Shown here: positions 1-64,000 of the stretch, piece after piece | Layout of the letters: each line of letters starts with the position of its first letter | How positions within the stretch are numbered: position 1 is the stretch's first letter | Assembly: GCA_022824265.1 (NCBI GenBank) | Contig: JAJEAG010000027.1 | Span: 62,001-126,000 of the forward strand | DNA length: 64,000 nucleotides | Direction: 5' to 3' | Source: Candidatus Poribacteria bacterium | GTDB lineage: Bacteria; Poribacteria; WGA-4E; WGA-3G | Notes under the pieces: generated by a model | Databases searched by the model: none | What the model was told of the DNA's origin: nothing | The model's input: only the letters and a program-made list of their open reading frames with translations | Program-made: the position numbers and the translations under genes

Positions 1-35
1 TAGACGTTGGATTATGGTTAATTTATACGAATTAT

Positions 36-947
36 CTAATCAAAACCCAAACGTTTTACTTCTGTCTGTAGAGATATTCCTGTTTTTTCTTTCACATCGT
101 TCTGAATATATGCGACTAAGTCTAATACATCCGATGCCGTTGCGTTATCAAGATTGAGAATAAAATTACCGTGAACTGTAGAAACTTCTGCCCCTCCGAT
201 ACGATGTCCTTTCAAACCGCAAATATCTATCAACCGTCCAGCAGAATCACCAGGAGGATTTTTAAACATACATCCTGCATTCTCTTCAACAAAAGGTTGT
301 GTTGTAGTTTTCTGTTTGAATAAGCCATTCATCAATGTGGTAATTGTATCAACATCCCCAGGTTGAAGCGTGAGGGTTGCACCAACAATGCAGAAATATG
401 CATTCAGTCCACTATTTCGATATTCAAAGTTTGCTTCGTCATGGGTTAATTTTACGAGTTCACCTGTTTCGTCCATAACTGTAACATCTGTGACGACATC
501 TCCGAAACTACTTCCCCATGCCCCTGCGTTCATAATAAGCGCACCACCAACAGCACCGGGGATTCCGAGTGCAAATTCGACACCGCTTAAACCGCTTTTA
601 GACATCAATTTAGATAGACTCGGTAATGGATGTCCTGCACCTACAGTGATAACATTTCCATCTACCTCAAGTTCTGCCAATTCTCCGATTAACTTAACAC
701 AGATTCCCTTGAAACCTTTATCACTTACCAACAGATTTGAGCCTCTGCCTATGACCGCAACGGGAACATCCCATTTACTATGAAAATGTGCTAACGCTGT
801 TAATTCGTCTATTGTGCTGACTTCTATATATGCTTCTGCTTCTCCACCGATGCCAAAGTGTGTATGTTTTGAAAGAGGTTCTCCAAATCTGAGTCGTGCG
901 TTAGGGTCGGTAACAATTGTCGAGAGTGCGTCTTTCCAGTCCATCAT
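36..947 (-). CDS. murB: UDP-N-acetylenolpyruvoylglucosamine reductase MurB
   Basis: Cytoplasmic FAD enzyme that uses NADPH to reduce UDP-GlcNAc-enolpyruvate to UDP-MurNAc, the second committed step of peptidoglycan synthesis. Visible family signatures are the FAD-binding GRGSNLLVSDKGF segment, the glycine-rich GIPGAVGGALIMNAGAWG loop, the YRNSGL tyrosine motif and the C-terminal GHRIGGAEVSTVHGNFI block. The proton-donor position, Ser in E. coli (AGSFFKNP), is Cys here (AGCMFKNP), a substitution that is known among MurB homologues. The open frame extends to a TTG at 965, but AAAAAGG lies 6 nt before the ATG at 947, so I prefer that start (about 303 residues, normal size). No cell-wall neighbours lie in the window. 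Poribacteria-like cells with peptidoglycan genes would need it. Identification is secure; only the start is uncertain. Confidence 0.95.
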   Translation of the reverse strand: MMDWKDALSTIVTDPNARLRFGEPLSKHTHFGIGGEAEAYIEVSTIDELTALAHFHSKWDVPVAVIGRGSNLLVSDKGFKGICVKLIGELAELEVDGNVITVGAGHPLPSLSKLMSKSGLSGVEFALGIPGAVGGALIMNAGAWGSSFGDVVTDVTVMDETGELVKLTHDEANFEYRNSGLNAYFCIVGATLTLQPGDVDTITTLMNGLFKQKTTTQPFVEENAGCMFKNPPGDSAGRLIDICGLKGHRIGGAEVSTVHGNFILNLDNATASDVLDLVAYIQNDVKEKTGISLQTEVKRLGFD

Positions 948-1208
948 GTCCATCCTTTTTCTCAATTATAACATGATATGTTAGCATGTATCAATGGCTG
1001 ATTAGTCCTCGTATTCAGGCAGAAACAAAATGCGCTTTTTGCAGAAAAAGAATTAATACGAACCTTTTTAAAACAGACTTGACTAACAATTGAAACGATA
1101 TTGAAACACTCTTTCAGCAACGACATTTTGCTATTCAGTAGAGAGTTAACACAATCATTATATTTGGAACGACAGTCTTGACATTTATCAAGGTTTCAGG
1201 TTCCGCAT

Positions 1209-1213
1209 AGGAG
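1209..1213 (+). promoter_or_regulatory. ribosome binding site AGGAG
   Basis: AGGAG placed 6 nt before the ATG at 1220. It fixes the start of the secreted Q/G/R-rich protein. Confidence 0.75.
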
Positions 1214-1219
1214 AAACAG

Positions 1220-1873
1220 ATGAAACGTAAAATTGTAGCACTCAGCGCAATTGCACTTATGATAGTATCCGGTCTTTTTGTATTTGAACATGTAACGTCA
1301 GCACAACGTCCCGATAGGGATACACAACCTGGACAGGGACAACGCGGTCAACGTCAAGGCGGTGACAGAGGAGACAGAGGCAATAGAGGTGGTATGATGG
1401 ATGTAAATAATCTGATATCTATCAATCCAGTATCTATAGTTGAAAATTCTTGGACAGATTTAACATTTAATGTTGGCGTAGATGATGAAACGCTCATGAA
1501 GGCACGTCCTATCTATGAAGCTACTCGCAAGAATTTTCAGGCAAAGATGAAAGAAATAGTTGGAAAATATTCTCCAAAGGTGACAGAGGCGTTTGCATCT
1601 GGTGACCAGCGTGCTGCATTCCAGACGTTACAGCAGATTCGGGAAGAGATCAATCAGGACTTAGGTGCTTTGCTCAAAACCAGCGGTACAGAATTTCAAG
1701 GTAGTCTCAAAAATGTTATGAGTAAAGAGCACATGACAAAACTCAACGAATTGACAAGAGAACGGCAAGCAGCAATGCAGCAGCAACAACAGCAACGAAC
1801 AAACAGATTCCGTGGCGGGGAAGGTGGACAACGCGGACAAGGTGGACAACGGGGTCAACGTCCTTCTCAATAA
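1220..1873 (+). CDS. secreted Gln/Gly/Arg-rich protein of unknown function
   Basis: A 217-residue protein with an N-terminal signal peptide (MKRKIVALSAIALMIVSG... with cleavage likely after VTSA). Two low-complexity arms, a QGQRGQRQGGDRGDRG segment at about residues 38-58 and a Q-rich then GGQRGQGGQRGQR tail at about 187-215, flank a helical middle of about 120 residues rich in charged residues (ARPIYEATRKNFQAKMKEIVGKY and similar). The middle resembles the helical periplasmic Spy/CpxP-type or heavy-metal-resistance proteins in composition, but I see no diagnostic LTxxQ motif, so no function is assigned. It stands alone and ends at a strong terminator. The arginine-rich arms suggest binding to an anionic partner, which is only inference. 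Confidence 0.8.
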   Translation: MKRKIVALSAIALMIVSGLFVFEHVTSAQRPDRDTQPGQGQRGQRQGGDRGDRGNRGGMMDVNNLISINPVSIVENSWTDLTFNVGVDDETLMKARPIYEATRKNFQAKMKEIVGKYSPKVTEAFASGDQRAAFQTLQQIREEINQDLGALLKTSGTEFQGSLKNVMSKEHMTKLNELTRERQAAMQQQQQQRTNRFRGGEGGQRGQGGQRGQRPSQ

Positions 1874-1892
1874 GGTTTAGATTCAAAAATTG

Positions 1893-1919
1893 GGTCGGGT
1901 ATTTTACCCGACCTTTTTT
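1893..1919 (+). terminator. rho-independent terminator
   Basis: Perfect 8-bp stem GGTCGGGT (1893-1900) / ACCCGACC (1906-1913) with a 5-nt loop, followed by six T. It lies 19 nt after the stop of the secreted Q/G/R-rich gene and would also face the convergent matrixin-TPR gene. Confidence 0.95.
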
Positions 1920-1958
1920 ATTGCAATGAGTGAAATTTCAATCTCCCATAATTATTTT

Positions 1959-4295
1959 CTAACGGTCGTCAAGCACCTTGTTGGGGTTGTAGTTTAGTTC
2001 CTCAATCCACTCCCGAATTGTAGTACTTCTCTCTATATCATTCTGTGCATCCAACCTACTTAGCAATTTTGTTCCAGTATTATATAAGAGTTCTTGATGT
2101 TTATCTGATTTGCTGTTTTTTGCTTGCTGGAACTTTGTTAGTGCAGCGTCAAATTTATTCTGGTTTATCAAGCAAATTGCGAGTATACATCGAACACGTA
2201 TGAGTATATCGGCTTTGTTACGGTTAAAAATTCGGTTTGCCACTTGTGATTCAAGCGAAACAAGATTTAGATATGTTGATCTATTGAGCGGATCCTGTGA
2301 AATTACTTTATCAAAAACCGTCAATGCCTCGGAATATTGCCCTTGAACGAGATATAGGTAACCGATAATGTTATTGATGACAACATCCCTTTCAGTTTCA
2401 GGAATTGCGTTAAAATGGTTAAGTGCGGCAGGAAAATTCTTCTGCTTTACCAAGTCATTCCCGAGTCGAATATATAGGTTTATTTGTTCTATTGTTGCTT
2501 GTTGGTTGTGCGGATCAAATTTCTTGACTCGGTCAAGTTCTGTTTGGGCACGTTCATATTCACCTATGCTTTGATATACATGTGCTAAACTCAAACGTAT
2601 ATTGGACTCGTTGGGGGCAATGACTAACGCTTTTTGAAGGAGTTCAATAGCGGATCCGAAATCTTTGCGATCTATCAGATGTTGCGCGGATTGATGATAT
2701 GCTGCTATCAGGTTATGCCGTGCTTGAGGGTCATCCGGGTTTACCAAATAAACGCTATGAAATGCTGCGACTGCCTCGGTATAATTCCGTTTCTTGAGGT
2801 ACAATTCCCCGAGTAGACTTGAGATTTGTGTATCTTTTGGTTGAAGTTTCTGCAATTCCAGATAGGCTTTGATAGCCTCATCTAATTGTCCAGTGTTGCG
2901 TAGCGTGTTTGCTTTTTGCCAAAAAGCATCACTTAAGTTTGTTCGAGCAATATGGAATGCGGGTTGTATTTCCAGTGCCTTGTGATATGCCGCGATTGCA
3001 TCATCCCACTTTTTACTGTTTCTAAGAGTTACCCCATAATTGTTATATGATTGCGCAAGACCTCGTTTGGTTAATCGGCTAACAGGATTCAACTTAAGAG
3101 CTTTCTGATAGTAGTCAATAGCAGTCTTGTAAATACCTGCACGTGCATAACCCTCACCCATCAACATATATGTGGTTGAATCCATCGGATTAAGTTGAAT
3201 TATCCTATCACACATCTGTTTTGCTGTTTCGAAGTCCTTGGCTTTTAGCGCGTTAAGAGTCTTTTCTCTGAATAGTTGGTGTAAGTTATGCTTTGATGCC
3301 TTGTGAAAAGGTTCAAGAGCAACTGCCTTCTTAAACGCATCTATTGATCTATCAACTTCACCTCTATTGTAGTAATGGATACCGAGAGTGTTGTAGTCAG
3401 CAGCCCTCGGTTTCTCTTTAACCCTTTGCTCAAGTAAATTGATCGCAGTGGATAATTGTCCTATTACTTCATAAGCCTTTAGTAGTTTCTCAATTGCGGG
3501 TTGAAAGTGTTCATTAATTTCAAGGCAATTTTTATAACTTCCTATGGCTGATTCCATATCACCCTTGTCATAGTAGACATTTCCAAGCAGAAAGCGAGGA
3601 TAATGCTCTCTCGGTTCCTGTATAATCTCAGTTTTTAATGCTTTAATAGCATCGTCGTGCTGAGGCGTGTTAATCGCTGTATTATAGAGTTTATGTAGTG
3701 TGTTTAAATCTCGCTGTGATGGGTGCTGTGCTGTCGCAGTAGGGTAGCAAATATCGCCTGGGTGCGGACTGTGTCCCCATAACCCAATTGCATGACCGAA
3801 CTCGTGTAGGCAAACCGTTCGCATTTCTCCCTCGGACAGTTCTGTTATGATGTCATCACCCTCCAACATCAGTATTATTTCAACATTGATAATTACATTG
3901 CTATCTATATCCGTTGCTTGTTGGTTAGTCATCCGTTTTAGTCGTGCACTGCCGAGACGAGTATCGTGAATATCCATCAGACTACTGTATCCCCAACTGA
4001 CTCGGATATCTGCGTTATCAGGTGTATCAATTTCTTGGAATTGTATCAGTTGTTCAGAGGCGGTTTCCCATTCGCGCATCGCATAGCGGATTTCAGGTAG
4101 GTATGGACTCTCTTTTATGACAGATGAGATAAACACCTTAATCGGCATCTGTGTGAAGCGGGTGATTCTACCATCGGAGAAGAGGGTGATATGGTCAAAG
4201 TAGTCTGTGTTTGGAGACTCCTGTGCTGTTGCATGTGTTATGGAGATGCAGAGTATAAGGATAACAACAAGTTTGGACAGTATCCTAATTGACAT
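1959..4295 (-). CDS. exported matrixin-like metalloprotease with TPR array
   Basis: A 778-residue protein: signal peptide (about 1-25), a metzincin domain at about 30-205, then some 14 tetratricopeptide repeats filling the rest. The zinc site HEFGHAIGLWGH (about residue 165-176) matches the HExxHxxGxxH consensus of M10-type peptidases, followed by a possible Met-turn region. Repeats such as YFNRGEVDRSIDAFKKA-like units and AIDYYQKALKLNP are typical TPRs. Family knowledge says metzincins cleave extracellular proteins and TPRs bind partners; how the two work together here is unknown. The gene has its own perfect consensus promoter at 4362-4390 and, further upstream, a small-ORF leader repeat. 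The metzincin-TPR combination is uncommon. Signal and motif make export and peptidase activity likely. Confidence 0.85.
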   Translation of the reverse strand: MSIRILSKLVVILILCISITHATAQESPNTDYFDHITLFSDGRITRFTQMPIKVFISSVIKESPYLPEIRYAMREWETASEQLIQFQEIDTPDNADIRVSWGYSSLMDIHDTRLGSARLKRMTNQQATDIDSNVIINVEIILMLEGDDIITELSEGEMRTVCLHEFGHAIGLWGHSPHPGDICYPTATAQHPSQRDLNTLHKLYNTAINTPQHDDAIKALKTEIIQEPREHYPRFLLGNVYYDKGDMESAIGSYKNCLEINEHFQPAIEKLLKAYEVIGQLSTAINLLEQRVKEKPRAADYNTLGIHYYNRGEVDRSIDAFKKAVALEPFHKASKHNLHQLFREKTLNALKAKDFETAKQMCDRIIQLNPMDSTTYMLMGEGYARAGIYKTAIDYYQKALKLNPVSRLTKRGLAQSYNNYGVTLRNSKKWDDAIAAYHKALEIQPAFHIARTNLSDAFWQKANTLRNTGQLDEAIKAYLELQKLQPKDTQISSLLGELYLKKRNYTEAVAAFHSVYLVNPDDPQARHNLIAAYHQSAQHLIDRKDFGSAIELLQKALVIAPNESNIRLSLAHVYQSIGEYERAQTELDRVKKFDPHNQQATIEQINLYIRLGNDLVKQKNFPAALNHFNAIPETERDVVINNIIGYLYLVQGQYSEALTVFDKVISQDPLNRSTYLNLVSLESQVANRIFNRNKADILIRVRCILAICLINQNKFDAALTKFQQAKNSKSDKHQELLYNTGTKLLSRLDAQNDIERSTTIREWIEELNYNPNKVLDDR

Positions 4296-4361
4296 AAAGA
4301 GATCCTCTAAAGAAATAATGATATGTGGTTGAATAATGTAAGGTAAGGTACTTCTGATTCA

Positions 4362-4390
4362 ATTATATTTCTATTTCCATATTCTGTCAA
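4362..4390 (-). promoter_or_regulatory. sigma70-type promoter of the matrixin-TPR gene
   Basis: On the minus strand TTGACA (4385-4390), 17-nt spacer, TATAAT (4362-4367). Both hexamers are consensus. Transcription would start near 4355, about 60 nt before the ATG at 4295, so this gene can be read independently of the upstream leader repeat. Confidence 0.85.
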
Positions 4391-4424
4391 GGGTAGATTT
4401 TGGTGTATGGTAGAGTGATTTACT

Positions 4425-4670
4425 TTCGGTATTTCTGATGCATTTTCGGACCTACGTTAAGATTAAAATATACTTTTAGTTTTTTTTAGTTGTTTTTTTC
4501 GGTTTTATGTTTTGGTTAGTTGTCATTGCATTGTTTAAGTTTTGTGTGATTTTTTCGGATTGTGTGTTGGATGTTTGGTTTTTCATAGTGGGAATATTAT
4601 AACTGATATTTGAGTTGGTTTGTAGGTTTTCTTGGAGTGGGAACAATATATATCCAATATGTTTTATGTG
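4425..4670 (-). repeat. promoter/small-ORF leader repeat, copy 1
   Basis: Dispersed repeat read on the minus strand. It starts with a 30-nt block (4641-4670) identical to 42335-42364, then a TATAAT box followed within 10 nt by the ATG of a small ORF, an AACAACTAAA-type tract and finally a 22-nt block (4425-4446) matching 41941-41962 with one or two differences. It occupies the gap between res and the matrixin-TPR gene and points toward the latter. Copy 2 is at 41941-42364 and a diverged copy 3 at 44809-45105. Confidence 0.75.
4476..4586 (-). CDS. 36-residue Lys/Asn/Thr/Gln-rich small ORF in leader repeat
   Basis: Begins MKNQTSNTQ and ends KKTTKKN. The ATG follows the TATAAT -10 box by about 10 nt with no Shine-Dalgarno sequence, so a transcript from it would be essentially leaderless. 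The coding strand is A/C-rich and nearly lacks G. A second ORF with the same first nine residues is at 42098-42280. It may be a leader peptide or simply a non-coding leader; conservation of ATG and reading frame across two copies favours translation. Confidence 0.5.
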   Translation of the reverse strand: MKNQTSNTQSEKITQNLNNAMTTNQNIKPKKTTKKN

Positions 4671-4720
4671 TTTTTTGGAGTTTTTGTCTGGACTTCGGAT
4701 TTTAAGGCTTATAGTTCTAT

Positions 4721-7690
4721 TTATGAAACAAACCGCTCCAGTTCCCTTGATAAACGTTGCGGATCTTCACATACATGGAACACCCATTTTCCTTGTTGTT
4801 CTTCATCGCCAAGTCTTTCACGATTCCAGTTATTCACCGCAGCAACCCACCGTCTCGCAGCTTCGCTTTTCAGAGACTCCAGTTGACGTTTATACCCCTT
4901 CGTCTCCAAAAGAACGTTGGTCCCATCTACGAGTCTAACAATAAAGTCCGGTTCGTAGCTATGCGTAACCTCACGATGCTGATATGGAATACTCAAACCG
5001 AGACGGTCATTGCGGACAAAGTATTTGACGACATCGGAAGCCTCTAAATAAAAACAAGCAGAACGTTCCCATGTCATCGTATCCAGCACAACGAGATTCA
5101 CTTGACTTCGGAGTGTGCCGTGACAAGGACGTTTTGTGAAGAAATTAACATCTGCAGATGTGCCGATAGGTTTATAACGGTTTAAAAGCGGCATCAACGG
5201 TACTTCACCTTGTGTCTTATCGGGACGAATCGCTGTCATTAGTCTATCAACAATTGACATCACATATCTCTCGTGTCCAAGTTCACACGGATGACAGTCT
5301 CGGAAATCTACCTTCGTCTCAATATAATTGTCAACAAGACTGAAGACCTGTGGAAATAACCTGTGGCGAGAAATCAGACGAAGTTCGGGATTACTTGCTG
5401 GATCTGGTGCATTCCGTCTGTCACCAACCAATTTAAACACAATCTGTTTTGCGATTTCAAACTTGATCGTTTGTAGGTGCGTTTGTTGATAGTATTGGTC
5501 GCGTGTCTGCTTGACGAAGTTGCCGGGACGCAGTGTTGATATATTCCCAACCTGATATCCGGCTGCTGCTTCAAGAAAAACAGCCGTTGGTGTGTATTCA
5601 GGTTCAAGCCAAAGTTTATCCATTGATTCGATGTCCGCTTTGATATCGTTTTTCTCCAGAGCAAAGGAATATCTTTCCACGATTGGAAATCGTATCTCAT
5701 AATCCTCGCGTCCGGGCATTGCTCTGACGTGATTGACAGGTTTGTCGCCTTCTTCACGTTTTTTCGTTTTCCTGCCTTTGAAGGGGATAACGGAGAATGG
5801 GATACCGTAGACATCAGCATATTCAGGGGTAAGGTGTCCGGTTTCGGGGTCGGGTGTGTAGTTAATTCTGCGAAGTCCACGTCCGACGACCTGTTCACAG
5901 AGCAGCTGACTGCCGAAAGCGCGTATGCCGAGGATATGCGTGACGTTGTTTGCATCCCATCCCTCATTGAGCATTGCGACAGAGACAACGCATCGGATGT
6001 GCGCGCCCGGTTTTCCTTTCTTCCCTATCGTTGCCACCACTTCACGTAGTTCCTCTGCTGCTTGACTACGGCTCTTTGTCGGATCATCGCTATCAACTGC
6101 ATCTAATACTTTACTATCAAATTGGATTGTGCGTGTAATTCCGTGATTGTTTCCAAGTAAATTTGGGAAAACCTTACCGCGTTCATATTCTACCTGTATC
6201 TTAATTTTCCCTTTTTCATCAGGTACTTCCACCTCTCGTTCTCCAGAGATCATTCGGTAGATATGTTCTGCGATGTTGGTGTTATCACATACAATGATAA
6301 GCACTGGTGGGGTTTTATCTTGGTCATCGGATGCTTCTTGAATGTATTCAAAACGTTCTTTCCATTGGCTTGCAATCGTATTTAGAGCATCCTCCACTTC
6401 TCGGTAAACGGCTTCTGGCTTAGGTTTCTTATTAGACAATCGTTCTGCCGGTGAAATCTCATCGTTGATAGATTTCCATAGACGAAAATATTTTGGTTCA
6501 GGTCTGCCAGTTGTGTCGCTGACAGGCAAGCGAGGGATCTTCGTAATACCGCTCTCAATAGCATCTACCAATCCGAAATCGCTGACAAGCCACGGAAAGG
6601 GTGTTCCTTCGTCATGACCACTCCCCTGAATGTAAAAAGGCGTAGCAGACAAATCCACACAAAACTTAACACCACACGACTGGTTGAATTTATCTAACCC
6701 ACTCACCCAGACGGTAGCACCGCGGCGTTCCTCCTTTATATCTGCCGATAGCCTTTCAGTCGTAGGGGCAGGACGATAGGCGTGATGTCCTTCATCGTTC
6801 AACACCATAATCGGTGCACGGTCATAGAGTTCGCCTAAAACGCGTTTGGCAAAAGCATCCGGCGTTTCCTCACCTTTATTGACTACTTTGTATCTCTGTC
6901 CGTTTTCATAATCTTCTTCTTCTGATTTAAACTGATGCCAATTGGTAATCAACACCTTTCCAGTATTGAGCAACGGACGGAGTTTTGTGGGAATAAGTTC
7001 AAATGCATCGTAGTAATTATCCATATCTTCTGGACGTAATACCTGCAGCCGTTTTTTGATTGTAAGGTTCGGACAGACGATAAGCGCAGCGTGCGGAAAC
7101 CTTTCGTCAGAGGGTAGCTTTCCGCGATTGCAGAATGCCCATACAATCAGCATCGCCATGACGACGGTTTTACCGCTACCGGTTGCCATCTTGCATCCAT
7201 AACGGATTAGGTCTGGAATACCGGGTTCGTTAGGTGTGTCTACTAACTTAGTGAGATCTTCATCAGTGAAAGTTGGATTAAAACCGAGACGTTTTCCACC
7301 TTGCCGTATCTCAACGAGGTAGATGATTGTCTCTACTGCTTCTCGTTGACAGAAAAAGAGTCGTCTTAGTAGGTCATCGCGCGCCCAGTGTCGAAGGAGT
7401 TCACGGGTGACGACTGTGGCGTTACGATAGTTTGTTTCACGCCATCGTTTTACATCTGCCCGGAGCGCGTTCACCAACGGCAGATCGTCGCGTTCCTCCT
7501 CTTGAAAAAGACTCAGCTGAGCACTACCCGTACGTTTCGTTTTGTACCAATATCCAGCGTCACGTCTTCCTGGATTTATAACTGCCTCACCTGTGTTGGT
7601 GTCGTATATCCAGTGGTTGTCGGGTTCGTCATAAGGGCTGCATAAGATTGGTTGTTCTACGGGTTGTATTGGGATGTTATTTTGGTTCAT
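4721..7690 (-). CDS. res: type III restriction enzyme, Res subunit (helicase-nuclease)
   Basis: The 989-residue protein is an SF2 helicase/translocase joined to a C-terminal nuclease. Walker A is MATGSGKTV (about 168-176), the DEAD-box position reads NDEGHHAY (about 298-305), and motif VI reads QVVGRGLRR (about 595). The C-terminal PDFIV...LLETKG (about 912-932) is a PD-(D/E)xK endonuclease motif. In type III systems Res uses ATP to move along DNA from unmodified sites and cuts with Mod. Its ATG overlaps the stop of the membrane-protein gene by 4 bp (7687-7690), so it is the third cistron of the mod operon. It resembles the long ~1000-residue Res family usually paired with ~950-residue Mod proteins. 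All catalytic motifs are intact. Confidence 0.93.
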   Translation of the reverse strand: MNQNNIPIQPVEQPILCSPYDEPDNHWIYDTNTGEAVINPGRRDAGYWYKTKRTGSAQLSLFQEEERDDLPLVNALRADVKRWRETNYRNATVVTRELLRHWARDDLLRRLFFCQREAVETIIYLVEIRQGGKRLGFNPTFTDEDLTKLVDTPNEPGIPDLIRYGCKMATGSGKTVVMAMLIVWAFCNRGKLPSDERFPHAALIVCPNLTIKKRLQVLRPEDMDNYYDAFELIPTKLRPLLNTGKVLITNWHQFKSEEEDYENGQRYKVVNKGEETPDAFAKRVLGELYDRAPIMVLNDEGHHAYRPAPTTERLSADIKEERRGATVWVSGLDKFNQSCGVKFCVDLSATPFYIQGSGHDEGTPFPWLVSDFGLVDAIESGITKIPRLPVSDTTGRPEPKYFRLWKSINDEISPAERLSNKKPKPEAVYREVEDALNTIASQWKERFEYIQEASDDQDKTPPVLIIVCDNTNIAEHIYRMISGEREVEVPDEKGKIKIQVEYERGKVFPNLLGNNHGITRTIQFDSKVLDAVDSDDPTKSRSQAAEELREVVATIGKKGKPGAHIRCVVSVAMLNEGWDANNVTHILGIRAFGSQLLCEQVVGRGLRRINYTPDPETGHLTPEYADVYGIPFSVIPFKGRKTKKREEGDKPVNHVRAMPGREDYEIRFPIVERYSFALEKNDIKADIESMDKLWLEPEYTPTAVFLEAAAGYQVGNISTLRPGNFVKQTRDQYYQQTHLQTIKFEIAKQIVFKLVGDRRNAPDPASNPELRLISRHRLFPQVFSLVDNYIETKVDFRDCHPCELGHERYVMSIVDRLMTAIRPDKTQGEVPLMPLLNRYKPIGTSADVNFFTKRPCHGTLRSQVNLVVLDTMTWERSACFYLEASDVVKYFVRNDRLGLSIPYQHREVTHSYEPDFIVRLVDGTNVLLETKGYKRQLESLKSEAARRWVAAVNNWNRERLGDEEQQGKWVFHVCEDPQRLSRELERFVS

Positions 7691-8832
7691 TCGATGTTCT
7701 CGCTTTCTGTATTAGTACCTTTTTTCTTCTCTTTCCATTCTTTTACAAATTCGGGATCGTGCTTTTGCAATAACTTTAAACACTTTTTTTCTATAGCTGG
7801 TATGTTATCTGTTAAATCATTGTTCAGGATATCCATTATTCCTTCTGGTTCTTGGAATTTATTAAAATACTCAGCTAATGTTCGTAAAACTGCTGCATTT
7901 GGTTTTAGTTCCTTCATTTCAGGTATAACCTTTTTCAACATATCAACTGACTCTCTAATTTCCATTTCTACACCAAGATGAGCAAGTGAAAATACTGTCC
8001 AAGGTAGGAAGAGATTTTTATTTTTAGGATTGTCTTTTATCAAACGGTTAAGGAAACTTTTGAGACCTTGATAGGATTCCTCATTGTGAATTTTGCTGAG
8101 CCGAGTCAAAAGTTGCCGGGGATAACCGTCTGGTTCACGAGATACTTCCCAATTAATATCTGAATCAACTATAATATTTAAAAATGTTAGCACTGGAGAA
8201 ACCAATAACGGGGATTTCCTGGCAGCCAACACTTCTATAGATGCGATTCTGACACCTAAATCCCGTGTTTTATCTTCAAATAGGTCCAAAAGCACTTCTT
8301 CTGTGAGTGCTTTAATTTGTTCAGGGTGATCTTCTATATTCCAAAGAATAGGGTTATTAAAATTCTCTAACACAGATGCTGCATGTTCTTTTTTTAATAT
8401 CTTTAATTGATTTTCCAGTATTTTGACTTTTTCTACGGCTTCTTTAAATCCGTTTAACCTCTCTTCAACCCTATCTGCTATCAATGATTTTACAACAAAC
8501 CATAAAGCAACCCCAAAAACAGCAAAGAGAACACCCAAAAACCCCGTCCATCCCCACAACCATTGTTGATTAGATTCTTTCAACTCCAATTTCAATTTAT
8601 CAAAACCAGTATTGATAAGTTTAGTATTTGCCTCGGCAAGTTGTGTTGATAACTTAGTTTTTTCTTCGTCTTGTCCAGTCTGAGGTGGGATCTCAAGAAC
8701 TTTATGCCGTTCGTTGTGTGAATTAATTTGTGATTCAAGTGTTTTATATGTATGATCAACTTGTGCATACAACCAGAAAACAAAAATAACTAAAAACGCT
8801 GCTAATATTAGATAGAGAAAATTAAACTTCAT
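7687..8832 (-). CDS. membrane-anchored helical protein embedded in type III RM operon
   Basis: A 381-residue protein that I do not recognise as part of any RM family. It has a membrane segment at about 4-23, a charged, probably coiled-coil stretch at about 25-88, a second membrane segment at about 92-117 (WLWGWTGFLGVLFAVFGVAL), another coiled coil (about 120-155), then an alpha-helical region with HEAT/ARM-like leucine spacing to the end. The predicted topology leaves most of the C-terminal part cytoplasmic with a short outside loop. It overlaps mod by 4 bp at its start (8829-8832) and res by 4 bp at its end (7687-7690), so translation of the three genes is coupled. Base composition is more A+T-rich than mod or res, hinting at separate acquisition. 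It might tether the RM complex to the membrane or be an effector; this is inference. Confidence 0.85.
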   Translation of the reverse strand: MKFNFLYLILAAFLVIFVFWLYAQVDHTYKTLESQINSHNERHKVLEIPPQTGQDEEKTKLSTQLAEANTKLINTGFDKLKLELKESNQQWLWGWTGFLGVLFAVFGVALWFVVKSLIADRVEERLNGFKEAVEKVKILENQLKILKKEHAASVLENFNNPILWNIEDHPEQIKALTEEVLLDLFEDKTRDLGVRIASIEVLAARKSPLLVSPVLTFLNIIVDSDINWEVSREPDGYPRQLLTRLSKIHNEESYQGLKSFLNRLIKDNPKNKNLFLPWTVFSLAHLGVEMEIRESVDMLKKVIPEMKELKPNAAVLRTLAEYFNKFQEPEGIMDILNNDLTDNIPAIEKKCLKLLQKHDPEFVKEWKEKKKGTNTESENIE

Positions 8833-11750
8833 TTTTTACTCCCCAAATCATGTACCCGCATCACCTCATTCCCGCGTGGGTCAATGACCTTGACAGCGAC
8901 ACATTTATGTTCACCTACAGGAAACGGCAACGACACCGTCCCACTGAACACATCAAAACTCTCAGCGTCAATCACACCTTTGAGGTCACGCGCGATTTTA
9001 TCCCACGCCTTTCTATCAGGAAAGAAGGCTTGCGTGATACAGAAAGTCCGACCGTCATAATCCGAATCAACGAACCACGCCGCAACCCGATCCGCACCCG
9101 CAGAACTCACCGTATTATCCACAGGATTATACACATCCACACCCTCCATCGTGATAACATACTCGTCGTTGTCTGTCTGGTCAAGCTTCGTGCGAGGTAA
9201 GCCGAACACCGTAAACAAATCACTGGTAGTCGTGTTCTTGAGCAGGTCATCCATCTCAACATCAGGATTGATGTTTGCCATGTGGATATTCACTCTCGGA
9301 TTCGGATTGTTTTGGATGATAGTTTGCGCAGCACCATCAAAACTGAAGCCTGCAAAAACCAACTCATCATAACCGAGACGGGAGGCTATCGGTAAGCAAT
9401 CCTCAACTTGCATGACGGTTACAGGACCGTGCTGTGGACCGAACGCAACAACCACGCGGCGTTCTGAATTACCATTTTCCCAAGTGCCTTCTGCGTGTAG
9501 CACATCCGCCTCAATCGGTTCAAGTGTAGCGAACTTTTGCTTTTGGTCATCTGGAAACTTTACACCATCCTCACGCAACAGACGAATCATCTTGTCAATA
9601 TATGCCTCCGCATTGACATCCTCGCTTTGCTCCGTATCGGTCTGTTCAAAAGTAGCGTCCAGTTCTTCGGGTTCTCCGCCGATAGGGGTGTGCGTGTCAA
9701 GGGATGCTTCGGGAGGTTGGACTGCTTCCACAGTAAAGGAACCGCTCACACGTATCCGTTTTCTATCCACCTCTGGTTGGTCGACTAACTCCTCACCGTC
9801 GGATGCTGCAGCGATGCATGCGTTTACTTCGTCCATCTTTGCGCGCCATGCTTTGCGATAATCAGTCAACGCTATTTGCAATGCCTCAGTCCAATTGTCA
9901 TCGGTATCAAATGGTGCTTCCCACTCCTGCCATTCGGTTTCTGGCAGCTGCCAACGTCGTCTATCTGCCTCGGTGATGGATCTTTTTCCGTCGCGTCTTT
10001 CCTTCTCTGCCAGTTTAGCAAGGAGTTTTGTTCGGATGTCATCCGTGATGTCTGCTAATGCGTCGTTTAGAATTTCCAACTTCTTTTTGAGAATCGGTTC
10101 GTGCTTTTCAAAGATAGGATCAAGTGCGGTGTTATTGGCAATACTTCTGAGTGTGATGTGTGGCACGGTTTTATTGACAAATCCTCCGGCAACACCATCA
10201 CCCTCGTCCTTGAGTTTGTAATACTCATAACTACTTGTCAAAATACGTTGCCGTGCTAAAGCAATGGAGACACGACTTGTGTCAATCGTAATCCAACGTC
10301 TACCCCAATTCTCAGCAACAAACGCGGTTGTGCCACTACCACAAGTTGGGTCGAGGACAAGATCACCTGGATCTGTGCTCATCAACATACAACGTTGAAT
10401 AGCAGTTTTGTTAGTTTGTACTACATAAACCTTACTTATTTCAGATAGTTGTTCGCTCCAAAAATTTGTGATTTCAATGAAAGGATAATCAGTAAAGTAG
10501 TACTTATAACCCAGGTTAGTATTATGAGGAATTATCCTCTCTGCTTTTACTAGTTTCTCTAAACCTTCAATACTGCACCGCCAACCTCTACTAGATTTAG
10601 GTTTATATGTCCTATTACGAAATACAAAGGGTTTAGCAGTTTCATCATTTCCTGAAGTAGAGAATAAACTACCACTTGAAAAGAACCTTGCATTTTTAAG
10701 GAGGTTTTTCTCTGAAGATTCAGAAACAACTTCCCCTGTTGGTAATTCAGCTTTAGTGAACCTTCCTTCAGTTTTTTTCTCCAGAAACAGACGATGAAAT
10801 TTCAAAAGTTTTGTATTTCTGGCATACCATAGAATAAAATCATTCAAAGTTGATAGGTATTTACTTGTAGATGTACTTCGAGTTCTTAGTACAATATTAG
10901 CTACACAATTTTCTGATCCAAACACCTCATCCATAATATTTTTCACTCTATGAACATTCTCATCACTAATCTGCACAAAGATACTCCCACTGTCCGTCAA
11001 TAAATCTTTCGCCACAATCAGTCGGTCACGGAGATATGCCAGGTAGGAATGGATACCAAGTGTCCACGTGTCTCGGTATGCCTTTATCTGTTCAGGCTCA
11101 CGAGTCAAATCTTGGTCTCTGTCCTTTACATCTCGCTGAAAGACGGTAGGTTGAAAGTTAGAAGAAAACTTGATACCGTAGGGTGGATCAATGTAAATCA
11201 TCTGTACCTTCCCCGCAAGGTCTTCTCTGTGTGCAAGGGAACTCATCACCATCAGACTATCACCAAGAATAAGACGGTTTGTCCAATCCACATCGTGCTT
11301 GTAAAATTCATACACCTCGGCGGGTGTCTGCTGTGGATCGGCAAAGAGATTTCGTTGGACGTTCTCACGTTCTGCTACCTTGAGAATGGCTTTGGCACTG
11401 ACGCGCTCATGCACATGCAACGCAACAGGATCAACGGTGAAAGATTTCGTTTCCCGTTTACCTGCCCATTCCAACCATGGTTCGTGATGTTTGAGGGCAT
11501 TAGCGATTTTTTCTGCTTCTTCTGGTGTGAGTGTTTCCCGCTGTGCTTTCTGGAGAAGTTCGTGGAGTTTGTCAACATCACCGTGTGGGTCGGAACGGAG
11601 TATTGGTGGCAGATGTGGATTATATGCGTATTCCTGTTTAGGTGTTTTCGGGGTTCTGGCTTGTCCAGCGATGCCTGCGGGTGGGTTGTTCTTTCGTTTT
11701 GATGTGTCATGTCGGTAATCTTTAACCTCTTTATCGGTGTTTCGTGGCAT
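8829..11750 (-). CDS. mod: type III DNA methyltransferase, Mod subunit (long form)
   Basis: A 973-residue adenine-type DNA methyltransferase. The catalytic motif IV DPPYG (188-192) precedes the SAM-binding motif I DPTCGSGTTAF (about 465), the order of the beta class used by type III Mod proteins. The intervening region (about 290-420) would hold the target recognition domain and is markedly more A+T-rich than the flanks, as is common for exchanged recognition domains. The ~300 residues after motif I, including an acidic segment and a C-terminal beta-rich domain, make it longer than the classical ~650-residue Mod. It protects host DNA and gives Res its specificity. The start has AGGAGGT 7 nt upstream, and a consensus promoter lies at 11810-11838. 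It is the first gene of the three-gene operon. Confidence 0.92.
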   Translation of the reverse strand: MPRNTDKEVKDYRHDTSKRKNNPPAGIAGQARTPKTPKQEYAYNPHLPPILRSDPHGDVDKLHELLQKAQRETLTPEEAEKIANALKHHEPWLEWAGKRETKSFTVDPVALHVHERVSAKAILKVAERENVQRNLFADPQQTPAEVYEFYKHDVDWTNRLILGDSLMVMSSLAHREDLAGKVQMIYIDPPYGIKFSSNFQPTVFQRDVKDRDQDLTREPEQIKAYRDTWTLGIHSYLAYLRDRLIVAKDLLTDSGSIFVQISDENVHRVKNIMDEVFGSENCVANIVLRTRSTSTSKYLSTLNDFILWYARNTKLLKFHRLFLEKKTEGRFTKAELPTGEVVSESSEKNLLKNARFFSSGSLFSTSGNDETAKPFVFRNRTYKPKSSRGWRCSIEGLEKLVKAERIIPHNTNLGYKYYFTDYPFIEITNFWSEQLSEISKVYVVQTNKTAIQRCMLMSTDPGDLVLDPTCGSGTTAFVAENWGRRWITIDTSRVSIALARQRILTSSYEYYKLKDEGDGVAGGFVNKTVPHITLRSIANNTALDPIFEKHEPILKKKLEILNDALADITDDIRTKLLAKLAEKERRDGKRSITEADRRRWQLPETEWQEWEAPFDTDDNWTEALQIALTDYRKAWRAKMDEVNACIAAASDGEELVDQPEVDRKRIRVSGSFTVEAVQPPEASLDTHTPIGGEPEELDATFEQTDTEQSEDVNAEAYIDKMIRLLREDGVKFPDDQKQKFATLEPIEADVLHAEGTWENGNSERRVVVAFGPQHGPVTVMQVEDCLPIASRLGYDELVFAGFSFDGAAQTIIQNNPNPRVNIHMANINPDVEMDDLLKNTTTSDLFTVFGLPRTKLDQTDNDEYVITMEGVDVYNPVDNTVSSAGADRVAAWFVDSDYDGRTFCITQAFFPDRKAWDKIARDLKGVIDAESFDVFSGTVSLPFPVGEHKCVAVKVIDPRGNEVMRVHDLGSKK

Positions 11751-11809
11751 AAAATTACCTCCTATATAGTAATATTTGCTTCAAGATAATATTTGATATT
11801 AATGTCACT

Positions 11810-11838
11810 AATATAACAAAAATGTGTAATGATGTCAA
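11810..11838 (-). promoter_or_regulatory. promoter of the mod operon
   Basis: Minus-strand TTGACA (11833-11838), 17-nt spacer, TATATT (11810-11815). It is 60 nt upstream of the mod ATG and the only good promoter seen ahead of the three overlapping genes. Confidence 0.8.
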
Positions 11839-11902
11839 AAAGTATGTAAAATATTAATCTGAAATAGTTTAACTACGACTTGCAAGTTTATTCGCAAAAA
11901 TA

Positions 11903-12058
11903 CTAATCAACCCACCCAACATCAGATACCCAAAAATGACTTCCAAGGTGACAAGCAGGCGGATTTTCAACCGCAATATCTACTTGATGGCATGCGTGTA
12001 TCAGTTTCTTGTCATCTGTTGCAAGGATGTTAGCATCACGGGAAAGTTTGAAAGTCAT
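11903..12058 (-). pseudogene. remnant of a PIN-domain protein (C-terminal part)
   Basis: A 51-codon open stretch (ATG at 12058, TAG at 11903) encodes SRDANILATDDKKLIHAC, which resembles the last catalytic segment of PIN toxins, where an Asp in a TADxxL-type motif binds metal. Upstream codons in other frames (for example a YAVDPTLYL-like phrase) suggest the 5' part is frameshifted. There is no antitoxin beside it and no promoter or ribosome site that I can identify. It is probably a decayed toxin-antitoxin gene; a short conserved protein is the alternative. Confidence 0.4.
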
Positions 12059-12694
12059 GTGAGATAAAGGGTAGGATCTACAGCATAAGGGGTTCCTATT
12101 TTGAGTTTCTCAGTATATCTACCTCTTCATATAAACATCGGAAAAGTATACCATATCCTAAGGCAGTTTTCAATGGAATAAATGACTTTAGAAATCGGCT
12201 GAATCCTCCTCCTAAATTCCGTTGTCATTGTTTTGGTAGAATAATCCGAATTTTCAGAGTCATTCCTGACTAAATAAGTCATAATTACCCTGTAAAACCA
12301 TACAGGATATAGGTTATCGGCACATCATAAAATTGTTCAATTTTCCGCTTGACTCTGAAAACTCTGAATCTATAGACTGTAAGTAATGTAAATATCATCA
12401 TATCAAATAGGGTCTCCTTCTGGCACACAATACTATTCATTAATCGAACTCACGTTATATATTATTCTCAATAATGTTTTGCGTTTTCTTGAATACCTAT
12501 TTACAAGTAAACATACTTCAATATCTTACGTTTCAGTTTGAACTGAAATAACTTATATTCTTTAGATAAAAACACACTTCATATAACCATAAACTATTCT
12601 TACTTAAATGGATAAATCTCAAATACTTATCCATTACTGCTAATTTTATGCAACCTTTTCATCAAAAACAGGTGTCTTTGCGTCACGAGGTAAT
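12059..12694. other. A+T-rich intergenic region with short inverted repeats
   Basis: No gene is supportable. It holds a 12-bp inverted repeat TTTTCAGAGTCA (12251-12262) / TGACTCTGAAAA (12350-12361) and, inside it, a 6-bp hairpin CCTGTA...TACAGG (12289-12306) and a 5-bp hairpin around 12267-12280. These lie upstream of the sigma-factor fusion and could be regulatory sites. Confidence 0.5.
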
Positions 12695-12712
12695 TTGTTT
12701 TGGAGTAGAAAC

Positions 12713-14869
12713 ATGAAAAATAATGACAGTGAACTGATTCATCAAGTATTATCTGGTGACCAAGAGGCATTTACTACCTTAGTAAGTAAATACCAAAAGC
12801 GAGTGCATGCACTTATATGGAAAAAGACTGGGGACTTCCACGTCGCTGAAGAGATTACACAAGATACTTTCCTGAGAGCGTATAGAAAACTTGGTTCACT
12901 GAAAAATACAAATCTGTTTGCAGGATGGCTCTATGTAATTGCAAATCGTCTGACTAACACTTGGTTTCAGAAGCAGAGACCTAAGATGCAGTCCTTAGAT
13001 GCAATGACACAGACACAGATTGAAGAGTTGTACTATTCTAAGTATGTAGAAGAACACCGTGATGAAATTGCATTAGAAAAAAGAGTTGACCTTGTCAAGC
13101 GTCTACTAAATAAATTACCTGAGAGTGAACGGAGTGTCATTACGTTACACTACCTCGCAGGGAGTTCAGTTAAAGAGATTAGTGAATTTTTGGGTGTTTC
13201 GTTGAACACGGTAAAAAGTCGTTTGCACCGAGCACGCAAACGCTTACAGAAGGAGGATAACATGATACGCGAAACATTAGGTAGCTTACAACCCACAACC
13301 AACTTAACCGAGGAAATAACGAAAATAATTAAAGATACCGGATCACAGATTGATCCTACAACAACTTCTGGTAGCAAACCGTTTGCGCCGTGGGTAATTG
13401 CCACGTCAACGGTAATCTTTATCGTACTAATGCTTGGAATTGGTGCAAATAATCTTGTGCAAATTCAGCAACCGTATAGTCTTGATGCCACATCTGAAAT
13501 GACTGTAGATATCGTTGACGCAGGTTTAATGTTGAACCTACCATCTAATCCCAATGTGCAAAATCAAGCAGGGAATATCAATGTTCCTGATAACAATGAT
13601 GAAACGAATCAGAACATTGAACCCAACGTATCTTCTTCTGCCTCTGGTAAGATAGTTGATGAGGATGGAAGACCTGTAAATGATGTCAAGGTCGCTATTT
13701 TTCCAGTCAAAGATGGTAATGGTGCTTGGTTTCCAACGACCATTGGAGGTCCGAACAGTATCCACGACGGTCTGCTGGCATTTCCTGCGGAAATCAATCG
13801 CAATGGAAATTTCACGATCAAAGAATTCGATCGTAAAGTCGTGCAGTTAGGATTACTCCCATACTATAGACCAGAGCAGAGAATCGTAAAGATACAAATA
13901 GGTGATCTTTATCTATTTCCACATAAATCGATTAGTACTAATGGAATAGTGCTTCAAACAATAGAAAAACAAGAGATCACAAATGTCGAAATTACTGTCC
14001 AAGAAGATACACTTTACACATCAAAAACACGGCAAAATAGATCTACTAATAGATCTTCAAAACAATATTTAACTCAGAGAGGTGTAGCAAATATAAGCGG
14101 CAAGGTTGTAGATGTAGATGGAAAGCCAGTTGCTAATTTACCTGTTTTTGTATGTTCTCAACACATTACTCCAGACGAGTATTTAATAACTGCTATATTA
14201 CCTGACTCTTTTCCAAATTTACTCCGTGCACAGACAGATGTAGAGGGAAGGTTTGCTATATCAGGTGTTACTTCATTACCACAATATTTCGGAGCTCTTC
14301 CTTACAACATTGATTATCGTCTACCTAAAGACTTTGATAATATTCTAAAAAAGTTTAATTCTCGTGCAAACCAACTCCCATTTCACAGATTGAAGCCATA
14401 TATAAAAGAATTTGAGGAGCACGGCTTCGGAACTCGTCATTATGATTATGAACCGGATGTTGAAATTGTGTCACTAAGAATTAATGGAATCACCTATTAT
14501 CCGCAAAGTGATTTTGATGATATTCCTTTTGGTATTGTTCCCCGTGCGAATATTAAAGACGTAGTAGTTACCGTGCAACCGAGAGGATATGTTAAGGGAC
14601 GTGTCCTATTTAGAGACGGAACGCCTCTTACCAATGCTCGTTTGAAACTTAAATATAACTACGGTGTAAATAATAGACGCGGAGGACTTAGTACAAGGGA
14701 TAAATTATGGGTAGATGCCGATGGTTATTTTATTCATTATCTCGATGAAAAAGATGCACACTTCTCTTACCAGTTTACGATTGAGTATCAAGGTCTTACA
14801 GCAACTTCTACTCCAATCACACTTAAACCCGGACAACGGTATGACAATCTTACATTTACACTGAAATAG
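12713..14869 (+). CDS. ECF sigma factor fused to a membrane segment and carboxypeptidase-regulatory-like domains
   Basis: The 718-residue protein has an ECF sigma factor at the N terminus: region 2 (about 5-95, with AEEITQDTFLRAYRKL and a FAGWLYVIANR segment) and region 4 (about 135-185, with LPESERSVITLHYLAG and the helix-turn-helix SVKEISEFLGVSLNTVKSRLHRARKRL). A single hydrophobic helix (about 227-247, WVIATSTVIFIVLMLGIG) follows, then an outside part with three CarboxypepD_reg/CnaB-like beta domains, two of which open SGKIVDEDGRPV and SGKVVDVDGKPV, and a third ORF-terminal one. Sigma factors direct RNA polymerase to promoters; here the same chain appears to span the membrane. The start is ATG 12713 with GGAG 7 nt before it; the frame is open back to a TTG at 12695. 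Whether the sigma part is released by proteolysis is unknown. Confidence 0.88.
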   Translation: MKNNDSELIHQVLSGDQEAFTTLVSKYQKRVHALIWKKTGDFHVAEEITQDTFLRAYRKLGSLKNTNLFAGWLYVIANRLTNTWFQKQRPKMQSLDAMTQTQIEELYYSKYVEEHRDEIALEKRVDLVKRLLNKLPESERSVITLHYLAGSSVKEISEFLGVSLNTVKSRLHRARKRLQKEDNMIRETLGSLQPTTNLTEEITKIIKDTGSQIDPTTTSGSKPFAPWVIATSTVIFIVLMLGIGANNLVQIQQPYSLDATSEMTVDIVDAGLMLNLPSNPNVQNQAGNINVPDNNDETNQNIEPNVSSSASGKIVDEDGRPVNDVKVAIFPVKDGNGAWFPTTIGGPNSIHDGLLAFPAEINRNGNFTIKEFDRKVVQLGLLPYYRPEQRIVKIQIGDLYLFPHKSISTNGIVLQTIEKQEITNVEITVQEDTLYTSKTRQNRSTNRSSKQYLTQRGVANISGKVVDVDGKPVANLPVFVCSQHITPDEYLITAILPDSFPNLLRAQTDVEGRFAISGVTSLPQYFGALPYNIDYRLPKDFDNILKKFNSRANQLPFHRLKPYIKEFEEHGFGTRHYDYEPDVEIVSLRINGITYYPQSDFDDIPFGIVPRANIKDVVVTVQPRGYVKGRVLFRDGTPLTNARLKLKYNYGVNNRRGGLSTRDKLWVDADGYFIHYLDEKDAHFSYQFTIEYQGLTATSTPITLKPGQRYDNLTFTLK

Positions 14870-15187
14870 TTCTCCAATTGCACAAAATAACCGTAAACAC
14901 AATTTCATATAATGTAGATTGGAAAAAATCCGATTAAATCCCATCTATAATTCCGAGTATATTGTTCGACTATGCTTTGTTAGGGGTTTCGCATTCAGTC
15001 TGCACTTGCACGATACTGTGCTGCTTTAAAGCCAGAATGCACATAATTGTGCATTCTGGTGTTGTATCAAAAGAGAATCCTAATCTAAAACAGTTACATA
15101 TTTGGCACAAATATTGCTGAATTGCTGGTATAATTGATAAAACAAATATATCACTTGCAGAACTTACGCAATCGGAGGTATTATCTT
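14870..15187. other. intergenic region with strong hairpin
   Basis: Between the sigma fusion and the lectin-domain gene. Apart from the 12-bp hairpin at 15032-15059 no gene or clear promoter was seen. Confidence 0.5.
15032..15059. repeat. perfect 12-bp stem-loop
   Basis: CCAGAATGCACA (15032-15043), loop TAAT, TGTGCATTCTGG (15048-15059). There is no T-run, so it is not a standard terminator. The core CAGAATGC...GCATTCTG recurs as a hairpin inside the MITE at 26352-26376, which suggests a repetitive palindrome rather than a gene-specific site. Confidence 0.75.
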
Positions 15188-15190
15188 GTG
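15174..15190 (+). promoter_or_regulatory. ribosome site that selects a GTG start
   Basis: GGAGG at 15174-15178, 9 nt before GTG at 15188-15190. It lies inside a longer open frame beginning at TTG 15134 and places the start immediately before the hydrophobic signal segment. Confidence 0.75.
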
Positions 15191-17248
15191 TTCTATTCAT
15201 ACTATACACATATATTGATATTCCTAACGAGTCTCATACTATTATGTGCATTACCTTCTCAAAGCCTCGCTGAGTCCTTTTCAGGACGTGTTGTTGACGA
15301 AGAAGGCAATCCTGTTGCTAATGTTACAGTATCCCTTCGAGATATAAACCTCAATGCAGCGGCACTCTCTAAAACAGATGATAAAGGCACATTCTCTATA
15401 ACCACGACCAATTCTCCAGTGGTATTGATGTTACATCCTCAGAGAAAAACAGAATATTTTATTCGGAAGGTTGATATATCAGGACTAATCTTATATCCCG
15501 ACCAACATGTAAATACTAATGAATTTTCAATATTTACAATTGTTGAAGGAGCAGAAATAAAAAATGTTGAGATTACAGTACGTAAGCGAATACAAATCAG
15601 AGGACGTGTTCTTAACCAAGATGGCACACCATTGAAAAATATCAAGGTAGAAGTAAGATTCTATGGTCATTCATTAAATGAGGAACGGATTCGTAATTGG
15701 GCAACAAAGACCGACCTTGATGCTGAGGGGTACTTTGAAGAATATGTTGATCATCCAGGAATATATACGGTATCGGTAATACATCAAGCTCAGATAGCTA
15801 CAGCAGATGAATTACATATTACAAAAGAAAATGACCTGCCTAATCTTGTGTTGATGCTTGGTGGGATAACTAATGTAAAGGACAATAGTATCAGGGTCAG
15901 TCAAGTACCACTTGTAGTTGAACAACCTGAACTTCCTGAACAACCTCCTGCTATTCCTCCTGATACTGCAACAAAATCAAAGGAAAAATCAACATTGTCT
16001 GGACATGTCGTTGATACAGATGGGAACGTTATCTCAGGGATAAAATTAGCCTTACAACCTATGCATTTCAAACACGGTATGGTTTTACCCGAGACTGAAT
16101 TTTTTAATACAGGTAATGTCTCGGAATCTCAAATACCTCGTTCCACTATAAATTCACAAGTCAATTCATCGGGGAAATTCTCATTCAACAATATTGAGTC
16201 TGGACTACTTCAACTATTCATTGGACCTGAGGATTCCTCCTTTGATACTGACAATATCACATCACGACGACAGATTCTATCCCACTTAGATTCTGAATAT
16301 GATATGCAGTCAATTAAAATTGGACAATTGATTTTTGAAAACATAGTAGTTAATCCACGATTTTCCTTAAAGCAATTTATGTTTGCTATCAAGCCTGGAA
16401 CAACTATTGAAAACGTAGAAATCACCGTCAAAAAACGAATACGAATAGGTGGTAAAATTGTCTACGCAAATGCATCACCTGTTAAAAATAGATTGGTGAA
16501 GTTAAGAGTAAAAGAACCACAGAATAGAGAACTTGGACCAATTCAGTTAGGGGATGCAGATGGTTATACATTAAAAAGAGAAATTTGGACAAATAATAAC
16601 GGAGATTTTTCAATATTTGTTCAAAACCAAGGTGATTATTTTTTCCACGTTGAACACATAGTCCTTTCTGCAAAAGCAGGACCAATTGCGGTCAAAGATA
16701 AAGAACAACAGAATGAATTGATATTGCAACTTAATGGTACAATAATTTTTCCAGATACTCCCAAAGAAGAAATACAACCAGATGAACCAGGATTTTCTGC
16801 CGATGAGCAAATACATGATGTGTGGGTCGTAAACCCAACAAATGGACATTCATACAAATTAATCGCATGTGAGGATTGGTTTGACGCACATAGACAAGCA
16901 ACAAAAAACGGCGCACATCTACTCGCCATAAACGACGAAGCAGAACATAAATGGATTATGGAACTGTATGGTAGTGGATTCTTCTGGATTGGACTTAATG
17001 ATTTGGATAAAGAGGGTGAATGGCAGTGGGATGGTGGCGAACCAATTACCTACGAACGCTGGGAATCAAACGAGCTCTTTCCAGACGACACACTAACAGA
17101 TGAAGAAAAAGATTACGCAGTCATGAACCTAAACGGTGCTTGGCAACAAACAGCACCGCAGGCTACCATCTGGATTATGACGCGTCAAGCAATAATCGAA
17201 AATGACGGACGGCTTTCCACCATAGAAGCGAATGACATACCTAAATAA
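15188..17248 (+). CDS. secreted protein with carboxypeptidase-regulatory-like domains and C-type lectin domain
   Basis: About 686 residues from the GTG start. A signal peptide or anchor (THILIFLTSLILLCALPSQSLA) is followed by repeated CarboxypepD_reg-like beta domains (SFSGRVVDEEGNPVANV, IRGRVLNQDGTPLKNI, LSGHVVDTDGNVISGI and IGGKIVYANASPVKNR), and a C-terminal C-type lectin-like domain of about 130 residues: HDVWVVNP..GHSYKL, WFDAHRQATKNGAHLLAI, FWIGLND and WQWDGGEPITYERW. The family C-terminal CGY signature is not preserved; the end reads WIMTRQAIIEND. Family members bind sugars or proteins at the cell surface. It lies 318 bp after the sigma fusion, whose outer part has the same domain type, so the two may recognise related ligands. 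Function is inferred. Confidence 0.85.
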   Translation: MFYSYYTHILIFLTSLILLCALPSQSLAESFSGRVVDEEGNPVANVTVSLRDINLNAAALSKTDDKGTFSITTTNSPVVLMLHPQRKTEYFIRKVDISGLILYPDQHVNTNEFSIFTIVEGAEIKNVEITVRKRIQIRGRVLNQDGTPLKNIKVEVRFYGHSLNEERIRNWATKTDLDAEGYFEEYVDHPGIYTVSVIHQAQIATADELHITKENDLPNLVLMLGGITNVKDNSIRVSQVPLVVEQPELPEQPPAIPPDTATKSKEKSTLSGHVVDTDGNVISGIKLALQPMHFKHGMVLPETEFFNTGNVSESQIPRSTINSQVNSSGKFSFNNIESGLLQLFIGPEDSSFDTDNITSRRQILSHLDSEYDMQSIKIGQLIFENIVVNPRFSLKQFMFAIKPGTTIENVEITVKKRIRIGGKIVYANASPVKNRLVKLRVKEPQNRELGPIQLGDADGYTLKREIWTNNNGDFSIFVQNQGDYFFHVEHIVLSAKAGPIAVKDKEQQNELILQLNGTIIFPDTPKEEIQPDEPGFSADEQIHDVWVVNPTNGHSYKLIACEDWFDAHRQATKNGAHLLAINDEAEHKWIMELYGSGFFWIGLNDLDKEGEWQWDGGEPITYERWESNELFPDDTLTDEEKDYAVMNLNGAWQQTAPQATIWIMTRQAIIENDGRLSTIEANDIPK

Positions 17249-17381
17249 AGACTTAAAACCAACTATTTGCACAGTTTCTAACCATACCGTCATTATGCAT
17301 ACTATAGATTAAGATGAGGTGCAAAATTCTTATATGTGTAACCTAAAATCTACTCTTAAATGTCATAATCGTATTCTTAAG

Positions 17382-17410
17382 TTGACAACATTGAATTCAT
17401 CATGTTATAC
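17382..17410 (+). promoter_or_regulatory. promoter of the CBM9 gene
   Basis: TTGACA (17382-17387), 17-nt spacer, TTATAC (17405-17410); TATACT one base later is also possible with an 18-nt spacer. It is 36 nt before the GTG start at 17446. Confidence 0.75.
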
Positions 17411-17445
17411 TTATTTTCAATATAGTCCACAGGAGGAATCATAAA

Positions 17446-18150
17446 GTGCTAAAACAGATTCTTTTGATGAGTGTACTGATGTTAATAGTTGTGTCCTTTG
17501 CTACAGGACATCTAATCGATGAGAAACTTGAAAACTTTCAATATAACGCTGAACTTGTTTCTGTTGCACCTATCGTTGATGGATATCTGGATGACCCCGT
17601 TTGGGAAGATATATTACCAGCCAAACTAAACCAAGAGATCATTACAGGTCAGAAATGGCAGGATGAATACGATTTCACAGGATCTTTCAAAGCTGTCTGG
17701 CGTAGCGGATTCCTTTATGTCGCAATAAAAATACAAGATGATCAATTTGAAAAACACCAATCTAAACTTTTTAGAGAAGATCGACTAATCCTCTACGTTG
17801 ACGAGTATCATTTTCACGGTAAAGATGACATGCATCGATATGAAATTCCAGTTGGAATTGAGGAAAACGCGCTAAAATCATCTTTAACTTCTGTTGCATG
17901 GGCAAATGATGGACAAACATGTGAACTAAGATTTAGACTTGGAAGTGTCGCATCAAAAGACAATACCATCGGTTTTGGTATATCCTATACCGATGTCGAT
18001 AATGGACAAATCCAAAATAAGATCGCATGGGCACCCCATGACTATACGCAAGAAAACCCTTATCTACCCGATCTCGTTTTCACAGCAAGAATCAATCCAA
18101 ATGCTCAGCAAAAGTTAATCCGATGGGGGCAAATTAAGAGACTCTACTAA
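17446..18150 (+). CDS. secreted CBM9-like carbohydrate-binding domain protein
   Basis: A 234-residue protein with signal peptide (about 1-22) and one family 9 carbohydrate-binding-type domain. The opening APIVDGYLDDPVWEDI is the classic N-terminal signature of this domain, and FKAVWRSGFLYVAIKIQDD, LILYVD and ELRFRL are the expected strands. CBM9 domains bind reducing ends of sugars in xylanases and occur alone in many PVC-type genomes; no catalytic module is present here. The GTG start has AGGAGG 11 nt before it and a good promoter further upstream. A hairpin at 18161-18206 follows the stop. Confidence 0.88.
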   Translation: MLKQILLMSVLMLIVVSFATGHLIDEKLENFQYNAELVSVAPIVDGYLDDPVWEDILPAKLNQEIITGQKWQDEYDFTGSFKAVWRSGFLYVAIKIQDDQFEKHQSKLFREDRLILYVDEYHFHGKDDMHRYEIPVGIEENALKSSLTSVAWANDGQTCELRFRLGSVASKDNTIGFGISYTDVDNGQIQNKIAWAPHDYTQENPYLPDLVFTARINPNAQQKLIRWGQIKRLY

Positions 18151-18160
18151 TAACATATCT

Positions 18161-18206
18161 GGGCAATTCCAACATATACAGGTTTATGAATATGCTGGGA
18201 TTGCCC
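18161..18206 (+). terminator. stem-loop after CBM9 gene, weak terminator
   Basis: Sixteen-position stem between 18161-18176 and 18191-18206 with one G-T pair and one mismatch (GGGCAATTCC... / ...GGATTGCCC), loop of 14 nt, followed by TTTAA only. Either a weak terminator or an RNA processing signal between the CBM9 gene and the small membrane gene. Confidence 0.55.
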
Positions 18207-18224
18207 TTTAACATTGGGTGAAAT

Positions 18225-18404
18225 GTGTATTATATTGGAAAAACATTAGAACTTATGGGAATTGCCTGTTTAGGAGCTGCGTTGTATTTAGGGTTGTTCA
18301 ATCCGTATGGGTATAGTGAAGCCAAGGCAATGGGTGTTGAGATGGGTTTCTTGGCACTCGGAGTCATTGTCTTTTTCGTTGGAAGACTTATAGAAAAACA
18401 GTAA
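18225..18404 (+). CDS. 59-residue two-helix membrane protein
   Basis: GTG start at 18225, preceded by GGGTGA, TAA at 18402-18404. The product begins MYYIGKTLELMGIACLGAA and ends GVIVFFVGRLIEKQ, giving two hydrophobic helices (about 8-24 and 40-56) separated by a loop NPYGYSEAKAMGVE. Short proteins of this shape, starting with a (Y/W)xGKxLxxxG motif, are a recurrent conserved-hypothetical type. Even amino-acid use with normal third-base bias supports coding; the opposite-strand frame over it is much poorer. Function unknown. Confidence 0.7.
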   Translation: MYYIGKTLELMGIACLGAALYLGLFNPYGYSEAKAMGVEMGFLALGVIVFFVGRLIEKQ

Positions 18405-18499
18405 TAGACAGATACATTCATCACAAAAAATAGATATTTACCATCCCTCCGCTGTATTGAAATTCCTGATCAAAAATAACTATAAAACCTCTCAATTAA

Positions 18500-19561
18500 T
18501 TACTCACTATCTTGTGATAATGTTGGTGTGTCAGTTTGATTTATGTGGATATAACCATATATGGGAATGCGGATAGGGATAATTGAGGTATTGATAGTGA
18601 GTTCTTCACGCAACAACGTAGGTGGTTGTGGTGCCTGCCAAGACACCTCGAAATGTCTAACATAATATAGGGAAACTGTCTCAGACTTATTGTTATCGTT
18701 AATCTCAACAACATTTATACTGTCCGGAACCTGAATGTCTAATACATCAAATATCGATTGAGATTTTAGTGTGAATCTTAGGGACGGTGTAGAATCTGCA
18801 TTTACTACCCCAAAATTTAGACTTTCAGGTTTTGCGATTATTGGTGCTACAAATTTTCCAACAATCGGCAATGTTAATGTCCGATCATTTGAAAAAGCAA
18901 CAGTTAGCAATGCTGAAATGAGTTCGTTTTGTTTCCAATCATTTTTGGTTGCACGCATCTGTATCGAAAGTATATAGTAATCTGTATCTTCATCTGATGA
19001 TATATTCCAAGTCAGCGTCGGATGTTCTGACGGTAGGAGGCGAATATCTTGGTGGTTTAGCGGTTCGTTGACATATAGTTTCACTCGCTTTTCATACGAT
19101 GTTTCAGGAAGTATCTCACCGAAATCGCATACCTCTGCACTGAGTGATGCAAATCGCTGTGCTGTTGCAACTATAGAAAAATAAACTTGCGGGGTTTTAA
19201 TACTGTCTGTATAAAGAATTGCTGTGGCAGGAATCACATCATCAGGCAAATATTCAGGATTCAGTATAACCTTGAATGTTGCGTCTGACTCTGCTGCAAT
19301 TATCCTCGGACCTTCCATCTCAACATAAACACTTCCAGTTTGTATATTAACTATATTGACCGGACGTTTGCCGATGTTTTTTATCAAAACCGATTTTGTT
19401 ACTTGTCCCTTCCATTCTGGAACAGTTCCAAAGTCAATTCTCGTCTGATCAAGTATTATCTCACCTGATACAACCTGATGATTATTGATTAAAAATATTA
19501 TCAATCCAGAAATCAACAAACTTGGAATGATGATTGTCGTGAGAATTGTTCGTTTTGACAT
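18500..19561 (-). CDS. membrane-anchored DUF1573-like beta-sandwich protein
   Basis: A 353-residue protein with an N-terminal membrane anchor (about 7-25) and three Ig-like segments. The first (about 36-120) carries the DUF1573-type phrase IDFGTVPEWKGQVTKSVLIKNIGKRPVNI; a second begins VCDFGEILPETSYEKRV and a third LNFGVVNADSTPSLRF. Such domains are found in exported proteins of Bacteroidetes and PVC bacteria and relate to ASPM-SPD-2-Hydin folds. The cysteine often conserved in DUF1573 is absent. It is transcribed toward the 59-residue gene. No enzymatic motif is visible. Confidence 0.75.
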   Translation of the reverse strand: MSKRTILTTIIIPSLLISGLIIFLINNHQVVSGEIILDQTRIDFGTVPEWKGQVTKSVLIKNIGKRPVNIVNIQTGSVYVEMEGPRIIAAESDATFKVILNPEYLPDDVIPATAILYTDSIKTPQVYFSIVATAQRFASLSAEVCDFGEILPETSYEKRVKLYVNEPLNHQDIRLLPSEHPTLTWNISSDEDTDYYILSIQMRATKNDWKQNELISALLTVAFSNDRTLTLPIVGKFVAPIIAKPESLNFGVVNADSTPSLRFTLKSQSIFDVLDIQVPDSINVVEINDNNKSETVSLYYVRHFEVSWQAPQPPTLLREELTINTSIIPIRIPIYGYIHINQTDTPTLSQDSE

Positions 19562-19959
19562 AGACTTTGTCTGTTTGATGGATAAAATAAAGTATTATAG
19601 TATATCTTACCCATCCCGTTTTGACTACAGAAATATGGATGTCTGTAGATTGAATGTATAGTTTGGTTTATACTAACCCGACCTATAATATAAACGCTTA
19701 GTAACACTTATCTACTTAGAAATCTTAAAAAATAGCCCTGCCCCAAATCCTCTTTGTTTGACATACATCCTATAGATATGGTATTATCTCAAACAAGACA
19801 TAAATGCTTTTACGAAATTTTACCAGAAAGTTTGCACTGGATGCTACGGCGATGTAATTGGGGATTTGATTTTGAAGTAACCAAACCAAATGGATGTCAA
19901 GATAGAAAAGTGAATTAATAACACAAACTTCTTTCCATGATACTGAAAGGTATAATAAA
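19562..19959. other. intergenic region with the promoter of the PhyH cluster
   Basis: Divergent spacer. A promoter TTGACA (19758-19763)-18 nt-TATTAT (19782-19787) points right and would give a leader of about 165 nt ahead of the first PhyH gene. No gene was seen. Confidence 0.55.
19758..19787 (+). promoter_or_regulatory. promoter of the PhyH/AAC(3) cluster
   Basis: TTGACA at 19758-19763, 18-nt spacer, TATTAT at 19782-19787. It is the best promoter in the spacer ahead of six co-directional genes. Confidence 0.65.
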
Positions 19960-20694
19960 ATGACAGGTGAAGAAAAATTTCAGGTAGACCTTGAGGGATA
20001 TCTGGTCATCAAAAATGTATTGACTGATGACGAAGTCTCTGAAATGAACACCTTTATTGATAAAGGTGATATGGAAGGACGTCCAAGTTTATGGGGAGAA
20101 CCTTTTAAGAGACTTATAGATCATCCAAAAATCTTACCATATCTTATTGAACTATTGGGACCCTATGTTCGTTTAGATCACGATTATGTAATTATTATGA
20201 ACAAAGGTGAGAAAAGAGGAAGATTGCATGGAGGTGAAGATGGCGGACATCCAAGTGGAAACGTGGGGGATCACTGGTATAAATATCGCGATGGAGTAAT
20301 GCGAAACGGATTATCTGTTATGACCTACAATTTGAAAGATGCTCCTGAAGGAGTCGGCGGATTCGCATGTATTCCAGCAAGCCACAAATGTAACTTTGCA
20401 ACTGAAATACCAGGGGATGTGCGAAGTTTTGAACGTTCCGCACATTATGTCGTCCAACCACCACTTGAAGCAGGAGATGTCCTATTCTTTACTGAGGCAC
20501 TCATTCATGGTACGATGCCGTGGCAAGCAGACCATCAACGACGCGCTTTGTTATTCAAATACAGTCCGGGACATTCTGCATGGAACGGAAACTACTACGA
20601 CATCAGTAAATATGGAGAGTTGACGGATAGACAAAGACGTATGCTCATGCCACCGTCCATTGGAAGAAGACCACGTGTAGTTGATCCAAATTGA
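19960..20694 (+). CDS. phytanoyl-CoA dioxygenase (PhyH) family protein, copy A
   Basis: A 244-residue member of the PhyH group of Fe(II)/2-oxoglutarate oxygenases. Recognisable blocks: the N-terminal GYLVIKNVLTDDEV, RLDHDYVII, RLHGGEDGG, GFACIPASHK and the distal histidine region ALIHGTMPW followed by RRALLFKYSPGH, where Arg would hold 2-oxoglutarate. His of LHGG and His of IHGT are likely metal ligands; the canonical HxD carboxylate is not obvious. The AAAGG at 19945-19949 precedes the ATG by 10 nt. The next gene is a close tandem copy, about four of five residues identical by eye. Substrate unknown; PhyH expansions are typical of Poribacteria. Confidence 0.88.
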   Translation: MTGEEKFQVDLEGYLVIKNVLTDDEVSEMNTFIDKGDMEGRPSLWGEPFKRLIDHPKILPYLIELLGPYVRLDHDYVIIMNKGEKRGRLHGGEDGGHPSGNVGDHWYKYRDGVMRNGLSVMTYNLKDAPEGVGGFACIPASHKCNFATEIPGDVRSFERSAHYVVQPPLEAGDVLFFTEALIHGTMPWQADHQRRALLFKYSPGHSAWNGNYYDISKYGELTDRQRRMLMPPSIGRRPRVVDPN

Positions 20695-20769
20695 AGTTTA
20701 TAGTATCAAACACATTTGTATTCGCGTAATACACGCGCATATTATATTGCAATGAAAGGAATGTTTCCT

Positions 20770-21504
20770 ATGACAGGAGAAGAAAAATTTCAGGTAGACC
20801 TTCAAGGATATTTGGTCATCAAAAACGTACTGACAGATGATGAAGTCGCTGAAATGAACGCATTCATTGATAAAGGTGGGATGCAAGGTTCACCAAGTTC
20901 ATGGGGTGAACCATTTAAACGACTTATTGATCATCCAACAATCCTATCATATCTTATTGATTTATTAGGTCCAAATGTGCGTCTGGATCACGACTACCCT
21001 ATTTTTATGAATGGTGGTGAGGGACGTGGCGGACTTCATGGAGGAGAGGATGGAGGTCGTCCCGGTGGACCTGAAGGAGACCATTGGTACAAATATCGTG
21101 ACGGGGTCATGCGCAATGGATTGTGTGTAATGACCTATAACCTCGCAGATGCACCTGAAGGTGCAGGTGGATTCGCATGCATTCCTGGGAGTCATAAAAG
21201 TAACTTTCTGAGAGAAATACCTTCAGATGTACGTAATTTTGAACGTCCGACACACTATGTCGTCCAACCCGCCCTGGAAGCAGGTGATGTCCTATTCTTC
21301 ACTGAAGCACTTGTTCACGGGACAATGCCGTGGAAGGCTAAGAACCAACGGCGCGCTCTATTATACAAATACAGTCCGGGACACTCAGCATGGTCAGGTA
21401 ATTACTACGACATCAGTAAATATGGAGAATTAACGGAACAGCAAAAACGTATGCTATTACCACCATCCATCGGTGGGAGACCGCGTGTAGTTGATAGCAA
21501 TTAA
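20770..21504 (+). CDS. phytanoyl-CoA dioxygenase (PhyH) family protein, copy B
   Basis: Tandem copy of the preceding gene with the same length (244 residues) from the ATG at 20770, chosen because it aligns with MTGEEKFQVDL of copy A and has AAAGGA 9 nt upstream; the frame is open further back. The blocks are GYLVIKNVLTDDEV, RLDHDYPIF, GLHGGEDGG, GFACIPGSHK, ALVHGTMPW and RRALLYKYSPGH. Differences cluster around the LHGGEDGG loop (RPGGPEGD versus HPSGNVGD), near the active site, which suggests a different substrate. The gap to copy A is 75 bp, so they are probably co-transcribed. Confidence 0.88.
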   Translation: MTGEEKFQVDLQGYLVIKNVLTDDEVAEMNAFIDKGGMQGSPSSWGEPFKRLIDHPTILSYLIDLLGPNVRLDHDYPIFMNGGEGRGGLHGGEDGGRPGGPEGDHWYKYRDGVMRNGLCVMTYNLADAPEGAGGFACIPGSHKSNFLREIPSDVRNFERPTHYVVQPALEAGDVLFFTEALVHGTMPWKAKNQRRALLYKYSPGHSAWSGNYYDISKYGELTEQQKRMLLPPSIGGRPRVVDSN

Positions 21505-21556
21505 TATCCACTACACGTTGGCTCAACGATTTATACCAAATAATTAGGTGATAATA

Positions 21557-22723
21557 TTGCCAAAAACTGAACTCACTGGAAAAGATAGTGACTTCCTTAA
21601 AATCGTGGTTGCTGCAGCAGGGCGCGGCGACCTTACCGCTGTACAAAAATTCTTAGATGATAAACCCGAATGGCTCCACACTATCGGTTCACACGGTAGA
21701 ACGATGTTATGGGAAGCAGCCTATCGTGGAAAGTTAGAAATGGTTAAATACTTGGTTGAACAAGGGGCTGATGTAAACCTACCAGGATGTCATCTCAGTC
21801 AGCACGATCTCGAAATTACTCCATACTGCGTTGCGCGACACGAAGGACGGCACGATGTAGCAGAATATCTACTACAACAAGGTGCAACAGTTGATATTCA
21901 CACCGCAGCATATCTCGGTGACTATGATACAGCACAATCTCTGATTGAAGAAGATAAGGGGATTGTAAATAGTGGGTATCTACAATCAGTGATGCTACCA
22001 CCTGGTCAACCCCATTCCTTTGAATATTGTAATGTCGATTGGGCAACACCTCTAAGTTATGCCATAGTAGGCGGTAATATACAGATTGTAGAATTGTTGA
22101 TTTCAAAGGGAGCAATTGTCCAGCCCTATAGTAAAGATTTGCTTGATCATGCTGTGTCATCCGATAGGATTGACATCGTGAATTTGTTATTTGAGAATGG
22201 AGCAGATCCAAACAAAGCACCTCGTATTTACGATGACGGTTCTGATATGAGTAAATTACTGAAATCATACGGAGTACCGTCAAAAGACATCAATGCATTT
22301 GATTTTATGGGATGGCCACCACTTCCTTATGCCTGCCGTGGAGATAAAGGGGAACATCCAGAAAAAGTCATCAGACTCCTTAAACTTGGGGCAGATATTA
22401 ATGTTCAAAGCAGTAAAGGGAAAACCGCACTACATTGTGCAGCAAAGGCAGGTTTTATCAAAGTCGTCAATCTATTAATTGAAAAAGGCGCGAATATTGA
22501 TGCCACTGATAACAAAGGTGAAACACCTCTATTTGAAGCACTTCGGTCTACTATCAAAGATAGAGAAAAACTACATGAAACGTTAGATACATTACTCATC
22601 AAAGGTGCAAACCCAAATTTTAAAAATAATAGAGGATTGACACCACTACAAGTTGCAAAGCAAAAACGTAGAACAGACTCCGACAAAATCGTTGATATAT
22701 TACAAAAACATGGTGCTAAATAA
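21557..22723 (+). CDS. ankyrin-repeat protein
   Basis: About 388 residues consisting of roughly eight to ten ankyrin repeats from residue 15 onward, e.g. HGRTMLWEAAYRGKLEMVKYLVE-type, DWATPLSYAIVGGNIQIVELL, KGKTALHCAAKAGFIKVVNLLIE and KGETPLFEAL. There is no signal peptide, so it is probably cytoplasmic and binds a protein partner. The start is likely TTG 21557: AGGTGAT at 21547-21552 matches the 16S rRNA tail 4 nt before it, and that same GTG (21548) is the alternative start. It lies between the PhyH pair and the AAC(3)-type gene, 52 bp after copy B. Confidence 0.85.
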   Translation: MPKTELTGKDSDFLKIVVAAAGRGDLTAVQKFLDDKPEWLHTIGSHGRTMLWEAAYRGKLEMVKYLVEQGADVNLPGCHLSQHDLEITPYCVARHEGRHDVAEYLLQQGATVDIHTAAYLGDYDTAQSLIEEDKGIVNSGYLQSVMLPPGQPHSFEYCNVDWATPLSYAIVGGNIQIVELLISKGAIVQPYSKDLLDHAVSSDRIDIVNLLFENGADPNKAPRIYDDGSDMSKLLKSYGVPSKDINAFDFMGWPPLPYACRGDKGEHPEKVIRLLKLGADINVQSSKGKTALHCAAKAGFIKVVNLLIEKGANIDATDNKGETPLFEALRSTIKDREKLHETLDTLLIKGANPNFKNNRGLTPLQVAKQKRRTDSDKIVDILQKHGAK

Positions 22724-22768
22724 AGTGCTATTTCTGTTGATTCATAATGTTAATCTGGAAGTTAAGTT

Positions 22769-23500
22769 GTGAAAACACCTTACTCACACGAAAAACTCAT
22801 CACAGACTTTCTTCAGCTCGGTATAGAAAAGGATGATACGCTTTTTATACATTCGTCCTTTAAAAGTTTAGGACAAGTTGAAGGTGGCGCAGAAACTGTA
22901 ATTACTACGTTGGAATATGTAATAGGAAAAGACGGATTAATCCTGATGCCATCATTCAATCTACGACCGACACTGGAAGAACGAGCTCAATCATGGAATG
23001 TTGACACAACTCCATCTACAGTAGGATGGTTAACAGAATATTTTCGTCAAATGCCTGGTACCTACCGTTCTGATAACTATTCACATTCCGTTGCAGCACG
23101 TGGGAAATCGGCTGAGGAGTTTGTCGCTGATCATCTGAGCACAGAAGGATACCAGTCAAGATGGGATTATTCACCATGGGGTAAGACCTATGGAACTCAC
23201 TCCCCAATGTTTCGTGCATATAAAGCCAATGGAAAACTGCTCATGCTGGGAGTGGATTATCAAACTTCTACCTATATTCATCTTGTAGAGGTAATTTATT
23301 GGAACAAACGTCTTGCTAATGACCAAAATGCAGATTTTATTAGTCTAAACCGTCCAGTACTTGGAGCATTTTGGGACTCACTTGGTAATTTGAGTAAAGG
23401 TATGGTCAGTAATTCTGAATGTCGTCTCTTTCACATTAAAACTTATGTTGATACGCTCCTAAATGAAGTAGAAAAGAATCCAAAACCCTATATTCATTGA
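22769..23500 (+). CDS. aminoglycoside N3-acetyltransferase-like protein (AAC(3) family)
   Basis: A 243-residue member of the Antibiotic_NAT family, which transfers acetyl from acetyl-CoA to an amine. Diagnostic segments are LFIHSSFKSLGQVEGGAETVI, LILMPSFN, the RSDNYSHSVAARG version of the family's R(S/T)xHPxxSxxAxG block, PWGKTYGTHSPMF, and the LLMLGVDYQTSTYIHLVE segment with the catalytic-type His. Chromosomal members may act on non-antibiotic substrates. The GTG start follows the ankyrin gene by 45 bp; the small gene after it is 38 bp away, so it belongs to the PhyH cluster. A resistance phenotype should not be assumed. Confidence 0.9.
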   Translation: MKTPYSHEKLITDFLQLGIEKDDTLFIHSSFKSLGQVEGGAETVITTLEYVIGKDGLILMPSFNLRPTLEERAQSWNVDTTPSTVGWLTEYFRQMPGTYRSDNYSHSVAARGKSAEEFVADHLSTEGYQSRWDYSPWGKTYGTHSPMFRAYKANGKLLMLGVDYQTSTYIHLVEVIYWNKRLANDQNADFISLNRPVLGAFWDSLGNLSKGMVSNSECRLFHIKTYVDTLLNEVEKNPKPYIH

Positions 23501-23538
23501 TGAAATATAGAATATAACCTATTGATTATAAAAGGGTA

Positions 23539-24135
23539 ATGATGAAAGATGAGGAGATCCTCACTCAGGCACGTATGCTGCGGGAGGAAGCATCTATACT
23601 ACTCCATAAAGAAGGATTACTCTCAATTCTTTCCTCCTACGGTTCAACTCGTGTTATCGGCAGTTACACTTTAGATACAATGACATGGCGTGATATTGAC
23701 ATCAGTATGATACTACCTGATGAACAGGATGTCGGTTTGTTTTTTGATATAGGCAAAAGAATAGCAACGAAATTTCAAATCACAAAAATGTCATATTCAA
23801 ATCACTTCATTCGCAATTTTCCTGGGTTTGATCACGGATTATATTGGGGTATCATACTACGATACAACGAACATGATTGGAAGATTGACCTATGGGGATA
23901 TGGAGAATCTGCCTATAAAGCACACATGACTGACTTTGATGCATTACATAGCCAAATTCAACATGCAGACCGCACTTTATTACTCCGAATAAAGCATGCA
24001 ATATCACAACGATCAGATTATCGTGGAGATGTCTACAATAGTATGGCAGTCTATCAAGCAGTTCTTACAGAAAAAATTAAGTCAGTAGCAGAATTTGACA
24101 CTTGGATTGAAAGGAATTCAAATGCTAACTCCTGA
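23539..24135 (+). CDS. nucleotidyltransferase-fold protein
   Basis: A 198-residue cytoplasmic protein. Residues about 33-55 (YGSTRVIGSYTLDTMTWRDIDISM) resemble the GS...DxD signature of the nucleotidyltransferase superfamily, here GSY with DID as metal ligands, and WKIDLWGY (about 118-125) would supply the third acid. The rest is helical. It is most like the small stand-alone transferases seen next to antibiotic-modifying enzymes, but the substrate is unknown. It may be started at 23539 or 23542 (ATGATG). Its end overlaps the following PhyH gene by 14 bp, consistent with one operon. Confidence 0.72.
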   Translation: MMKDEEILTQARMLREEASILLHKEGLLSILSSYGSTRVIGSYTLDTMTWRDIDISMILPDEQDVGLFFDIGKRIATKFQITKMSYSNHFIRNFPGFDHGLYWGIILRYNEHDWKIDLWGYGESAYKAHMTDFDALHSQIQHADRTLLLRIKHAISQRSDYRGDVYNSMAVYQAVLTEKIKSVAEFDTWIERNSNANS

Positions 24136-24916
24136 AGAAAAATGGTTCTTTGATCACCACGGTTTCATTATCCTCCGCAAAGTCGTCCCACCAGAAGATA
24201 TCCAACTAATGATAGAATTAGGCAATAGTTGGCACGATATGACCTTAGAGGAATTGCCACCACCACTTACCTCAACCTCCCGCATTGGAAATTCTTCCCC
24301 AACAATCGCACACTGGATTAACAACATTCAATACGGCGATGAAGTCTTCCAAAGATTAGTATTAAATACAGAGATAATGCGTGTCATAATTGCATTGACA
24401 AGAGCAGCTCCTTGTCTTGTAGACTGTGCCCTGACCAAAAACTATACATCATCAGACGACATCCATTTCCATGCATCCGGACAGGATTACAGTGTGGAAA
24501 ATGGCGAACCACGTGCGGGGTTTATCAACGCAGGAACCTCGTTAGTTGATGTTCCTAAAGGAACAGGATTTATCTGTCTTCCCGGCAGCCATAAACGCAA
24601 CTTTGACCCTCCCGATAATCTTTCAATTTACGACGGTCCTCCCACCGTTATCAACGTTCCTGTCAATGCTGGTGATTGTGTCATCTTCACAGAAGCACTC
24701 TATCACGGTGGTAGACGTTGGACAGCGGATTATCCTCGCTTTACCATATTTAACCGATATATTGATAACGGATCCCATGGCAGGTTCCCTATTGAATCAC
24801 ATAGACATCTTATTTCAGATGAAGTCTACGAACTTGAACAACCTGCAGTTCAAGGACAAAAGAAACAGGTTGTAAAACGTATCCTAAAAGAACTTGGTTC
24901 TACATATTCTATCTAA
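24122..24916 (+). CDS. phytanoyl-CoA dioxygenase (PhyH) family protein, copy C
   Basis: About 264 residues, start chosen at ATG 24122 because AAAGGA lies 7 nt before it; the frame is open back to 24095. It is a diverged PhyH member: EEKWFFDHHGFIILRKVVPPEDI at the N terminus, FHASGQDYSVENGEP where the metal-binding HxD usually falls, GTGFICLPGSHKRNF, and DCVIFTEALYHGGRRW with RFTIFNRYI as the distal His/Arg part. It overlaps the nucleotidyltransferase-like gene by 14 bp. It differs clearly from copies A and B, so it is not a recent duplicate. Confidence 0.83.
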   Translation: MLTPEEKWFFDHHGFIILRKVVPPEDIQLMIELGNSWHDMTLEELPPPLTSTSRIGNSSPTIAHWINNIQYGDEVFQRLVLNTEIMRVIIALTRAAPCLVDCALTKNYTSSDDIHFHASGQDYSVENGEPRAGFINAGTSLVDVPKGTGFICLPGSHKRNFDPPDNLSIYDGPPTVINVPVNAGDCVIFTEALYHGGRRWTADYPRFTIFNRYIDNGSHGRFPIESHRHLISDEVYELEQPAVQGQKKQVVKRILKELGSTYSI

Positions 24917-25132
24917 ACTTGACATCCTGCTACTTATCTATATTTTGTACCATTTCTAAATAATAACTTCTCATTAATAAAAAACGCGTTCGTAGTCGCG
25001 CAATTCATTGCCAAATCAACGCCAAATGCGCGTTTGGCATTTGTCACCTCGGACATTAGGATTAGTATTTGAGCTTCAAATGTGGATTTATTTGTTAGAA
25101 TTGGTATAAGAATTCGCATGCTAAAGGTCTGA

Positions 25133-26146
25133 TTATTTGATCCTATATCGTTCAACAGCATCCATATCCAGTTGAATACCTAATCCCGGTTCATCAGACA
25201 GATGGATTGCTCCATTCTTTAGGTTCATGCTACCTCCAGAAAGGTCGTCAACTCGAATGTGTGGAAGCTCATCAATTGGCATACTACAATTAGGTATCGT
25301 ACATACCATATGTGCAGCGAAGGTAGAAGCAACACAGCAACCAAAAGCAAAACACTGTACCCAAATCGGTATATCTGCAGCTTCTGCAACAGCAGCACTC
25401 TTACGGATACCACTGACATTTCCCTGAGTGTTTATCGCGTCAACGGCATCTGCGCGGATATTTCTTAATATTTCCTGAATGCCACCAACATGTCTTGCGA
25501 CTGGAACATCGGTATGTTTTCTAAGTTCACAGTACCAAGATAAATCCTCAAATTTAATCGGATCTTCATACACTTCAATGTTATACGGTTGCAGCTCTTC
25601 TGCAAGACGTATACCGGTTTCCAAGTCACCAAATTCTGTATTTGGATCAACACGTATCGCAAAATCGTCTCCACATGCTTTCTGAATTAATCCTGCAGTT
25701 TCAACAATAGTTGCTTTTCTTGCTTTGAGTTTATGTACACGAAAGCCTAAGTTTGCAGCACGTTCCGCCTCAGCAGCAGTAGCTTCTGGTGGCATCGGAG
25801 GTGACCAATAAGCAAGTTCAACACTTTCACGATGTTGTCGACCAATTAGTTTATGTGCAGGTACACCTAATGCTTGTCCGGCAATATCATAAAAAGCGGA
25901 TTGGAATGTAAAACCTTCATCGGCAATATCAAATTCCCAAATATTCTTGCCGACATATCTTTCGGCAATTTGGTCTGCTTGTTCTGTTATATCGCTATGA
26001 ACAGCATTGCTTTCACCTAAACCTGTTATTCCTTCATCTGTGTGCACCCATATAAGTGTTGTCGGATAAACCATTCCCGAATGCTCCTCTATCGCAGGTA
26101 AAAACGGGATGGATACAGTGCGGTATTCTATACCTGTTATTTTCAT
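25133..26146 (-). CDS. mandelate racemase/muconate-lactonizing enzyme family protein
   Basis: A 337-residue enolase-superfamily enzyme. The N-terminal capping domain (MKITGIEYRTVSIPFL, GITGLGES) is followed by a barrel with the KLKARK catalytic-lysine motif, RVDPNTEF and YEDPI metal-ligand strands, and the VPVARHVGG end. The usual third metal carboxylate is not obvious, and a His-Asp dyad is not clear, so the reaction cannot be named. Start at 26146 is preceded by AGGAGGTG 8 nt upstream; the frame is open about 24 codons further back. Members lactonise, dehydrate or racemise carboxylic acids in sugar and aromatic catabolism. It is convergent with the PhyH cluster. Confidence 0.86.
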   Translation of the reverse strand: MKITGIEYRTVSIPFLPAIEEHSGMVYPTTLIWVHTDEGITGLGESNAVHSDITEQADQIAERYVGKNIWEFDIADEGFTFQSAFYDIAGQALGVPAHKLIGRQHRESVELAYWSPPMPPEATAAEAERAANLGFRVHKLKARKATIVETAGLIQKACGDDFAIRVDPNTEFGDLETGIRLAEELQPYNIEVYEDPIKFEDLSWYCELRKHTDVPVARHVGGIQEILRNIRADAVDAINTQGNVSGIRKSAAVAEAADIPIWVQCFAFGCCVASTFAAHMVCTIPNCSMPIDELPHIRVDDLSGGSMNLKNGAIHLSDEPGLGIQLDMDAVERYRIK

Positions 26147-26247
26147 GATGTTGCACCTCCTACAATTTCTTATGTTAACATAATTTAATGGCAAATACTC
26201 AGTAGCACAGATTATCAAGAAACTATATTGATTGTCAAGTCACATCG

Positions 26248-26547
26248 GAATCAGGCAGGGTTATTTAGTTTTATAAATTTCTTGTTGACGAGTTGGACTA
26301 ATAGTTAGGATTGCACTCTTGCAAAGTAGTATGCACACTCCGGGGAATCATGCAGAATGCCACACGTGCATTCTGCCAAGGCATTCATACCGTTGATTTG
26401 GTGTGCCGTAAATATCTCTCAGGTGGACGGCACACAGAGTGTGCATACTACCATGTTGAGTTCCCAAGTAATACCTTACTACACTACATTAACATTTGTG
26501 ATAAACTGTGGCAGAATTCTCGAAAACTAAATAACCCTGGAATCAGG
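26248..26547. mobile_element. MITE, 284 bp with 17-bp TIRs and 8-bp target duplications
   Basis: The element runs 26256-26539. TIRs are CAGGGTTATTTAGTTTT (26256-26272) and AAAACTAAATAACCCTG (26523-26539), a perfect inverted pair. Immediately outside each is GAATCAGG (26248-26255 and 26540-26547), the target duplication. No transposase is encoded. Inside, a 15-bp inverted repeat GTAGTATGCACACTC (26326-26340) / (26437-26451) encloses two 9-bp hairpins (26352-26376 and 26401-26435), giving a cloverleaf. It lies upstream of the DUF1501 promoter; the TIR and duplication together form a terminator-like hairpin 26530-26553. The transposase family is not assigned. Confidence 0.88.
26326..26451. repeat. 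cloverleaf of nested inverted repeats inside the MITE
   Basis: Outer stem 15 bp (26326-26340/26437-26451), hairpin 1 GCAGAATGC/GCATTCTGC (26352-26360/26368-26376), hairpin 2 GTGTGCCGT/ACGGCACAC (26401-26409/26427-26435). The linker GCATTCATACCGTTGATTT (26381-26399) is repeated exactly at 51030-51048. Confidence 0.85.
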
Positions 26548-26564
26548 GTTATTCCATTTTTCCC

Positions 26565-26593
26565 TTGACATCAACATTTTAATAAGATATAAT
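26565..26593 (+). promoter_or_regulatory. consensus sigma70-type promoter of the DUF1501 gene
   Basis: TTGACA (26565-26570), 17-nt spacer, TATAAT (26588-26593). Both hexamers are exact. The transcript would carry a leader of about 155 nt with a possible hairpin near 26614-26650. Confidence 0.85.
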
Positions 26594-26754
26594 TAAGCAA
26601 TTATCGTCGTGAAATGCGGTTAGGAAGGTTTCCGCTCCAAATATCGCATCATTACCAAGGTAAAACCCTCCGATGTAATATGCAAAATTGATACATTAAT
26701 ATAGAACGTTAAACTCTTCAAGATAACTGCTAACCAAGTATTAGGAGGACAATT

Positions 26755-28068
26755 ATGCCTCAAAGAGACTGCACATCCACAGACTGCGAAGGATTTTATC
26801 GCAGAGATCTAATTAAAGCCGGTGTTTTAAGCTTTTTTGGCTTCGGTCTAACTGATTTCTTCCGATTGAAAGCTGTTGCAGCACCAACTGCTAAACCAGC
26901 TTCAGCAAAATCGGTTATCCTCGTCTGGTTAGGCGGTGGTCCAAGCCATCTTGATATGTGGGATCTCAAACCCAATGCGCCTGAAGAGATCCGTGGTCTG
27001 TTCAAACCCATTCCCACGAACGTCAACGGTATTCAGATTAGTGAACATATGCCGAGACTCGCAAAACAGGCAGATAAACTCTGTATCATCCGTTCAATGA
27101 CTTCTCCAGAAGCTGCACATGAACGTGGTACGCATTATATGATTACAGGTTATCAACCTTTGCCCGGTTTCGCTGTTCCTGGTCACGGTGCTGTTGTTGC
27201 CGAACTTAAAGAACAACGGAGCGCGTTACCACCTTACATCGCTATTCCTTCACCCGTTGCTTATGCTGGTGGTGGATTCTTAGGTGCATCGCTTGATCCG
27301 TTTTCACCAGATGGTAATCCAGCAAGCAATAATTTCAAAGTCAGAGATTTAGAACCCCCAAGAGGTATTACTTACGAGCGCGTTGAAAACAGAAAAGACC
27401 TGCGACAAGCAGTGGATAACGCCTTCAAGAAATACGAGGCAGGGAATCCAAAGGTTGAAGCGATGGATAATTTCTATTCCGCAGCATACAACCTTATGAG
27501 TTCCGAAGACGCTCGCGGTGCATTTAACCTGAAAAAGGAACCGAAAGAAATACGCGACGCATATCGCAGAGACACTTTCGGACAAAGCTGCCTACTTGCC
27601 CGAAGACTTGTTGAAGCAGGGGTTAACTTCGTCACAGTCAGTAATGGTGGATGGGATAACCACAACAATATCTTCTCGTCCTTACCGGGGAAACTCAACG
27701 CATTTGACCAGACAATGGCTACCTTAATTAATGACTTGTCTGAACGCGGGTTACTTGAAAGTACACTCGTCGTTACGATGGGTGAATTCGGTAGAACTCC
27801 AGTCATCAACCGAAACGGTGGACGTGATCACCATCCAAGAGTATTTTCTATTATGTTAGCGGGTGGTGGTGTTGAAGGTGGACAAGTTGTCGGTGCTTCT
27901 GATCCACTCGGAATGGAACCCGCAGAAACACCTGTGCGACCTGAAGACTTGTCAGCTACTATCTATCAAAGTCTCGGTATTGATTACAATCAGAGCATTG
28001 AATCTCCTGATGGTGTCCGTATCGTCCTTTCACGTGGTGGACGACCCATCCGGGGTGTCTTGTCTTAG
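26755..28068 (+). CDS. DUF1501 protein, sulfatase-like fold, Tat-type signal
   Basis: A 437-residue protein of the DUF1501 family abundant in Planctomycetota and Poribacteria. A Tat-type N terminus FYRRDLIKAG begins it. The core has VILVWLGGGPSHLDMWDLKP, HERGTHYMITGYQP, the central NFVTVSNGGWDNHNNIF and the C-terminal GEFGRTPVINRNGGRDHHPRVF. These conserved His/Asp/Gly positions resemble alkaline-phosphatase/sulfatase metal sites, but the sulfatase Cys/Ser nucleophile context is not seen. An ATG start with AGGAGG 8 nt upstream and a consensus promoter. It is monocistronic, unlike the second DUF1501 gene at 60090. Family members are often paired with DUF1553 cytochrome proteins. Confidence 0.9.
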   Translation: MPQRDCTSTDCEGFYRRDLIKAGVLSFFGFGLTDFFRLKAVAAPTAKPASAKSVILVWLGGGPSHLDMWDLKPNAPEEIRGLFKPIPTNVNGIQISEHMPRLAKQADKLCIIRSMTSPEAAHERGTHYMITGYQPLPGFAVPGHGAVVAELKEQRSALPPYIAIPSPVAYAGGGFLGASLDPFSPDGNPASNNFKVRDLEPPRGITYERVENRKDLRQAVDNAFKKYEAGNPKVEAMDNFYSAAYNLMSSEDARGAFNLKKEPKEIRDAYRRDTFGQSCLLARRLVEAGVNFVTVSNGGWDNHNNIFSSLPGKLNAFDQTMATLINDLSERGLLESTLVVTMGEFGRTPVINRNGGRDHHPRVFSIMLAGGGVEGGQVVGASDPLGMEPAETPVRPEDLSATIYQSLGIDYNQSIESPDGVRIVLSRGGRPIRGVLS

Positions 28069-28355
28069 ACCTATATCATTCCTAATAAAGTGTAGTGTGA
28101 GGTCAACAGATCTTGTTGTCCTCACGCTGCTACTTGCATTCTGAATTAGTTACAGAGTCTTTACTGAACTGCAGAAGATATAAAATCTGTAGTATTTATT
28201 ACTCGTTTGCTGATTGTCATTCCCGTTACGATCTTTCCTATTAACTACCTGCTTATTTTTGGCATAAATTAATCTTGTAAAAATGCCGTGTAAAATAATA
28301 ACAAGGTTGAGTTACTTGATGTCAATTAGGATATGTTAACCAAATTATTAAGACT

Positions 28356-29402
28356 ATGAAAAACAATATATTCTACACGCCACTTTTTTCACTAATGTTG
28401 CTTCTTATGCTGACTGTACCGCTTGTATTAATTATTCAAGCCGACGAACATCAGCAGGAAAAAGAACAAATTCTATCTCCCATCTGGGCACTTGAATTTA
28501 GTCCTGATGGAAAGTCGCTTGCTGTGGGGAAATATCAGTGGGTAGAACTTTGGGATATAGAAACAAATGAAATGGTCCACGTTTATGAACCACACTTGGG
28601 TCGTGTTAGATGTTTGGAGTTCTCATCAGACGGTAAGACGTTGTATGCAAGTGGTGGTCAGGCAGCACGTAACGGTGAAATCCGTGTTTGGAATGTTGCC
28701 ACAGAAGAACTCATCAATACGTATGAGATACATGCAGATACCATTGAATCAATTTCTATTAGCCCTGATAATACCAAGTTACTTACCGCAAGTATGGACG
28801 AATTTAGTGCTATTATTGACTTAGTTAATTTGGATCATACAAAACCTTTAGACGATCAAGCAAAATGGTTAACGCAACACGTTGGTAGAGTTCTCTGCAC
28901 GTTATATCATCCCAACGGAGACTATTTTGTTACTGGTAGTGAAGATAAAACCTTAAAAGTATGGAATCCTGAAGACAATACGGTACTGGTCAGTTTTGAT
29001 GGCAACGATGACTCGGTATATTCACTTGCTTATGCATCCCAAGAAAACCTTATTGTATCTGGTTCTGCTGATAATGTAGTCCGATCCTGGAGGGTTACGC
29101 AAAACAACGGTAATACTCGTGGTACTCTCGCCAGAAATTTCAGCGCGCATCAAGGACCTGTATATAGTGTAGACTGCGGTCTTCTGAATGACCAACAAAT
29201 CATCGCATCAGGCAGTGCTGACACATCTGTGATTATATGGGATATTCTTTCTGGCAACAGACGTAGAACATTTAATCAACCTACTGATGCTGTTTATGCT
29301 GTTAAGATAAGCCCAGATGGTACTCATGTTGCTGCAGGCAGCCGTGATGGTATAGTGCGAATCTGGAATATTCAAAATAATAGATTAACACACGAATTCT
29401 AA
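28356..29402 (+). CDS. exported WD40-repeat protein
   Basis: A 348-residue protein with an N-terminal signal or anchor (about 8-30, LMLLLMLTVPLVLIIQA) and seven WD40 blades, including IWALEFSPDGKSLAVG..VELWDI, CLEFSSDGKTLYASG..IRVWNV, TLYHPNGDYFVTGSEDKTLKVWN and VKISPDGTHVAAGSRDGIVRIWNI. One seven-bladed propeller uses the whole mature protein, so it is a single-domain binding scaffold. It is 61 bp upstream of the heme/PPC protein gene, in the same orientation, so the two may be co-transcribed. No catalytic feature. Confidence 0.87.
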   Translation: MKNNIFYTPLFSLMLLLMLTVPLVLIIQADEHQQEKEQILSPIWALEFSPDGKSLAVGKYQWVELWDIETNEMVHVYEPHLGRVRCLEFSSDGKTLYASGGQAARNGEIRVWNVATEELINTYEIHADTIESISISPDNTKLLTASMDEFSAIIDLVNLDHTKPLDDQAKWLTQHVGRVLCTLYHPNGDYFVTGSEDKTLKVWNPEDNTVLVSFDGNDDSVYSLAYASQENLIVSGSADNVVRSWRVTQNNGNTRGTLARNFSAHQGPVYSVDCGLLNDQQIIASGSADTSVIIWDILSGNRRRTFNQPTDAVYAVKISPDGTHVAAGSRDGIVRIWNIQNNRLTHEF

Positions 29403-29463
29403 CGCAGTTTAGTTGGATCAGTATGTAGTAACATATTGTCGAACATTCTGGAGGTAACATTCA

Positions 29464-32457
29464 ATGCGTGTACAAAATAAGTATAATTATTTAGGTTGTA
29501 ATCAACACATCAATTTATTATCAAGGCTTAGTGTGCAACATATCCTAATTTTGGCACTTCTTGTTTTATTGTGTACGCCTATTTCCGTTTTTGCCCAAGC
29601 AACTCCACGGCTGAATTCACTCTTTCCTGCTGGAGCACAAGTTGGAAAAATAGTTGAAGTGAAAATACAAGGTTCAGATTTAGATGGGGCACATACCCTA
29701 ATCGTTGAAGGTGACCCAGGTATTACTGGCACACTCAATGCGGGTGGTGGGAAAGTTGATGAAACACATAAACCTGTTTTTGAAGCGAATTGTGGTCAGT
29801 GCCATGAGTTACGTTCCCCAAGTAATCGTTCTATGACAGGAACACAGTGGGCAGCTGTTGTGAAACGTATGGTTGAAAACAAAGGTGCTGAAATTAGTGA
29901 AGACGATCAAACGAAAATCACTCACTACCTAAAATCTGCTGCAAAAGCAGCAGGTGGGATGACTGCTGAGTTAACAATCGCACCAGATGCACAAATAGGC
30001 ACTCGTGAAATTCGTATCGTGGGAAAAAACGGTGCTTCAACCGCATGGCCCTTTGAAATAACCGATGTTCCCGATACTATTGAGACCGAATCAAATAACG
30101 ACATTGAATCTGCCAATATAATTCAATTACCTATAATCATCAATGGGGTTGTCAATTCAGGTGGAGATGAAGACTTTTATACATTTGAAGGATTAAAAGG
30201 AGAACGTTGTGTTTTCAACGTTAAAGCGTTTCGTTATAACAACATCAGTCAACAATTCTTCAACCCCTCAATCTCACTATTAGATGCTCAGGGAACAGAA
30301 CTTGCAAGGAGTAACGGTTTCTATAGTCTTGATCCTCTGATTGACCATACATTACCTGAAGATGGTTTCTACTTTCTTCGTATCAGAGACCTGCTCTATC
30401 GGGGAAATCCAGATTCTGTTTACCGTTTAACAATAGGAGTTGTCCCTTACAACACTTATATTTACCCAACAGGTGGAAAAATTGGTAGCAAAATCCAAAC
30501 TACAATTGGTGGGGAAAATCTGCCAGAAACACAATTGGAGATCGATCTACCGAGTGATCAACAGCCTGGGGTAACGCTTATCCGCACTTCTTACGGTATA
30601 TTCCCCTTTATTGCTAATGAGTATGATGAACAAGTTGAGCATTTAGCAGATGCAACTAAACAGAACGCTTCTGCAGAAACCTCTGAAGATAACGAAACTC
30701 AAGCAAAAAATGCTGAATCTGAAATTCTTTTTCAAACAAAATGTTCGGTTTGTCATGAACTCCGTTCACCCAATAATCGTGCGTTAACAGCGGAACAGTG
30801 GGAAGCAACTATTACTCGTATGGCAGAAAAAGATAACTCAGATATTACCAACACAGATCGTGACCGTATTATTGCTTTTGTTGCTGAAGAAGTCGTCCGC
30901 ATGGGGCAGCTGATTGCAAAGCAAATTGAAAGTTCTCAACAAATTGATACCCCAGGTGCGATAAGTGGTCGTATTTCTAAACCGGGTGAAGTTGACTATT
31001 ACCGCTTCACAATAGCTGAAGGATCACGGCTCGGTCCTTGGTGGGTTATCCATCCATTTGACAACACAGAAGAAAAAGGTTTTGATACTGTATATCCTCC
31101 TGAAGTAGAAATTGATCTCAAGAAAACGTATGTCGGAAAAGAGGGTAGAAGAATAAAATGGTATAGAACCAACACCAGAGGAGAAAATGTATTCTCCAGT
31201 GTCCCAGAAGACGATGTAACAGGATATGCTCTAACCTACTTTGAATCGAATCGAGACCAAAAGTATATCTTATCACTTGGATCAGATGACACTATTAAGA
31301 TTTGGGTGAACGATAAACTCATCTTCAGCAAGTACATACATCGACCTCTCAACCGGGGTGATGATGTTATTGAATTACCCGTCACCAAGGGAAGGAACAA
31401 GATTCTTGTTAAGGTTACGAATGGATATGGTCCATGGGGATTTTTTGCTGATATAGGTGGATATTCCATCGATTTATCTGCTGAAAAACTGAATTCTCCC
31501 TTAAGTCCTTCACTAACTTTGTTAAACAGTGAAGGTCGAGTATTGCGAAATAACGCTGGTAGAGGTGGCAGACGTAATGCAATTATTGATTATAGTTTTG
31601 CACGTCCCGGTGAATACGCTCTACGCGTTGAAGATATTTCAGGGAAGGGTGGAGATGGATATGTCTATCATTTGGATATACGTCCAACTGTGCCAGATTT
31701 TGCTATGTCTGTTACACCCGATAACCCGAATATCGGTAGAGGCGGGACAGTCTTGTTGCAGGTTAATCTACAACGTCGGGTTGGATTTACCGAACCAATC
31801 CTGCTTTCTGTTGATAATCTACCACAGGGTATTACAGCAAGCCAGAGTGCAATACTTACAGAAGGTGGAAATAATGTCGGGTATCTGACATTAACCGCTT
31901 CTCCAGATGCTGAATTAGCACATAGCGTCGTCCAGGTGGTCGGTACCGTAACAACATCCTCCGGACATCAGATTAGACGTGCAGCTACACCTGTAGAGGT
32001 TTATCAGATTCGGAACAATGATCAAACAGTTCAACGAAATAGTACCGTCGTCAGTGTAACTGAGAACACTCCTATCATTGTATCCACAACTCCAGATGAA
32101 ATTACTGTAACACCAGATGCTCCGGTTGATATTACCGTCAAAGTTGATCGTAAAGGTGGTAACCGTCAGAACATGAACTTGACAGTTGTTGGATTGCCTT
32201 TTGGTGTAAGAACCCAACGAGATACAACTGTACTCAGAAGGGGAACATCAGAAGCGACAATAACACTTCTACCGAACATAATTTCAGGTGGTAGGGATGA
32301 ATTACGTCGAAACCCATTCTTAGGAAACAAACAAACGAGACCTCATACCTTTGTTATAAACGTCTCTGTTGGAAACCGACGTATAGCAAGTAGTCCAGCT
32401 GTAAAACTCTGGCTTGGAGACACATCAAATTCCGATGAGCAAGCAAAATTAGAATGA
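29464..32457 (+). CDS. exported protein with two CxxCH heme sites and PPC domains
   Basis: A 997-residue protein with a signal peptide (about 20-45) and a TIG/IPT-like domain (LNSLFPAGAQVGKIVEVKIQGSDL). A first small c-type heme module has CGQCH at about 111-115 with HELRSPSNRSM and WAAVVKRM; a second, about 310 residues on, has CSVCH (about 425-429) with HELRSPNNRAL and WEATITRM. Both look like the monoheme domain of quinohemoprotein amine dehydrogenase-type proteins. Between and after them are pre-peptidase C-terminal-like (PPC) beta domains (VNSGGDEDFYTFEGLKGE; ISGRISKPGEVDYYRFT) and a C-terminal Ig-like region. Hemes would be attached outside the membrane. ATG with GGAGG upstream. Role in electron transfer or polysaccharide binding is inferred. 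Confidence 0.85.
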   Translation: MRVQNKYNYLGCNQHINLLSRLSVQHILILALLVLLCTPISVFAQATPRLNSLFPAGAQVGKIVEVKIQGSDLDGAHTLIVEGDPGITGTLNAGGGKVDETHKPVFEANCGQCHELRSPSNRSMTGTQWAAVVKRMVENKGAEISEDDQTKITHYLKSAAKAAGGMTAELTIAPDAQIGTREIRIVGKNGASTAWPFEITDVPDTIETESNNDIESANIIQLPIIINGVVNSGGDEDFYTFEGLKGERCVFNVKAFRYNNISQQFFNPSISLLDAQGTELARSNGFYSLDPLIDHTLPEDGFYFLRIRDLLYRGNPDSVYRLTIGVVPYNTYIYPTGGKIGSKIQTTIGGENLPETQLEIDLPSDQQPGVTLIRTSYGIFPFIANEYDEQVEHLADATKQNASAETSEDNETQAKNAESEILFQTKCSVCHELRSPNNRALTAEQWEATITRMAEKDNSDITNTDRDRIIAFVAEEVVRMGQLIAKQIESSQQIDTPGAISGRISKPGEVDYYRFTIAEGSRLGPWWVIHPFDNTEEKGFDTVYPPEVEIDLKKTYVGKEGRRIKWYRTNTRGENVFSSVPEDDVTGYALTYFESNRDQKYILSLGSDDTIKIWVNDKLIFSKYIHRPLNRGDDVIELPVTKGRNKILVKVTNGYGPWGFFADIGGYSIDLSAEKLNSPLSPSLTLLNSEGRVLRNNAGRGGRRNAIIDYSFARPGEYALRVEDISGKGGDGYVYHLDIRPTVPDFAMSVTPDNPNIGRGGTVLLQVNLQRRVGFTEPILLSVDNLPQGITASQSAILTEGGNNVGYLTLTASPDAELAHSVVQVVGTVTTSSGHQIRRAATPVEVYQIRNNDQTVQRNSTVVSVTENTPIIVSTTPDEITVTPDAPVDITVKVDRKGGNRQNMNLTVVGLPFGVRTQRDTTVLRRGTSEATITLLPNIISGGRDELRRNPFLGNKQTRPHTFVINVSVGNRRIASSPAVKLWLGDTSNSDEQAKLE

Positions 32458-32547
32458 TATTAACGTTACTCCCCATATTTTGCCATAGTATAAAAAACAC
32501 AAAGATTAACCATACGTCATTACTTGATGTAGAAACTTAAATCTGAT

Positions 32548-32603
32548 AGGCGAGATCCCATTGAATGTATTGATGATGCATTTGATGATTAGGCATCTCG
32601 CCT
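32548..32603 (+). terminator. putative terminator after heme/PPC gene
   Basis: AGGCGAGAT (32548-32556) pairs with ATCTCGCCT (32595-32603), 9 bp with a long A+T-rich loop, followed by CATATTTTG. Loop length makes it weaker than a classic terminator. Confidence 0.55.
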
Positions 32604-32660
32604 CATATTTTGTTTAAATCACGCTTACATTAGATTTTCTATTCATTACAGGAGGTGTGA

Positions 32661-35600
32661 ATGTCAGGATATTATCGATTCCCAACTATTTCAAATGAAA
32701 CTATTGTATTTGTTTGTGAGGATGATTTATGGACAGTTCCAATCAGTGGTGGTGTTGCCCGTAGACTCACATCAAATCTCGGTGCAACAGGTTCACCACA
32801 ATTATCACCAAACGGTGAAGTTCTTGCATTTGCTGGACGAGAAGAAGGTCCAGCAGAAGTCTACGTCATGCCAGCACTCGGTGGAGAAGCCAAACGACTC
32901 ACATATCAAGGAAGTAATGTTAGTATAGTCGGATGGGATGTAGCTGGAGAAAATATTCTATATTCCAGTGGTGCTGGATCAGCGTTCGGTGCATGGATAT
33001 GGAGCATTTCCCCTGAGGGTGGAGAACCACAACGACAACCTTATGGACCCGCAAATCACATTGCGTTCGGAAGTAATGGAGGCGTAATCCTCGGTAGGTT
33101 AACGCGCGAACCAGCACGATGGAAACGTTATCGTGGTGGAACAGCAGGTCAACTCTGGATTGATAATGAAGGTGACGGACAATTTCAGCCGTTTTCCCCT
33201 GTAGATAGTAATTTTACTACACCGATGTGGATTGACGATCGCATCTACTTCATATCTGATCACGAGGGGATTGGAAATATATATTCATGCCTAACCTCTG
33301 GCGATGATATGAAACGGCACACGCATCAAGAAACATATTACTGTCGCTCGGCACAAACAGACGGCACACGTATCGTTTACCATGCTGGTGCGGACTTATG
33401 GGTCTACGATATTGATAATGATACCAATCACCAAGTTGAAGTGGATTTTCGAAGTCCACGTATACAACGTCAACGCAAATTCGTCAGTGCTTCAAAGTAT
33501 CTACAAACGGGTTCGCTATCTGTTGATGGACGTTCTATTGTCTTGACTGCTCGTGGTAAGCTTTTCACGATGGCAAATTGGGACGGTGCTGTCCTGCAAC
33601 ACGGAGAGCGAAACGGTGCTCGTTACCGATTACCTCAATGGTTGAACGATGGAAAACGTATCATTACACTTTCCGATGCTGGTGGCGAAGAAGCATTTGA
33701 AATTCACACCTGCGATGGTAGCGAAGAGATACGGCGTTTGGACGACCTTGATATCGGTCATGTTAGAACTTTTGCTGTCTGTCCAATAGGCGATAACTTA
33801 AAAGACCAAATATTCATCGTTAACAACCGATTTGAGCTTCTACATTTAGAACTTGAAACATCAGAACTACGTGTGCTTGATAAAAGCATATATAGTCGTA
33901 TACAAGGGGCAAGTTGGTCACCTGACGGAAAATGGATTGTTTATGGTTTCGCGTCAACAGAAACCACATCTTCAATCAAGCTTTGCAATGTGGAGAGCGG
34001 AGAAACAACGTATATCACTCAACCAGAATTCACAGATTACGCACCTTCCTGGGATCCTGAAGGTAAATACCTGTATTTCTTATCACGACGCGAATTCGAT
34101 CCTGTCGGTGACGCTTTACAATTTGAACTTAGTTTTCCTATCGCTACACGCCCCATGCTGGTGACATTGCAGAAAGAATTACCGAACCCGTTTCTACCTT
34201 CTTCACCATCACCTGAAGAGGAAAAGGAAAAAGAGGATAAGGAAAATGAGGACAATAACGGTGAAGAGAAATCTGATGAAAAAGAAGGTAAATCCAAAGA
34301 AGAAAAAGACGAGAAAAAGATACAATCCATAAAAATCGAGTTGGATGGTATTGAACAACGTATTGTGGCTTTTCCGTATTCACATGGGATGTATGGACAA
34401 ATTGCGGGGATTAAGGGTAAAGCACTTTTCACTTCATCTCCTGTTCAGCATGCAACTAATGCGCCAGGTGATGAAGAATCCAGTGCCAAAGGAAAATTAC
34501 ATTCTTATGATTTCAAAGAACAGAGGAAAGAGGTACTCGTATCTGACATCTCATCTTTCACGCTTTCAAGAGATTACAAAAACCTATTATACCGCACCGG
34601 AGATCGGATGCGGGTAGTAAAAGCTGGTAAGAAAGTTGAGGATGGTCAAAAATCTGATAGCAAAGGTGGATCAAATCGACATACTGGTTGGATAGATCTC
34701 AACCGCGTGCGACCTTCTATCATCCCAACGGCTGAATGGAAGCAAATGTATCGCGAAGCATGGCGACTTCAACGTGATTATTTCTGGACCGAAAATATGT
34801 CTGATGTTGATTGGGAAAATGTTTATCAACGCTATCTGCCATTACTGGATCGTATAGCAACCCGTGCTGAATTCTCTGATTTAATGTGGGAAATGCAAGG
34901 AGAACTGGGGACATCACACGCGTATGAATCTGGTGGGGATTACCGAAGTTCACCCAGCTACGGACAAGGATTCCTCGGTGCTGATTTCGTCTACGATGAG
35001 GAAAACGAAGGCTATCGCATTACACATATAGTACGAGGTGATACTTGGGTTGAGAGAAGAGATTCACCACTGAATGCACCAGGTATTAATATCCAAGAAG
35101 GTGACATTCTGCTTGATATTGGTGGTCAACCTTTGAGTCAAAACGTTTCTCCGGGTGAGTTATTGGTCAATCTGGGAGGACAAGAGGTGCAAACCACGTT
35201 TAAGAATGCAAGTGACGGTGAAAAACGCGTTGTCACGATCAAAGTGCTCAGAGGGGAAAGTGAATTGCGTTACCGCGAATGGGTCGCGCAAAACAGAAAA
35301 TACGTCCATGAAAAAACTGATGGTAAAGTGGGATATGTACACATACCCGATATGGGAAGACGCGGATATGCTGAATTTCATCGCGGCTATTTGTCTGAAG
35401 TGAGTTATCCCAGTCTACTCATTGATGTTAGATACAACGGTGGTGGTAATGTATCGCAACTGATTTTAGAAAAGTTATCACGTCACCGTATTGGCTATGT
35501 CATTCCACGGTGGGGTACACCTAATTCTTATCCTACAGCCTCTGTGTTAGGTCCAATGATAACCGTTACCAACGAAAATGCTGGTTCCGATGGGGACATA

Positions 35601-35948
35601 TTCTCTCACTGTTTCAAATTGATGAAGTTAGGGAAACTAATTGGTAAGCGAACGTGGGGTGGTGTTATCGGCATTTCACCACATCAAGGTTTTGTTGATG
35701 GTGGGAACACTACACAACCTGAATATTCATTCTGGTTCGAAGATGTCGGTTGGGACGTTGAAAACTACGGGACAGACCCAGACGTTGAAGTGGATTACCG
35801 TCCACAAGATTATATGACAGATGGGGACCCACAACTGGACAAGGCGATTGAGATTCTTCTCCGAGAGATGGAAGAAAACCCACCCGAGCTCCCCGACTTC
35901 GGGGACCGTCCAATCTTAACTCTGCCAACATTACCGAAAGCAGAATAG
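32661..35948 (+). CDS. tri: tricorn protease homologue (S41-type)
   Basis: A 1095-residue tricorn-like peptidase. N-terminal beta-propeller repeats start IVFVCEDDLWTVPISGG and LSPNGEVLAFAGREEGPAEVYVM. A low-complexity Lys/Glu-rich insert (about 517-557) follows, then the C-terminal half: a PDZ-like domain (about 770-870, YRITHIVRGDTW), a core with GTSHAYE (about 752-758; Ser-His match the tricorn S745-H746) and NAGSDGD (about 972-978; the nucleophile Ser), and ENYGTDPD near the acidic residue. Tricorn trims oligopeptides from upstream proteases in the cytoplasm; no signal peptide is seen here. ATG with AGGAGGTG upstream. A terminator follows. Length is close to the family norm. Confidence 0.92.
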   Translation: MSGYYRFPTISNETIVFVCEDDLWTVPISGGVARRLTSNLGATGSPQLSPNGEVLAFAGREEGPAEVYVMPALGGEAKRLTYQGSNVSIVGWDVAGENILYSSGAGSAFGAWIWSISPEGGEPQRQPYGPANHIAFGSNGGVILGRLTREPARWKRYRGGTAGQLWIDNEGDGQFQPFSPVDSNFTTPMWIDDRIYFISDHEGIGNIYSCLTSGDDMKRHTHQETYYCRSAQTDGTRIVYHAGADLWVYDIDNDTNHQVEVDFRSPRIQRQRKFVSASKYLQTGSLSVDGRSIVLTARGKLFTMANWDGAVLQHGERNGARYRLPQWLNDGKRIITLSDAGGEEAFEIHTCDGSEEIRRLDDLDIGHVRTFAVCPIGDNLKDQIFIVNNRFELLHLELETSELRVLDKSIYSRIQGASWSPDGKWIVYGFASTETTSSIKLCNVESGETTYITQPEFTDYAPSWDPEGKYLYFLSRREFDPVGDALQFELSFPIATRPMLVTLQKELPNPFLPSSPSPEEEKEKEDKENEDNNGEEKSDEKEGKSKEEKDEKKIQSIKIELDGIEQRIVAFPYSHGMYGQIAGIKGKALFTSSPVQHATNAPGDEESSAKGKLHSYDFKEQRKEVLVSDISSFTLSRDYKNLLYRTGDRMRVVKAGKKVEDGQKSDSKGGSNRHTGWIDLNRVRPSIIPTAEWKQMYREAWRLQRDYFWTENMSDVDWENVYQRYLPLLDRIATRAEFSDLMWEMQGELGTSHAYESGGDYRSSPSYGQGFLGADFVYDEENEGYRITHIVRGDTWVERRDSPLNAPGINIQEGDILLDIGGQPLSQNVSPGELLVNLGGQEVQTTFKNASDGEKRVVTIKVLRGESELRYREWVAQNRKYVHEKTDGKVGYVHIPDMGRRGYAEFHRGYLSEVSYPSLLIDVRYNGGGNVSQLILEKLSRHRIGYVIPRWGTPNSYPTASVLGPMITVTNENAGSDGDIFSHCFKLMKLGKLIGKRTWGGVIGISPHQGFVDGGNTTQPEYSFWFEDVGWDVENYGTDPDVEVDYRPQDYMTDGDPQLDKAIEILLREMEENPPELPDFGDRPILTLPTLPKAE

Positions 35949-35972
35949 TATCAATCTAATGTATTGATCATA

Positions 35973-35995
35973 AGGCGCGCTTTGTAAGCGCGCCT
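35973..35995 (+). terminator. rho-independent terminator after tricorn gene
   Basis: Perfect 10-bp stem AGGCGCGCTT (35973-35982) / AAGCGCGCCT (35986-35995) with a TGT loop, followed by ATTTCGTT, 24 nt after the stop codon. The T-run is short. Confidence 0.75.
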
Positions 35996-36108
35996 ATTTC
36001 GTTAAATGTAAATACTATACATCGTTGATTTGCAGTGAGTTTTGTGTTACAATGTTTCCTATACATATCAGAATATATTCCAAAATTTACGATAGGTAGG
36101 CAGAAAGC

Positions 36109-36384
36109 ATGTCAAAAACCCAAGTTGAAATTCAATTCACACTACCGATTGACGAAACACTACTACTCCATAAAACTGATGCAGAGTTGAAGGCAAAAGA
36201 AGCTTTCGTGCTTGAACTCCTCAGACAAGGTGACATCAGTGCTGGTAGAGCTGCACAACTACTAAACATTTCACGTTGGGATCTTTCAGAGTTGATGTCA
36301 ACTGCAGGAATTTCACCATTTGCTGAACTTACCGCTGAAGAATTAGCAACTGAAGTAGAAAATGCTTTGAGGGTTTTAAGATGA
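36109..36384 (+). CDS. UPF0175 family small protein (possible antitoxin)
   Basis: A 91-residue protein: N-terminal beta region (VEIQFTLPIDETLLL) and a helical C-terminal HTH-like core, LRQGDISAGRAAQLLNISRWDLSELMSTAGI, characteristic of UPF0175. These are usually encoded beside a DUF3368 PIN-type protein as a toxin-antitoxin pair. No toxin is seen here: only 105 nt separate the stop from the next gene. ATG start; AGGTAGG lies upstream. It may be an orphan antitoxin left after loss of its partner or a regulator. Confidence 0.75.
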   Translation: MSKTQVEIQFTLPIDETLLLHKTDAELKAKEAFVLELLRQGDISAGRAAQLLNISRWDLSELMSTAGISPFAELTAEELATEVENALRVLR

Positions 36385-36489
36385 ACTCCGTGTAAATGGC
36401 ACTAGAATCAGTCATAATCTTTATACTCATATACTTGCAAGATCGGATGAATAAAATTACCCATCAAAAGAAAGCGATATAAAACCTAC

Positions 36490-37686
36490 ATGTATATTCT
36501 CTGTGCGAATGTTGGAAGCACATCCTTCAAATACCAAATCATTGATATAGATACAAATACTTCTCTCGTCAAGGGAGGTGTAGAACGTATCGGGAATTCT
36601 CCATCTGCTTTCACTCATGCAGTACCTGGCAAACCGTCTCGTGAAGGTAAAATTGATGCACCATCACACATAGATGCAATTGCTCACGCGATGGAACTTA
36701 TCACCGATCCAGAGGTAGGTTGTCTATCAGACCTAAGTGAATTGGACGGTGTTGGATTCAAAACCATTCTTGCGAAAGGATATTGGCGTTCTGCCATAAT
36801 TACAGAAGATGTAATTGCTGCATTAGAGGCTTCCACACCCCTTGCACCTATGCACAATCCATTCTATATAGCCTCAATCCGTGCCTTTCAGGAACTACTT
36901 CCGAACACGCCACTCGTGGCTGTTTTTGAGACTTGGTTCCATCAAACTATTCCAGATTATGCTTACGAATTCGGTGTGCCTCGCTTTTGGGTAGAAAAGC
37001 ACGGTATTCGTAAATACGGATTTCACGGAGCATCACACCGCTATATATCAGAACGCGTTCCCGAATTACTTGGACGGGAATCATCAGATGGACTTCGGAT
37101 TATCTCTTGTCATCTCGGTGGGAGTTCCTCTATCTCTGCCATCAAAGACGGGAAATCTATTGACACATCTATGGGGGCATCAACACAATACGGTATGATA
37201 CAATCTACGCGTTGTGGTGACTTAGATGCTTTTGCCGTCTTATATATGATGGATAAAGAGGGATTTTCTACAGATGAAATCAGACAGCAATTGATTGAGG
37301 ATTCAGGTGTTAAAGGCATCTCTGGCACGAGTGGGGATATGCGGGATGTAGAAGCAGCGATCAACGCGGGGAATGACAATGCTCGTTTGGCATTAGAAAC
37401 CTATGTCTACGGAGTGAAGAAGTATATCGGTGCTTATATTGCTGCACTTGGGGGTGTTGATGTCATCGCTTTTGCGGGTGGTATCGGTGAGAAAAGCACA
37501 ACAACACGCGCAAAGATCTGTGAAGGACTTGAATGGTGTGGTATCCAATTAGATGTAGAAAAAAATATCAATACTACAGACGAAGACGATATCTCTACTG
37601 AGAATAGTCGGGCAAAAATACTCGTTGTATCTACAAACGAGGAACTCATCGTATCACGTGAAACTGCACAGGTTTTATCTCAATAA
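36490..37686 (+). CDS. divergent acetate kinase-like protein
   Basis: A 398-residue protein of the acetokinase family (ASKHA fold). Recognisable are the N-terminal NVGSTSFKY (family NxGSSSxKx), GVGFKTILAKG, the FETWFHQTIP block (family FDTAFHQTMP), RKYGFHGASHRYIS, CHLGGSSS, and FAGGIGEKS. The region that is MGxTPLEGxxMGTRSGDxDP in classical enzymes reads MGASTQYGMIQSTRCGDLDA, so the binding pocket is changed. It probably still phosphorylates a short carboxylate with ATP, but the natural substrate may not be acetate. No phosphotransacetylase gene is adjacent. ATG start; no clear ribosome site. Confidence 0.82.
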   Translation: MYILCANVGSTSFKYQIIDIDTNTSLVKGGVERIGNSPSAFTHAVPGKPSREGKIDAPSHIDAIAHAMELITDPEVGCLSDLSELDGVGFKTILAKGYWRSAIITEDVIAALEASTPLAPMHNPFYIASIRAFQELLPNTPLVAVFETWFHQTIPDYAYEFGVPRFWVEKHGIRKYGFHGASHRYISERVPELLGRESSDGLRIISCHLGGSSSISAIKDGKSIDTSMGASTQYGMIQSTRCGDLDAFAVLYMMDKEGFSTDEIRQQLIEDSGVKGISGTSGDMRDVEAAINAGNDNARLALETYVYGVKKYIGAYIAALGGVDVIAFAGGIGEKSTTTRAKICEGLEWCGIQLDVEKNINTTDEDDISTENSRAKILVVSTNEELIVSRETAQVLSQ

Positions 37687-37717
37687 GCACAAAGACTTGT
37701 CAGTTATGCTAATTTCC

Positions 37718-38509
37718 TTACATTAAATACTCCCGTTCCTGAAAAATTCGTATAGCAAGCCACATTGCCCCTGCCGTCAAGACACAGATTACTAAAAATG
37801 CTATCCATGTTGTCGGTGGTTTATCACCTAACAAATCACTAAGCATATCCCCACGTAGTTTGAAATCGGGAAATAGGGTCATTAGGTAATGTGTTAGACC
37901 AACCCGTTTGATTCCCATTGGCATTGCAGGAATTGAGGTAAGCCTTTCCCAACCTAATACAAACAGCAATCCCCATAGAACTGGATTCTTAAATCGGACA
38001 GACAACAGAACTGCGAAAGCACCATAGGTTAACAATCCTAAGGTTAGCGAACCAGTATATAAGAAACTCATTCCTAAAACCGTCAATCGTTCCTTTAGTT
38101 TCGGATGTGTTTGCATAATTCCTGTCAGTAGCAAATGTGATACACTTATGAGAACAACTGCTCCAATTATATATGCTGCGAATTTCGTAAGTAGAAGCAA
38201 GGATTTCTGTATGGGTCGCATCTGTAGAAATGTTAATCCTCTGCCATCAATCTCATCCGATACAATCGCTGAACCGTAAAATATGGCGCACAAATTCGTC
38301 AAAAAACCGTAATAGATAAATGTTAGATTGGGTATGAAACTGTTCACACTTGATGTGCTTCGGACTGTGAATCGAAATATCAACGCTATGATTAGTGGGA
38401 GTAGGCACCCTAACAACATTAAGAGTCCGCGTCTACCCAAGAATAATTGACGTAGTGTTAGTTTGAATAGTGATAAATAGGCAGGAAACGAATTGGGAAT
38501 TATAGACAT
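37718..38509 (-). CDS. ABC-2 type transporter permease
   Basis: A 263-residue polytopic membrane protein with about six predicted transmembrane helices, e.g. LLMLLGCLLPLIIALIFRF, FIYYGFLTNLCAIFYGSAI, SFLYTGSLTLGLLTYGAFAVLL and a C-terminal WIAFLVICVLTAGAMWLAI helix. The first loop has the SDEIDGRGLTFL segment typical of ABC-2 permeases (RExxxGTxxxLL-like). No ATPase gene is in the window on either side, so a separately encoded ATPase is assumed. Its substrate cannot be inferred. It is convergent with the acetate kinase-like gene, 31 bp away. Confidence 0.78.
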   Translation of the reverse strand: MSIIPNSFPAYLSLFKLTLRQLFLGRRGLLMLLGCLLPLIIALIFRFTVRSTSSVNSFIPNLTFIYYGFLTNLCAIFYGSAIVSDEIDGRGLTFLQMRPIQKSLLLLTKFAAYIIGAVVLISVSHLLLTGIMQTHPKLKERLTVLGMSFLYTGSLTLGLLTYGAFAVLLSVRFKNPVLWGLLFVLGWERLTSIPAMPMGIKRVGLTHYLMTLFPDFKLRGDMLSDLLGDKPPTTWIAFLVICVLTAGAMWLAIRIFQEREYLM

Positions 38510-38687
38510 TTATTAGCCTTTGGATAGTTTATTTTTATACATAATATAGTAACATGAAAATGCATACTTTTACAAACCTATGTATAAGTGTCAATGGTAT
38601 TTCTCTCAAATATTATCTTTGAGAACGCAATAATGTTTGGTATAATTCCAACATTATTTTATATTATGGAAACTGGCAAAGGAAAAT

Positions 38688-39533
38688 ATGCAAAGAATCA
38701 TTGACACTCACCAACATCTATGGGATATATCTAACTTGGAATACCCTTGGTTAGATGGGTTTGATCTACTAAATCAACAATATACACCTGAAGATTACCG
38801 CAATGCTATTGGGGACATCAACGTCGTCAAGTCAGTTCATGTTGAAGGGGATCCAGCAGAGACACATGTTGTGCAAGAAGTCGAATGGCTTACTGACATC
38901 GCGAAAAAAGATGGTATGATTGGGGCAATTTGTGCCGCTGCACCACTTGAAAAGCCTAATGTAGAGGCAATTCTTGAACAACTTGCTGCGTTTGACCTTG
39001 TTGTAGGTATCCGTAGAATGGCATGGCACAATCCAGGTAACGATTTCTATGCAAGTCCAGAACTGATTAATGGTGTGAAGTTATTAGAGAAATATAACCT
39101 TTCATTTGAACTCTGTGCTAAATACGATCAACTCCCTGCGGCAATAAAATTGGTAGAAGCCACGCCTAATGTCATCCATGCTGTCAATCACTGTGGGGGT
39201 CCAAATATAAAAGACGGTGAGTTTGAACCTTGGGCAACCCGCATGCGTAACCTTGCGGGTTATGAGAATGTTCGCTGTAAGGTATCGGGTATCGTAACAG
39301 TGGCAAGTGAAGACTGGACAACAGAGGAATTGAAACCTTATATACGACATCTTGTGGATGTATTCGATTATGACAGGTTGATGTTTGGTAGCGATTGGCC
39401 CGTGTGTACTTTAGCTGCAGAATATCATGAGTGGTTCGCTGCACTCCTCTCGGTTGTTGATGAAGCATCAGATTCAGAGAAAGATCGATTTTTCTATCAA
39501 AACGCGTTGGAATTCTATAGAATTAGCATATAA
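38688..39533 (+). CDS. amidohydrolase 2 family protein (L-fuconolactonase-like)
   Basis: A 281-residue TIM-barrel hydrolase. The N-terminal metal motif reads RIIDTHQHLWD, with HxH, and the barrel ends in RLMFGSDWPVC with the metal-binding Asp; HAVNHCGG supplies a further His. This combination is typical of the L-fuconolactonase/COG3618 group, which opens sugar lactones in the cytoplasm. No sugar dehydrogenase gene is adjacent, so the substrate is uncertain. ATG with AAAGGAAAA immediately upstream. A repeat cluster follows. Confidence 0.88.
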   Translation: MQRIIDTHQHLWDISNLEYPWLDGFDLLNQQYTPEDYRNAIGDINVVKSVHVEGDPAETHVVQEVEWLTDIAKKDGMIGAICAAAPLEKPNVEAILEQLAAFDLVVGIRRMAWHNPGNDFYASPELINGVKLLEKYNLSFELCAKYDQLPAAIKLVEATPNVIHAVNHCGGPNIKDGEFEPWATRMRNLAGYENVRCKVSGIVTVASEDWTTEELKPYIRHLVDVFDYDRLMFGSDWPVCTLAAEYHEWFAALLSVVDEASDSEKDRFFYQNALEFYRISI

Positions 39534-39537
39534 ATAG

Positions 39538-39854
39538 TATGGAGCGGGAAACCTCGCGCCATAGGTGTCAATTTAGTGTGTAACGTTAGTGCATCTAATA
39601 CACCTTTCGCCCCTCTGGGGCTTGCTGTTAGAAAGATCAACGTTTACTGGACACCTTTCGCCTCTCCGAGGCTTTAACAAGGTATATTTCAGCACCAGCG
39701 GTGCGGAATGTGTATAGCACCTAATACAGCAAAAACCCAAAGCACCAGCGGTGCGAAAGGTATGCCATCTAAAATTGGTCGGATAAGGATTACCCCATGA
39801 GACATGTTCTTAAATTGACACCTATGGGAACGGGGAGACCCCGCCCCTACGAGT
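39538..39854. repeat. nested palindromic repeat cluster (REP-like)
   Basis: A 16-bp perfect inverted pair CATAGGTGTCAATTTA (39560-39575) / TAAATTGACACCTATG (39811-39826) encloses about 235 bp. Outside each arm is a GC-rich hairpin of the GGGGCGGGG type (39541-39560 and 39828-39851). Inside are two copies of CACCTTTCGC (39601-39610, 39652-39661), each followed by a GCCC-type small hairpin, and two copies of the hairpin GCACCAGCGGTGCG (39692-39705 and 39742-39755). No coding potential. Confidence 0.82.
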
Positions 39855-39870
39855 AATTTGATATACGCTA

Positions 39871-41802
39871 TTAAGGTCTAATCAATATAGGTTCGACGCC
39901 TTGGGATTCTTGTATTTGCTGTTTTAGATTATCTGCTTCTGAACGTTCTGTGAATGATCCAATAGTGACTCGGTGCAAGGTATTTCCATTGATTGAGGCA
40001 GTATATATTTTCACAATTTCATTTGGGTAGAGACGTTTCAGATTTTCAGCCATCATATTAGCATTTCGACGTTCACCGAATGAACCGACCATCAATGTTA
40101 ACTTAGGTTGGTCAGTTTCAACTTGAGGATTGTTTGCTACGGTTACACCACCGAATTGCAGACGTTCTTGCTGACTACTTTGATTACCAGCAATATCTTT
40201 GACAGTCAATTCAAATCGATATGTTGTGGTAGTAAGTTGTGGGACTTTAGATAGGACGATAGTCTCAGGTGGCGTATCTTTACCTTCGCTCTTTTCTACT
40301 AAATTATCGTCTGCATCAAATATCTCAAGTTTCCATTCTGCAATAGCGTTTATGTCCCATGCCTTTACGTTAACACTCTTATGTCCTTTCTTGGTCAACT
40401 CAAGTGTAGTCGGAATTAGGTCAACCGTTACCTTTTTGCTTTGTCTGAGATGTGCATTTCCTTGTGCATCAATAATATATAGCTGCAGGACGTAATCTCC
40501 ATCGGACACTAAATTACCGTCTGTTCCCATTCCGTTCCATACTATACCATTCGTAGGAGTACCTGTTCCAGTTTTCTCCCAAACCTGTTCGGTATATGCG
40601 TCAGTGAGTGTTAATCTCCATTTATCATTCGGTCTAACTATAAAATTGAATGTGGTACTGTCAGCAACACCATCACCGTTCGGTGAAATAGCGATATTGG
40701 TTACTTGTAATTCTCTTGAAGTTACATCAGAACCGTTACCCACTTCCAAAGTTTTCGGCATCAGAATCATCGATGGTGTCCGAGTGGTTTTTTCTCGCTT
40801 TGCATCAGTCTTAGTTTCAATTGGGGGAGATGATGGTTTAGCAGTAGATTGTATCTTGTTTCCACCCCACCGCAATGTTGCAGTAATCCAATGCAGGCTC
40901 TGTCCAAATTCTCCGCCTCTCACATGTGCATAATCTAACTGACCTGAGGAATTTTGAAAGCTTATTCCTTGTGTCCATTGACCTTGACTGAATTGACTGG
41001 AATCTGTTAGTGCGGTATATCCTAAACGTAATCCGATGTGGTCGTTGTATAGCCAACGTTCTACGCCGAAGTGCAACCGAAGTCTTTCTCCCCAAGTGGT
41101 ATCATTCTGTCCACGAATCGCAAAATCTGCGGACAAAAGTGTTGAACTATCGGGACGATATGTAGTGCCAAAACGCACTGCTAACGGTAAACTTTCAATC
41201 AACTCACCATTCTCCCGAATGCCGTTGCTCAACTCCGATAGGTTTATTCCAAATGTTACTGAATCTCCTGTCTTTTCTAATGGATAGGTGAATTGCATAC
41301 CCATATCTACACTCCACAGATAATTTGTCCTGATTGGCGTGTTGTTTTGATAGTAGCGTATATTTGCACCTGCCGAAGTCTGTTCATTTAATGTCATTCC
41401 ATATCCTAATAGCACAATCTGCGTAGATTCGCTGTTGCTGTTGTTCCAACCGTTGAACCAAGATGCTAATGATAGGTTTCCCACATTTTTATCTGTCAAT
41501 CCGAGTGAATAGGGACTTGCTGCTAAAGAAAATGCTTGGTCCGGTCCTGATGGTTCTCCTGAAAATGGAATCCCACCCATATTCACTTCTAAGCCGTTCA
41601 TAAAACCGAGTGAGGACGGATTCCAGAGAAATCCGTTATTTGCCGATGGACCCGCAGTAAAGGCACTTCCCATACCAACGGCTCTTGCACTTGCACCGAC
41701 AAAGATATCACGATGATCTATTCCTGATGATGCTTCAGTATGCATCACATTTCCAAACATTAACACTACGAAACTGACTATTACGAGTGTTCTAATTCTC
41801 AT
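39871..41802 (-). CDS. outer-membrane barrel protein with FlgD-like Ig and SPOR domain
   Basis: About 643 residues from ATG 41802, which has GGAG 6 nt upstream (the frame is open to 41829). Signal peptide about 1-25 is followed by a PorV/FadL-like beta-barrel of roughly 300 residues with GASARAVGMGSAFTAGPSA near its start, a signature of PorV/UPF0164 proteins. A FlgD-like Ig domain (ISPNGDGVADSTTFNF...GTDGNLVSDGDYVLQL), another Ig-like segment and a C-terminal SPOR domain (LMVGSFGERRNANMMAENL) follow. SPOR domains bind denuded peptidoglycan, so the protein could link outer membrane and wall. PorV participates in type IX secretion in Bacteroidetes, but no other such gene is visible. The upstream region carries the small-ORF leader repeat, copy 2. 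Confidence 0.85.
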   Translation of the reverse strand: MRIRTLVIVSFVVLMFGNVMHTEASSGIDHRDIFVGASARAVGMGSAFTAGPSANNGFLWNPSSLGFMNGLEVNMGGIPFSGEPSGPDQAFSLAASPYSLGLTDKNVGNLSLASWFNGWNNSNSESTQIVLLGYGMTLNEQTSAGANIRYYQNNTPIRTNYLWSVDMGMQFTYPLEKTGDSVTFGINLSELSNGIRENGELIESLPLAVRFGTTYRPDSSTLLSADFAIRGQNDTTWGERLRLHFGVERWLYNDHIGLRLGYTALTDSSQFSQGQWTQGISFQNSSGQLDYAHVRGGEFGQSLHWITATLRWGGNKIQSTAKPSSPPIETKTDAKREKTTRTPSMILMPKTLEVGNGSDVTSRELQVTNIAISPNGDGVADSTTFNFIVRPNDKWRLTLTDAYTEQVWEKTGTGTPTNGIVWNGMGTDGNLVSDGDYVLQLYIIDAQGNAHLRQSKKVTVDLIPTTLELTKKGHKSVNVKAWDINAIAEWKLEIFDADDNLVEKSEGKDTPPETIVLSKVPQLTTTTYRFELTVKDIAGNQSSQQERLQFGGVTVANNPQVETDQPKLTLMVGSFGERRNANMMAENLKRLYPNEIVKIYTASINGNTLHRVTIGSFTERSEADNLKQQIQESQGVEPILIRP

Positions 41803-41940
41803 TTTTTTCTCCATTTTACATACAACCATTTTTTAGGTAGAACTTTATCTTTAATTTTAACGCTATAACCTTGAGTATGGGTACATAGCTATAGAATTGT
41901 GCGATAGTTTTGATTGCAATCTGTTTCTATTTTCATGAAA

Positions 41941-42364
41941 TTCGGTATTTCTAATGCATTTCTTGCCTGTGTAAGAAACAAAAAATAACATTTAGTTGTT
42001 TTTAGTTGTTTTTTAGTTGTTTTTTTTAAATTTTTGGTTAGGTGTCCTCGATCCTGTAGTGGTATGAGTTTAAACCGACTTTTTTTGTTGGCGGAAATTA
42101 AAAAAAACAACTAAAAGCAAGTTTTTTTTTGCTCGTTTTTTGGTTTTTGTGTTTTGGTATGTTGTCATCGCATTGCAGAAGTTTTGTGTGATTTATTAGA
42201 GGATTTAGTCTTTGGATTTGGTTGATTGTCATTGGATTCCTCGATTTTGTCCGTTGTGTGTTGGATGTTTGGTTTTTCATAGTGATAGTATTATAACATG
42301 TGTATTGTGTGGTTTGTAGGTTTTGTGAAATTTAGAACAATATATATCCAATATGTTTTATGTG
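41941..42364 (-). repeat. promoter/small-ORF leader repeat, copy 2
   Basis: Minus-strand homologue of 4425-4670. The 30-nt block 42335-42364 is identical to 4641-4670; TATAAT and ATG are spaced alike; the first 9 codons of the small ORF match; and the block 41941-41962 matches the far end of copy 1. It is longer than copy 1 because of A+T-rich expansion in the middle. It points toward the outer-membrane barrel gene, as copy 1 points toward the matrixin-TPR gene. Confidence 0.75.
42098..42280 (-). CDS. 60-residue Asn/Gln/Lys-rich small ORF in leader repeat
   Basis: Begins MKNQTSNTQRTKSRNPMTIN. The ATG is 9-10 nt after a TATAAT box (minus-strand), with no Shine-Dalgarno site. Only the N-terminal part matches the copy at 4476-4586. 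The coding strand is rich in A and C. It may be translated as a leader peptide; alternatively the transcript is non-coding. Confidence 0.45.
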   Translation of the reverse strand: MKNQTSNTQRTKSRNPMTINQIQRLNPLINHTKLLQCDDNIPKHKNQKTSKKKLAFSCFF

Positions 42365-42389
42365 TGTTTGGTAATTGAGGGGTGGATTA

Positions 42390-42416
42390 TTGTCTGAACA
42401 AGGATGGACAGGATGG
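42390..42416 (+). repeat. TTGTCTGAAC repeat, copy a
   Basis: TTGTCTGAACAAGGATGGAC then AGGATGG. The same start occurs at 44578 in the same orientation and, inverted, at 44703-44780. These frame the HEPN gene block. Confidence 0.7.
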
Positions 42417-42535
42417 CTATGAGAGAGTCTATCATGTCTTGATTTATTACCTTATAATTGATATACTTGCAATATAAACTACGGGATTGTCCTCCCGACT
42501 CTCGTTATTTTATATCACATAAGGTAATCATCTCA

Positions 42536-42694
42536 ATGGCACAACAAAACTTCAATGATAGATTGATAGAACTCCTCAAAACTAACCCCGACTTTATAGA
42601 CGAATCCGGTGAACTCCTCCCCGCAGCAGTCAAAGATAGTGCATGGAAACTTGACCATAATCTCATTAGGTTACTCCATACCGATACCGTATAA
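42536..42694 (+). pseudogene. N-terminal fragment of a type III DNA methyltransferase
   Basis: 52 residues from the ATG at 42536 (AAGGTAATC upstream): LIELLKTNPDFIDESGELLPAAVKDSAWKLDHNLIRLL. It resembles the helical N terminus of classical type III Mod proteins, where LLK..P.F.DE.GEL and a later D.LI.LLL are conserved. The reading frame stops before any catalytic motif. It is unrelated to the long Mod at 8829-11750 and is probably the relic of a second type III system. A small stand-alone protein cannot be excluded. Confidence 0.5.
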
Positions 42695-42733
42695 TACATT
42701 TGCTGTTGAATGTCAAATTAAGAGAAAATAGAA

Positions 42734-44200
42734 ATGACAGATGAAAGAAAACAAGAACTGACGCAGTTGTTAAATGAAGCAATAAATAAATTATGTATTC
42801 TATACAAATACGGTTCTTTACCTATCCCTATAGATGTATATCGTAAATACTTAGAAGAACGATGGGAGTTTTACGGTGTAGATTATCTATCGTTTACCTT
42901 TGATACCCATTTTACAATTTTCATTGTAGGAGAGGATGGTGACTTAAAACCTTTTTACAAAATAGACAGTAATTCTAAACTACTTACATTTATATTAGAA
43001 GAACTTGCTCCGTTTATTAGAAATGGGAATATTCCGGAAATTTCAACAGGAAGTTATATTGTAGAAAGCGGTTTTACTGATGGATCCCGTATTTTTTGCA
43101 CTGGTGGTGGAATTAGTCAACAACATCACATTTTGGATCGCCTTCTACATATTGCACTCGTACGAGGAGTAGATGAAGCTGTATCAGCCTTTGATAGAAG
43201 TTGTTGCCCCGAAGGAGTACACGGCTTTTTTCAATACGTTGCATTAGTTGATGGGATAAAGATTGAAAAAGAAATAAATATCTTTGAAGGCGTAAAACTT
43301 ATCCCTCTATCCTCTTTGAATGTAACCAAAACAACTGATGAAGTTTTACGGTATTTACCTGGTTTTCCTTATGATACTTACAGGCATCAGAAGGATTCCT
43401 TTTTTGGAAAAACACTGTTGATTATTGATCAACCCGGATTTTCTATATTTCACAAACCTCCTGAACATCTGTTTGAATCCAGAACTCAAGTATCAGACTT
43501 AGCATTTCAAGTTGAAGAACATGCCGTGAAATTTAGGAATCGCAAAGAGATAAATGCTTTCATAAAATCTTTTTTTCAGGTACTCTCTTTGGTTTGTAAT
43601 TCCTCAGTGTACGTATATCATTTAGGGTGGTTTTTAGCGGAAGACAGATCCCTTCATGGTAAAAGTAATGCGATTGGAACTCGTTCCTTGTTTTGGGAAC
43701 GTAGACCACTGGTAAGTTCTACTATGGCAGGACAGACAGAAATAGATAAAGCAAAACGCTATTACAATATCTTGGACAATCCTAATTCAAGCATTGCGGA
43801 AAGATTGCAAATACCTATTGGTAGATGGATAAAGTCGAAAACATCTGCTAATTCCGTTGATAGAATGATTGACTTGGGAATTGCTTTGGAAGGTATCTAT
43901 TTACCAGCAGAAAACATAGAGCAATTATCTTTTCAATTCCGTTTATGCGCATCTTGGCACTTAGGAAAAAACCAAGCAGATCGTCAGAAGTTAATCGCCG
44001 AGTTTAAAGCAATATACTCCCTTCGTTCCAAGGCTGTTCACAATGGGGAAGTTCCTCCAACAGTTAAGATTAGAAAGGGAGAGAAACCAATGCCTACATC
44101 AGAATTCATTCCAAGAGCTCAAGACTTATGTCGGGACTCAATAATAAAGATTTTGGAAGATGGGGAATTCCCTGATTGGAACGATTTGATACTCGGTTAA
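42734..44200 (+). CDS. HEPN-domain protein, ApeA-like candidate defence RNase
   Basis: A 488-residue cytoplasmic protein. The C-terminal 150 residues contain SLRSKAVHNG (about 430-439), an R-x4-H motif characteristic of the HEPN RNase superfamily, preceded by a helix with RFLCASWHL-like composition and the block IDLGIALEGIYL. The N-terminal two thirds have no recognised domain. In ApeA-like anti-phage proteins and AbiF/LsoA-like toxins the HEPN domain cleaves RNA after phage sensing. Position beside a mod relic supports a defence role, but only the HEPN motif is solid evidence. ATG start 42734. Confidence 0.75.
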   Translation: MTDERKQELTQLLNEAINKLCILYKYGSLPIPIDVYRKYLEERWEFYGVDYLSFTFDTHFTIFIVGEDGDLKPFYKIDSNSKLLTFILEELAPFIRNGNIPEISTGSYIVESGFTDGSRIFCTGGGISQQHHILDRLLHIALVRGVDEAVSAFDRSCCPEGVHGFFQYVALVDGIKIEKEINIFEGVKLIPLSSLNVTKTTDEVLRYLPGFPYDTYRHQKDSFFGKTLLIIDQPGFSIFHKPPEHLFESRTQVSDLAFQVEEHAVKFRNRKEINAFIKSFFQVLSLVCNSSVYVYHLGWFLAEDRSLHGKSNAIGTRSLFWERRPLVSSTMAGQTEIDKAKRYYNILDNPNSSIAERLQIPIGRWIKSKTSANSVDRMIDLGIALEGIYLPAENIEQLSFQFRLCASWHLGKNQADRQKLIAEFKAIYSLRSKAVHNGEVPPTVKIRKGEKPMPTSEFIPRAQDLCRDSIIKILEDGEFPDWNDLILG

Positions 44201-44283
44201 GCAGAGGTATTATAGAGAAGAAAGCCAGGGATATAGGATTGTTCTGAGCCGTAGCCTCCCAATCACACGGATGAACCCGAATT

Positions 44284-44547
44284 TTGTCCTCTGGCAACTA
44301 TATAATACTCTATATTTGTCATTTTGGCAAAATTATTACAATCTATAACTTCTCTGAACATGACCGATGGAAAGAGGAATTTCTGAAAGAAATCCGTGCT
44401 GAATATTCAAGTAGGATTCTGGCGGAGAATAGCAAATATCGTATTATTGGGGTGCCATCATTCTACGACGAAGACCACGAAAATGAATTCAAAGAAGACC
44501 TTGATAATGCGTTGAATTCGTACCCACAAAATGACATCACCTCGTAG
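44284..44547 (+). CDS. small acidic hypothetical protein
   Basis: An 87-codon frame from TTG 44284; translation IYNFSEHDRWKEEFLKEIRAEYSS... with C-terminal FKEDLDNALNSYPQN. The first 20 codons are hydrophobic and may not be coding; no good ribosome site is visible. It lies 84 bp after the HEPN gene in the same orientation and may be the end of a decayed gene or a small partner of the HEPN protein. Confidence 0.4.
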   Translation: MSSGNYIILYICHFGKIITIYNFSEHDRWKEEFLKEIRAEYSSRILAENSKYRIIGVPSFYDEDHENEFKEDLDNALNSYPQNDITS

Positions 44548-44577
44548 GTCGGAGCGAGCATAACGACTACCGACATG

Positions 44578-44780
44578 TTGTCTGAACCAGGATTTACAGG
44601 ATTTCAGGATTTGCAGGATAAGACGGAATTTGATGTGTCTATGTTTTTGAAATGTATATGCGTATATGCATGCTTCGGAAACTTAAACTACATCAAAAAC
44701 ACAATCCTGAAAATCCTATAATCCTGAAAATCCTGGTTCAGACAATTCTCCTATCCTGAAAATCCTGGTTCAGACAATTC
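44578..44780. repeat. inverted TTGTCTGAAC/CAGGATT repeats
   Basis: Copy b, TTGTCTGAACCAGGATTTAC... at 44578-44620; inverted copies at 44703-44747 and 44753-44780 end in CCTGGTTCAGACAATTC. The two inverted copies are direct repeats of each other. Internal units of TTTACAGGAT/TTTCAGGAT recur. A transcript would fold into a long hairpin. With copy a at 42390 these bracket the HEPN block. Confidence 0.75.
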
Positions 44781-44808
44781 TAAATCTGAAACACACCCAA
44801 AACATACA

Positions 44809-45105
44809 TGAAACATATTGTTCACAGATCCACAAACCCTTTTATTCTATCCCAACACCTGTTATAATACTACCACTATGATAAACAAAAACCGAACACA
44901 ACCCATATCATCAACAAAAACCGACACCCGTCACCCAAAAAACATCCATCCAAAAACCGACCATAACCAAGGAAATAAAAACGTACCAAACAGAAAATTT
45001 CAAAAAGTTTCGTACACACCGATAAACCCAGTCCCAGACTGGCATAATCCCAAAAGTCAAAACGTACGCAGAAACGAAAAACGCCCATTTTGTGTACGTT
45101 TTTAG
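44809..45105 (+). repeat. promoter/small-ORF leader repeat, diverged copy 3
   Basis: Plus-strand relative of the leader repeat: AACATATTGTTC (44812-44823), a CACAAACC element, TTATAATACTACCACTATG (44862-44880) and a small C/A-rich ORF. Compared with copies 1 and 2 it lacks the GATATATATTG stretch and the AAATGCAT..ACCGAA block. It precedes the 87-residue gene and the TPR/FG-GAP operon. Confidence 0.6.
44878..45105 (+). CDS. 75-residue basic Asn/Pro/Lys-rich small ORF in leader repeat
   Basis: ATG 44878 follows TATAAT by 9 nt. The product starts MINKNRTQPISSTKTDTRHP and ends NEKRPFCVRF; it is basic, without hydrophobic helix. The coding strand has many C but few G over the first ~120 nt. Leader peptide, sRNA or unrelated small protein are all possible. 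Confidence 0.45.
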   Translation: MINKNRTQPISSTKTDTRHPKNIHPKTDHNQGNKNVPNRKFQKVSYTPINPVPDWHNPKSQNVRRNEKRPFCVRF

Positions 45106-45155
45106 AAGGAGCAAATAACCGATGTATTTACAACAAATGGTCTCCACGTCCGGCA

Positions 45156-45177
45156 GGTACGGTTGCCTAACCGTACC
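45156..45177. repeat. 9-bp stem-loop GGTACGGTT
   Basis: GGTACGGTT (45156-45164), loop GCCT, AACCGTACC (45169-45177). No T-run. It is a REP-like palindrome between the small ORF and the 87-residue gene. Confidence 0.7.
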
Positions 45178-45288
45178 AAGTCCAAAAATTCTGATTTATC
45201 AAACACACGTTGATGATATAAATTCGCTTGCCTGATGAGGGCATATATGAGAAAATAATATTTTACATCTACCAAACAGGAGAACATT

Positions 45289-45552
45289 ATGGAAAAGATA
45301 CGTGAACTCGCAACGCTGTTAGAATCAGGGATTGAAGACTATGACGAACAGTTGAAGATAATGCAATCGGAACGTCTGAAATATATACGACTTTCCATGA
45401 CAGATGGATTCGGGGAAAAGGAGGGAGACTCCAAAGAATCATGGTTATTACATCTAAAACAACTTGAGGATTCGCTCGGACTCAGACTCAAGTCACTCAG
45501 GCAAGCGATACAGGAAGCCGCAGAATCTTTTGTAAAACCAGAGGCACAGTAA
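45289..45552 (+). CDS. small helical hypothetical protein
   Basis: An 87-residue acidic helical protein (MEKIRELATLLESGIEDYDE... EAAESFVKPEAQ), probably a short coiled coil. CAGGAGAAC precedes the ATG. Its stop is immediately adjacent to the ATG of the TPR/FG-GAP gene, so the two are translationally linked and this one could be its chaperone or regulator; that is inference. Confidence 0.7.
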   Translation: MEKIRELATLLESGIEDYDEQLKIMQSERLKYIRLSMTDGFGEKEGDSKESWLLHLKQLEDSLGLRLKSLRQAIQEAAESFVKPEAQ

Positions 45553-48500
45553 ATGATCCAATCTCGTTCATTCCAATCTATTCAGTTATTATGTTTCCTC
45601 ATATTCCTTTTTCTATTGTCTGCTAATGGGAAAGTTTTTGCCCAAGAAGCAGATAGTAATGGGTTAATCAGTAAGGCAATTCGGCAACAGAACTTGGGTT
45701 TGGCGTATCTTGAAGAATCGCAACCTCTAAAGGCTGTAAAAGCATTCACTGAACTCATTGAACTTATACCGAATGAGGGAATTGGCTATGGAAACCTTGC
45801 TGTCGCACACCTGCGGTTACGTCAACCTGATGCTGCAGAACAGTGGGTAAAACGTGGCATTGAAGTCGTTCCGATGGATAGTCATCTATATTTCATTTTA
45901 TCTGAAGTCTACCAAGTAAAAGGACAGACCGCACAAGCGATTGATACATTAAAAGAGGCTGTTAAGTTAGCACCTGAAGAATTGGAATTCCGGTATAAAC
46001 TCGTACAGCATTATCTGGGACAGCGGAATAATCCAGATGCCAAACGTGAAGCAGTAAATCATTTACAGGAACTTTACCGACGTACACTTGTAAATGTTGT
46101 TATTCTGATGAAGTTGACACAGGCACTAATTGGACAGGAACGGCTTGATGATGCTGCAAAACATTGTCAAGAGTTGCTTATTTTATTAGGTGATACCGAT
46201 CCAGATAAATTAGCATATCTAACACACGGAATAGATGCAATAAAGAATAATGACCAAGTTTTAGCCTCACGAAACTTGCGTATTTTTGAGAACTTGCATC
46301 GTGCCAGTCCGCGCTATCAGCAAGGTATTGGTGAATTGGTTACCAATATCCTTGGACATCCAATAGAATCGTTTCGTCCGGGATTTAAAGCGCGGATTAT
46401 CGCTAAGTTAAGTCCACCCATCAACGTAGAGTTTGTTGATGTCACTGAACAATTGGAACTTCAAAAAGTTATAGGTGAGTCAGAAGAAGAAAGATCCATT
46501 TTTTTATTTGACTACGACAATGATGGAAGGTTAGATATTTTTACAACATCACCTGCAACGCTGCTTAGAAACTTAGATGGAAAATATATTATTGATATAA
46601 ACCTTCCAATCAACTTAGGGCAAAATTCTCACAATCCGAACACTGTTTCCTATGCTGATATGGACAAAGACGGAATACAGGATATCTTATTCGATGTACT
46701 TCTACCGATAGATTATGATCACGATGGAGACCTTGATATATTTACTGAAAAATCTGGCAGGATATTGTATCGGAATAATGGAGAAGGGAAGTTAACCGAT
46801 GTAAGTGAACAAACTTTCATTATGACGGATACGGAGAAACAATCTCAACAGATTCCAACAGAGGCAATTGCAGCGGATTTTGATGATGATGGAGATATTG
46901 ACATGTTTACCATCTATGAATCATCCGGGTGTGTTTTTTACGATAATCTCCGTCAAGGGAAGTTTCAGGTAGCTAACAGAAATATTGGAATACCTCAAGA
47001 TGTTCCGTACACATCAGTGAATAAAGGTGACTACAATAACGATGGAGATATTGACCTGTTCTTAGCCTCAACAAATGGTATTTATCTTTACCAAAATAGA
47101 GGCGATGCTACCTTTGTCATTGACAAACGTTCAGATGAGATATTAAATATAAGACGTGATGCAGCACAATTAAAGACTCTTGATTACGACAACGATGGGT
47201 TTATAGACCTGTGGGTTATTAGTAAACACGGGTTGTTACTATTCAGGAACGATGGCACAGGTCGTTACACCGAAACCAGTGAAATCATTAATTCTACGAC
47301 ACCGATAGTAAGTGGCAAATCGGGTGCTGTAGGAGATTATGACAATGACGGAGATTTAGATCTGTTCTATATCAACGAAAAGGGACAACTTCGTGCATTA
47401 CAAAACAACGGTGGAAACCAAAACAACTGGATACAGGTGCGTTTGGAAGGCGTAACATCTGGCAATAACAAAGTGAATAGGGATGGAATCGGGTCAAAAC
47501 TTGAGGTAAAAGTCAGTGATTTATATCAGTTACAATATGTTTCTGAACAGGTATCGCATTTCGGATTAGGTAAATTTGACGCTGCAAATGTTCTGCGGGT
47601 TGTGTGGACAAACGGTGTTCCACAGAATGTGATTGAACCGAAGGCAAAACAGAGAATTATGGAGAAACAGGTATTGAAAGGTTCATGTCCATTTCTGTAT
47701 GTCTATGATGGTGAGAAGTACGAATTTGTCACTGATCTGCTTTGGCGTGCTCCACTGGGGCTGATTACATCTATGGGATTTGTTGCACCCGATGAGACTA
47801 AAGACTTCGTAAAGATTTCTGCATCACAGATGCAACCAAAAGATGGGAAATATTCTATACAAATTACTGAGGAATTATGGGAAACAGCATATTTTGATAT
47901 GGTCAAACTTATTGCAGTTGACCATCCGAAGGAGATGGATATTTATGTAGATGAGCAGTATAAACCACCCCCTTTTGCGGAATTCAAGATATACGGTGTA
48001 TCAGAGAAACGTATTCCATTATCTGTTTTGAATCACGAAGGTGAAGATGTTACTGATGCCCTAAAAACCCCTGACTATCACTACGCTATTGAACATAAAC
48101 CAGGACCCTATCAAGGCGTGGTAGAACCCCACGCCATCATCCTTGACCTTGGTGATATTCCTGATAAGCAACCTGTTACGCTGTTCCTCAACGGTTGGAT
48201 CTTTCCGACTGATACCAGTATTAACATCGCCTTATCCCAAAATAATGCAATTAATCCGAGTTTTCCTTCTGTTGCTGTGAAGGACGAGACAGGAAAGTGG
48301 AAAACAGTGATGGAGATGATTGGTATTCCTGCGGGAAAAAACAAAACAATCACAGTTGATTTAACAGGTAAGTTTTTATCTGAAGAAAAACAGGTGCGGA
48401 TTGCAACTAATATGCAAATCTATTGGGATGCTGCGTTTTTTACAATTGGAGAACAGGATGTACCAATGGAAATCACAGAATTGGCACCTGACAGTGCAGA

Positions 48501-48957
48501 CCTACACTACCGAGGTTTTTCAGAGATGTATCGTCCTAATCCACATGCACCCCATCTGTTTGACTACCAAAAGGTCACGAAAAACGCACAGTGGCGAGAC
48601 CTTGAAGGTTTTTATACCCGTTATGGTGATGTCAATCCATTGTTACAAACAATAGATGATATGTATGTAATCCTCAATGCAGGAGATGAAATTACGGTGG
48701 AGTTTGATGCATCTCGTCTCCCAACGCTAAAGGAGGGTTGGACAAGAGACTTTATCCTATACAGTGATGGGTGGGACAAGGATGGAGATATTAATACACT
48801 GACATCACAGACGGTAGAACCACTACCGTTTCACGGTATGTCTAAATATCCATATCCTGAAACTGAACATTATCCGAATGACGAAGCACATCAACGTTAT
48901 CGCATTGAATACAATACACGTCGTGTGACACATCAACTTCCACCAATAACTAAATAA
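45553..48957 (+). CDS. exported TPR, FG-GAP and ASPIC/UnbV protein (CRTAC1-like)
   Basis: A 1134-residue protein with a signal peptide (about 1-31). TPRs at about 35-260, then a long FG-GAP/VCBS propeller with seven calcium-binding DxDxDG loops (FDYDNDGRLDIF, YADMDKDGIQDI, DYDHDGDLDIF, DFDDDGDIDMF, DYNNDGDIDLF, DYDNDGFIDLW, DYDNDGDLDLF). An ASPIC/UnbV-like segment follows (NWIQVRLEGVTSGNNKVNRDGIGSKLEV..HFGLG), and a C-terminal ~430 residue region that I do not recognise (it includes GSCPFLYVYDGEKYEFVTDLLWR). FG-GAP proteins bind partners at the cell surface in a calcium-dependent way. It is the second gene of an operon with the 87-residue protein and the WD40 gene. A near-identical copy of its last 130 residues is encoded at 51128. 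Confidence 0.87.
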   Translation: MIQSRSFQSIQLLCFLIFLFLLSANGKVFAQEADSNGLISKAIRQQNLGLAYLEESQPLKAVKAFTELIELIPNEGIGYGNLAVAHLRLRQPDAAEQWVKRGIEVVPMDSHLYFILSEVYQVKGQTAQAIDTLKEAVKLAPEELEFRYKLVQHYLGQRNNPDAKREAVNHLQELYRRTLVNVVILMKLTQALIGQERLDDAAKHCQELLILLGDTDPDKLAYLTHGIDAIKNNDQVLASRNLRIFENLHRASPRYQQGIGELVTNILGHPIESFRPGFKARIIAKLSPPINVEFVDVTEQLELQKVIGESEEERSIFLFDYDNDGRLDIFTTSPATLLRNLDGKYIIDINLPINLGQNSHNPNTVSYADMDKDGIQDILFDVLLPIDYDHDGDLDIFTEKSGRILYRNNGEGKLTDVSEQTFIMTDTEKQSQQIPTEAIAADFDDDGDIDMFTIYESSGCVFYDNLRQGKFQVANRNIGIPQDVPYTSVNKGDYNNDGDIDLFLASTNGIYLYQNRGDATFVIDKRSDEILNIRRDAAQLKTLDYDNDGFIDLWVISKHGLLLFRNDGTGRYTETSEIINSTTPIVSGKSGAVGDYDNDGDLDLFYINEKGQLRALQNNGGNQNNWIQVRLEGVTSGNNKVNRDGIGSKLEVKVSDLYQLQYVSEQVSHFGLGKFDAANVLRVVWTNGVPQNVIEPKAKQRIMEKQVLKGSCPFLYVYDGEKYEFVTDLLWRAPLGLITSMGFVAPDETKDFVKISASQMQPKDGKYSIQITEELWETAYFDMVKLIAVDHPKEMDIYVDEQYKPPPFAEFKIYGVSEKRIPLSVLNHEGEDVTDALKTPDYHYAIEHKPGPYQGVVEPHAIILDLGDIPDKQPVTLFLNGWIFPTDTSINIALSQNNAINPSFPSVAVKDETGKWKTVMEMIGIPAGKNKTITVDLTGKFLSEEKQVRIATNMQIYWDAAFFTIGEQDVPMEITELAPDSADLHYRGFSEMYRPNPHAPHLFDYQKVTKNAQWRDLEGFYTRYGDVNPLLQTIDDMYVILNAGDEITVEFDASRLPTLKEGWTRDFILYSDGWDKDGDINTLTSQTVEPLPFHGMSKYPYPETEHYPNDEAHQRYRIEYNTRRVTHQLPPITK

Positions 48958-48965
48958 GCGGCTTT

Positions 48966-51005
48966 ATGAACACGAAAAACTTACTTACCATCTCTATTCT
49001 GATGCTAATCTATTCCTCTTTCATCAGTAATGGATATGCACAAGACAATAACCAGTTGAATTTGCCTGAAGGTGCAATAGCACGTTATGGGAAAGGAAAA
49101 GTTAAAGGTATACAACTTTCTCCAGATGGAAATGTAATTGCTGTTAGTAGCACTTCAGGTGTTTGGCTATATGATGCTAACACCGGTGCTGAACTTTCGC
49201 TGTTTACGGATCATACTTCGCAATTTGGTACTGTTGCCTTCTCACCAGATGGAAAAATATTGACAAGTGGAACGTTTGAGAATATATTGCTCTGGGATAT
49301 TGCTACTGGCAACAAATTGAATTCCTTTAGGAATGATAAAGGACGAATAAAAGACCTTAGTTTTACTGAAAATGGTAAATCTCTTAAATGTGAAAATCAT
49401 ATTGACTCCGTTAAATTATGGGATATTACCACTGGTAAGAAGAAGTTAGACTTCCGTCCAAAATCTTTAGATAGTTTCGGTCGTGCACTGAAACTCCTAT
49501 CTGGAAATGACCATACAGCCTCAGATTTATTCCTAAATAAAGAAAATAGAGGCATTTATGCGTGTGGGTACGATAATGGAAAGATACATTTGGAGGATGC
49601 AACTACTGGGAAAAACATAAAGACTTTACAAGGACGTAAAGATCATATTCATCAACTTGTATTTTCACCTGATGGCAATTTACTTGTATCTAACATTTCA
49701 AGCGATTCCCTTCGTATATGGGATGTTGATACTGGACAACAGATTGCAGCTTTAATAGATGACCCCAAAATTTTTGGTATTCTGATGTTTTCTAAGGATG
49801 GAAAAACTTTAGTATGCCAGAGGAAATCAAGAGAGTTAATGTTATGGGATGTAGCAACCAAAAGACATAGATGTTCACTTGATATTCACTTAGATGGCAC
49901 AATCAGTGTGTTATCATTTTCAGAAGATTCTAAGAGGATAATAGGTGCAAGTAATATTGGTGAGATTCGGATATGGGATTCCAACACCGGTGATGTGTTA
50001 TTAACCTTTACAACAGAACATACAGAAATCTTAACATCTTTAGCGTATTCTCCTGATGGTAAACACATAGCAAGTGGACACATTCATACAATTCGACTGT
50101 GGAATACACTTCCACCATATCAACTAAGTAAACGTATATATGCAACCATTTTTCCACAAGCATTGGTATTTTCACCAGAAGGAAACACGGTTATCCATGC
50201 AGATTGGTTCAGGTATCATCAAACAACCAGGAATGGAATTACCAAGGAAAATGTAGTGAATACATTGAGTATATGGAATACAAGCACGGGACACATTCTT
50301 TCTGAATATCCCATTGAATCAATCAAAGAAACGAAGAATAATAACAAAGGATCGTCCACATCTAATTTATCAATGCCAAGCGAGGTTATATTTTCTCAAA
50401 ATGGTTACATGCTCGCGACTGCTAATAATGTAGAACGTGCAACAGAGGAGACGCGATTTACAGTCCTGTTATGGGATGTTCCACTTGGAAAAATACACCA
50501 CACGTTAAAGGGACATACAGATCGCATAAAAGCATTAGCATTCACACCAAACGGAAAAATGCTTGCCAGTGGAGGTGATGACGGTACAATTCGTCTCTGG
50601 GATGTAAGTACTGGTACTCAACTGTTAAATCTACCATCAGGAAAAACCCGTGTAATGGCGTTGTCTCCCGATGGAAAAATACTTGCGAGCACTAATAGTC
50701 CTTTTAAAATTCAGTTGTGGGATATTGTAAATGGTCAACAAATGACTTCAATTCAGGGAAATAATGGAACCGTTGAGGTGTTGGCATTCTCACATGATAG
50801 CAAAATACTTGTGAGTGGGAGTTGGGATGGGAAAATTCGCTTATGGGGTGTTACAACAAATAAAATGTTATCTACCGTCAAAGGTCATACAACAGACATA
50901 AAAGCACTTGTATTTTCAGAAGATGGAAAGTCCATAGCAAGTGGAAGTTCAGACGGTTTAGTTTTTCTATGGAATGCTAAAGAATTAAGTAACGGAATCT
51001 TTTGA
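48966..51005 (+). CDS. exported WD40-repeat protein, 14 blades
   Basis: A 679-residue protein with signal peptide (about 1-25) and some 12-14 WD40 repeats across its whole length, e.g. VAFSPDGKILTSGTFENILLWDI, LVFSPDGNLLVSNISSDSLRIWDV, LAYSPDGKHIASGHIHTIRLWN, LAFTPNGKMLASGGDDGTIRLWDV, LVFSEDGKSIASGSSDGLVFLWN. Two propellers fit. It starts 8 nt after the preceding stop, so probably is co-translated. It sits exactly between the TPR/FG-GAP gene and the copy of that gene's 3' end. No enzyme motif. Confidence 0.88.
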   Translation: MNTKNLLTISILMLIYSSFISNGYAQDNNQLNLPEGAIARYGKGKVKGIQLSPDGNVIAVSSTSGVWLYDANTGAELSLFTDHTSQFGTVAFSPDGKILTSGTFENILLWDIATGNKLNSFRNDKGRIKDLSFTENGKSLKCENHIDSVKLWDITTGKKKLDFRPKSLDSFGRALKLLSGNDHTASDLFLNKENRGIYACGYDNGKIHLEDATTGKNIKTLQGRKDHIHQLVFSPDGNLLVSNISSDSLRIWDVDTGQQIAALIDDPKIFGILMFSKDGKTLVCQRKSRELMLWDVATKRHRCSLDIHLDGTISVLSFSEDSKRIIGASNIGEIRIWDSNTGDVLLTFTTEHTEILTSLAYSPDGKHIASGHIHTIRLWNTLPPYQLSKRIYATIFPQALVFSPEGNTVIHADWFRYHQTTRNGITKENVVNTLSIWNTSTGHILSEYPIESIKETKNNNKGSSTSNLSMPSEVIFSQNGYMLATANNVERATEETRFTVLLWDVPLGKIHHTLKGHTDRIKALAFTPNGKMLASGGDDGTIRLWDVSTGTQLLNLPSGKTRVMALSPDGKILASTNSPFKIQLWDIVNGQQMTSIQGNNGTVEVLAFSHDSKILVSGSWDGKIRLWGVTTNKMLSTVKGHTTDIKALVFSEDGKSIASGSSDGLVFLWNAKELSNGIF

Positions 51006-51017
51006 CGGTAGGCGGGG

Positions 51018-51116
51018 AATGCTTAAAAGCATTCATACCGTTGATTTCTTGATGTGGTGGTTTCCTTTCCACATTTGAACCAAAAAACTGTCAGTAGGGG
51101 CGAGGTTTCCTCGCCC
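51018..51116. repeat. hairpins sharing sequence with the MITE and REP families
   Basis: A palindrome GAATGCTTAAAAGCATTC (51018-51035) is followed by the 19-nt GCATTCATACCGTTGATTT (51030-51048) also found inside the MITE. A second hairpin GGGCGAGG (51098-51105) / CCTCGCCC (51109-51116) belongs to the GGGGCGAGG-type repeats seen near 39.8 kb. Confidence 0.75.
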
Positions 51117-51127
51117 GTGTAAACAAG

Positions 51128-51532
51128 ATGTATCAGGTTAATAAGGTCACGAAAAATGGACAGTGGCGAGATCTTGAAGGTTTTTATACCCGTTATGGTG
51201 ATGTCAATCCATTGTTACAAACAATAGATGATATGTATGTAATCCTCAATGCAGGAGATGAAATTACGGTTGAATTTGATGCATCATACCTCCCTACGCT
51301 AAAGGAGGGTTGGACACGAGACTTTATCCTTTACAGTGATGGGTGGGATAAAGATGGAGATATTAATACACTGACATCACAGACGGTTGAACCATTGCCG
51401 TTTCACGGTATATCCAAATATCCATATCCTGAAACTGAGCATTACCCGAATGACGAAGCACATCAACGTTACCGCATTGAATACAACACACGGCGTGTGA
51501 CACATGAATTACCAAAGTTGATGGAAAAATGA
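51128..51532 (+). pseudogene. duplicated 3' fragment of the TPR/FG-GAP gene
   Basis: From KVTKNGQWRDLEGFYTRYGD onward 120 of 124 residues are identical to the end of the protein at 45553-48957. The fragment begins at about codon 5 and lacks signal peptide, TPR and FG-GAP parts. The 7 residues after the common part differ (KLMEK versus PITK). An ATG at 51128 allows a short product but no ribosome site is visible. It is a recent partial duplication, possibly left by recombination that placed the WD40 gene between the copies. Confidence 0.85.
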
Positions 51533-51544
51533 TGTGTGATCCAC

Positions 51545-52729
51545 TTATGTGTTTGGAGACACTCTCCGCAAGGGTATGTATAGCCCCAAAAGGACAATTA
51601 ACAATATCCCCGCAAAAACCACATAGGGATAAGATATATTTATTTGATGTAACCAGATTGCAAACAGTGGACCCAAAATTCGACCTAAGCTTGAAAAAGC
51701 ATCTAAAAAACCAATAACTGTACCTTGTCCGGAATGCACCTGTTTAGAGATCCAAGAGGTATTCGTCGGTCGTATGATTTGACTTCCAATACCCACGAAT
51801 ATCAGATACAAAACGAGCGTGAAATATGGAATAGCACTTGGTAGAAGAGCCATTCCCATTGCCTTGAGTAAGAGCCCAAATAGGATTATCCTTCGTTCTG
51901 TAAATACATTGATCAATCGTCCGAGTAAACCACCTTGAAATAGCACGACAGCTGCACCCATTGCCATAAACATGCCACCTAATTCCTTTTGTCCATAACC
52001 CCATTTATCTTCAATGAAATAAGGGAATGTCGTTTCAAATCCCATGAAGCTGAAACTTGAGAAAAATGAAACAAGGAATATTGCAGTAAACGGAGATTTC
52101 AACGTTTTCCAGTGGAGGATTTCCCGTAGAGATATCCACTCCTGTTTTTCCGTAGTTGTTATATGTGCTTCTATTGGTGGACGCTTTTTAAGTGACTCCG
52201 GTAGCATGAATAACACGAGCAAGGAGTTAAGAAAGGATAACCCACCGGCAACAAAGAAAGGTAAATCTTGTCTCCCCATGAGACCCCCAATAGCCGGTCC
52301 CACAGTGATACCGAATCCAATCGCTGCACCCATTAATCCCATTCCTTTACTGCGTTCTTGTTCTGTTGTTACATCTGCGACATAAGCCATTACCGTTGGC
52401 AAAACTGCAGCCGATGCAATACCTCCTATGCAGCGTGCCAGAAGAAGCAGCATATAGTTTTGTACTAAACCATAACCGATTAGAGAAAGGGCATTACCCA
52501 ATAAACCAGCGAGAATGGCAGGTTTCCTTCCATATTTATCTGACAATCTTCCCCATATAGGCGTAAATAGCAGCAGCATCCCTGAGTAGATGGACATCAA
52601 AACTGCATATTCGATGAGTGTTGCCCCTGTGTTTTTAGTGTAGTAAGCAAAGGATGGGATAATGATACCAACACCAAGCATTACAAAAAACAGGGTTAGG
52701 AACAAGAGGAGAAGTCTCGGTTTTTGCAT
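51545..52729 (-). CDS. major facilitator superfamily drug/efflux-type transporter
   Basis: About 394 residues with 12 transmembrane helices, DHA1-type. Motif A reads GRLSDKYGRKPAI between helices 2 and 3, and motif C-like GAAIGFGITVGPAIGG is in helix 5, which is the antiporter signature of TetA/NorA-type exporters. The start is taken at the Met before QKPRLLLLF (52729); the frame is open 20 codons upstream. It ends 12 bp from the partial-duplicate ORF and is divergent from the M50 peptidase gene. Substrate not predictable. Confidence 0.87.
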   Translation of the reverse strand: MQKPRLLLLFLTLFFVMLGVGIIIPSFAYYTKNTGATLIEYAVLMSIYSGMLLLFTPIWGRLSDKYGRKPAILAGLLGNALSLIGYGLVQNYMLLLLARCIGGIASAAVLPTVMAYVADVTTEQERSKGMGLMGAAIGFGITVGPAIGGLMGRQDLPFFVAGGLSFLNSLLVLFMLPESLKKRPPIEAHITTTEKQEWISLREILHWKTLKSPFTAIFLVSFFSSFSFMGFETTFPYFIEDKWGYGQKELGGMFMAMGAAVVLFQGGLLGRLINVFTERRIILFGLLLKAMGMALLPSAIPYFTLVLYLIFVGIGSQIIRPTNTSWISKQVHSGQGTVIGFLDAFSSLGRILGPLFAIWLHQINISYPYVVFAGILLIVLLGLYIPLRRVSPNT

Positions 52730-52937
52730 TCGTAGGTTAAAGAAACAGATTCTGCACACATGGTAAACAAGATTGTTGGGCAGTATCAACTATTATACCT
52801 TTGCTTTAGTCGTGTGTCAATATTAATGAATGTATTTGACCAACTACCGATTGCAAAATCTGATGAAATATGATAGAATAGGTCTATTATCTATTAGTAA
52901 AATGTAACCGAATCTGGATATACCATAAGGTAAGATA

Positions 52938-53642
52938 ATGACCATTTTTAAACGATATATTGCATTGTTTCTAATTTTTATCGTTATCACGTTATTGTGG
53001 AATACTTTAGCGATGTATCCACTCAAGATTTTCGTGGTGTTTATGCATGAAGTTAGCCACGGACTTACAGCGATTGCGACTGGTGGTAGTATCGTAGAAA
53101 TAGAGATTAATCCCCAACAGGGAGGACATGCTGTTACGAAAGGAGGATCCCGATTCTGGACACTTAGTGCGGGTTATCTCGGTAGTCTGTTGTGGGGTGG
53201 TGTAATCCTGCTGTTGGCTGCAAGAACACATTTAGATAAAGGCGTAAGTGTTCTTATTGGTATTGGTATGGTTGTTATAACTATCGCTTTTGGATCCGAT
53301 AGGTTTACCTACCTTTTTGGTATCGGTTTTGGTGTTACTCTTATTGCGATTGGTATGTTTCTGCCAGAAGTTGTCAATGATTGGATATTACGGGTTATCG
53401 GTATGACAAGCTGCCTTTATGCAATTCTTGACATAAAAAGTGATGTTTTGGATAGGTCCAACTTACGTTCAGATGCTCGGATGTTGGCAGAAGAAACTAA
53501 ATTTCTTACGACAGAAATCTGGGGACTGTTGTGGATTGTGATTGCGATCGTGCTAACCGTGTGGTTTCTCTACTTGTCGGGTAAAACGACCGATACTACT
53601 GAATCGGAAAACACCGACACCGCTACAACAGAAGTGAGTTAG
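52938..53642 (+). CDS. M50B-type membrane metallopeptidase-like protein
   Basis: A 234-residue membrane protein with the zinc motif HEVSH (about 38-42) in FVVFMHEVSHGLTAIATGG, and six or so hydrophobic segments. This matches the M50B/PF13398 family of stand-alone integral-membrane HExxH proteins. A distal Asp motif is not clear. AAGGTAAG precedes the ATG. Regulated intramembrane proteolysis is the family role, but the substrate is unknown; the sigma-factor fusion in this window is a candidate only by analogy. Its last 4 bp overlap the convergent small membrane gene. Confidence 0.8.
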   Translation: MTIFKRYIALFLIFIVITLLWNTLAMYPLKIFVVFMHEVSHGLTAIATGGSIVEIEINPQQGGHAVTKGGSRFWTLSAGYLGSLLWGGVILLLAARTHLDKGVSVLIGIGMVVITIAFGSDRFTYLFGIGFGVTLIAIGMFLPEVVNDWILRVIGMTSCLYAILDIKSDVLDRSNLRSDARMLAEETKFLTTEIWGLLWIVIAIVLTVWFLYLSGKTTDTTESENTDTATTEVS

Positions 53643-53851
53643 TTATTAATTGGTCCAAAGTCTATGGTATAAAAGTTAAGTAACCATACACAAATACCTA
53701 ACAGAAATAGTGGAATAGAAATAAGGAGGATTAGAATCAAAACACCCCATACCCATGATCCTTTGGATTTTGCTACCGTAGCCAAACGTGTTATCAACAC
53801 GCCACCACCTATAATAACCGTAACAACGAGACCAAATACCACCATCACCAT
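53639..53851 (-). CDS. small two-helix membrane protein
   Basis: A 70-residue hydrophobic protein with helices at about 2-20 and 34-58. GAGGAAAGAATA precedes the ATG, a convincing ribosome site, which supports it being a real gene although its 3' end overlaps the M50-like gene by 4 bp in convergent orientation. Function unknown. The divergent gene at 53867 starts 15 bp away, so both promoters overlap. Confidence 0.6.
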   Translation of the reverse strand: MVMVVFGLVVTVIIGGGVLITRLATVAKSKGSWVWGVLILILLISIPLFLLGICVWLLNFYTIDFGPINN

Positions 53852-53866
53852 TATTCTTTCCTCTCA

Positions 53867-55777
53867 ATGTCACCTCAAACCAAAAGTCCAATAACGATAC
53901 GTGCAACGTTAATCGGTATTGCTCTTATTCCCCTGAATAGCTACTGGATTCTTCATCTCAGTTATATTTGGGATTCCAATCGTCCCACAAGTTTAGCATT
54001 ATTGTTCAATGTGCTATTTACGTTGCTTGTGCTGATTGCCCTCAATACATTATTACGTCGGATACGTCCAAGCCTGGCATTTACACAAAGTGAATTGCTG
54101 ACCATTTATGCTATGTTGTGTCAAGCATCTGTTTTTGCTGGACGGGACATGCTACAAGTGTTAGTGCCGTTGATGGGTAACGGATTCTGGTATGCAACGC
54201 CAGAAAACGAGTGGTCACAACTCTTTCATCAACATCTCCCCGATTGGCTTGTTGTTGGGGAACATGATATTTTACGGGGATTCTATGAGGGAGAATCCAC
54301 TTTATATCTCCAATCACATATACATGCATGGTTGGTACCCACGTTAATATGGGTTTGTTTTTGTCTTGTTCTCGGTGTAACGATGCTATGCTTGAATGTG
54401 CTGTTACGAAAACAGTGGCAAGAACATGAACGACTCACCTATCCGATAGCACAACTCCCATTAGAAATAACACAAGGACATAATCGCTTTTTCAATCGAC
54501 GTATGCTGACTGTAGGTTTGTGTGTTGCTGCTATACTGAACCTTCTGTATAGTTTACACCAAATCAATCCTGTTTTCCCATCAATTCCGCTCTATCATAA
54601 TTTTCGTCTTACAGAACAACCGTGGAGTGCAATGAACAATCCTGGATTTCGCATTAGTTTCTTCCCGTTTGCAATCGGTGTAGGATTTTTGATTCCACTT
54701 GATTTGGGGTTTTCCTGTTGGTTCTTTCACCTATTCTGGCATTTTGAGCGGATAATTGGACAAAGTTTTGGATGGAGAAGTGCTATAGGATTTCCAAGAG
54801 AGATGGCACAAATTCGGGGTGTATGGATTGCACTATTTCTATGGACGTTGTGGATGGGACGTTCACATGTCAAGGCTGTGTTGAATACATTCATCGGTAG
54901 TCGTTCAAATAATAATATTGATGATGGAGAAGCGTTACACTATAGGACAGCAATTATAGGGGTGTTGATTGGTTTTATTCTGATATTAGTATTTTGTTTG
55001 AAAGCGGGAATGTCTTTGTGGTTTGCTGCTCTGTTTTTTGTGTTATATTTTGCCATGTCAATTACAATCACACGAATACGTGCTGAATTAGGACCCCCTG
55101 CACATGATTTATACAACGCCGGACCTGATCTTCTATTAAAAGATGCATTTGGATCGCGTCGTATTGGTAATCGCAATTTATCAGTCATGTCTATGTTTTT
55201 CTGGTTGAATCATCTTTCTTACCGAGCACACCCGATGCCGCATCAATTGGAAGCATTAAAACTTGCACATCAGACTCGTTTCAATGGCACACAACTATTA
55301 TGGGTATTAGCAATTGCAATCTTTGTAGGAGCACTTTCTGCTGCATGGGGACATCTACATCTCTCGTATCAAGTAGGTTTAGAAAATGCACGTTCTTGGT
55401 ATGCCCGTGCAGCATTCAACCGACTTGCAGGATGGTTATACAACCCCAGTGATACAAATATCAGCGGAATGCTGTATACTGCAGGCGGATTTTTATTTGC
55501 TACAAGCTTATTGCTACTGCGGTGGCGTTTCATTCAGTGGCCGCTTCATCCTGTAGGATATGTTGTTTCAAGTTGGTGGACATTTACGGGACTTTGGTTT
55601 CCGTTATTAATTAGTTGGACCGTAAAACGGATTATGCTTACAACAGGAGGGGTTCGTCTTTACAGACGTGCTATACCGTTTTTTATAGGATTGGTTATTG
55701 GAGATGTTATTGTTGCGTCAATTATTAGCATAATTGGATTGTTTTTTGATTTCCGCGTTGTCTATTTGAGTTGGTAA
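53867..55777 (+). CDS. large polytopic membrane protein (DUF6785-like)
   Basis: A 636-residue protein with about 14 hydrophobic helices distributed in two halves, a long hydrophilic middle (about 200-290) and a C-terminal WW-rich membrane part. Features such as ALVTPLSLS-free start SPQTKSPITIRATLIGIALIP, WATPENEWSQLF-like loop, RAELGPPAHDLYNAGPD and SVMSMFFWLNHLSYRAHPMPHQLEALKLA look like the DUF6784/DUF6785 proteins frequent in Poribacteria and Planctomycetota. No transporter motif is recognised. The ATG has no ribosome site. It is followed 43 bp on by pyrD. Confidence 0.7.
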   Translation: MSPQTKSPITIRATLIGIALIPLNSYWILHLSYIWDSNRPTSLALLFNVLFTLLVLIALNTLLRRIRPSLAFTQSELLTIYAMLCQASVFAGRDMLQVLVPLMGNGFWYATPENEWSQLFHQHLPDWLVVGEHDILRGFYEGESTLYLQSHIHAWLVPTLIWVCFCLVLGVTMLCLNVLLRKQWQEHERLTYPIAQLPLEITQGHNRFFNRRMLTVGLCVAAILNLLYSLHQINPVFPSIPLYHNFRLTEQPWSAMNNPGFRISFFPFAIGVGFLIPLDLGFSCWFFHLFWHFERIIGQSFGWRSAIGFPREMAQIRGVWIALFLWTLWMGRSHVKAVLNTFIGSRSNNNIDDGEALHYRTAIIGVLIGFILILVFCLKAGMSLWFAALFFVLYFAMSITITRIRAELGPPAHDLYNAGPDLLLKDAFGSRRIGNRNLSVMSMFFWLNHLSYRAHPMPHQLEALKLAHQTRFNGTQLLWVLAIAIFVGALSAAWGHLHLSYQVGLENARSWYARAAFNRLAGWLYNPSDTNISGMLYTAGGFLFATSLLLLRWRFIQWPLHPVGYVVSSWWTFTGLWFPLLISWTVKRIMLTTGGVRLYRRAIPFFIGLVIGDVIVASIISIIGLFFDFRVVYLSW

Positions 55778-55783
55778 TGTATC

Positions 55784-55811
55784 TTGTAATTTTGACACAG
55801 ACCTGTTATGA
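55784..55811 (+). promoter_or_regulatory. promoter of pyrD, near-leaderless
   Basis: TTGTAA (55783-55788)-17 nt-TATGAT (55806-55811), then only 9 nt to the ATG at 55821. No Shine-Dalgarno sequence precedes the start. Start site of about 55818-55821 would give a leaderless mRNA. Confidence 0.6.
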
Positions 55812-55820
55812 TTAAGCGTG

Positions 55821-56750
55821 ATGAATACACTAAATAACTCTCTCAATGTCAATATTGGTGGGATACGCATGCGGAACCCCGTGATGACTGCATCAGGAAC
55901 ATTCGGGTATGGTAGCGAATATGCGGATTTCGTGGATTTAAATCGACTCGGTGCGGTTGTCGTTAAGGGTGTTACAAGTGTTCCGTGGTCCGGTAATCCG
56001 ATGAATCGTATTATGGAAACACCTTCTGGTATGCTCAATGCTATTGGACTTCAGAATGTTGGAGTAGACGGTTTTATAGCGGAGAAATTACCTTATCTTC
56101 AGGATTTTGATGTGCCTGTGATTGTCAATGTCTGTGGGAAAACAGTGAAGGAATATTTGACAGTCGTTGAGAAATTAAGTGTAGTAGAAGGTGTTGCAGG
56201 AATAGAACTCAATATCTCCTGTCCCAACTTGGATTGCGGAGGGATGAGTTTCGGTGTTGATGCAAAATTAGCACATGAACTTGTCAAAGAGGTGAAAGTG
56301 AAGACTCAATTACCTCTGTTGGTTAAACTATCACCGAATGTGACAGATATAACAGTGATAGCACGTGCCATTGAAGAAGCTGGAGCAGATGCCCTTTCTG
56401 CTATTAATACCTTACTTGGTATGGCAATTAATGTTGAGACGCGCAAACCGGAACTTGCAAACATCACAGGTGGTCTTTCAGGTCCTGCAATAAAACCTGT
56501 AGCATTAAGATTGGTTTGGGAGGTATATAAGAGTGTATCCATTCCGATTGTTGGGATGGGTGGTATTATGACAGGGACAGATGCAGTGGAATTTTTCATC
56601 GCTGGTGCTTCTGCTATTGCAATTGGTACTGCGAACTTTGTCAATCCAAAAGCATCGCTGGAGGTTGTGGAAGGTATCAATTCCTATCTTGATAATGCTA
56701 ATATGAAGTCAATCAAAGAGTTGGTAGGCAGTTTGAAGGTTGATGTTTAA
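55821..56750 (+). CDS. pyrD: dihydroorotate dehydrogenase, type 1B
   Basis: A 309-residue FMN enzyme that oxidises dihydroorotate to orotate in pyrimidine synthesis. Signature blocks: NPVMTASGTFGYGSEYADFVDL, GAVVVKGVTSVPWSGNP, the catalytic-Cys strand ELNISCPNLDCGGMSFG, LLVKLSPNVTDI, SAINTLLGMAINVETRKP, GGLSGPAIKPVALRLVWEVY and PIVGMGGIMTGTDAVEFFIAGASAIAIGTANF. Cysteine as catalytic base marks class 1; the 1B type usually uses a PyrK electron-transfer subunit, which is not in the window. The start may be GTG 55818 or ATG 55821. Confidence 0.95.
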   Translation: MNTLNNSLNVNIGGIRMRNPVMTASGTFGYGSEYADFVDLNRLGAVVVKGVTSVPWSGNPMNRIMETPSGMLNAIGLQNVGVDGFIAEKLPYLQDFDVPVIVNVCGKTVKEYLTVVEKLSVVEGVAGIELNISCPNLDCGGMSFGVDAKLAHELVKEVKVKTQLPLLVKLSPNVTDITVIARAIEEAGADALSAINTLLGMAINVETRKPELANITGGLSGPAIKPVALRLVWEVYKSVSIPIVGMGGIMTGTDAVEFFIAGASAIAIGTANFVNPKASLEVVEGINSYLDNANMKSIKELVGSLKVDV

Positions 56751-56801
56751 TCAAGATAAAAATGGTGGTATTTTCATATAATCTGATGTATAATTTTGAT
56801 T

Positions 56802-56987
56802 ATGCCACAACATTATGATAATGCAGTCAAATATGTTATGCTCGGATATTCTCAAGAATTTGCCGAGTTTATGATAGGACATTCGGACATCAAAGTCTTA
56901 GAAACACTTGAAACCGAACAACCAACCATTAAAACACACCAAAATGATAGCACACTGAAGGTCCAACTTCGTAATGAAGGGAATTAA
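56802..56987 (+). pseudogene. Rpn/PD-(D/E)xK transposase-like fragment truncated by the IS element
   Basis: 61 residues beginning MPQHYDNAVKYVMLGYSQEF, with VLETLETEQPTIKTHQNDSTLKVQL, the N-terminal signature of the Rpn/DUF4351-type nuclease family common in cyanobacteria and Poribacteria. The frame ends in NEGN and a stop that lies within the first bases of the IS left end (56974 onward). TATAAT is 7 nt before the ATG. Neither remaining 3' half nor active-site residues are found after the element. Confidence 0.75.
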
Positions 56988-57101
56988 CTGACAATCCCAC
57001 TGCTTTAGCTGTGGGTCCAATAACGGTTGGTATTTGGAGGTATTTGTCGTATAATTATAAGACTGACTCAGTAGTGGTCAGTATATTATCAGGGATCAGG
57101 T

Positions 57102-58178
57102 ATGGCATACAAAACCCATAAAATCACATTAGCTCCAACTTTTAGACAAAGGCGTTGGTTTGCCCAGCAATGCGGTTATGCGCGATTTGCATATAACCGA
57201 GCGTTAGCAGATTTTAAAACAGGCTTAGCTCAAGACACCTTCCAATCTTGGCAAACTCTTAACAATAACTTTAATAAAACAAAGAAAAACTACACTTGGG
57301 TAAAAGCACAAGATCAACGTGCGGCGTTATATGCTATCAAAAATCTTGGTCAAGGTATTGCGAATTGGGTAGCCAAACGTGCGAAGTTTCCGAAGTTTAA
57401 AAAACGTGGTGTTAGAGATGCTTATACCACAGACGAACAATCTGTGCGAGTAGAAGGCAAGCGTATCAAGTTACCCAAGGTTGGTTGGATCAAAATGCGT
57501 CAAGCCTTACGTTTTGTTGGGAATATTATCAAGGTGACTATCTCAAGGACAGCACATCGTTGGTTTGCGTCTATCTCCGTGGAAACAGAGGACACCGAAG
57601 TCATTGATAACTCAACGCACCCTGTTATCGGTATAGATGTGGGTATCAATACACTGGCAACCTTGAGTGATGGGACGAAGTATGATAATCCGAGACCTCT
57701 CAGGCGTTATGAGAGAAAACTCAAGCATGCCCAACGCAAGCTAAGTCGGAAAGTGCTAAAATCTAAAAACTGGTTCAAACAGAAACGAAAAATAGACCGT
57801 ATTCATTACCGTATTGCTTGTATTCGCAGGAACGCACACCATAAAGCAACAACAGAGATTGTCAAGAATGCATCTACTATCGGTATAGAAACATTAAAAG
57901 TAACTAACCTGCTAAAGCATAAGAAGTTAGCAAAAGCGTTATCTGATAGTGCGTTAGGTGGATTTCTCTCAAAACTCAAGACCAAAGCAGAAGCACGCGG
58001 GGTTTGTGTCATAGAAGCAGACCAGTTTTTTGCGAGTAGCAAAACCTGTAGCAGTTGCGGACATAAGAAAAAAGAACTACTGCTATCAGAAAGAATGTAT
58101 CAATGCGGTGTCTGTCAATATCAGAAAGACAGGGATGTCAACGCTGCAATAAACCTTAGACACCTCGCTGTCGGATAG
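57102..58178 (+). CDS. tnpB: RNA-guided nuclease TnpB (IS605 OrfB)
   Basis: A 358-residue TnpB. N-terminal YKTHKITLAPTFRQRRWFAQQ and an Arg/Lys-rich recognition part precede the RuvC domain: RuvC-I GIDVGINTLATLSDG with catalytic Asp, a linker with KNASTIGIETLKVTNL where Glu is RuvC-II, a CxxC zinc ribbon (CSSCG, CGVC) and RuvC-III DRDVNAAINL with the third Asp. All catalytic acids are intact. Family knowledge: TnpB uses an omega-RNA made from the gene's 3' end and downstream flank to cut target DNA next to a TAM, restoring the element after excision. ATG start with weak ribosome site; the stop lies 13 bp before the omega-RNA segment. Confidence 0.92.
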   Translation: MAYKTHKITLAPTFRQRRWFAQQCGYARFAYNRALADFKTGLAQDTFQSWQTLNNNFNKTKKNYTWVKAQDQRAALYAIKNLGQGIANWVAKRAKFPKFKKRGVRDAYTTDEQSVRVEGKRIKLPKVGWIKMRQALRFVGNIIKVTISRTAHRWFASISVETEDTEVIDNSTHPVIGIDVGINTLATLSDGTKYDNPRPLRRYERKLKHAQRKLSRKVLKSKNWFKQKRKIDRIHYRIACIRRNAHHKATTEIVKNASTIGIETLKVTNLLKHKKLAKALSDSALGGFLSKLKTKAEARGVCVIEADQFFASSKTCSSCGHKKKELLLSERMYQCGVCQYQKDRDVNAAINLRHLAVG

Positions 58179-58191
58179 ACAGAGAGACTAA

Positions 58192-58310
58192 ACGCCTGTG
58201 GAATCCGAATAAGACCTCATTCGGAGGCGCGAGAGACGGAAGCAGGAATCACACAGGAGAGTTGTGTGCTAAAAGAAGCACACGGCTTTAGCCGTTGTGA
58301 GTATCACAAA
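58192..58310 (+). ncRNA. omega-RNA scaffold/right end of the tnpB element
   Basis: A 119-nt segment beginning ACGCCTGTGGAATCCG and ending GTGAGTATCACAAA. It is 96.6% identical (4 substitutions) to the minus-strand segment 59510-59628. The terminal hairpin and the position directly after tnpB are those of omega-RNAs; the guide would be the next bases (GTAAATATATGTG). RNA 5' end cannot be read from sequence. Confidence 0.78.
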
Positions 58311-58393
58311 GTAAATATATGTGAAAACCAACAAATTTAATTGTTAACTGGGCAAGTGTTAACTGACACAATTCTTTAGGAGAAGAAATATAA

Positions 58394-59500
58394 ATGCGAA
58401 AAAACGGACAGGAAGTTGCACAGATTGCTCTATTTCACGGTGTAGACACACCATTTGAGATTTGTGAAGTACCTGTAAAGGATTCAGCAAACACTGTTCT
58501 TGCGCGCGTCAACTTAGCAACCATTTGCGGTTCAGACCTTCATACTGTGTCGGGAAGACGCGGCACCGATGTGCCATGTGTGCTTGGACATGAAGCAGTC
58601 GGAACTGTTGCTGCACCTACAGACTTACATTCTGCTGAAGGGAAACGACTTCAAGAGGGTGATAGAATTATCTGGAGTCTGACAACTTCTTGCGGGGCAT
58701 GTCATTATTGTGTAACCAATAAACTTCCGCAGAAATGCGAAACGATGTTCAAATACGGACACGCACAGTGCGTAGGTGAGGATGTGTTATCCGGCGGTTT
58801 TGCCTCACATATTCAGTTAAAAACTGGAACAGCAATCTACAGTATTCCCGATACGATTCAAGATGTCGAAGCAGCCCCTATTAATTGTGCGCTTGCAACA
58901 GTCATAAACGGTTTAGAAACAGTTGGTACATATCCAGGCGAGACTGCCATTATCCACGGTGCGGGGACATTAGGTATTTACGCAGTATGCTATTTGCGGG
59001 AGAAAGGTTACGAAACTGTTGCTATTGTAGACAAAAACGCATTTCGTTTACAGATGGCTGAACAGTTTGGGGCAACACATACTCTTAACGCAGACACCAC
59101 ATCTGTTGAAGATATTACAACTATCCTGAAAGAGATAACGGATGGACGTGGCATTGACCTGGCAATTGAAGTCAGTGGCGCACCGTCCGCACTACCTGAT
59201 ATGATTAACTGGTTAGCAATCGGTGGAAGATGTTTGACGCTCGGATACGTTTACCCACTTGAAAACATTCCTTTTAAAGTTCATCAACTGGTTACGAAGT
59301 GTATTAAGCTGCAAGGTGTTCACAATTATCATCCTACGGTGTTAAAAACGGCTTTGGGTTTTGTAGAGAAGAATCGAACTCGCTACCCATTTGCAGAACT
59401 CATCGGAAAAATATATCCATTGTCTGAGATTGACGATGCTTTTGCACAGTCGTTCCATCAAGATGTTCTCCGCATTGCCATAGATCCACATGCGAATTGA
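58394..59500 (+). CDS. zinc-binding alcohol dehydrogenase, phosphonate-catabolism-like
   Basis: A 368-residue medium-chain dehydrogenase. Catalytic zinc ligands sit in ICGSDLHTVSG (Cys) and GHEAVGTV (His), and the structural zinc is bound by CGACHYCVTNKLPQKC. The NAD site has GAGTLGIYAV and VDKN. The segment LPQKCETMFKYGHAQ resembles the alcohol dehydrogenase group linked with phosphonate catabolism. No phosphonate genes are nearby, so oxidation of another hydroxyl compound is equally possible. ATG with TTAGGAGAAG upstream. It lies between the two inverted IS elements. Confidence 0.85.
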   Translation: MRKNGQEVAQIALFHGVDTPFEICEVPVKDSANTVLARVNLATICGSDLHTVSGRRGTDVPCVLGHEAVGTVAAPTDLHSAEGKRLQEGDRIIWSLTTSCGACHYCVTNKLPQKCETMFKYGHAQCVGEDVLSGGFASHIQLKTGTAIYSIPDTIQDVEAAPINCALATVINGLETVGTYPGETAIIHGAGTLGIYAVCYLREKGYETVAIVDKNAFRLQMAEQFGATHTLNADTTSVEDITTILKEITDGRGIDLAIEVSGAPSALPDMINWLAIGGRCLTLGYVYPLENIPFKVHQLVTKCIKLQGVHNYHPTVLKTALGFVEKNRTRYPFAELIGKIYPLSEIDDAFAQSFHQDVLRIAIDPHAN

Positions 59501-59509
59501 TATTAAATG

Positions 59510-59628
59510 TTTGTGATACTCACGACGGCTAAAGCCGTGTGCTTCTTTTAGCACACAACTCTCCTGTGTGATTCCTGCTTCCGTCTCTCGTGCCTCCGCA
59601 TGAGGTCTTATTCGGACTCCACAGGCGT
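59510..59628 (-). ncRNA. orphan omega-RNA-like segment
   Basis: Same 119 nt as 58192-58310 with 4 substitutions and no gaps, but no tnpB is encoded upstream. The guide position would read CATTTAATATCAATTCGC, i.e. the end of the alcohol dehydrogenase gene. It could act with the neighbouring TnpB in trans. Confidence 0.65.
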
Positions 59629-59908
59629 AACTTTCCGTATATCCTACGGTAATTAATTAGCGAATGTAGTAGGGACGTTGTCCTAACAACGTATATAAAA
59701 TTATCCACGACTACATTCTAATGTTTTGAGTGATTTCGCACCAGCACCACCAATTTTCTACGATTGGGGATAGGACTCAACACAGGTTAGTGTTGAGGTA
59801 GAAATCCTATCCAAGATGCTGGTATATATTCCAGCATAAAAACTTATAAAAGTCAAGGTTTTCTGACCCAAGCATAAATGCTTGGGATTGTTAATTAATG
59901 CCCTTCAT
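59510..59908 (-). mobile_element. tnpB-less IS605-type element carrying an orphan omega-RNA end
   Basis: Minus-strand element of 399 bp. Its left end ATGAAGGGCATTAATTAACA matches the first element in 23 of 26 positions, with hairpin CCCAAGCAT/ATGCTTGGG (59867-59886). Its right end is the 119-nt omega-RNA-like segment 59510-59628. The interior has no ORF but a long hairpin: GGATAGGA + CTCAACAC (59768-59783) pairs with TGTTGAG (59791-59797) and TCCTATCC (59805-59812), and another at 59816-59837. It is oriented opposite to the tnpB element, with the alcohol dehydrogenase gene between. Confidence 0.78.
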
Positions 59909-59927
59909 GATACTCACCTTTCGGGTG
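59909..59927. repeat. extra right-end-like hairpin abutting the tnpB-less element
   Basis: Minus strand CACCCGAAAGGTGAGTATC directly precedes the left end of the inverted element. GTGAGTATC is shared with both right ends; the hairpin is CACC/GGTG. It suggests a third, mostly lost element in tandem. Confidence 0.55.
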
Positions 59928-59963
59928 TATTGGTTTTTGTCAAAACGCATAATGAAAGACATT

Positions 59964-60062
59964 TCAGGCAGAAAAGTGTTTGCCAATCGTGCCAACGATT
60001 AGCAATAATGTTGCGATACTCATGGATATGAGAAGTATAAGTCGGTATTTCTCCTTAACCAC
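59964..60062 (-). CDS. possible 32-residue single-pass membrane peptide
   Basis: GTG at 60062 to TGA at 59964; VKEKYRLILLISMSIATLLLIVGTIGKHF. A central hydrophobic helix of about 20 residues. A TAGGTG lies upstream on the same strand. It is just downstream of the DUF1501 gene, in the same direction. Small size leaves it uncertain. Confidence 0.35.
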   Translation of the reverse strand: MVKEKYRLILLISMSIATLLLIVGTIGKHFSA

Positions 60063-60089
60063 CGTTTTAGCACCTACGATGCACAACCA

Positions 60090-61568
60090 TTATGCCAAGA
60101 TTTCGTTGACAACCCGCGCTTTTTCCTCTACACCCGTTAATCGGTGGTCAAGTCCTTGGAACTTATATGTCAACCGTTCATGATCAATACCAAGTTGGTT
60201 AAGGATCGTAGCATTTAGGTCGCGTACAGAGACGGGATCTTTGATGATATTGTAACTGAAATCATCAGTTTCACCGTGAACGATACCACCTTTAATACCT
60301 CCGCCAGCCATCCAAAGCGTAAAGCATTTCGGGTGATGATCGCGTCCATAGTTGTCCTTCTTAAGAGCACCTTGGCAGTAGACCGTGCGTCCGAATTCAC
60401 CACCCCATACAACAAGGGTTTCATCAAGCATACCGCGTTGTTTCAGGTCCTGGACGAGTGCGGTTGCGGGTTGGTCAATGTCGCGAGCTTGATTCCGAAT
60501 GTTCTTGGGTAGGTCTCCGTGCTGGTCCCAACCACGATGGAAGATTTGAACAAGGCGGACATCGCGTTCCATCATCCGACGCGCAAGAATACAGCAATTT
60601 GCAAATGTTCCAGGTGTATCTACCTCAGGACCGTACATCTCCTTAACTTTGTCCGATTCCTGTTTCAGATCTGTGAGTTCGGGGACAGAGGATTGCATAC
60701 GGAATGCCATTTCATACTGTGAGATACGCGCATGTGTTTCTGGATCACCGACTTCCTCATAGATTTCTTCGTTGAGTTTGACAAGTGAATCAAGCATCCG
60801 TTTCCGTGCTTTTTCACTCATGCCTTTTGGATTTGAGAGGAACAGCACAGGATCGCCTTGACTACGGAGTAATACACCTTGATGCTCTGAAGGGAGGAAG
60901 CCAGAACCCCAGAGTCGATTGTAGAGTGCTTGTGCCCCCTTCGGTCCGCTCCAAGTCGCATTCATTACAATGAAAGCGGGAAGGTTTTGGTTATCACTGC
61001 CGAGACCGTAGCTAAGCCACGCGCCGAGACTCGGTTTACCGGGAGTTTCATCACCAGTACAAACAAATGTTATAGCTGGATCGTGATTAATCGCATCAGT
61101 GTGTACAGATTTGATGATAGCAATATCTTTTACCATAGAGGCAGTATGAGGTAGTAATTCACTAAGCCATACGCCTTCACTCCCATTATCATACTGTTTG
61201 AAATCAAAGATAGAAGGAGCAATTGGGAAACGTGCCTGACCCGAAGTCATTGTAGTAAGCCGTTGTCCCATTCGTACTGTTTCCGGTAGGTCTTTATCAA
61301 ACCACTCTCCCATCGTCGGCTTATAGTCAAATAGGTCCATCTGTGAAGGTGCACCGGACATAAATAGGTATATTGCCCGTTTCGCTTTCGGTGCAAAGTG
61401 CGGGAGTTCCGGTAAACCACCAACCCGCGTTCCAGACTGCTGCTCAAGTGCATTGACAATGCTTTTCGGCAGCAATGTGGCAAGGGCTGCACCACCGAGT
61501 CCTGTGGCACATTTACCAAAGAATTGCCGGCGCGTTTCAAGTTGTAGATATTCTTTAATCGGATCCAT
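60090..61568 (-). CDS. DUF1501 protein with Tat-type signal
   Basis: A 492-residue DUF1501 protein. The N terminus has a Tat motif [21 protein letters not shown]. Core blocks: [33 protein letters not shown], a long central [35 protein letters not shown]-type region, [42 protein letters not shown] and a C-terminal [24 protein letters not shown]. It is the last gene of the DUF1553-LRR-LRR-DUF1501 operon; AGGAGATAAACA precedes the ATG. DUF1501 and DUF1553 proteins are usually adjacent in Planctomycetota, presumably handling sulfated or other polysaccharides outside the cytoplasm. Confidence 0.9.
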
Positions 61569-61613
61569 TGTTTATCTCCTTTTGCAATGTTGAATGTTAA
61601 TTTGGAACATTGC

Positions 61614-62903
61614 TTACCTGTTTGCAGGTGGTGGTTCAATATTCAGTTCATTTGATGCTGGAATATCAACTTTCAACTTATCATTCCGTTTCATAAGTTT
61701 TTGGAGTGGTTCCATATCTTGAATTGGATTTCCTCTGAGATTTAGACTCTTTAATTTTGGAAACTTTACAATAAGGCTGATGTCAGTGATCTGGTTTCTG
61801 TCTATATCCAATAGTTCCAACTTTGTGGATCCTGCTATTGGAGTAAGATCACTGATTTTGTTAATTCCAAGACTTAATTCTTCCAAATCTGTCAAATGAG
61901 TTAGTGGTGTGAGATCGCTGATTTGATTTCCCCAAAGCCACAACTTCTGCATTTTCGTTAACTCAGTTAAAGGTGTTAGGTCGGTTATTTGATTATCCCA
62001 TGCCCAAAAATCGGTCAAATTTCGTAAATTTTGGATTGATGTTATGTCGGTAATTTTGTTTCCACCTATATTTAACTCTTTTAACCGCGTCAAGTCTTTT
62101 AGTGGCGTGATATCATTAATTTGATTTTTTTGGAGACTTAAACTATCCAATTTTTTCAACCTTGCGAGGGGTTTTATGTTTGTGATTTGATTTTCCTGAA
62201 GCAATATACCTGTTAGTTCTGTTAAGTTTGCGAGTGGTGTAATATCGTTAATTTCATTCTTGTGAATTCTGAGCCATGTCAATTTTGTCATTCCACCAAG
62301 GACTGTGATATCACGAATTTGTGTATCATGCAGGTTTAAACCTGTTAATTGTGTTAATTTTTTGAGTGGTGTAATGTCCTGAATTTCACTTCCCCAAAGC
62401 CATAGCATCTTTAGGTTAGTCATGTCAGCAAGAAACGTGATGTCACGAAACTGATTACCACCAAGAGCTAACCGATCCAACTTCGTTAATGCACCGAGGA
62501 ATGTTATATCGCTTATTTGATTTCTGGTGAGATATAAATGTGTTAACTGCGACATTCTTATGAGAGGCAATACATCTTTGATTTTATTGTCATTAAGACG
62601 TAAGTGTGTAATTTGTTTCAAATTAGAAAGCGGTGTGAGGTCACTGATCTGATTACGACTAAGATCTAAATTGGTTAATCCTGTTGCTTTTTCTAAACCT
62701 GTTAAATCACTGATGTTTTTCCTTACAGCACTCAATAGTACCATTTCTTTTAATTTCTTTTCCGAAATAGGATCAGTTGGACTTAAACTGAGTGCTTTAC
62801 GGACAGCAACAGCTAAGTTCTCGTCCGGTATTACAACATTATCGCTATATGAATATGTGAAGGAAGTTAGGAGAATGAAAATCATTATATAAATAGATTT
62901 CAT
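61614..62903 (-). CDS. exported leucine-rich repeat protein
   Basis: About 429 residues: signal peptide (MKSIYIMIFILLTSFTYSYS), a short cap (NVVIPDENLAVAVRKALSL), then about 14-15 repeats of 22 residues in the SDIxxLxxLTxLxxLxLxxNxI pattern, as in NKIKDVLPLIRMSQLTHLYL and NQISDLTPLTHLTDLEELSL. The fold is an internalin/SDS22-type solenoid. The start is ATG 62903 with GAGG 8 nt upstream; the frame is open to 62945. Likely a binding protein outside the membrane. It lies between a second LRR gene (66 bp upstream) and the DUF1501 gene (45 bp downstream). Confidence 0.87.
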   Translation of the reverse strand: MKSIYIMIFILLTSFTYSYSDNVVIPDENLAVAVRKALSLSPTDPISEKKLKEMVLLSAVRKNISDLTGLEKATGLTNLDLSRNQISDLTPLSNLKQITHLRLNDNKIKDVLPLIRMSQLTHLYLTRNQISDITFLGALTKLDRLALGGNQFRDITFLADMTNLKMLWLWGSEIQDITPLKKLTQLTGLNLHDTQIRDITVLGGMTKLTWLRIHKNEINDITPLANLTELTGILLQENQITNIKPLARLKKLDSLSLQKNQINDITPLKDLTRLKELNIGGNKITDITSIQNLRNLTDFWAWDNQITDLTPLTELTKMQKLWLWGNQISDLTPLTHLTDLEELSLGINKISDLTPIAGSTKLELLDIDRNQITDISLIVKFPKLKSLNLRGNPIQDMEPLQKLMKRNDKLKVDIPASNELNIEPPPANR

Positions 62904-63011
62904 TATGCAAACCTCAATATATAGAAGACTCCAATGCACCAGCAATGTTACGAGATCTCGCCAACCGATATAGAAAGTTGATATTTATAATTCACCTTAA
63001 TTGTCAGCAGA

Positions 63012-63734
63012 CTACGGAACATCCAGTTCTAAATCACTAAGTTTCTTTAGTAAATCTATGTTCTGTATTGGATTCTCTTTGATTTGTAAACGTTTTAATC
63101 CCTTCAAATTGATTATGGATTGAATATCATTTATATTATTTTTATCCAATGCTAAGTGCGACAATTGCGTGAAGTCAGCAAGTTGTGAAATATCCTTAAT
63201 TTGATTACCGCTAAGCCATAAGTGTGTTAACTGTTTCAGATTTGCAAGTGGTGAAATGTCACTTAGTTGATTACGTCTTATATTTAACAACTGAATCTGC
63301 TTTAAGTTAGCCAGTGGTGTTATATCGCTAATTTGATTGTTCCAAAGACCTAATTCTGTGAGTTGTTTCAATTCAGCCAGCGGTGTTATATCTGTGATAT
63401 AATTTTCACCAAGTCCTAATTTCGTAAGTTGTGATAATCCAGCAAGTGGCGTAATATCACCGATTTCATTATCCCAGAATTCTACATAAGTTAGTTTCGT
63501 CAAACCTGAGATAGGCGTGATGTCGCTAATTTGATTTTTTTGAAGTTCTAAAACTCTTAAACTTGTTGCTCTTTCCAATCCTGCCAAGTCTTTTATGCCT
63601 TTTTCTTCGGCATGAAGTTTTTCTAAACTTTCCAACTGTGTTAGTAGAATTGAATCATTTGGTTTTAAACCAAATACTTCTCGAATCGCATCCGCTAAGT
63701 TTGCATCCGAAATTAAACCATTAACATATTTCAT
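63012..63734 (-). CDS. leucine-rich repeat protein without signal peptide
   Basis: A 240-residue LRR protein. From MKYVNGLISDANLADAIREVFGL it has the same cap motif as the neighbouring LRR protein but begins there, so no signal peptide is encoded. Eight or so 22-residue repeats follow (LRVLELQKNQISDITPISGL, LGLWNNQISDITPLANL, LWLSGNQIKDISQLADF). No ribosome site is visible ahead of the ATG, so an upstream start may have been lost or the protein is cytoplasmic. It probably arose by duplication of the adjacent gene type. Confidence 0.8.
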   Translation of the reverse strand: MKYVNGLISDANLADAIREVFGLKPNDSILLTQLESLEKLHAEEKGIKDLAGLERATSLRVLELQKNQISDITPISGLTKLTYVEFWDNEIGDITPLAGLSQLTKLGLGENYITDITPLAELKQLTELGLWNNQISDITPLANLKQIQLLNIRRNQLSDISPLANLKQLTHLWLSGNQIKDISQLADFTQLSHLALDKNNINDIQSIINLKGLKRLQIKENPIQNIDLLKKLSDLELDVP

Positions 63735-63746
63735 ATTTCATATTCT

Positions 63747-63790
63747 AATACTTGATGGACACCACTGAAAAGCAGTGTCCATCAAGTATT
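63747..63790. terminator. 16-bp stem-loop between DUF1553 and LRR genes
   Basis: AATACTTGATGGACAC (63747-63762) / GTGTCCATCAAGTATT (63775-63790), extendable by CTG/CAG with a 2-nt bulge; loop GAAAAG. It directly follows the DUF1553 stop and has no clear T-run, so attenuation or processing is as likely as termination. Confidence 0.7.
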
Positions 63791-63791
63791 A

Positions 63792-64000
63792 TTATCCTTT
63801 ATTCAGGACTTCATCTAAATTGAGTATTAGGTTTGCAATCATCGTCCATGTAGCGACTTCGACTGCATCTAATTTTTCGTCAGGTTTGGATTCACCGACA
63901 GCGATGAGTTCTTTGGCTGCCTCAGGATTTGCTTTCAATTCTTCTGCGTGTACTTGCATCGTATTGAGTATTAGTGCTGCTTCCGTTGGTTTCGGTTCGC
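63792..64000 (-). CDS. DUF1553 protein, C-terminal part (cut by window edge)
   Basis: Frame open from the right edge to TAA at 63792-63794; 68 residues with EPKPTEAALILNTMQVHAEEL and ending ATWTMIANLILNLDEVLNKG. The closing W..IAN.ILNLDE phrase is typical of the C-terminal PSD1/DUF1553 domain. DUF1549/DUF1553 genes normally precede a DUF1501 gene; here two LRR genes sit between them. Confidence 0.82.
   Translation of the reverse strand, partial: EPKPTEAALILNTMQVHAEELKANPEAAKELIAVGESKPDEKLDAVEVATWTMIANLILNLDEVLNKG

Follow-up and report, generated by a model that had tools for sequence, protein, structure and literature searches.

Gene content of the locus

The window, meaning the whole stretch of DNA that was analyzed, is 64,000 nt of Candidatus Poribacteria (GCA_022824265.1, contig JAJEAG010000027.1, positions 62,001-126,000, forward strand). 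The locus described here carries a membrane-anchored sigma factor gene, a secreted lectin gene and a CBM9 gene (Table 1). In the ORF list, the first of these opens at ATG 12713 and ends at 14869. Its head belongs to the ECF class, with the Pfam models for region 2, region 4 and Sigma70_ECF all over their cut-offs, as is the NCBIfam sigma70-ECF superfamily. Hydropathy, our only basis for the topology of this protein, predicts a transmembrane segment after region 4. The last of the outer CarboxypepD-type domains also exceeds the Pfam CarboxypepD_reg cut-off, and Pfam together with a domain model built here found only CarboxypepD-type domains in the outer part of this sigma protein and no carbohydrate-binding domain. 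An AlphaFold2 model (17 rows, mean pLDDT 43.6) was too poor for use.

The lectin reading frame is opened by TTG 15134 and ends at 17248. GGAGGT stands before a second candidate, GTG 15188, which we consider the likelier start codon and which leaves a signal peptide on the predicted protein. Pfam finds CarboxypepD_reg in this protein as well as Lectin_C (40.1 bits, cut-off 22.6). In a Foldseek search with its AlphaFold2 model (mean pLDDT 76.6), the best-ranked PDB matches were pilin and adhesin beta-domains, which fall on the stalk part, and the matches also included single-domain animal C-type lectins with TM-scores by target of 0.72-0.80. The predicted structure therefore supports the C-type lectin fold that a preliminary description of this DNA had placed at the end of the second protein. 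The CBM9 gene that the description had named next is likewise borne out by Pfam (CBM9_1, 52.5 bits, cut-off 23.4). In two related loci, L125 and L126, a gene of equal length to the CBM9 gene comes after the lectin gene.

The same description had proposed that the two neighboring genes carry one type of outer beta-domain, and we find this to be so. When the lectin protein was compared with the whole genome, it matched the outer part of the sigma protein (E = 1.3e-11, 33% identity over 136 positions), in an alignment that extends one codon beyond the stop of the sigma gene. By the domain model, the sigma protein has three CarboxypepD-type copies and the lectin protein has four. Because of this match and these copies, we regard the outer domain as common to both proteins beyond chance.

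Between the sigma and lectin genes lies a perfect inverted repeat, which we rejected as a terminator, given that it has no T run and that the terminator listing holds no entry there. Further downstream is a sigma54-type promoter-like site, and TGGCAC-N5-TTGC is kept upstream in 6/7 orthologues of the window lectin gene. The sigma70-type site before the CBM9 gene is the best of 28 in a scan that was overall near chance (23.4 expected); L125 and L126 keep both of its hexamers and their spacing.

Table 1. Features of the locus, in window coordinates.
Feature	Position	Strand	Basis
ECF-type promoter-like motif TGCAACC-N16-GTGTC, upstream of sigma-fusion gene	12649..12676	+	motif scans
Predicted membrane-anchored ECF sigma factor, 718 aa, CarboxypepD-type domains on the outer side	12713..14869	+	ORF, Pfam, domain model
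Sigma-70 region 2, residues 23-89	12779..12979	+	Pfam PF04542
Sigma-70 region 4, residues 128-178	13094..13246	+	Pfam PF08281
Predicted transmembrane helix, residues 227-245	13391..13447	+	mean hydropathy 2.24
Conserved stalk next to the outer face of the membrane, QQPYSLDATSEMTVDIV	13466..13516	+	alignments A1, A2
Three CarboxypepD-type beta-domains (13637-14002, 14093-14578, 14591-14758)	13637..14758	+	domain model built here
Perfect 28-nt inverted repeat CCAGAATGCACATAATTGTGCATTCTGG between sigma and lectin genes	15032..15059	+	read from sequence
Sigma54-type promoter-like site TTGGCACAAATATTGCT, upstream of lectin gene	15102..15118	+	conserved in orthologues
Secreted protein with signal peptide, four CarboxypepD-type domains and C-type lectin domain, 686 aa	15188..17248	+	ORF, Pfam, domain model, AlphaFold2, fold match
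C-type lectin domain	16820..17203	+	Pfam Lectin_C, domain model, fold match
Sigma70-type promoter-like site TTGACA-N18-TATACT, upstream of CBM9 gene	17382..17411	+	promoter scan, 11/12
CBM9-domain protein, 234 aa, probably with signal peptide	17446..18150	+	Pfam

A family of predicted membrane-anchored sigma factors

The window genome has 20 recognized proteins of this kind, which were picked by their transmembrane feature: 20 of the 28 long sigma ORFs of the genome pass the hydropathy threshold, and all 20 have the helix near residues 219-245. Head, linker, helix and stalk are common to the 20, while the outer domains are exchanged, being Sortilin/BNR or WD40 propellers, M16-like, CarboxypepD or lectin domains. 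Between region 4 and the membrane, none of the 20 rows of alignment A1 has a zinc-finger HxxxCxxC, nor any cysteine. An alignment of the anchor matched 68/84 genomes of the phylum, with 1-59 matches per genome within the taxonomic family of the window genome.

The same genome also encodes sigma heads fused to parts of DnaN, FtsZ-DnaE and an S9 peptidase. Since such fusions show that the heads travel widely, the anchored proteins might no longer be active sigma factors and might instead be surface adhesins in which the head is a decoy or a binding module in the cytoplasm. We consider this very unlikely, as regions 2 and 4 hold many invariant positions across all 20 proteins and as the genes have a specific ECF-type motif in common.

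A promoter-like motif upstream of many sigma genes

Three orthologues of the window sigma gene (L126:10928, L129:13846 and L130:430) keep the upstream motif, with GTGTC or GAGTC as the second box. Across the loci, TGCA[AC]C-N16/17-GHGTC stands before 21/22 sigma-lectin or sigma-CarboxypepD genes versus 2/525 other genes, and the same scan found it before 0/174 lectin genes inside runs and nowhere in reversed controls. A strict form has eight matches in the whole genome (control, 0). Six start 65-93 bp ahead of an anchored sigma gene, and two precede genes read as WD40. ECF sigma factors recognize -35/-10 promoters, in many cases that of their own gene, and from this enrichment we infer that the motif is the promoter used by the sigma family.

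A looser form precedes only 10/20 anchored sigma genes of the genome, and by eye most of the remainder show variants. For sigma genes lacking CarboxypepD or lectin domains, the stricter form was found before 0/7 in the loci scanned and the looser form before 2/6 anchored ones. In reversed controls, the looser form appeared at 1/80 lectin-run heads, 4/155 inside runs and 1/15 plain sigma genes. A pattern fitted to the window motif gave eight genome matches, one of them before an ORF read as RadA, versus three in the control, and therefore does not resolve targets beyond the sigma gene itself. We also looked for the family's motif before the window lectin gene, where it was not found; the sigma54-type site stands there instead.

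Sigma-lectin chains and lectin runs in relatives

In relatives, and in a paralogue in the window genome (L033:15167-17278), sigma head, CarboxypepD domains and lectin form a single chain. A secreted lectin gene is the immediate same-strand neighbor of the sigma-lectin gene in 18/18 distinct places counted, to which coordinates add two further cases in genome G045. Six of the sigma-lectin places sit within runs of 6-12 genes, and 52 of the 58 lectin runs examined have no sigma gene. The motif lies within 400 bp of the run head in 5/6 runs with a sigma gene inside versus 4/52 without.

EPN and WND motifs form the calcium/sugar site of C-type lectin-like domains, and many members of that group are missing this site. 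Using three patterns for it, we found P-x-D in 10/12, [ED]D[YWC]V in 10/12 and W-x-[DN] in 11/12 sigma-lectins, versus 8/79 secreted lectins for each; the window lectin matches 0/3. A tree of the lectin domains, built on few columns and weak in its deep forks, needs three changes of the sigma label versus a shuffled mean of 11.4, and it places the window lectin together with its six orthologues.

Adjacency of the window pair

The two genes of the window pair stay neighbors in just some of the relatives. At seven loci of the window lectin type, the lectin gene is adjacent to sigma in two, compatible with adjacency across a contig break in one, about 7.4 kb away in one and undecided in one; two loci have no sigma gene there. 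At L126, in genome G042, the genes are side by side. The window lectin type stands without sigma in G043 and in a close relative, G039, where the sigma gene is cleanly absent and both the lectin gene and the CBM9 gene are kept. A recent arrival of the sigma gene in the window lineage was considered and rejected, since this gene occupies the same position in G042, which makes its loss from G039 the simpler explanation.

That description had also put forward a surface sensing module in which the ligand controlling the sigma factor also binds its secreted partner; taken literally, the outer domains of the window sigma and the secreted lectin would share one ligand. The proposal is partly supported by the single-chain sigma-CarboxypepD-lectin proteins with secreted lectin genes beside them and by the motif that precedes both the sigma-lectin genes and most heads of runs containing one. 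For the family at large, a ligand common to sigma and lectin is plausible. For the window pair such a ligand is weakly supported. The common domain type, the adjacency and its retention in G042, and the fusions in relatives all agree with a ligand-coupled pair; however, the four window-type sigma genes seen (window, L126, L129 and L130) all lack a lectin domain, a sigma54-type site precedes the lectin gene, which stands without sigma in two genomes, and the CarboxypepD-type modules may be mere stalks, as the pilin and adhesin matches suggest. We consider it unlikely that the window pair works in this literal way.

A better, if still doubtful, alternative is that the genes are neighbors by descent only. 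Duplication within a CarboxypepD-lectin cluster would have given one copy a sigma head in place of its signal peptide, and the products would now be independent. A sigma-lectin/lectin pair directly adjoins the orthologue of the window pair in G042, as such a history would have it. Also in agreement are the different promoter-like sites of the two genes, the absence of sigma in G039, the majority of lectin runs without sigma, and a sigma-to-lectin gap of 265-318 bp in the window versus 4-63 bp after most sigma-lectin genes. Descent alone fits less well with the finding that, among the matches listed, at least four window-type sigma genes all occur in genomes that have the window lectin type, which suggests some link.

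A proposed mechanism

We think it probable that the sigma gene encodes an autoregulated, one-piece transmembrane sigma receptor and that the window pair belongs to a derived branch within a lectin-switching system. We propose that the ECF sigma head lies in the cytoplasm, linked through one membrane helix and the conserved stalk to the outer beta-domains, and that this tether most likely holds sigma away from RNA polymerase until an event at those domains. This event would release sigma, probably by stepwise membrane proteolysis, and TGCAACC-N16-GTGTC would then serve the released sigma as promoter for its own gene. Where relatives have an outer part ending in a lectin, the receptor plausibly turns on lectins of its own kind, because a like motif precedes the sigma gene and the runs of secreted CarboxypepD-lectins. 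The motif counts point to a sensor that activates its own expression and, in relatives, that of lectins. In the derived branch represented by the window pair, sigma would act without a lectin domain, and the secreted lectin would be adhesin-like, with transcription predicted to depend on sigma54.

Poribacteria are known mainly from marine sponges and have been sequenced as metagenome assemblies. We speculate, and hold it possible but rather short of probable, that they possess many autoregulated single-chain transmembrane sigma receptors with swappable outer domains, that the lectin-bearing ones activate secreted, animal-like lectins encoded in tandem runs, and that the choice of lectins shown by the symbiont would in this way depend directly on host or matrix glycans. 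If true, a single polypeptide, present in tens of copies in one genome with varied outer domains, would link sensing outside to promoter choice inside. In Poribacteria, one could then read from the family which environmental cue governs which set of genes, regulons could be predicted from the promoter motif, and the sigma-lectin loci would give a well-defined case in which to test glycan sensing in symbiosis.

Relation to known systems

A literature search over titles and abstract openings, mostly without subscription papers, found none that named a membrane-anchored sigma family or a sigma-lectin fusion in Poribacteria. In the available portion of PMC6081418, the sole "sigma factor" is an antagonist assigned to Acidobacterium, and lectin is not mentioned. 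PMC5826349 and PMC8999054 describe ECF52 proteins, for example SCO4117 of Streptomyces coelicolor, as single chains that join an ECF sigma to a transmembrane segment and an outer domain that binds carbohydrate. They have a proline-rich outer region as well as a zinc-finger domain, are autoregulated, are proposed to be released by proteolysis, and are reported as exclusive to Actinobacteria. The Poribacteria proteins share the one-chain arrangement and, as proposed here, autoregulation and proteolytic release, with a putative lectin in the related sigma-lectins where ECF52 has its carbohydrate-binding domain, but they lack the zinc-finger motif (0/20), have another conserved stalk, and form a family with exchangeable outer domains and many copies per genome. 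According to PMC12203970, SigI/RsgI of Clostridium thermocellum are paralogous sigma systems whose outer sensors for different substrates steer secreted proteins. The likeness lies in the several paralogous systems with outer sensors; RsgI, however, is a separate anti-sigma protein, whereas sensor and sigma are one ORF in Poribacteria. IutY (ECF243) of Pseudomonas putida, as outlined in PMC8999054, combines a sigma and a membrane anti-sigma part in one fusion, from which sigma is freed by regulated proteolysis. The fusion to a membrane part is similar, as is the release that we propose, but IutY belongs to iron-starvation cell-surface signaling for a siderophore.

Among the PDB matches, the animal C-type lectin-like domains of Endo180, CD23 and MGL share the fold, and residues like the EPN and WND motifs are kept in most sigma-lectins. 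Apart from the pattern-free window lectin, what sets the Poribacteria domains off from these animal proteins is that they are bacterial and are carried on CarboxypepD-type stalks.

Neighboring sigma and lectin genes in the window

The preliminary description of a sigma gene and a neighboring lectin gene with the same type of outer domain, followed by a CBM9 gene, was borne out; the sigma protein carries three CarboxypepD-type domains and the lectin protein four (table). It had also proposed that the pair forms a surface sensing module, to be checked by adjacency in relatives. That link is real and is strongest in relatives, where sigma and lectin domains are fused and promoter motifs are shared, but the window pair itself has partly come apart. 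The sigma and window-type lectin genes are adjacent in the genome under study and in G042, and each lies at a contig end in G037, which is compatible with adjacency. In G045 about 7.4 kb with four genes separates them, and no sigma gene was found at the window-type lectin locus of G039 or G043. The G039 locus cleanly lacks the equivalent of window positions 12474-14986, with flanks about 96% identical, and in G036 a CarboxypepD ORF without a sigma head lies by the window-type lectin locus, close to a contig end. Further along the window, at 19960-21504, two adjoining similar genes read as phytanoyl-CoA dioxygenase-like.

Features of the sigma and lectin genes in the window
Feature	Position	Description
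Sigma fusion gene	12713-14869	ECF sigma regions 2 and 4, linker, helix, three CarboxypepD-type domains
Single hydrophobic helix of sigma protein	residues 227-245	
Presumed sigma54-type site	15102-15118	TTGGCACAAATATTGCT, upstream of lectin gene
Lectin gene	GTG at 15188 (probable start)	signal peptide, four CarboxypepD-type domains, C-type lectin domain
CBM9 gene		3′ of lectin gene

The window sigma gene belongs to a family of anchored sigma fusions

Sigma region 4 occurs at 43 places in the genome under study, which we sorted by length and hydropathy into 20 anchored fusions, 8 long fusions without a helix above the hydropathy threshold, and 15 plain sigma factors. The alignment of the 20 anchored fusions spans 112 columns, from linker through helix to stalk. 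K, P and P ahead of the helix, the G that ends it and a Q behind it are invariant, and the stalk resembles FQxPYSLDAxSExTxEIV; the anchor alignment built from these 20 matches 23 places in the genome. According to Pfam, the outer part is of Sortilin/BNR/DUF6242 type in 11 of the 20, WD40 in five, M16 in one and CarboxypepD in one, the window sigma, while no family was found for another. The remaining fusion (L033:15167-17278) has a lectin domain (34.2 bits against a cut-off of 22.6) and a CarboxypepD match slightly below cut-off (29.9 against 32.3).

Of 84 genomes in the phylum, 68 match the anchor alignment: all 58 of the window's taxonomic family (1-59 matches per genome, a lower bound where only 59 candidates were scored), 9 of the 14 remaining in the order, none of the 10 remaining in the class, and one of the two remaining in the phylum. 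For G081 the count was 57, and 58 when searched again. A lectin-alignment scan of named genomes gave 69 distinct loci among the best 80 of 227 relatives, all from Poribacteria and including the contigs of the window lectin gene's closest relatives, so the window is read as poribacterial. Poribacteria are known from sponges, according to PMC6081418.

Because the tether has no zinc-finger anti-sigma motif in any of the 20 anchored fusions, the sigma factor is probably inhibited by confinement or by its linker. Release would occur by proteolysis, by analogy with the fused sigma factors described in PMC8999054. The genome encodes a site-2 protease family member, but so do 14 of 14 control genomes, so its presence says little.

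Other sigma heads have unusual partners. A 1347-aa ORF (G000:C38:1600-5643, L049) joins one to FtsZ GTPase and C-terminal domains, PHP and DNA polymerase III alpha, and may be an assembly error. On contig C76, one sigma head is joined to sliding-clamp (DnaN) domains (G000:C76:25320-27077, L037:7320-9077), with the looser form of the anchored-sigma motif upstream, and another to an S9 peptidase carrying beta-propeller repeats (G000:C76:28578-31388, L037:10578-13388).

Sigma-lectin genes adjoin secreted lectin genes

A secreted CarboxypepD-lectin gene directly adjoins the sigma-lectin gene on the same strand in 18 of 18 distinct places. These comprise 13 from regions matched by the two window proteins and five from lectin-domain regions, after dropping nine repeat views, and the sample is non-random, its regions having been picked through those matches. 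One of the 13 sigma-lectin genes is broken; in this locus (L136, G081) a stop codon interrupts it. Coordinates place two further such neighbor pairs in G045. The sigma-lectin gene heads a pair in all seven loci read of the window's genus. In the other main genus, six loci (L134, L136-L140) have it within runs of 6-12 genes, but in L204 it comes first in a short run. Most downstream gaps measure 4-63 bp, an operon-like spacing, with wider ones in L136 (371 bp) and L201 (216 bp). The converse does not hold: 52 of 58 runs whose first gene is not a sigma gene have no sigma inside, although some are clipped by contig or locus ends.

A two-box motif precedes anchored sigma genes

Upstream regions of the 20 anchored sigma genes and the window lectin and CBM9 genes were searched together, and 9 of the 22 contain ATGCA and GCGT separated by 18-19 bases; the best pair reached 3-5 in each of 20 shuffles. 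A strict pattern has eight matches genome-wide and none in the reversed control. Six start 65-93 bp before anchored sigma genes and two precede genes read as WD40. The latter (L226, G000:C75; L229, G000:C81) have no sigma head and could be targets or headless relatives. A looser form, TGCA-N18..20-G[CTA]GTC, precedes 10/20 anchored, 1/8 other fused and 0/15 plain sigma genes, with a few matches in reversed controls.

The form TGCA[AC]C-N16,17-G[CTA]GTC was tested in the window, one more locus of the same genome and relatives' loci, once genes whose upstream region was short or a repeat had been set aside. It was found before 21 of 22 sigma-lectin/CarboxypepD genes and none of the 7 other sigma genes; it also stands before 9 of 61 lectin-run heads, none of the 174 lectin genes within runs and 2 of 525 genes of other kinds, and the reversed control had no match in any class. 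All four genes of the window sigma type keep their motif, the second box reading GTGTC or GAGTC. Within 400 bp of the run head, the motif occurs in 5 of 6 runs containing a sigma gene versus 4 of 52 that lack one (Fisher p = 0.00015), or 5 of 6 versus 3 of 17 among runs of three or more genes (p = 0.009); both p-values are optimistic, since related loci are not independent. L177 matches this form, but its contig begins too near for it to enter the 400-bp count. The sixth run with a sigma inside, L136, has a transposon-like gene pair (by reading) separating a motif copy from the head gene. L135 (G070) has the motif at the head of a run of 12 secreted lectin/CarboxypepD genes with no sigma inside, and at L242 (G000:C52) a window-type match, which may be chance, lies 33 bp before an ORF read as RadA.

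The window lectin gene has its own putative promoter, and lectin residues differ between classes

The site upstream of the window lectin gene resembles the sigma54 consensus. TGGCAC-N5-TTGC is found in 6 of 7 orthologues despite differing flanks, and by class before 6 of 80 first lectin genes, 0 of 155 inside runs and 1 of 531 genes of other kinds. No lectin type examined apart from that of the window has it, and this putative site sets the window gene apart from other lectin genes. The genome has one RpoN match, and a stricter sigma54 pattern gave 11 sites versus 2 in the reversed control. Nine of the ten outside the window locus are followed within 111 bp by a same-strand ORF of at least 80 codons (an uncontrolled count), and these ORFs include, by reading, Hsp20, ClpB and DnaK.

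When 91 lectin domains were aligned, many scaffold columns were almost invariant. The loop that forms the sugar site of C-type lectins is one of the more variable regions, though other columns are equally variable. EPN/WND-like residues are mostly kept in sigma-lectins and mostly missing from secreted lectins, a pattern that fits a possible sensing role for sigma-lectins and secreted lectins that may bind otherwise or have diversified.

Follow-up and report, generated by a model that had tools for sequence, protein, structure and literature searches.

TnpB is thought to aid the survival of its own element by cleaving any copy of the insertion site from which the element is missing. In IscB systems, stand-alone omega-RNA copies from which the nuclease gene is absent have been reported and are presumed to act in trans, and TldR proteins are nuclease-dead regulators with fixed host targets. 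In IS200/IS605 elements of the ISDra2 type, the omega-RNA (reRNA) is normally the 3′ part of the tnpB mRNA and is processed by TnpB (PMC8612924, PMC10278001), which trims its own mRNA to omega-RNA (PMC10278001). The palindrome-associated transposable elements (PATEs) of Haloquadratum walsbyi are non-coding ends or short remnants, some of which arise by repeat-mediated core deletion (PMC3119063). PATEs, omega-RNAs, and trans-supplied guides are already known; a non-exhaustive literature search turned up no report of IS605 elements that lack tnpB yet have a promoter of their own and a conserved RNA domain. A candidate for such an element lies in the window (the whole 64,000-nucleotide stretch of DNA analyzed here), which comes from a sponge-associated Poribacteria bacterium. 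It is one of the R1 elements, a large, previously uncatalogued family, and the R1 domain is itself an uncatalogued pseudoknotted RNA.

Boundaries, ends, and insertion site

The window holds a complete IS200/IS605-type element of 391 bp on the minus strand (positions 59513 to 59903), and neither tnpA nor tnpB was found within it. These limits follow from the genome of a sister species (G009), whose empty site at locus L172 shows a clean insertion after (A)TGAA. The empty site reads GGTGAGTATCATGAA|AAACATTTAATATCAATTCG, or equally ATGAA|AAACATTTAATATC; in the filled site of the window, GGTGAGTATCATGAA is followed by the element (GGGCATTAATTAAC...CGTGAGTATCAC) and then by the flank AAACATTTAATATC. 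The two loci are 98% identical across the adjoining dehydrogenase gene, and the element is absent from L172; by this comparison, it sits 3′ of (A)TGAA, and the target is not duplicated. The target ATGAA to the left of the element (59904 to 59908, minus strand), which is the expected TAM, is present in the empty site, and TGAA stands directly before the left end in all copies read. The span proposed in the earlier note, 59510 to 59908, does contain the element but overshoots it by 3 bp on the guide side and by the 5 bp of the target ATGAA. Beside the element, at 59909 to 59930, GTGAGTATC follows a small hairpin and looks like the right terminus of an older, related element; the G009 empty site has it too.

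Both ends have subterminal palindromes that resemble those of an IS605 element. The left-end hairpin (CCCAAGCATTTATGCTTGGG, 59867 to 59886, minus strand) is found in the same place and of the same type in complete elements that carry both tnpA and tnpB and have the ends of the window element (L197 and L198, from G040 and G039 of the same Poribacteria family), and the right-end hairpin (59521 to 59541, minus strand) corresponds to paired columns 140 to 164 of the scaffold alignment. BLASTN of the element against the window matched the left end to 56974 to 56999 (23/26, E = 0.002) and the right end to 58192 to 58310 (115/119 without gaps, E = 8e-53), exactly reproducing the counts from which a tnpB-less IS605-type element had been proposed. 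Taken alone, the left-end match is weak evidence, to which the ends of L197 and L198 add support.

The neighboring tnpB element lies on the plus strand (56979 to 58307), its ends being read by the rule of the window element, after ATGAA and to TATCAC. Its tnpB (57102 to 58178, plus strand) is a full-length frame of 358 amino acids with the Pfam domains OrfB_IS605, Cas12f1-like TNB, and HTH_OrfB. The protein, a candidate partner in trans, aligns to the solved TnpB structures 8bf8, 8ex9, and 8h1j (E about 1e-46) and keeps the acidic motifs GIDVG, IETLK, and DRDVNAA. Y1 transposases occur in 55 of the 59 genomes of the family; in this assembly (4.45 Mb in 100 contigs, often broken at these repeats), a search for a TnpA with the ends of the window element gave only one weak Y1 match (26.9 bits).

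The interior encodes a conserved pseudoknotted RNA domain

The roughly 200 bases between the two ends are unlike tnpB and recur in relatives that have different ends. They contain R1 (59727 to 59820, minus strand), which scores 104.7 bits against its covariance model and is the sole R1 match within the window. R1 is a domain of about 95 nucleotides, located downstream of a promoter-like site and consisting of helices P1 (AGCAUC/GAUGCU) and P2 (GGAUAGGA/UCCUAUCC), an inner hairpin P2b, and a hairpin P3. A 7-bp pseudoknot joins the P2 bulge to the P3 loop, its strands being UUUCUAC (59798 to 59804, minus strand) and GUAGAAA (59755 to 59761, minus strand), which covary, with both-side changes in 4 of the 7 pairs.

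In an alignment of 14 distinct sequences, 98.3% of the cells of the R1 structure are paired (100% in the pseudoknot helix), and 14 of the 34 pairs have double-sided changes. None of 500 shuffles reached the observed pairing percentage, double-change counts, or covariation score (four of five measures), and control structures slid along the alignment were 33 to 44% paired, compared with 98%. Across 73 distinct R1 loci, 67 contain their own pseudoknot complement of at least 6 nucleotides, compared with 22% when strands were mixed across loci. The earlier note had described the interior as structured RNA-like DNA, and folding bears this out: the presumed minus-strand transcript (59822 to 59513) is more stable than its shuffles, with a z score of −6.0 (0/100). 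An origin of the interior as decayed tnpB, which the earlier note had named among the observations that would refute its proposal, was rejected, as the sequence upstream of the scaffold has no similarity to tnpB and R1 covaries.

The R1 model gave 118 matches, spread over 40 of the 59 genomes of this Poribacteria family; in 26 genomes from other families of the phylum, it gave none. About a dozen exact-motif matches in other phyla scored 12 to 21 bits, lacked the structure, and were attributed to chance. Rfam 15 gave nothing at gathering threshold over the window and no match to R1 in ten further loci; a known Rfam RNA was dismissed, since no curated family matches R1 or the whole RNA.

The commonest setting of R1 is a tnpB-less element built like the one in the window; the remaining copies lie in the 5′ leaders of host genes. 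Judging from these loci, conservation of R1 is not specific to guide RNAs, because R1 also occurs in host-gene leaders without any omega-RNA. Such copies without IS ends lie right after a promoter in leaders of unrelated genes (L115, L119, L137, L139, L141, L143, L160, L161, L165, and L166). In leader copies, the first strand has two possible downstream partners (AGCACTT, for example, can form pairs with AGTGCT or with AAGTGC), a switch-like arrangement, so R1 is possibly a switch. A metabolite-specific riboswitch is not favored, the downstream genes being of unrelated kinds. At orthologous sites of two species (L117:1501-1590 and L120:1501-1590), R1 is accompanied by an omega-RNA-like scaffold without IS ends and lies upstream of the same lipoprotein-like gene, possibly as a fixed, adopted guide-RNA-like leader.

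A promoter-like site precedes R1

Upstream of R1, the window element has the promoter-like site TTGACT-17-TGGAAT (59828 to 59856, minus strand; 9/12), with a degenerate −10 box. The consensus of the family is TTGACA-17-TATAAT, and the −10 box mostly ends 6 to 8 nucleotides ahead of R1, which should place R1 at the 5′ terminus of the RNA. Within the 55 bases before R1, a TTGACA/TATAAT pair matching at least 10 of 12 positions was found in 62 of 76 R1 loci, compared with 1.5% of control 55-mers drawn at random from the same loci. The −10 box is TAGAAT in the sister copy (L029 of G009) and TGGAAT in the window copy, whose site was not reported by a stricter standard promoter scan. The promoters of L029, L094, and L038 are stronger. 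Because its −10 box is degenerate, the window copy may be expressed weakly.

Omega-RNA scaffold and predicted guide

From about 59650 to 59513, the RNA tracks the 3′ end of tnpB elements. The TnpB omega-RNA scaffold and right end (59513 to 59628, minus strand) terminate in ..GTGAGTATCAC and are 96 to 99% identical to other copies in the genome. Upstream lies the scaffold stem CCGUA-GGAUA-UACGG (59635 to 59649, minus strand), the counterpart of CUGUC-GGAUA-GACAG at the tnpB 3′ end; in an alignment of solo and tnpB sequences, two of its pairs show both-side changes, in 7 and 4 of 18 sequences, and scaffold stems of some solos (L032 and L058) contain mismatches. R1 and scaffold are linked by a variable connecting stem (59662 to 59718, minus strand) whose arms, 59710 to 59718 (GAATGTAGT) and 59662 to 59670 (ACTACATTC), form a perfect 9-bp complement; a locus's own complement of at least 8 occurs in 10 of 21 loci, compared with 7% across loci. 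The best Rfam match to the scaffold, HPnc0580 (E = 1.1), was weak and was dropped as an independent omega-RNA yardstick.

Since the scaffold reaches the right end of the element, the predicted guide is the flank outside it, AAACATTTAATATCAATTCG (59493 to 59512, minus strand), directly 3′ of TATCAC. The same sequence stands 3′ of ATGAA in the G009 empty site; in the occupied site, TCAC stands where TGAA stood before the guide sequence. A search of this genome for a second target (TGAA plus 14 nucleotides, at most 2 mismatches) returned nothing besides the occupied site, and on this criterion the predicted guide fits only the empty allele. The view that the omega-RNA scaffold is intact, and that its guide differs from the one belonging to the neighboring TnpB element, is supported.

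Other R1 elements carry a different scaffold and end (..GTACTATGAC), which is also located at the 3′ end of an intact, unrelated tnpB in G006, G011, G015, and G004. The two scaffold types behind R1 indicate that one promoter-plus-R1 module has been joined to scaffolds of unrelated TnpBs. No full tnpB was found in 76 R1 loci; two R1 elements (L164:1909-2004 and L167:1504-1599) carry about 30 codons from the tnpB end, located after R1 and ahead of the right end, and this points to the capture of right ends from tnpB elements through recombination. In a small tree, solo right halves from G000/G009, G013, and G033 group with tnpB elements found in the genome itself or in a sister genome, and those of L030, L032, and L058 are diverged or without clear placement. 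Because the right part clusters with resident TnpB elements and two relatives hold a piece of tnpB, the right-end near-identity, from which the earlier note had argued for use in trans by TnpB, is by itself weak evidence; a recent exchange of right ends could account for the 115/119 identity. The conserved pseudoknotted interior with its adjacent promoter speaks more strongly for a dedicated guide-RNA gene.

Mobility and other tnpB-less copies

A copy in G009 (L029) is 97% identical to the window element and has unrelated flanks, indicating that the window element has undergone recent movement despite lacking both tnpA and tnpB; no counterpart of the L029 flank, which would have allowed a second empty-site comparison, was found in this genome. 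About ten further near-identical pairs of R1 elements have unrelated flanks (for example, L068/L169, 99.7%; L088/L170, 97.4%; and L114/L131, 96.7%), which indicates that R1 elements move without tnpB. Among R1 pairs at least 88% identical, flanks are unrelated in all with IS ends; where IS ends are absent, the flanks of a pair can be orthologous (L117/L120 and L123/L128). At the level of sequence comparison, these loci show the anatomy of the element, its precise insertion, and the movement of family members as units. No carriage of the element by a phage or virus was found.

The further tnpB-less copies that the earlier note had suggested looking for do exist, both as R1 elements in relatives and within this genome, and by their sequences they are of two kinds. 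L006, on contig C73, and L007, on contig C85 and thus outside the window, are ordinary deletion derivatives, in which tnpB has simply been deleted between CAGGGAT repeats; they have the same internal deletion with different right-end subtypes, and its junction was found in this genome only. The window element is of the other kind. L007 lies directly upstream of a panB-like reading frame. Another tnpB-less element, L172:2780-3185 of G009, has IS605-type hairpins, a promoter-like site, and an RNA unlike R1, and it lies directly upstream of a tnpB element.

DISCUSSION

The reading that we favor, with a probability of roughly 0.6, is that the window element amounts to a stand-alone omega-RNA gene that is mobile: TnpA would move it in trans, and a resident TnpB would take up its RNA to cut the empty allele. 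A Y1 TnpA from a related element would act on its ends in trans, and transcription would start at R1 and pass the right end into the flank AAACATTTAATATCAATTCG. The resident TnpB would bind the scaffold, probably trimming R1 off as with its own mRNA, and with the flank as guide would cut element-free copies of the site at the TAM TGAA, after which repair would restore the element. In this scheme, through R1 the guide RNA would gain a promoter as well as protection or regulation of its 5′ end, independent of tnpB transcription. We infer expression, TnpB binding, and cutting; members of the R1 family would probably borrow TnpB from neighboring elements to persist in the genome.

The main rival is an ordinary non-autonomous IS605 element, or PATE, that TnpA moves through its DNA ends and in which the omega-RNA is an unused passenger, similar by descent or recombination with resident tnpB elements. 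Core-deleted PATEs are well known (PMC3119063), and L006 and L007, in which a left and a right end are joined at the short CAGGGAT repeat, fit this description, as do the tracking of resident elements by the right halves, the exchange of ends implied by the tnpB remnants of L164 and L167, and the weak −10 box of the window copy. A passenger, however, would have no use for the conserved promoter and pseudoknotted domain that accompany several unrelated scaffolds in two genera, and the conservation falls in sequence beyond the terminal hairpins that TnpA is expected to need; these features argue against the passenger interpretation, which we regard as possible but doubtful.

An RNA that restrains TnpB is quite unlikely: a hybrid of R1 and omega-RNA would bind TnpB, with the 5′ R1 blocking cutting and shielding non-autonomous copies or the host. 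Cleavage by the complex can indeed be inhibited by a region of tnpB mRNA (PMC10278001), and R1 lies 5′ of the scaffold throughout the R1 elements, but TnpB removes 5′ extensions from its own RNA (PMC10278001) and the guide is correctly placed for cutting. We find it very improbable that the window copy is a regulatory RNA adopted by the host, either as a promoter-leader or as a guide-directed regulator of neighbor genes. The presence of R1 in host-gene leaders, some at orthologous sites (L117/L120 and L123/L128), speaks for such a role, whereas the window copy inserted recently, being absent from this site in the sister species, points at the 3′ end of the adjoining opposite-strand gene, and has a guide without a second target in the genome.

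Beyond the stand-alone guide-RNA gene that we favor, we offer a broader and more tentative proposal: R1 may be a new regulatory RNA class, possibly a switch, that acts as a host-gene leader and was taken over by IS605-type elements for the control of stand-alone guide RNAs, which parasitize several unrelated TnpBs and exchange scaffolds with resident TnpB elements. If small elements hold only a guide RNA and their own promoter, they would gain protection without the cost of a nuclease. This would amount to a second layer of parasitism inside transposons and a natural trans-acting guide system, and would parallel, on a small scale, the parting of guide RNAs from nuclease genes en route to CRISPR. 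With the R1 model, exact ends, an empty site, a guide, and a candidate TnpB in hand, the family is defined well enough for direct tests.

Among known systems, the stand-alone omega-RNA copies of IscB are likewise guide RNA loci without a nuclease gene; they differ in nuclease family and RNA, have the guide at the opposite end, and lack R1. TldR guide RNAs are, similarly, TnpB-derived guide RNAs uncoupled from transposition, whereas the TnpB here keeps its acidic motifs and the predicted guide fits the empty site only. As in ISDra2-type omega-RNAs, the scaffold lies at the right end, the flank forms the guide, and the target motif is at the left end, but here the RNA is a separate one with its own promoter region and a 5′ R1 domain replacing tnpB sequence. 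The window element resembles PATEs in having IS605-type subterminal palindromes with neither a transposase gene nor a target duplication, and L006 and L007 match the PATEs of Haloquadratum (PMC3119063); beyond these, the R1 family adds a conserved transcription module and a structured RNA joined to an intact omega-RNA scaffold.
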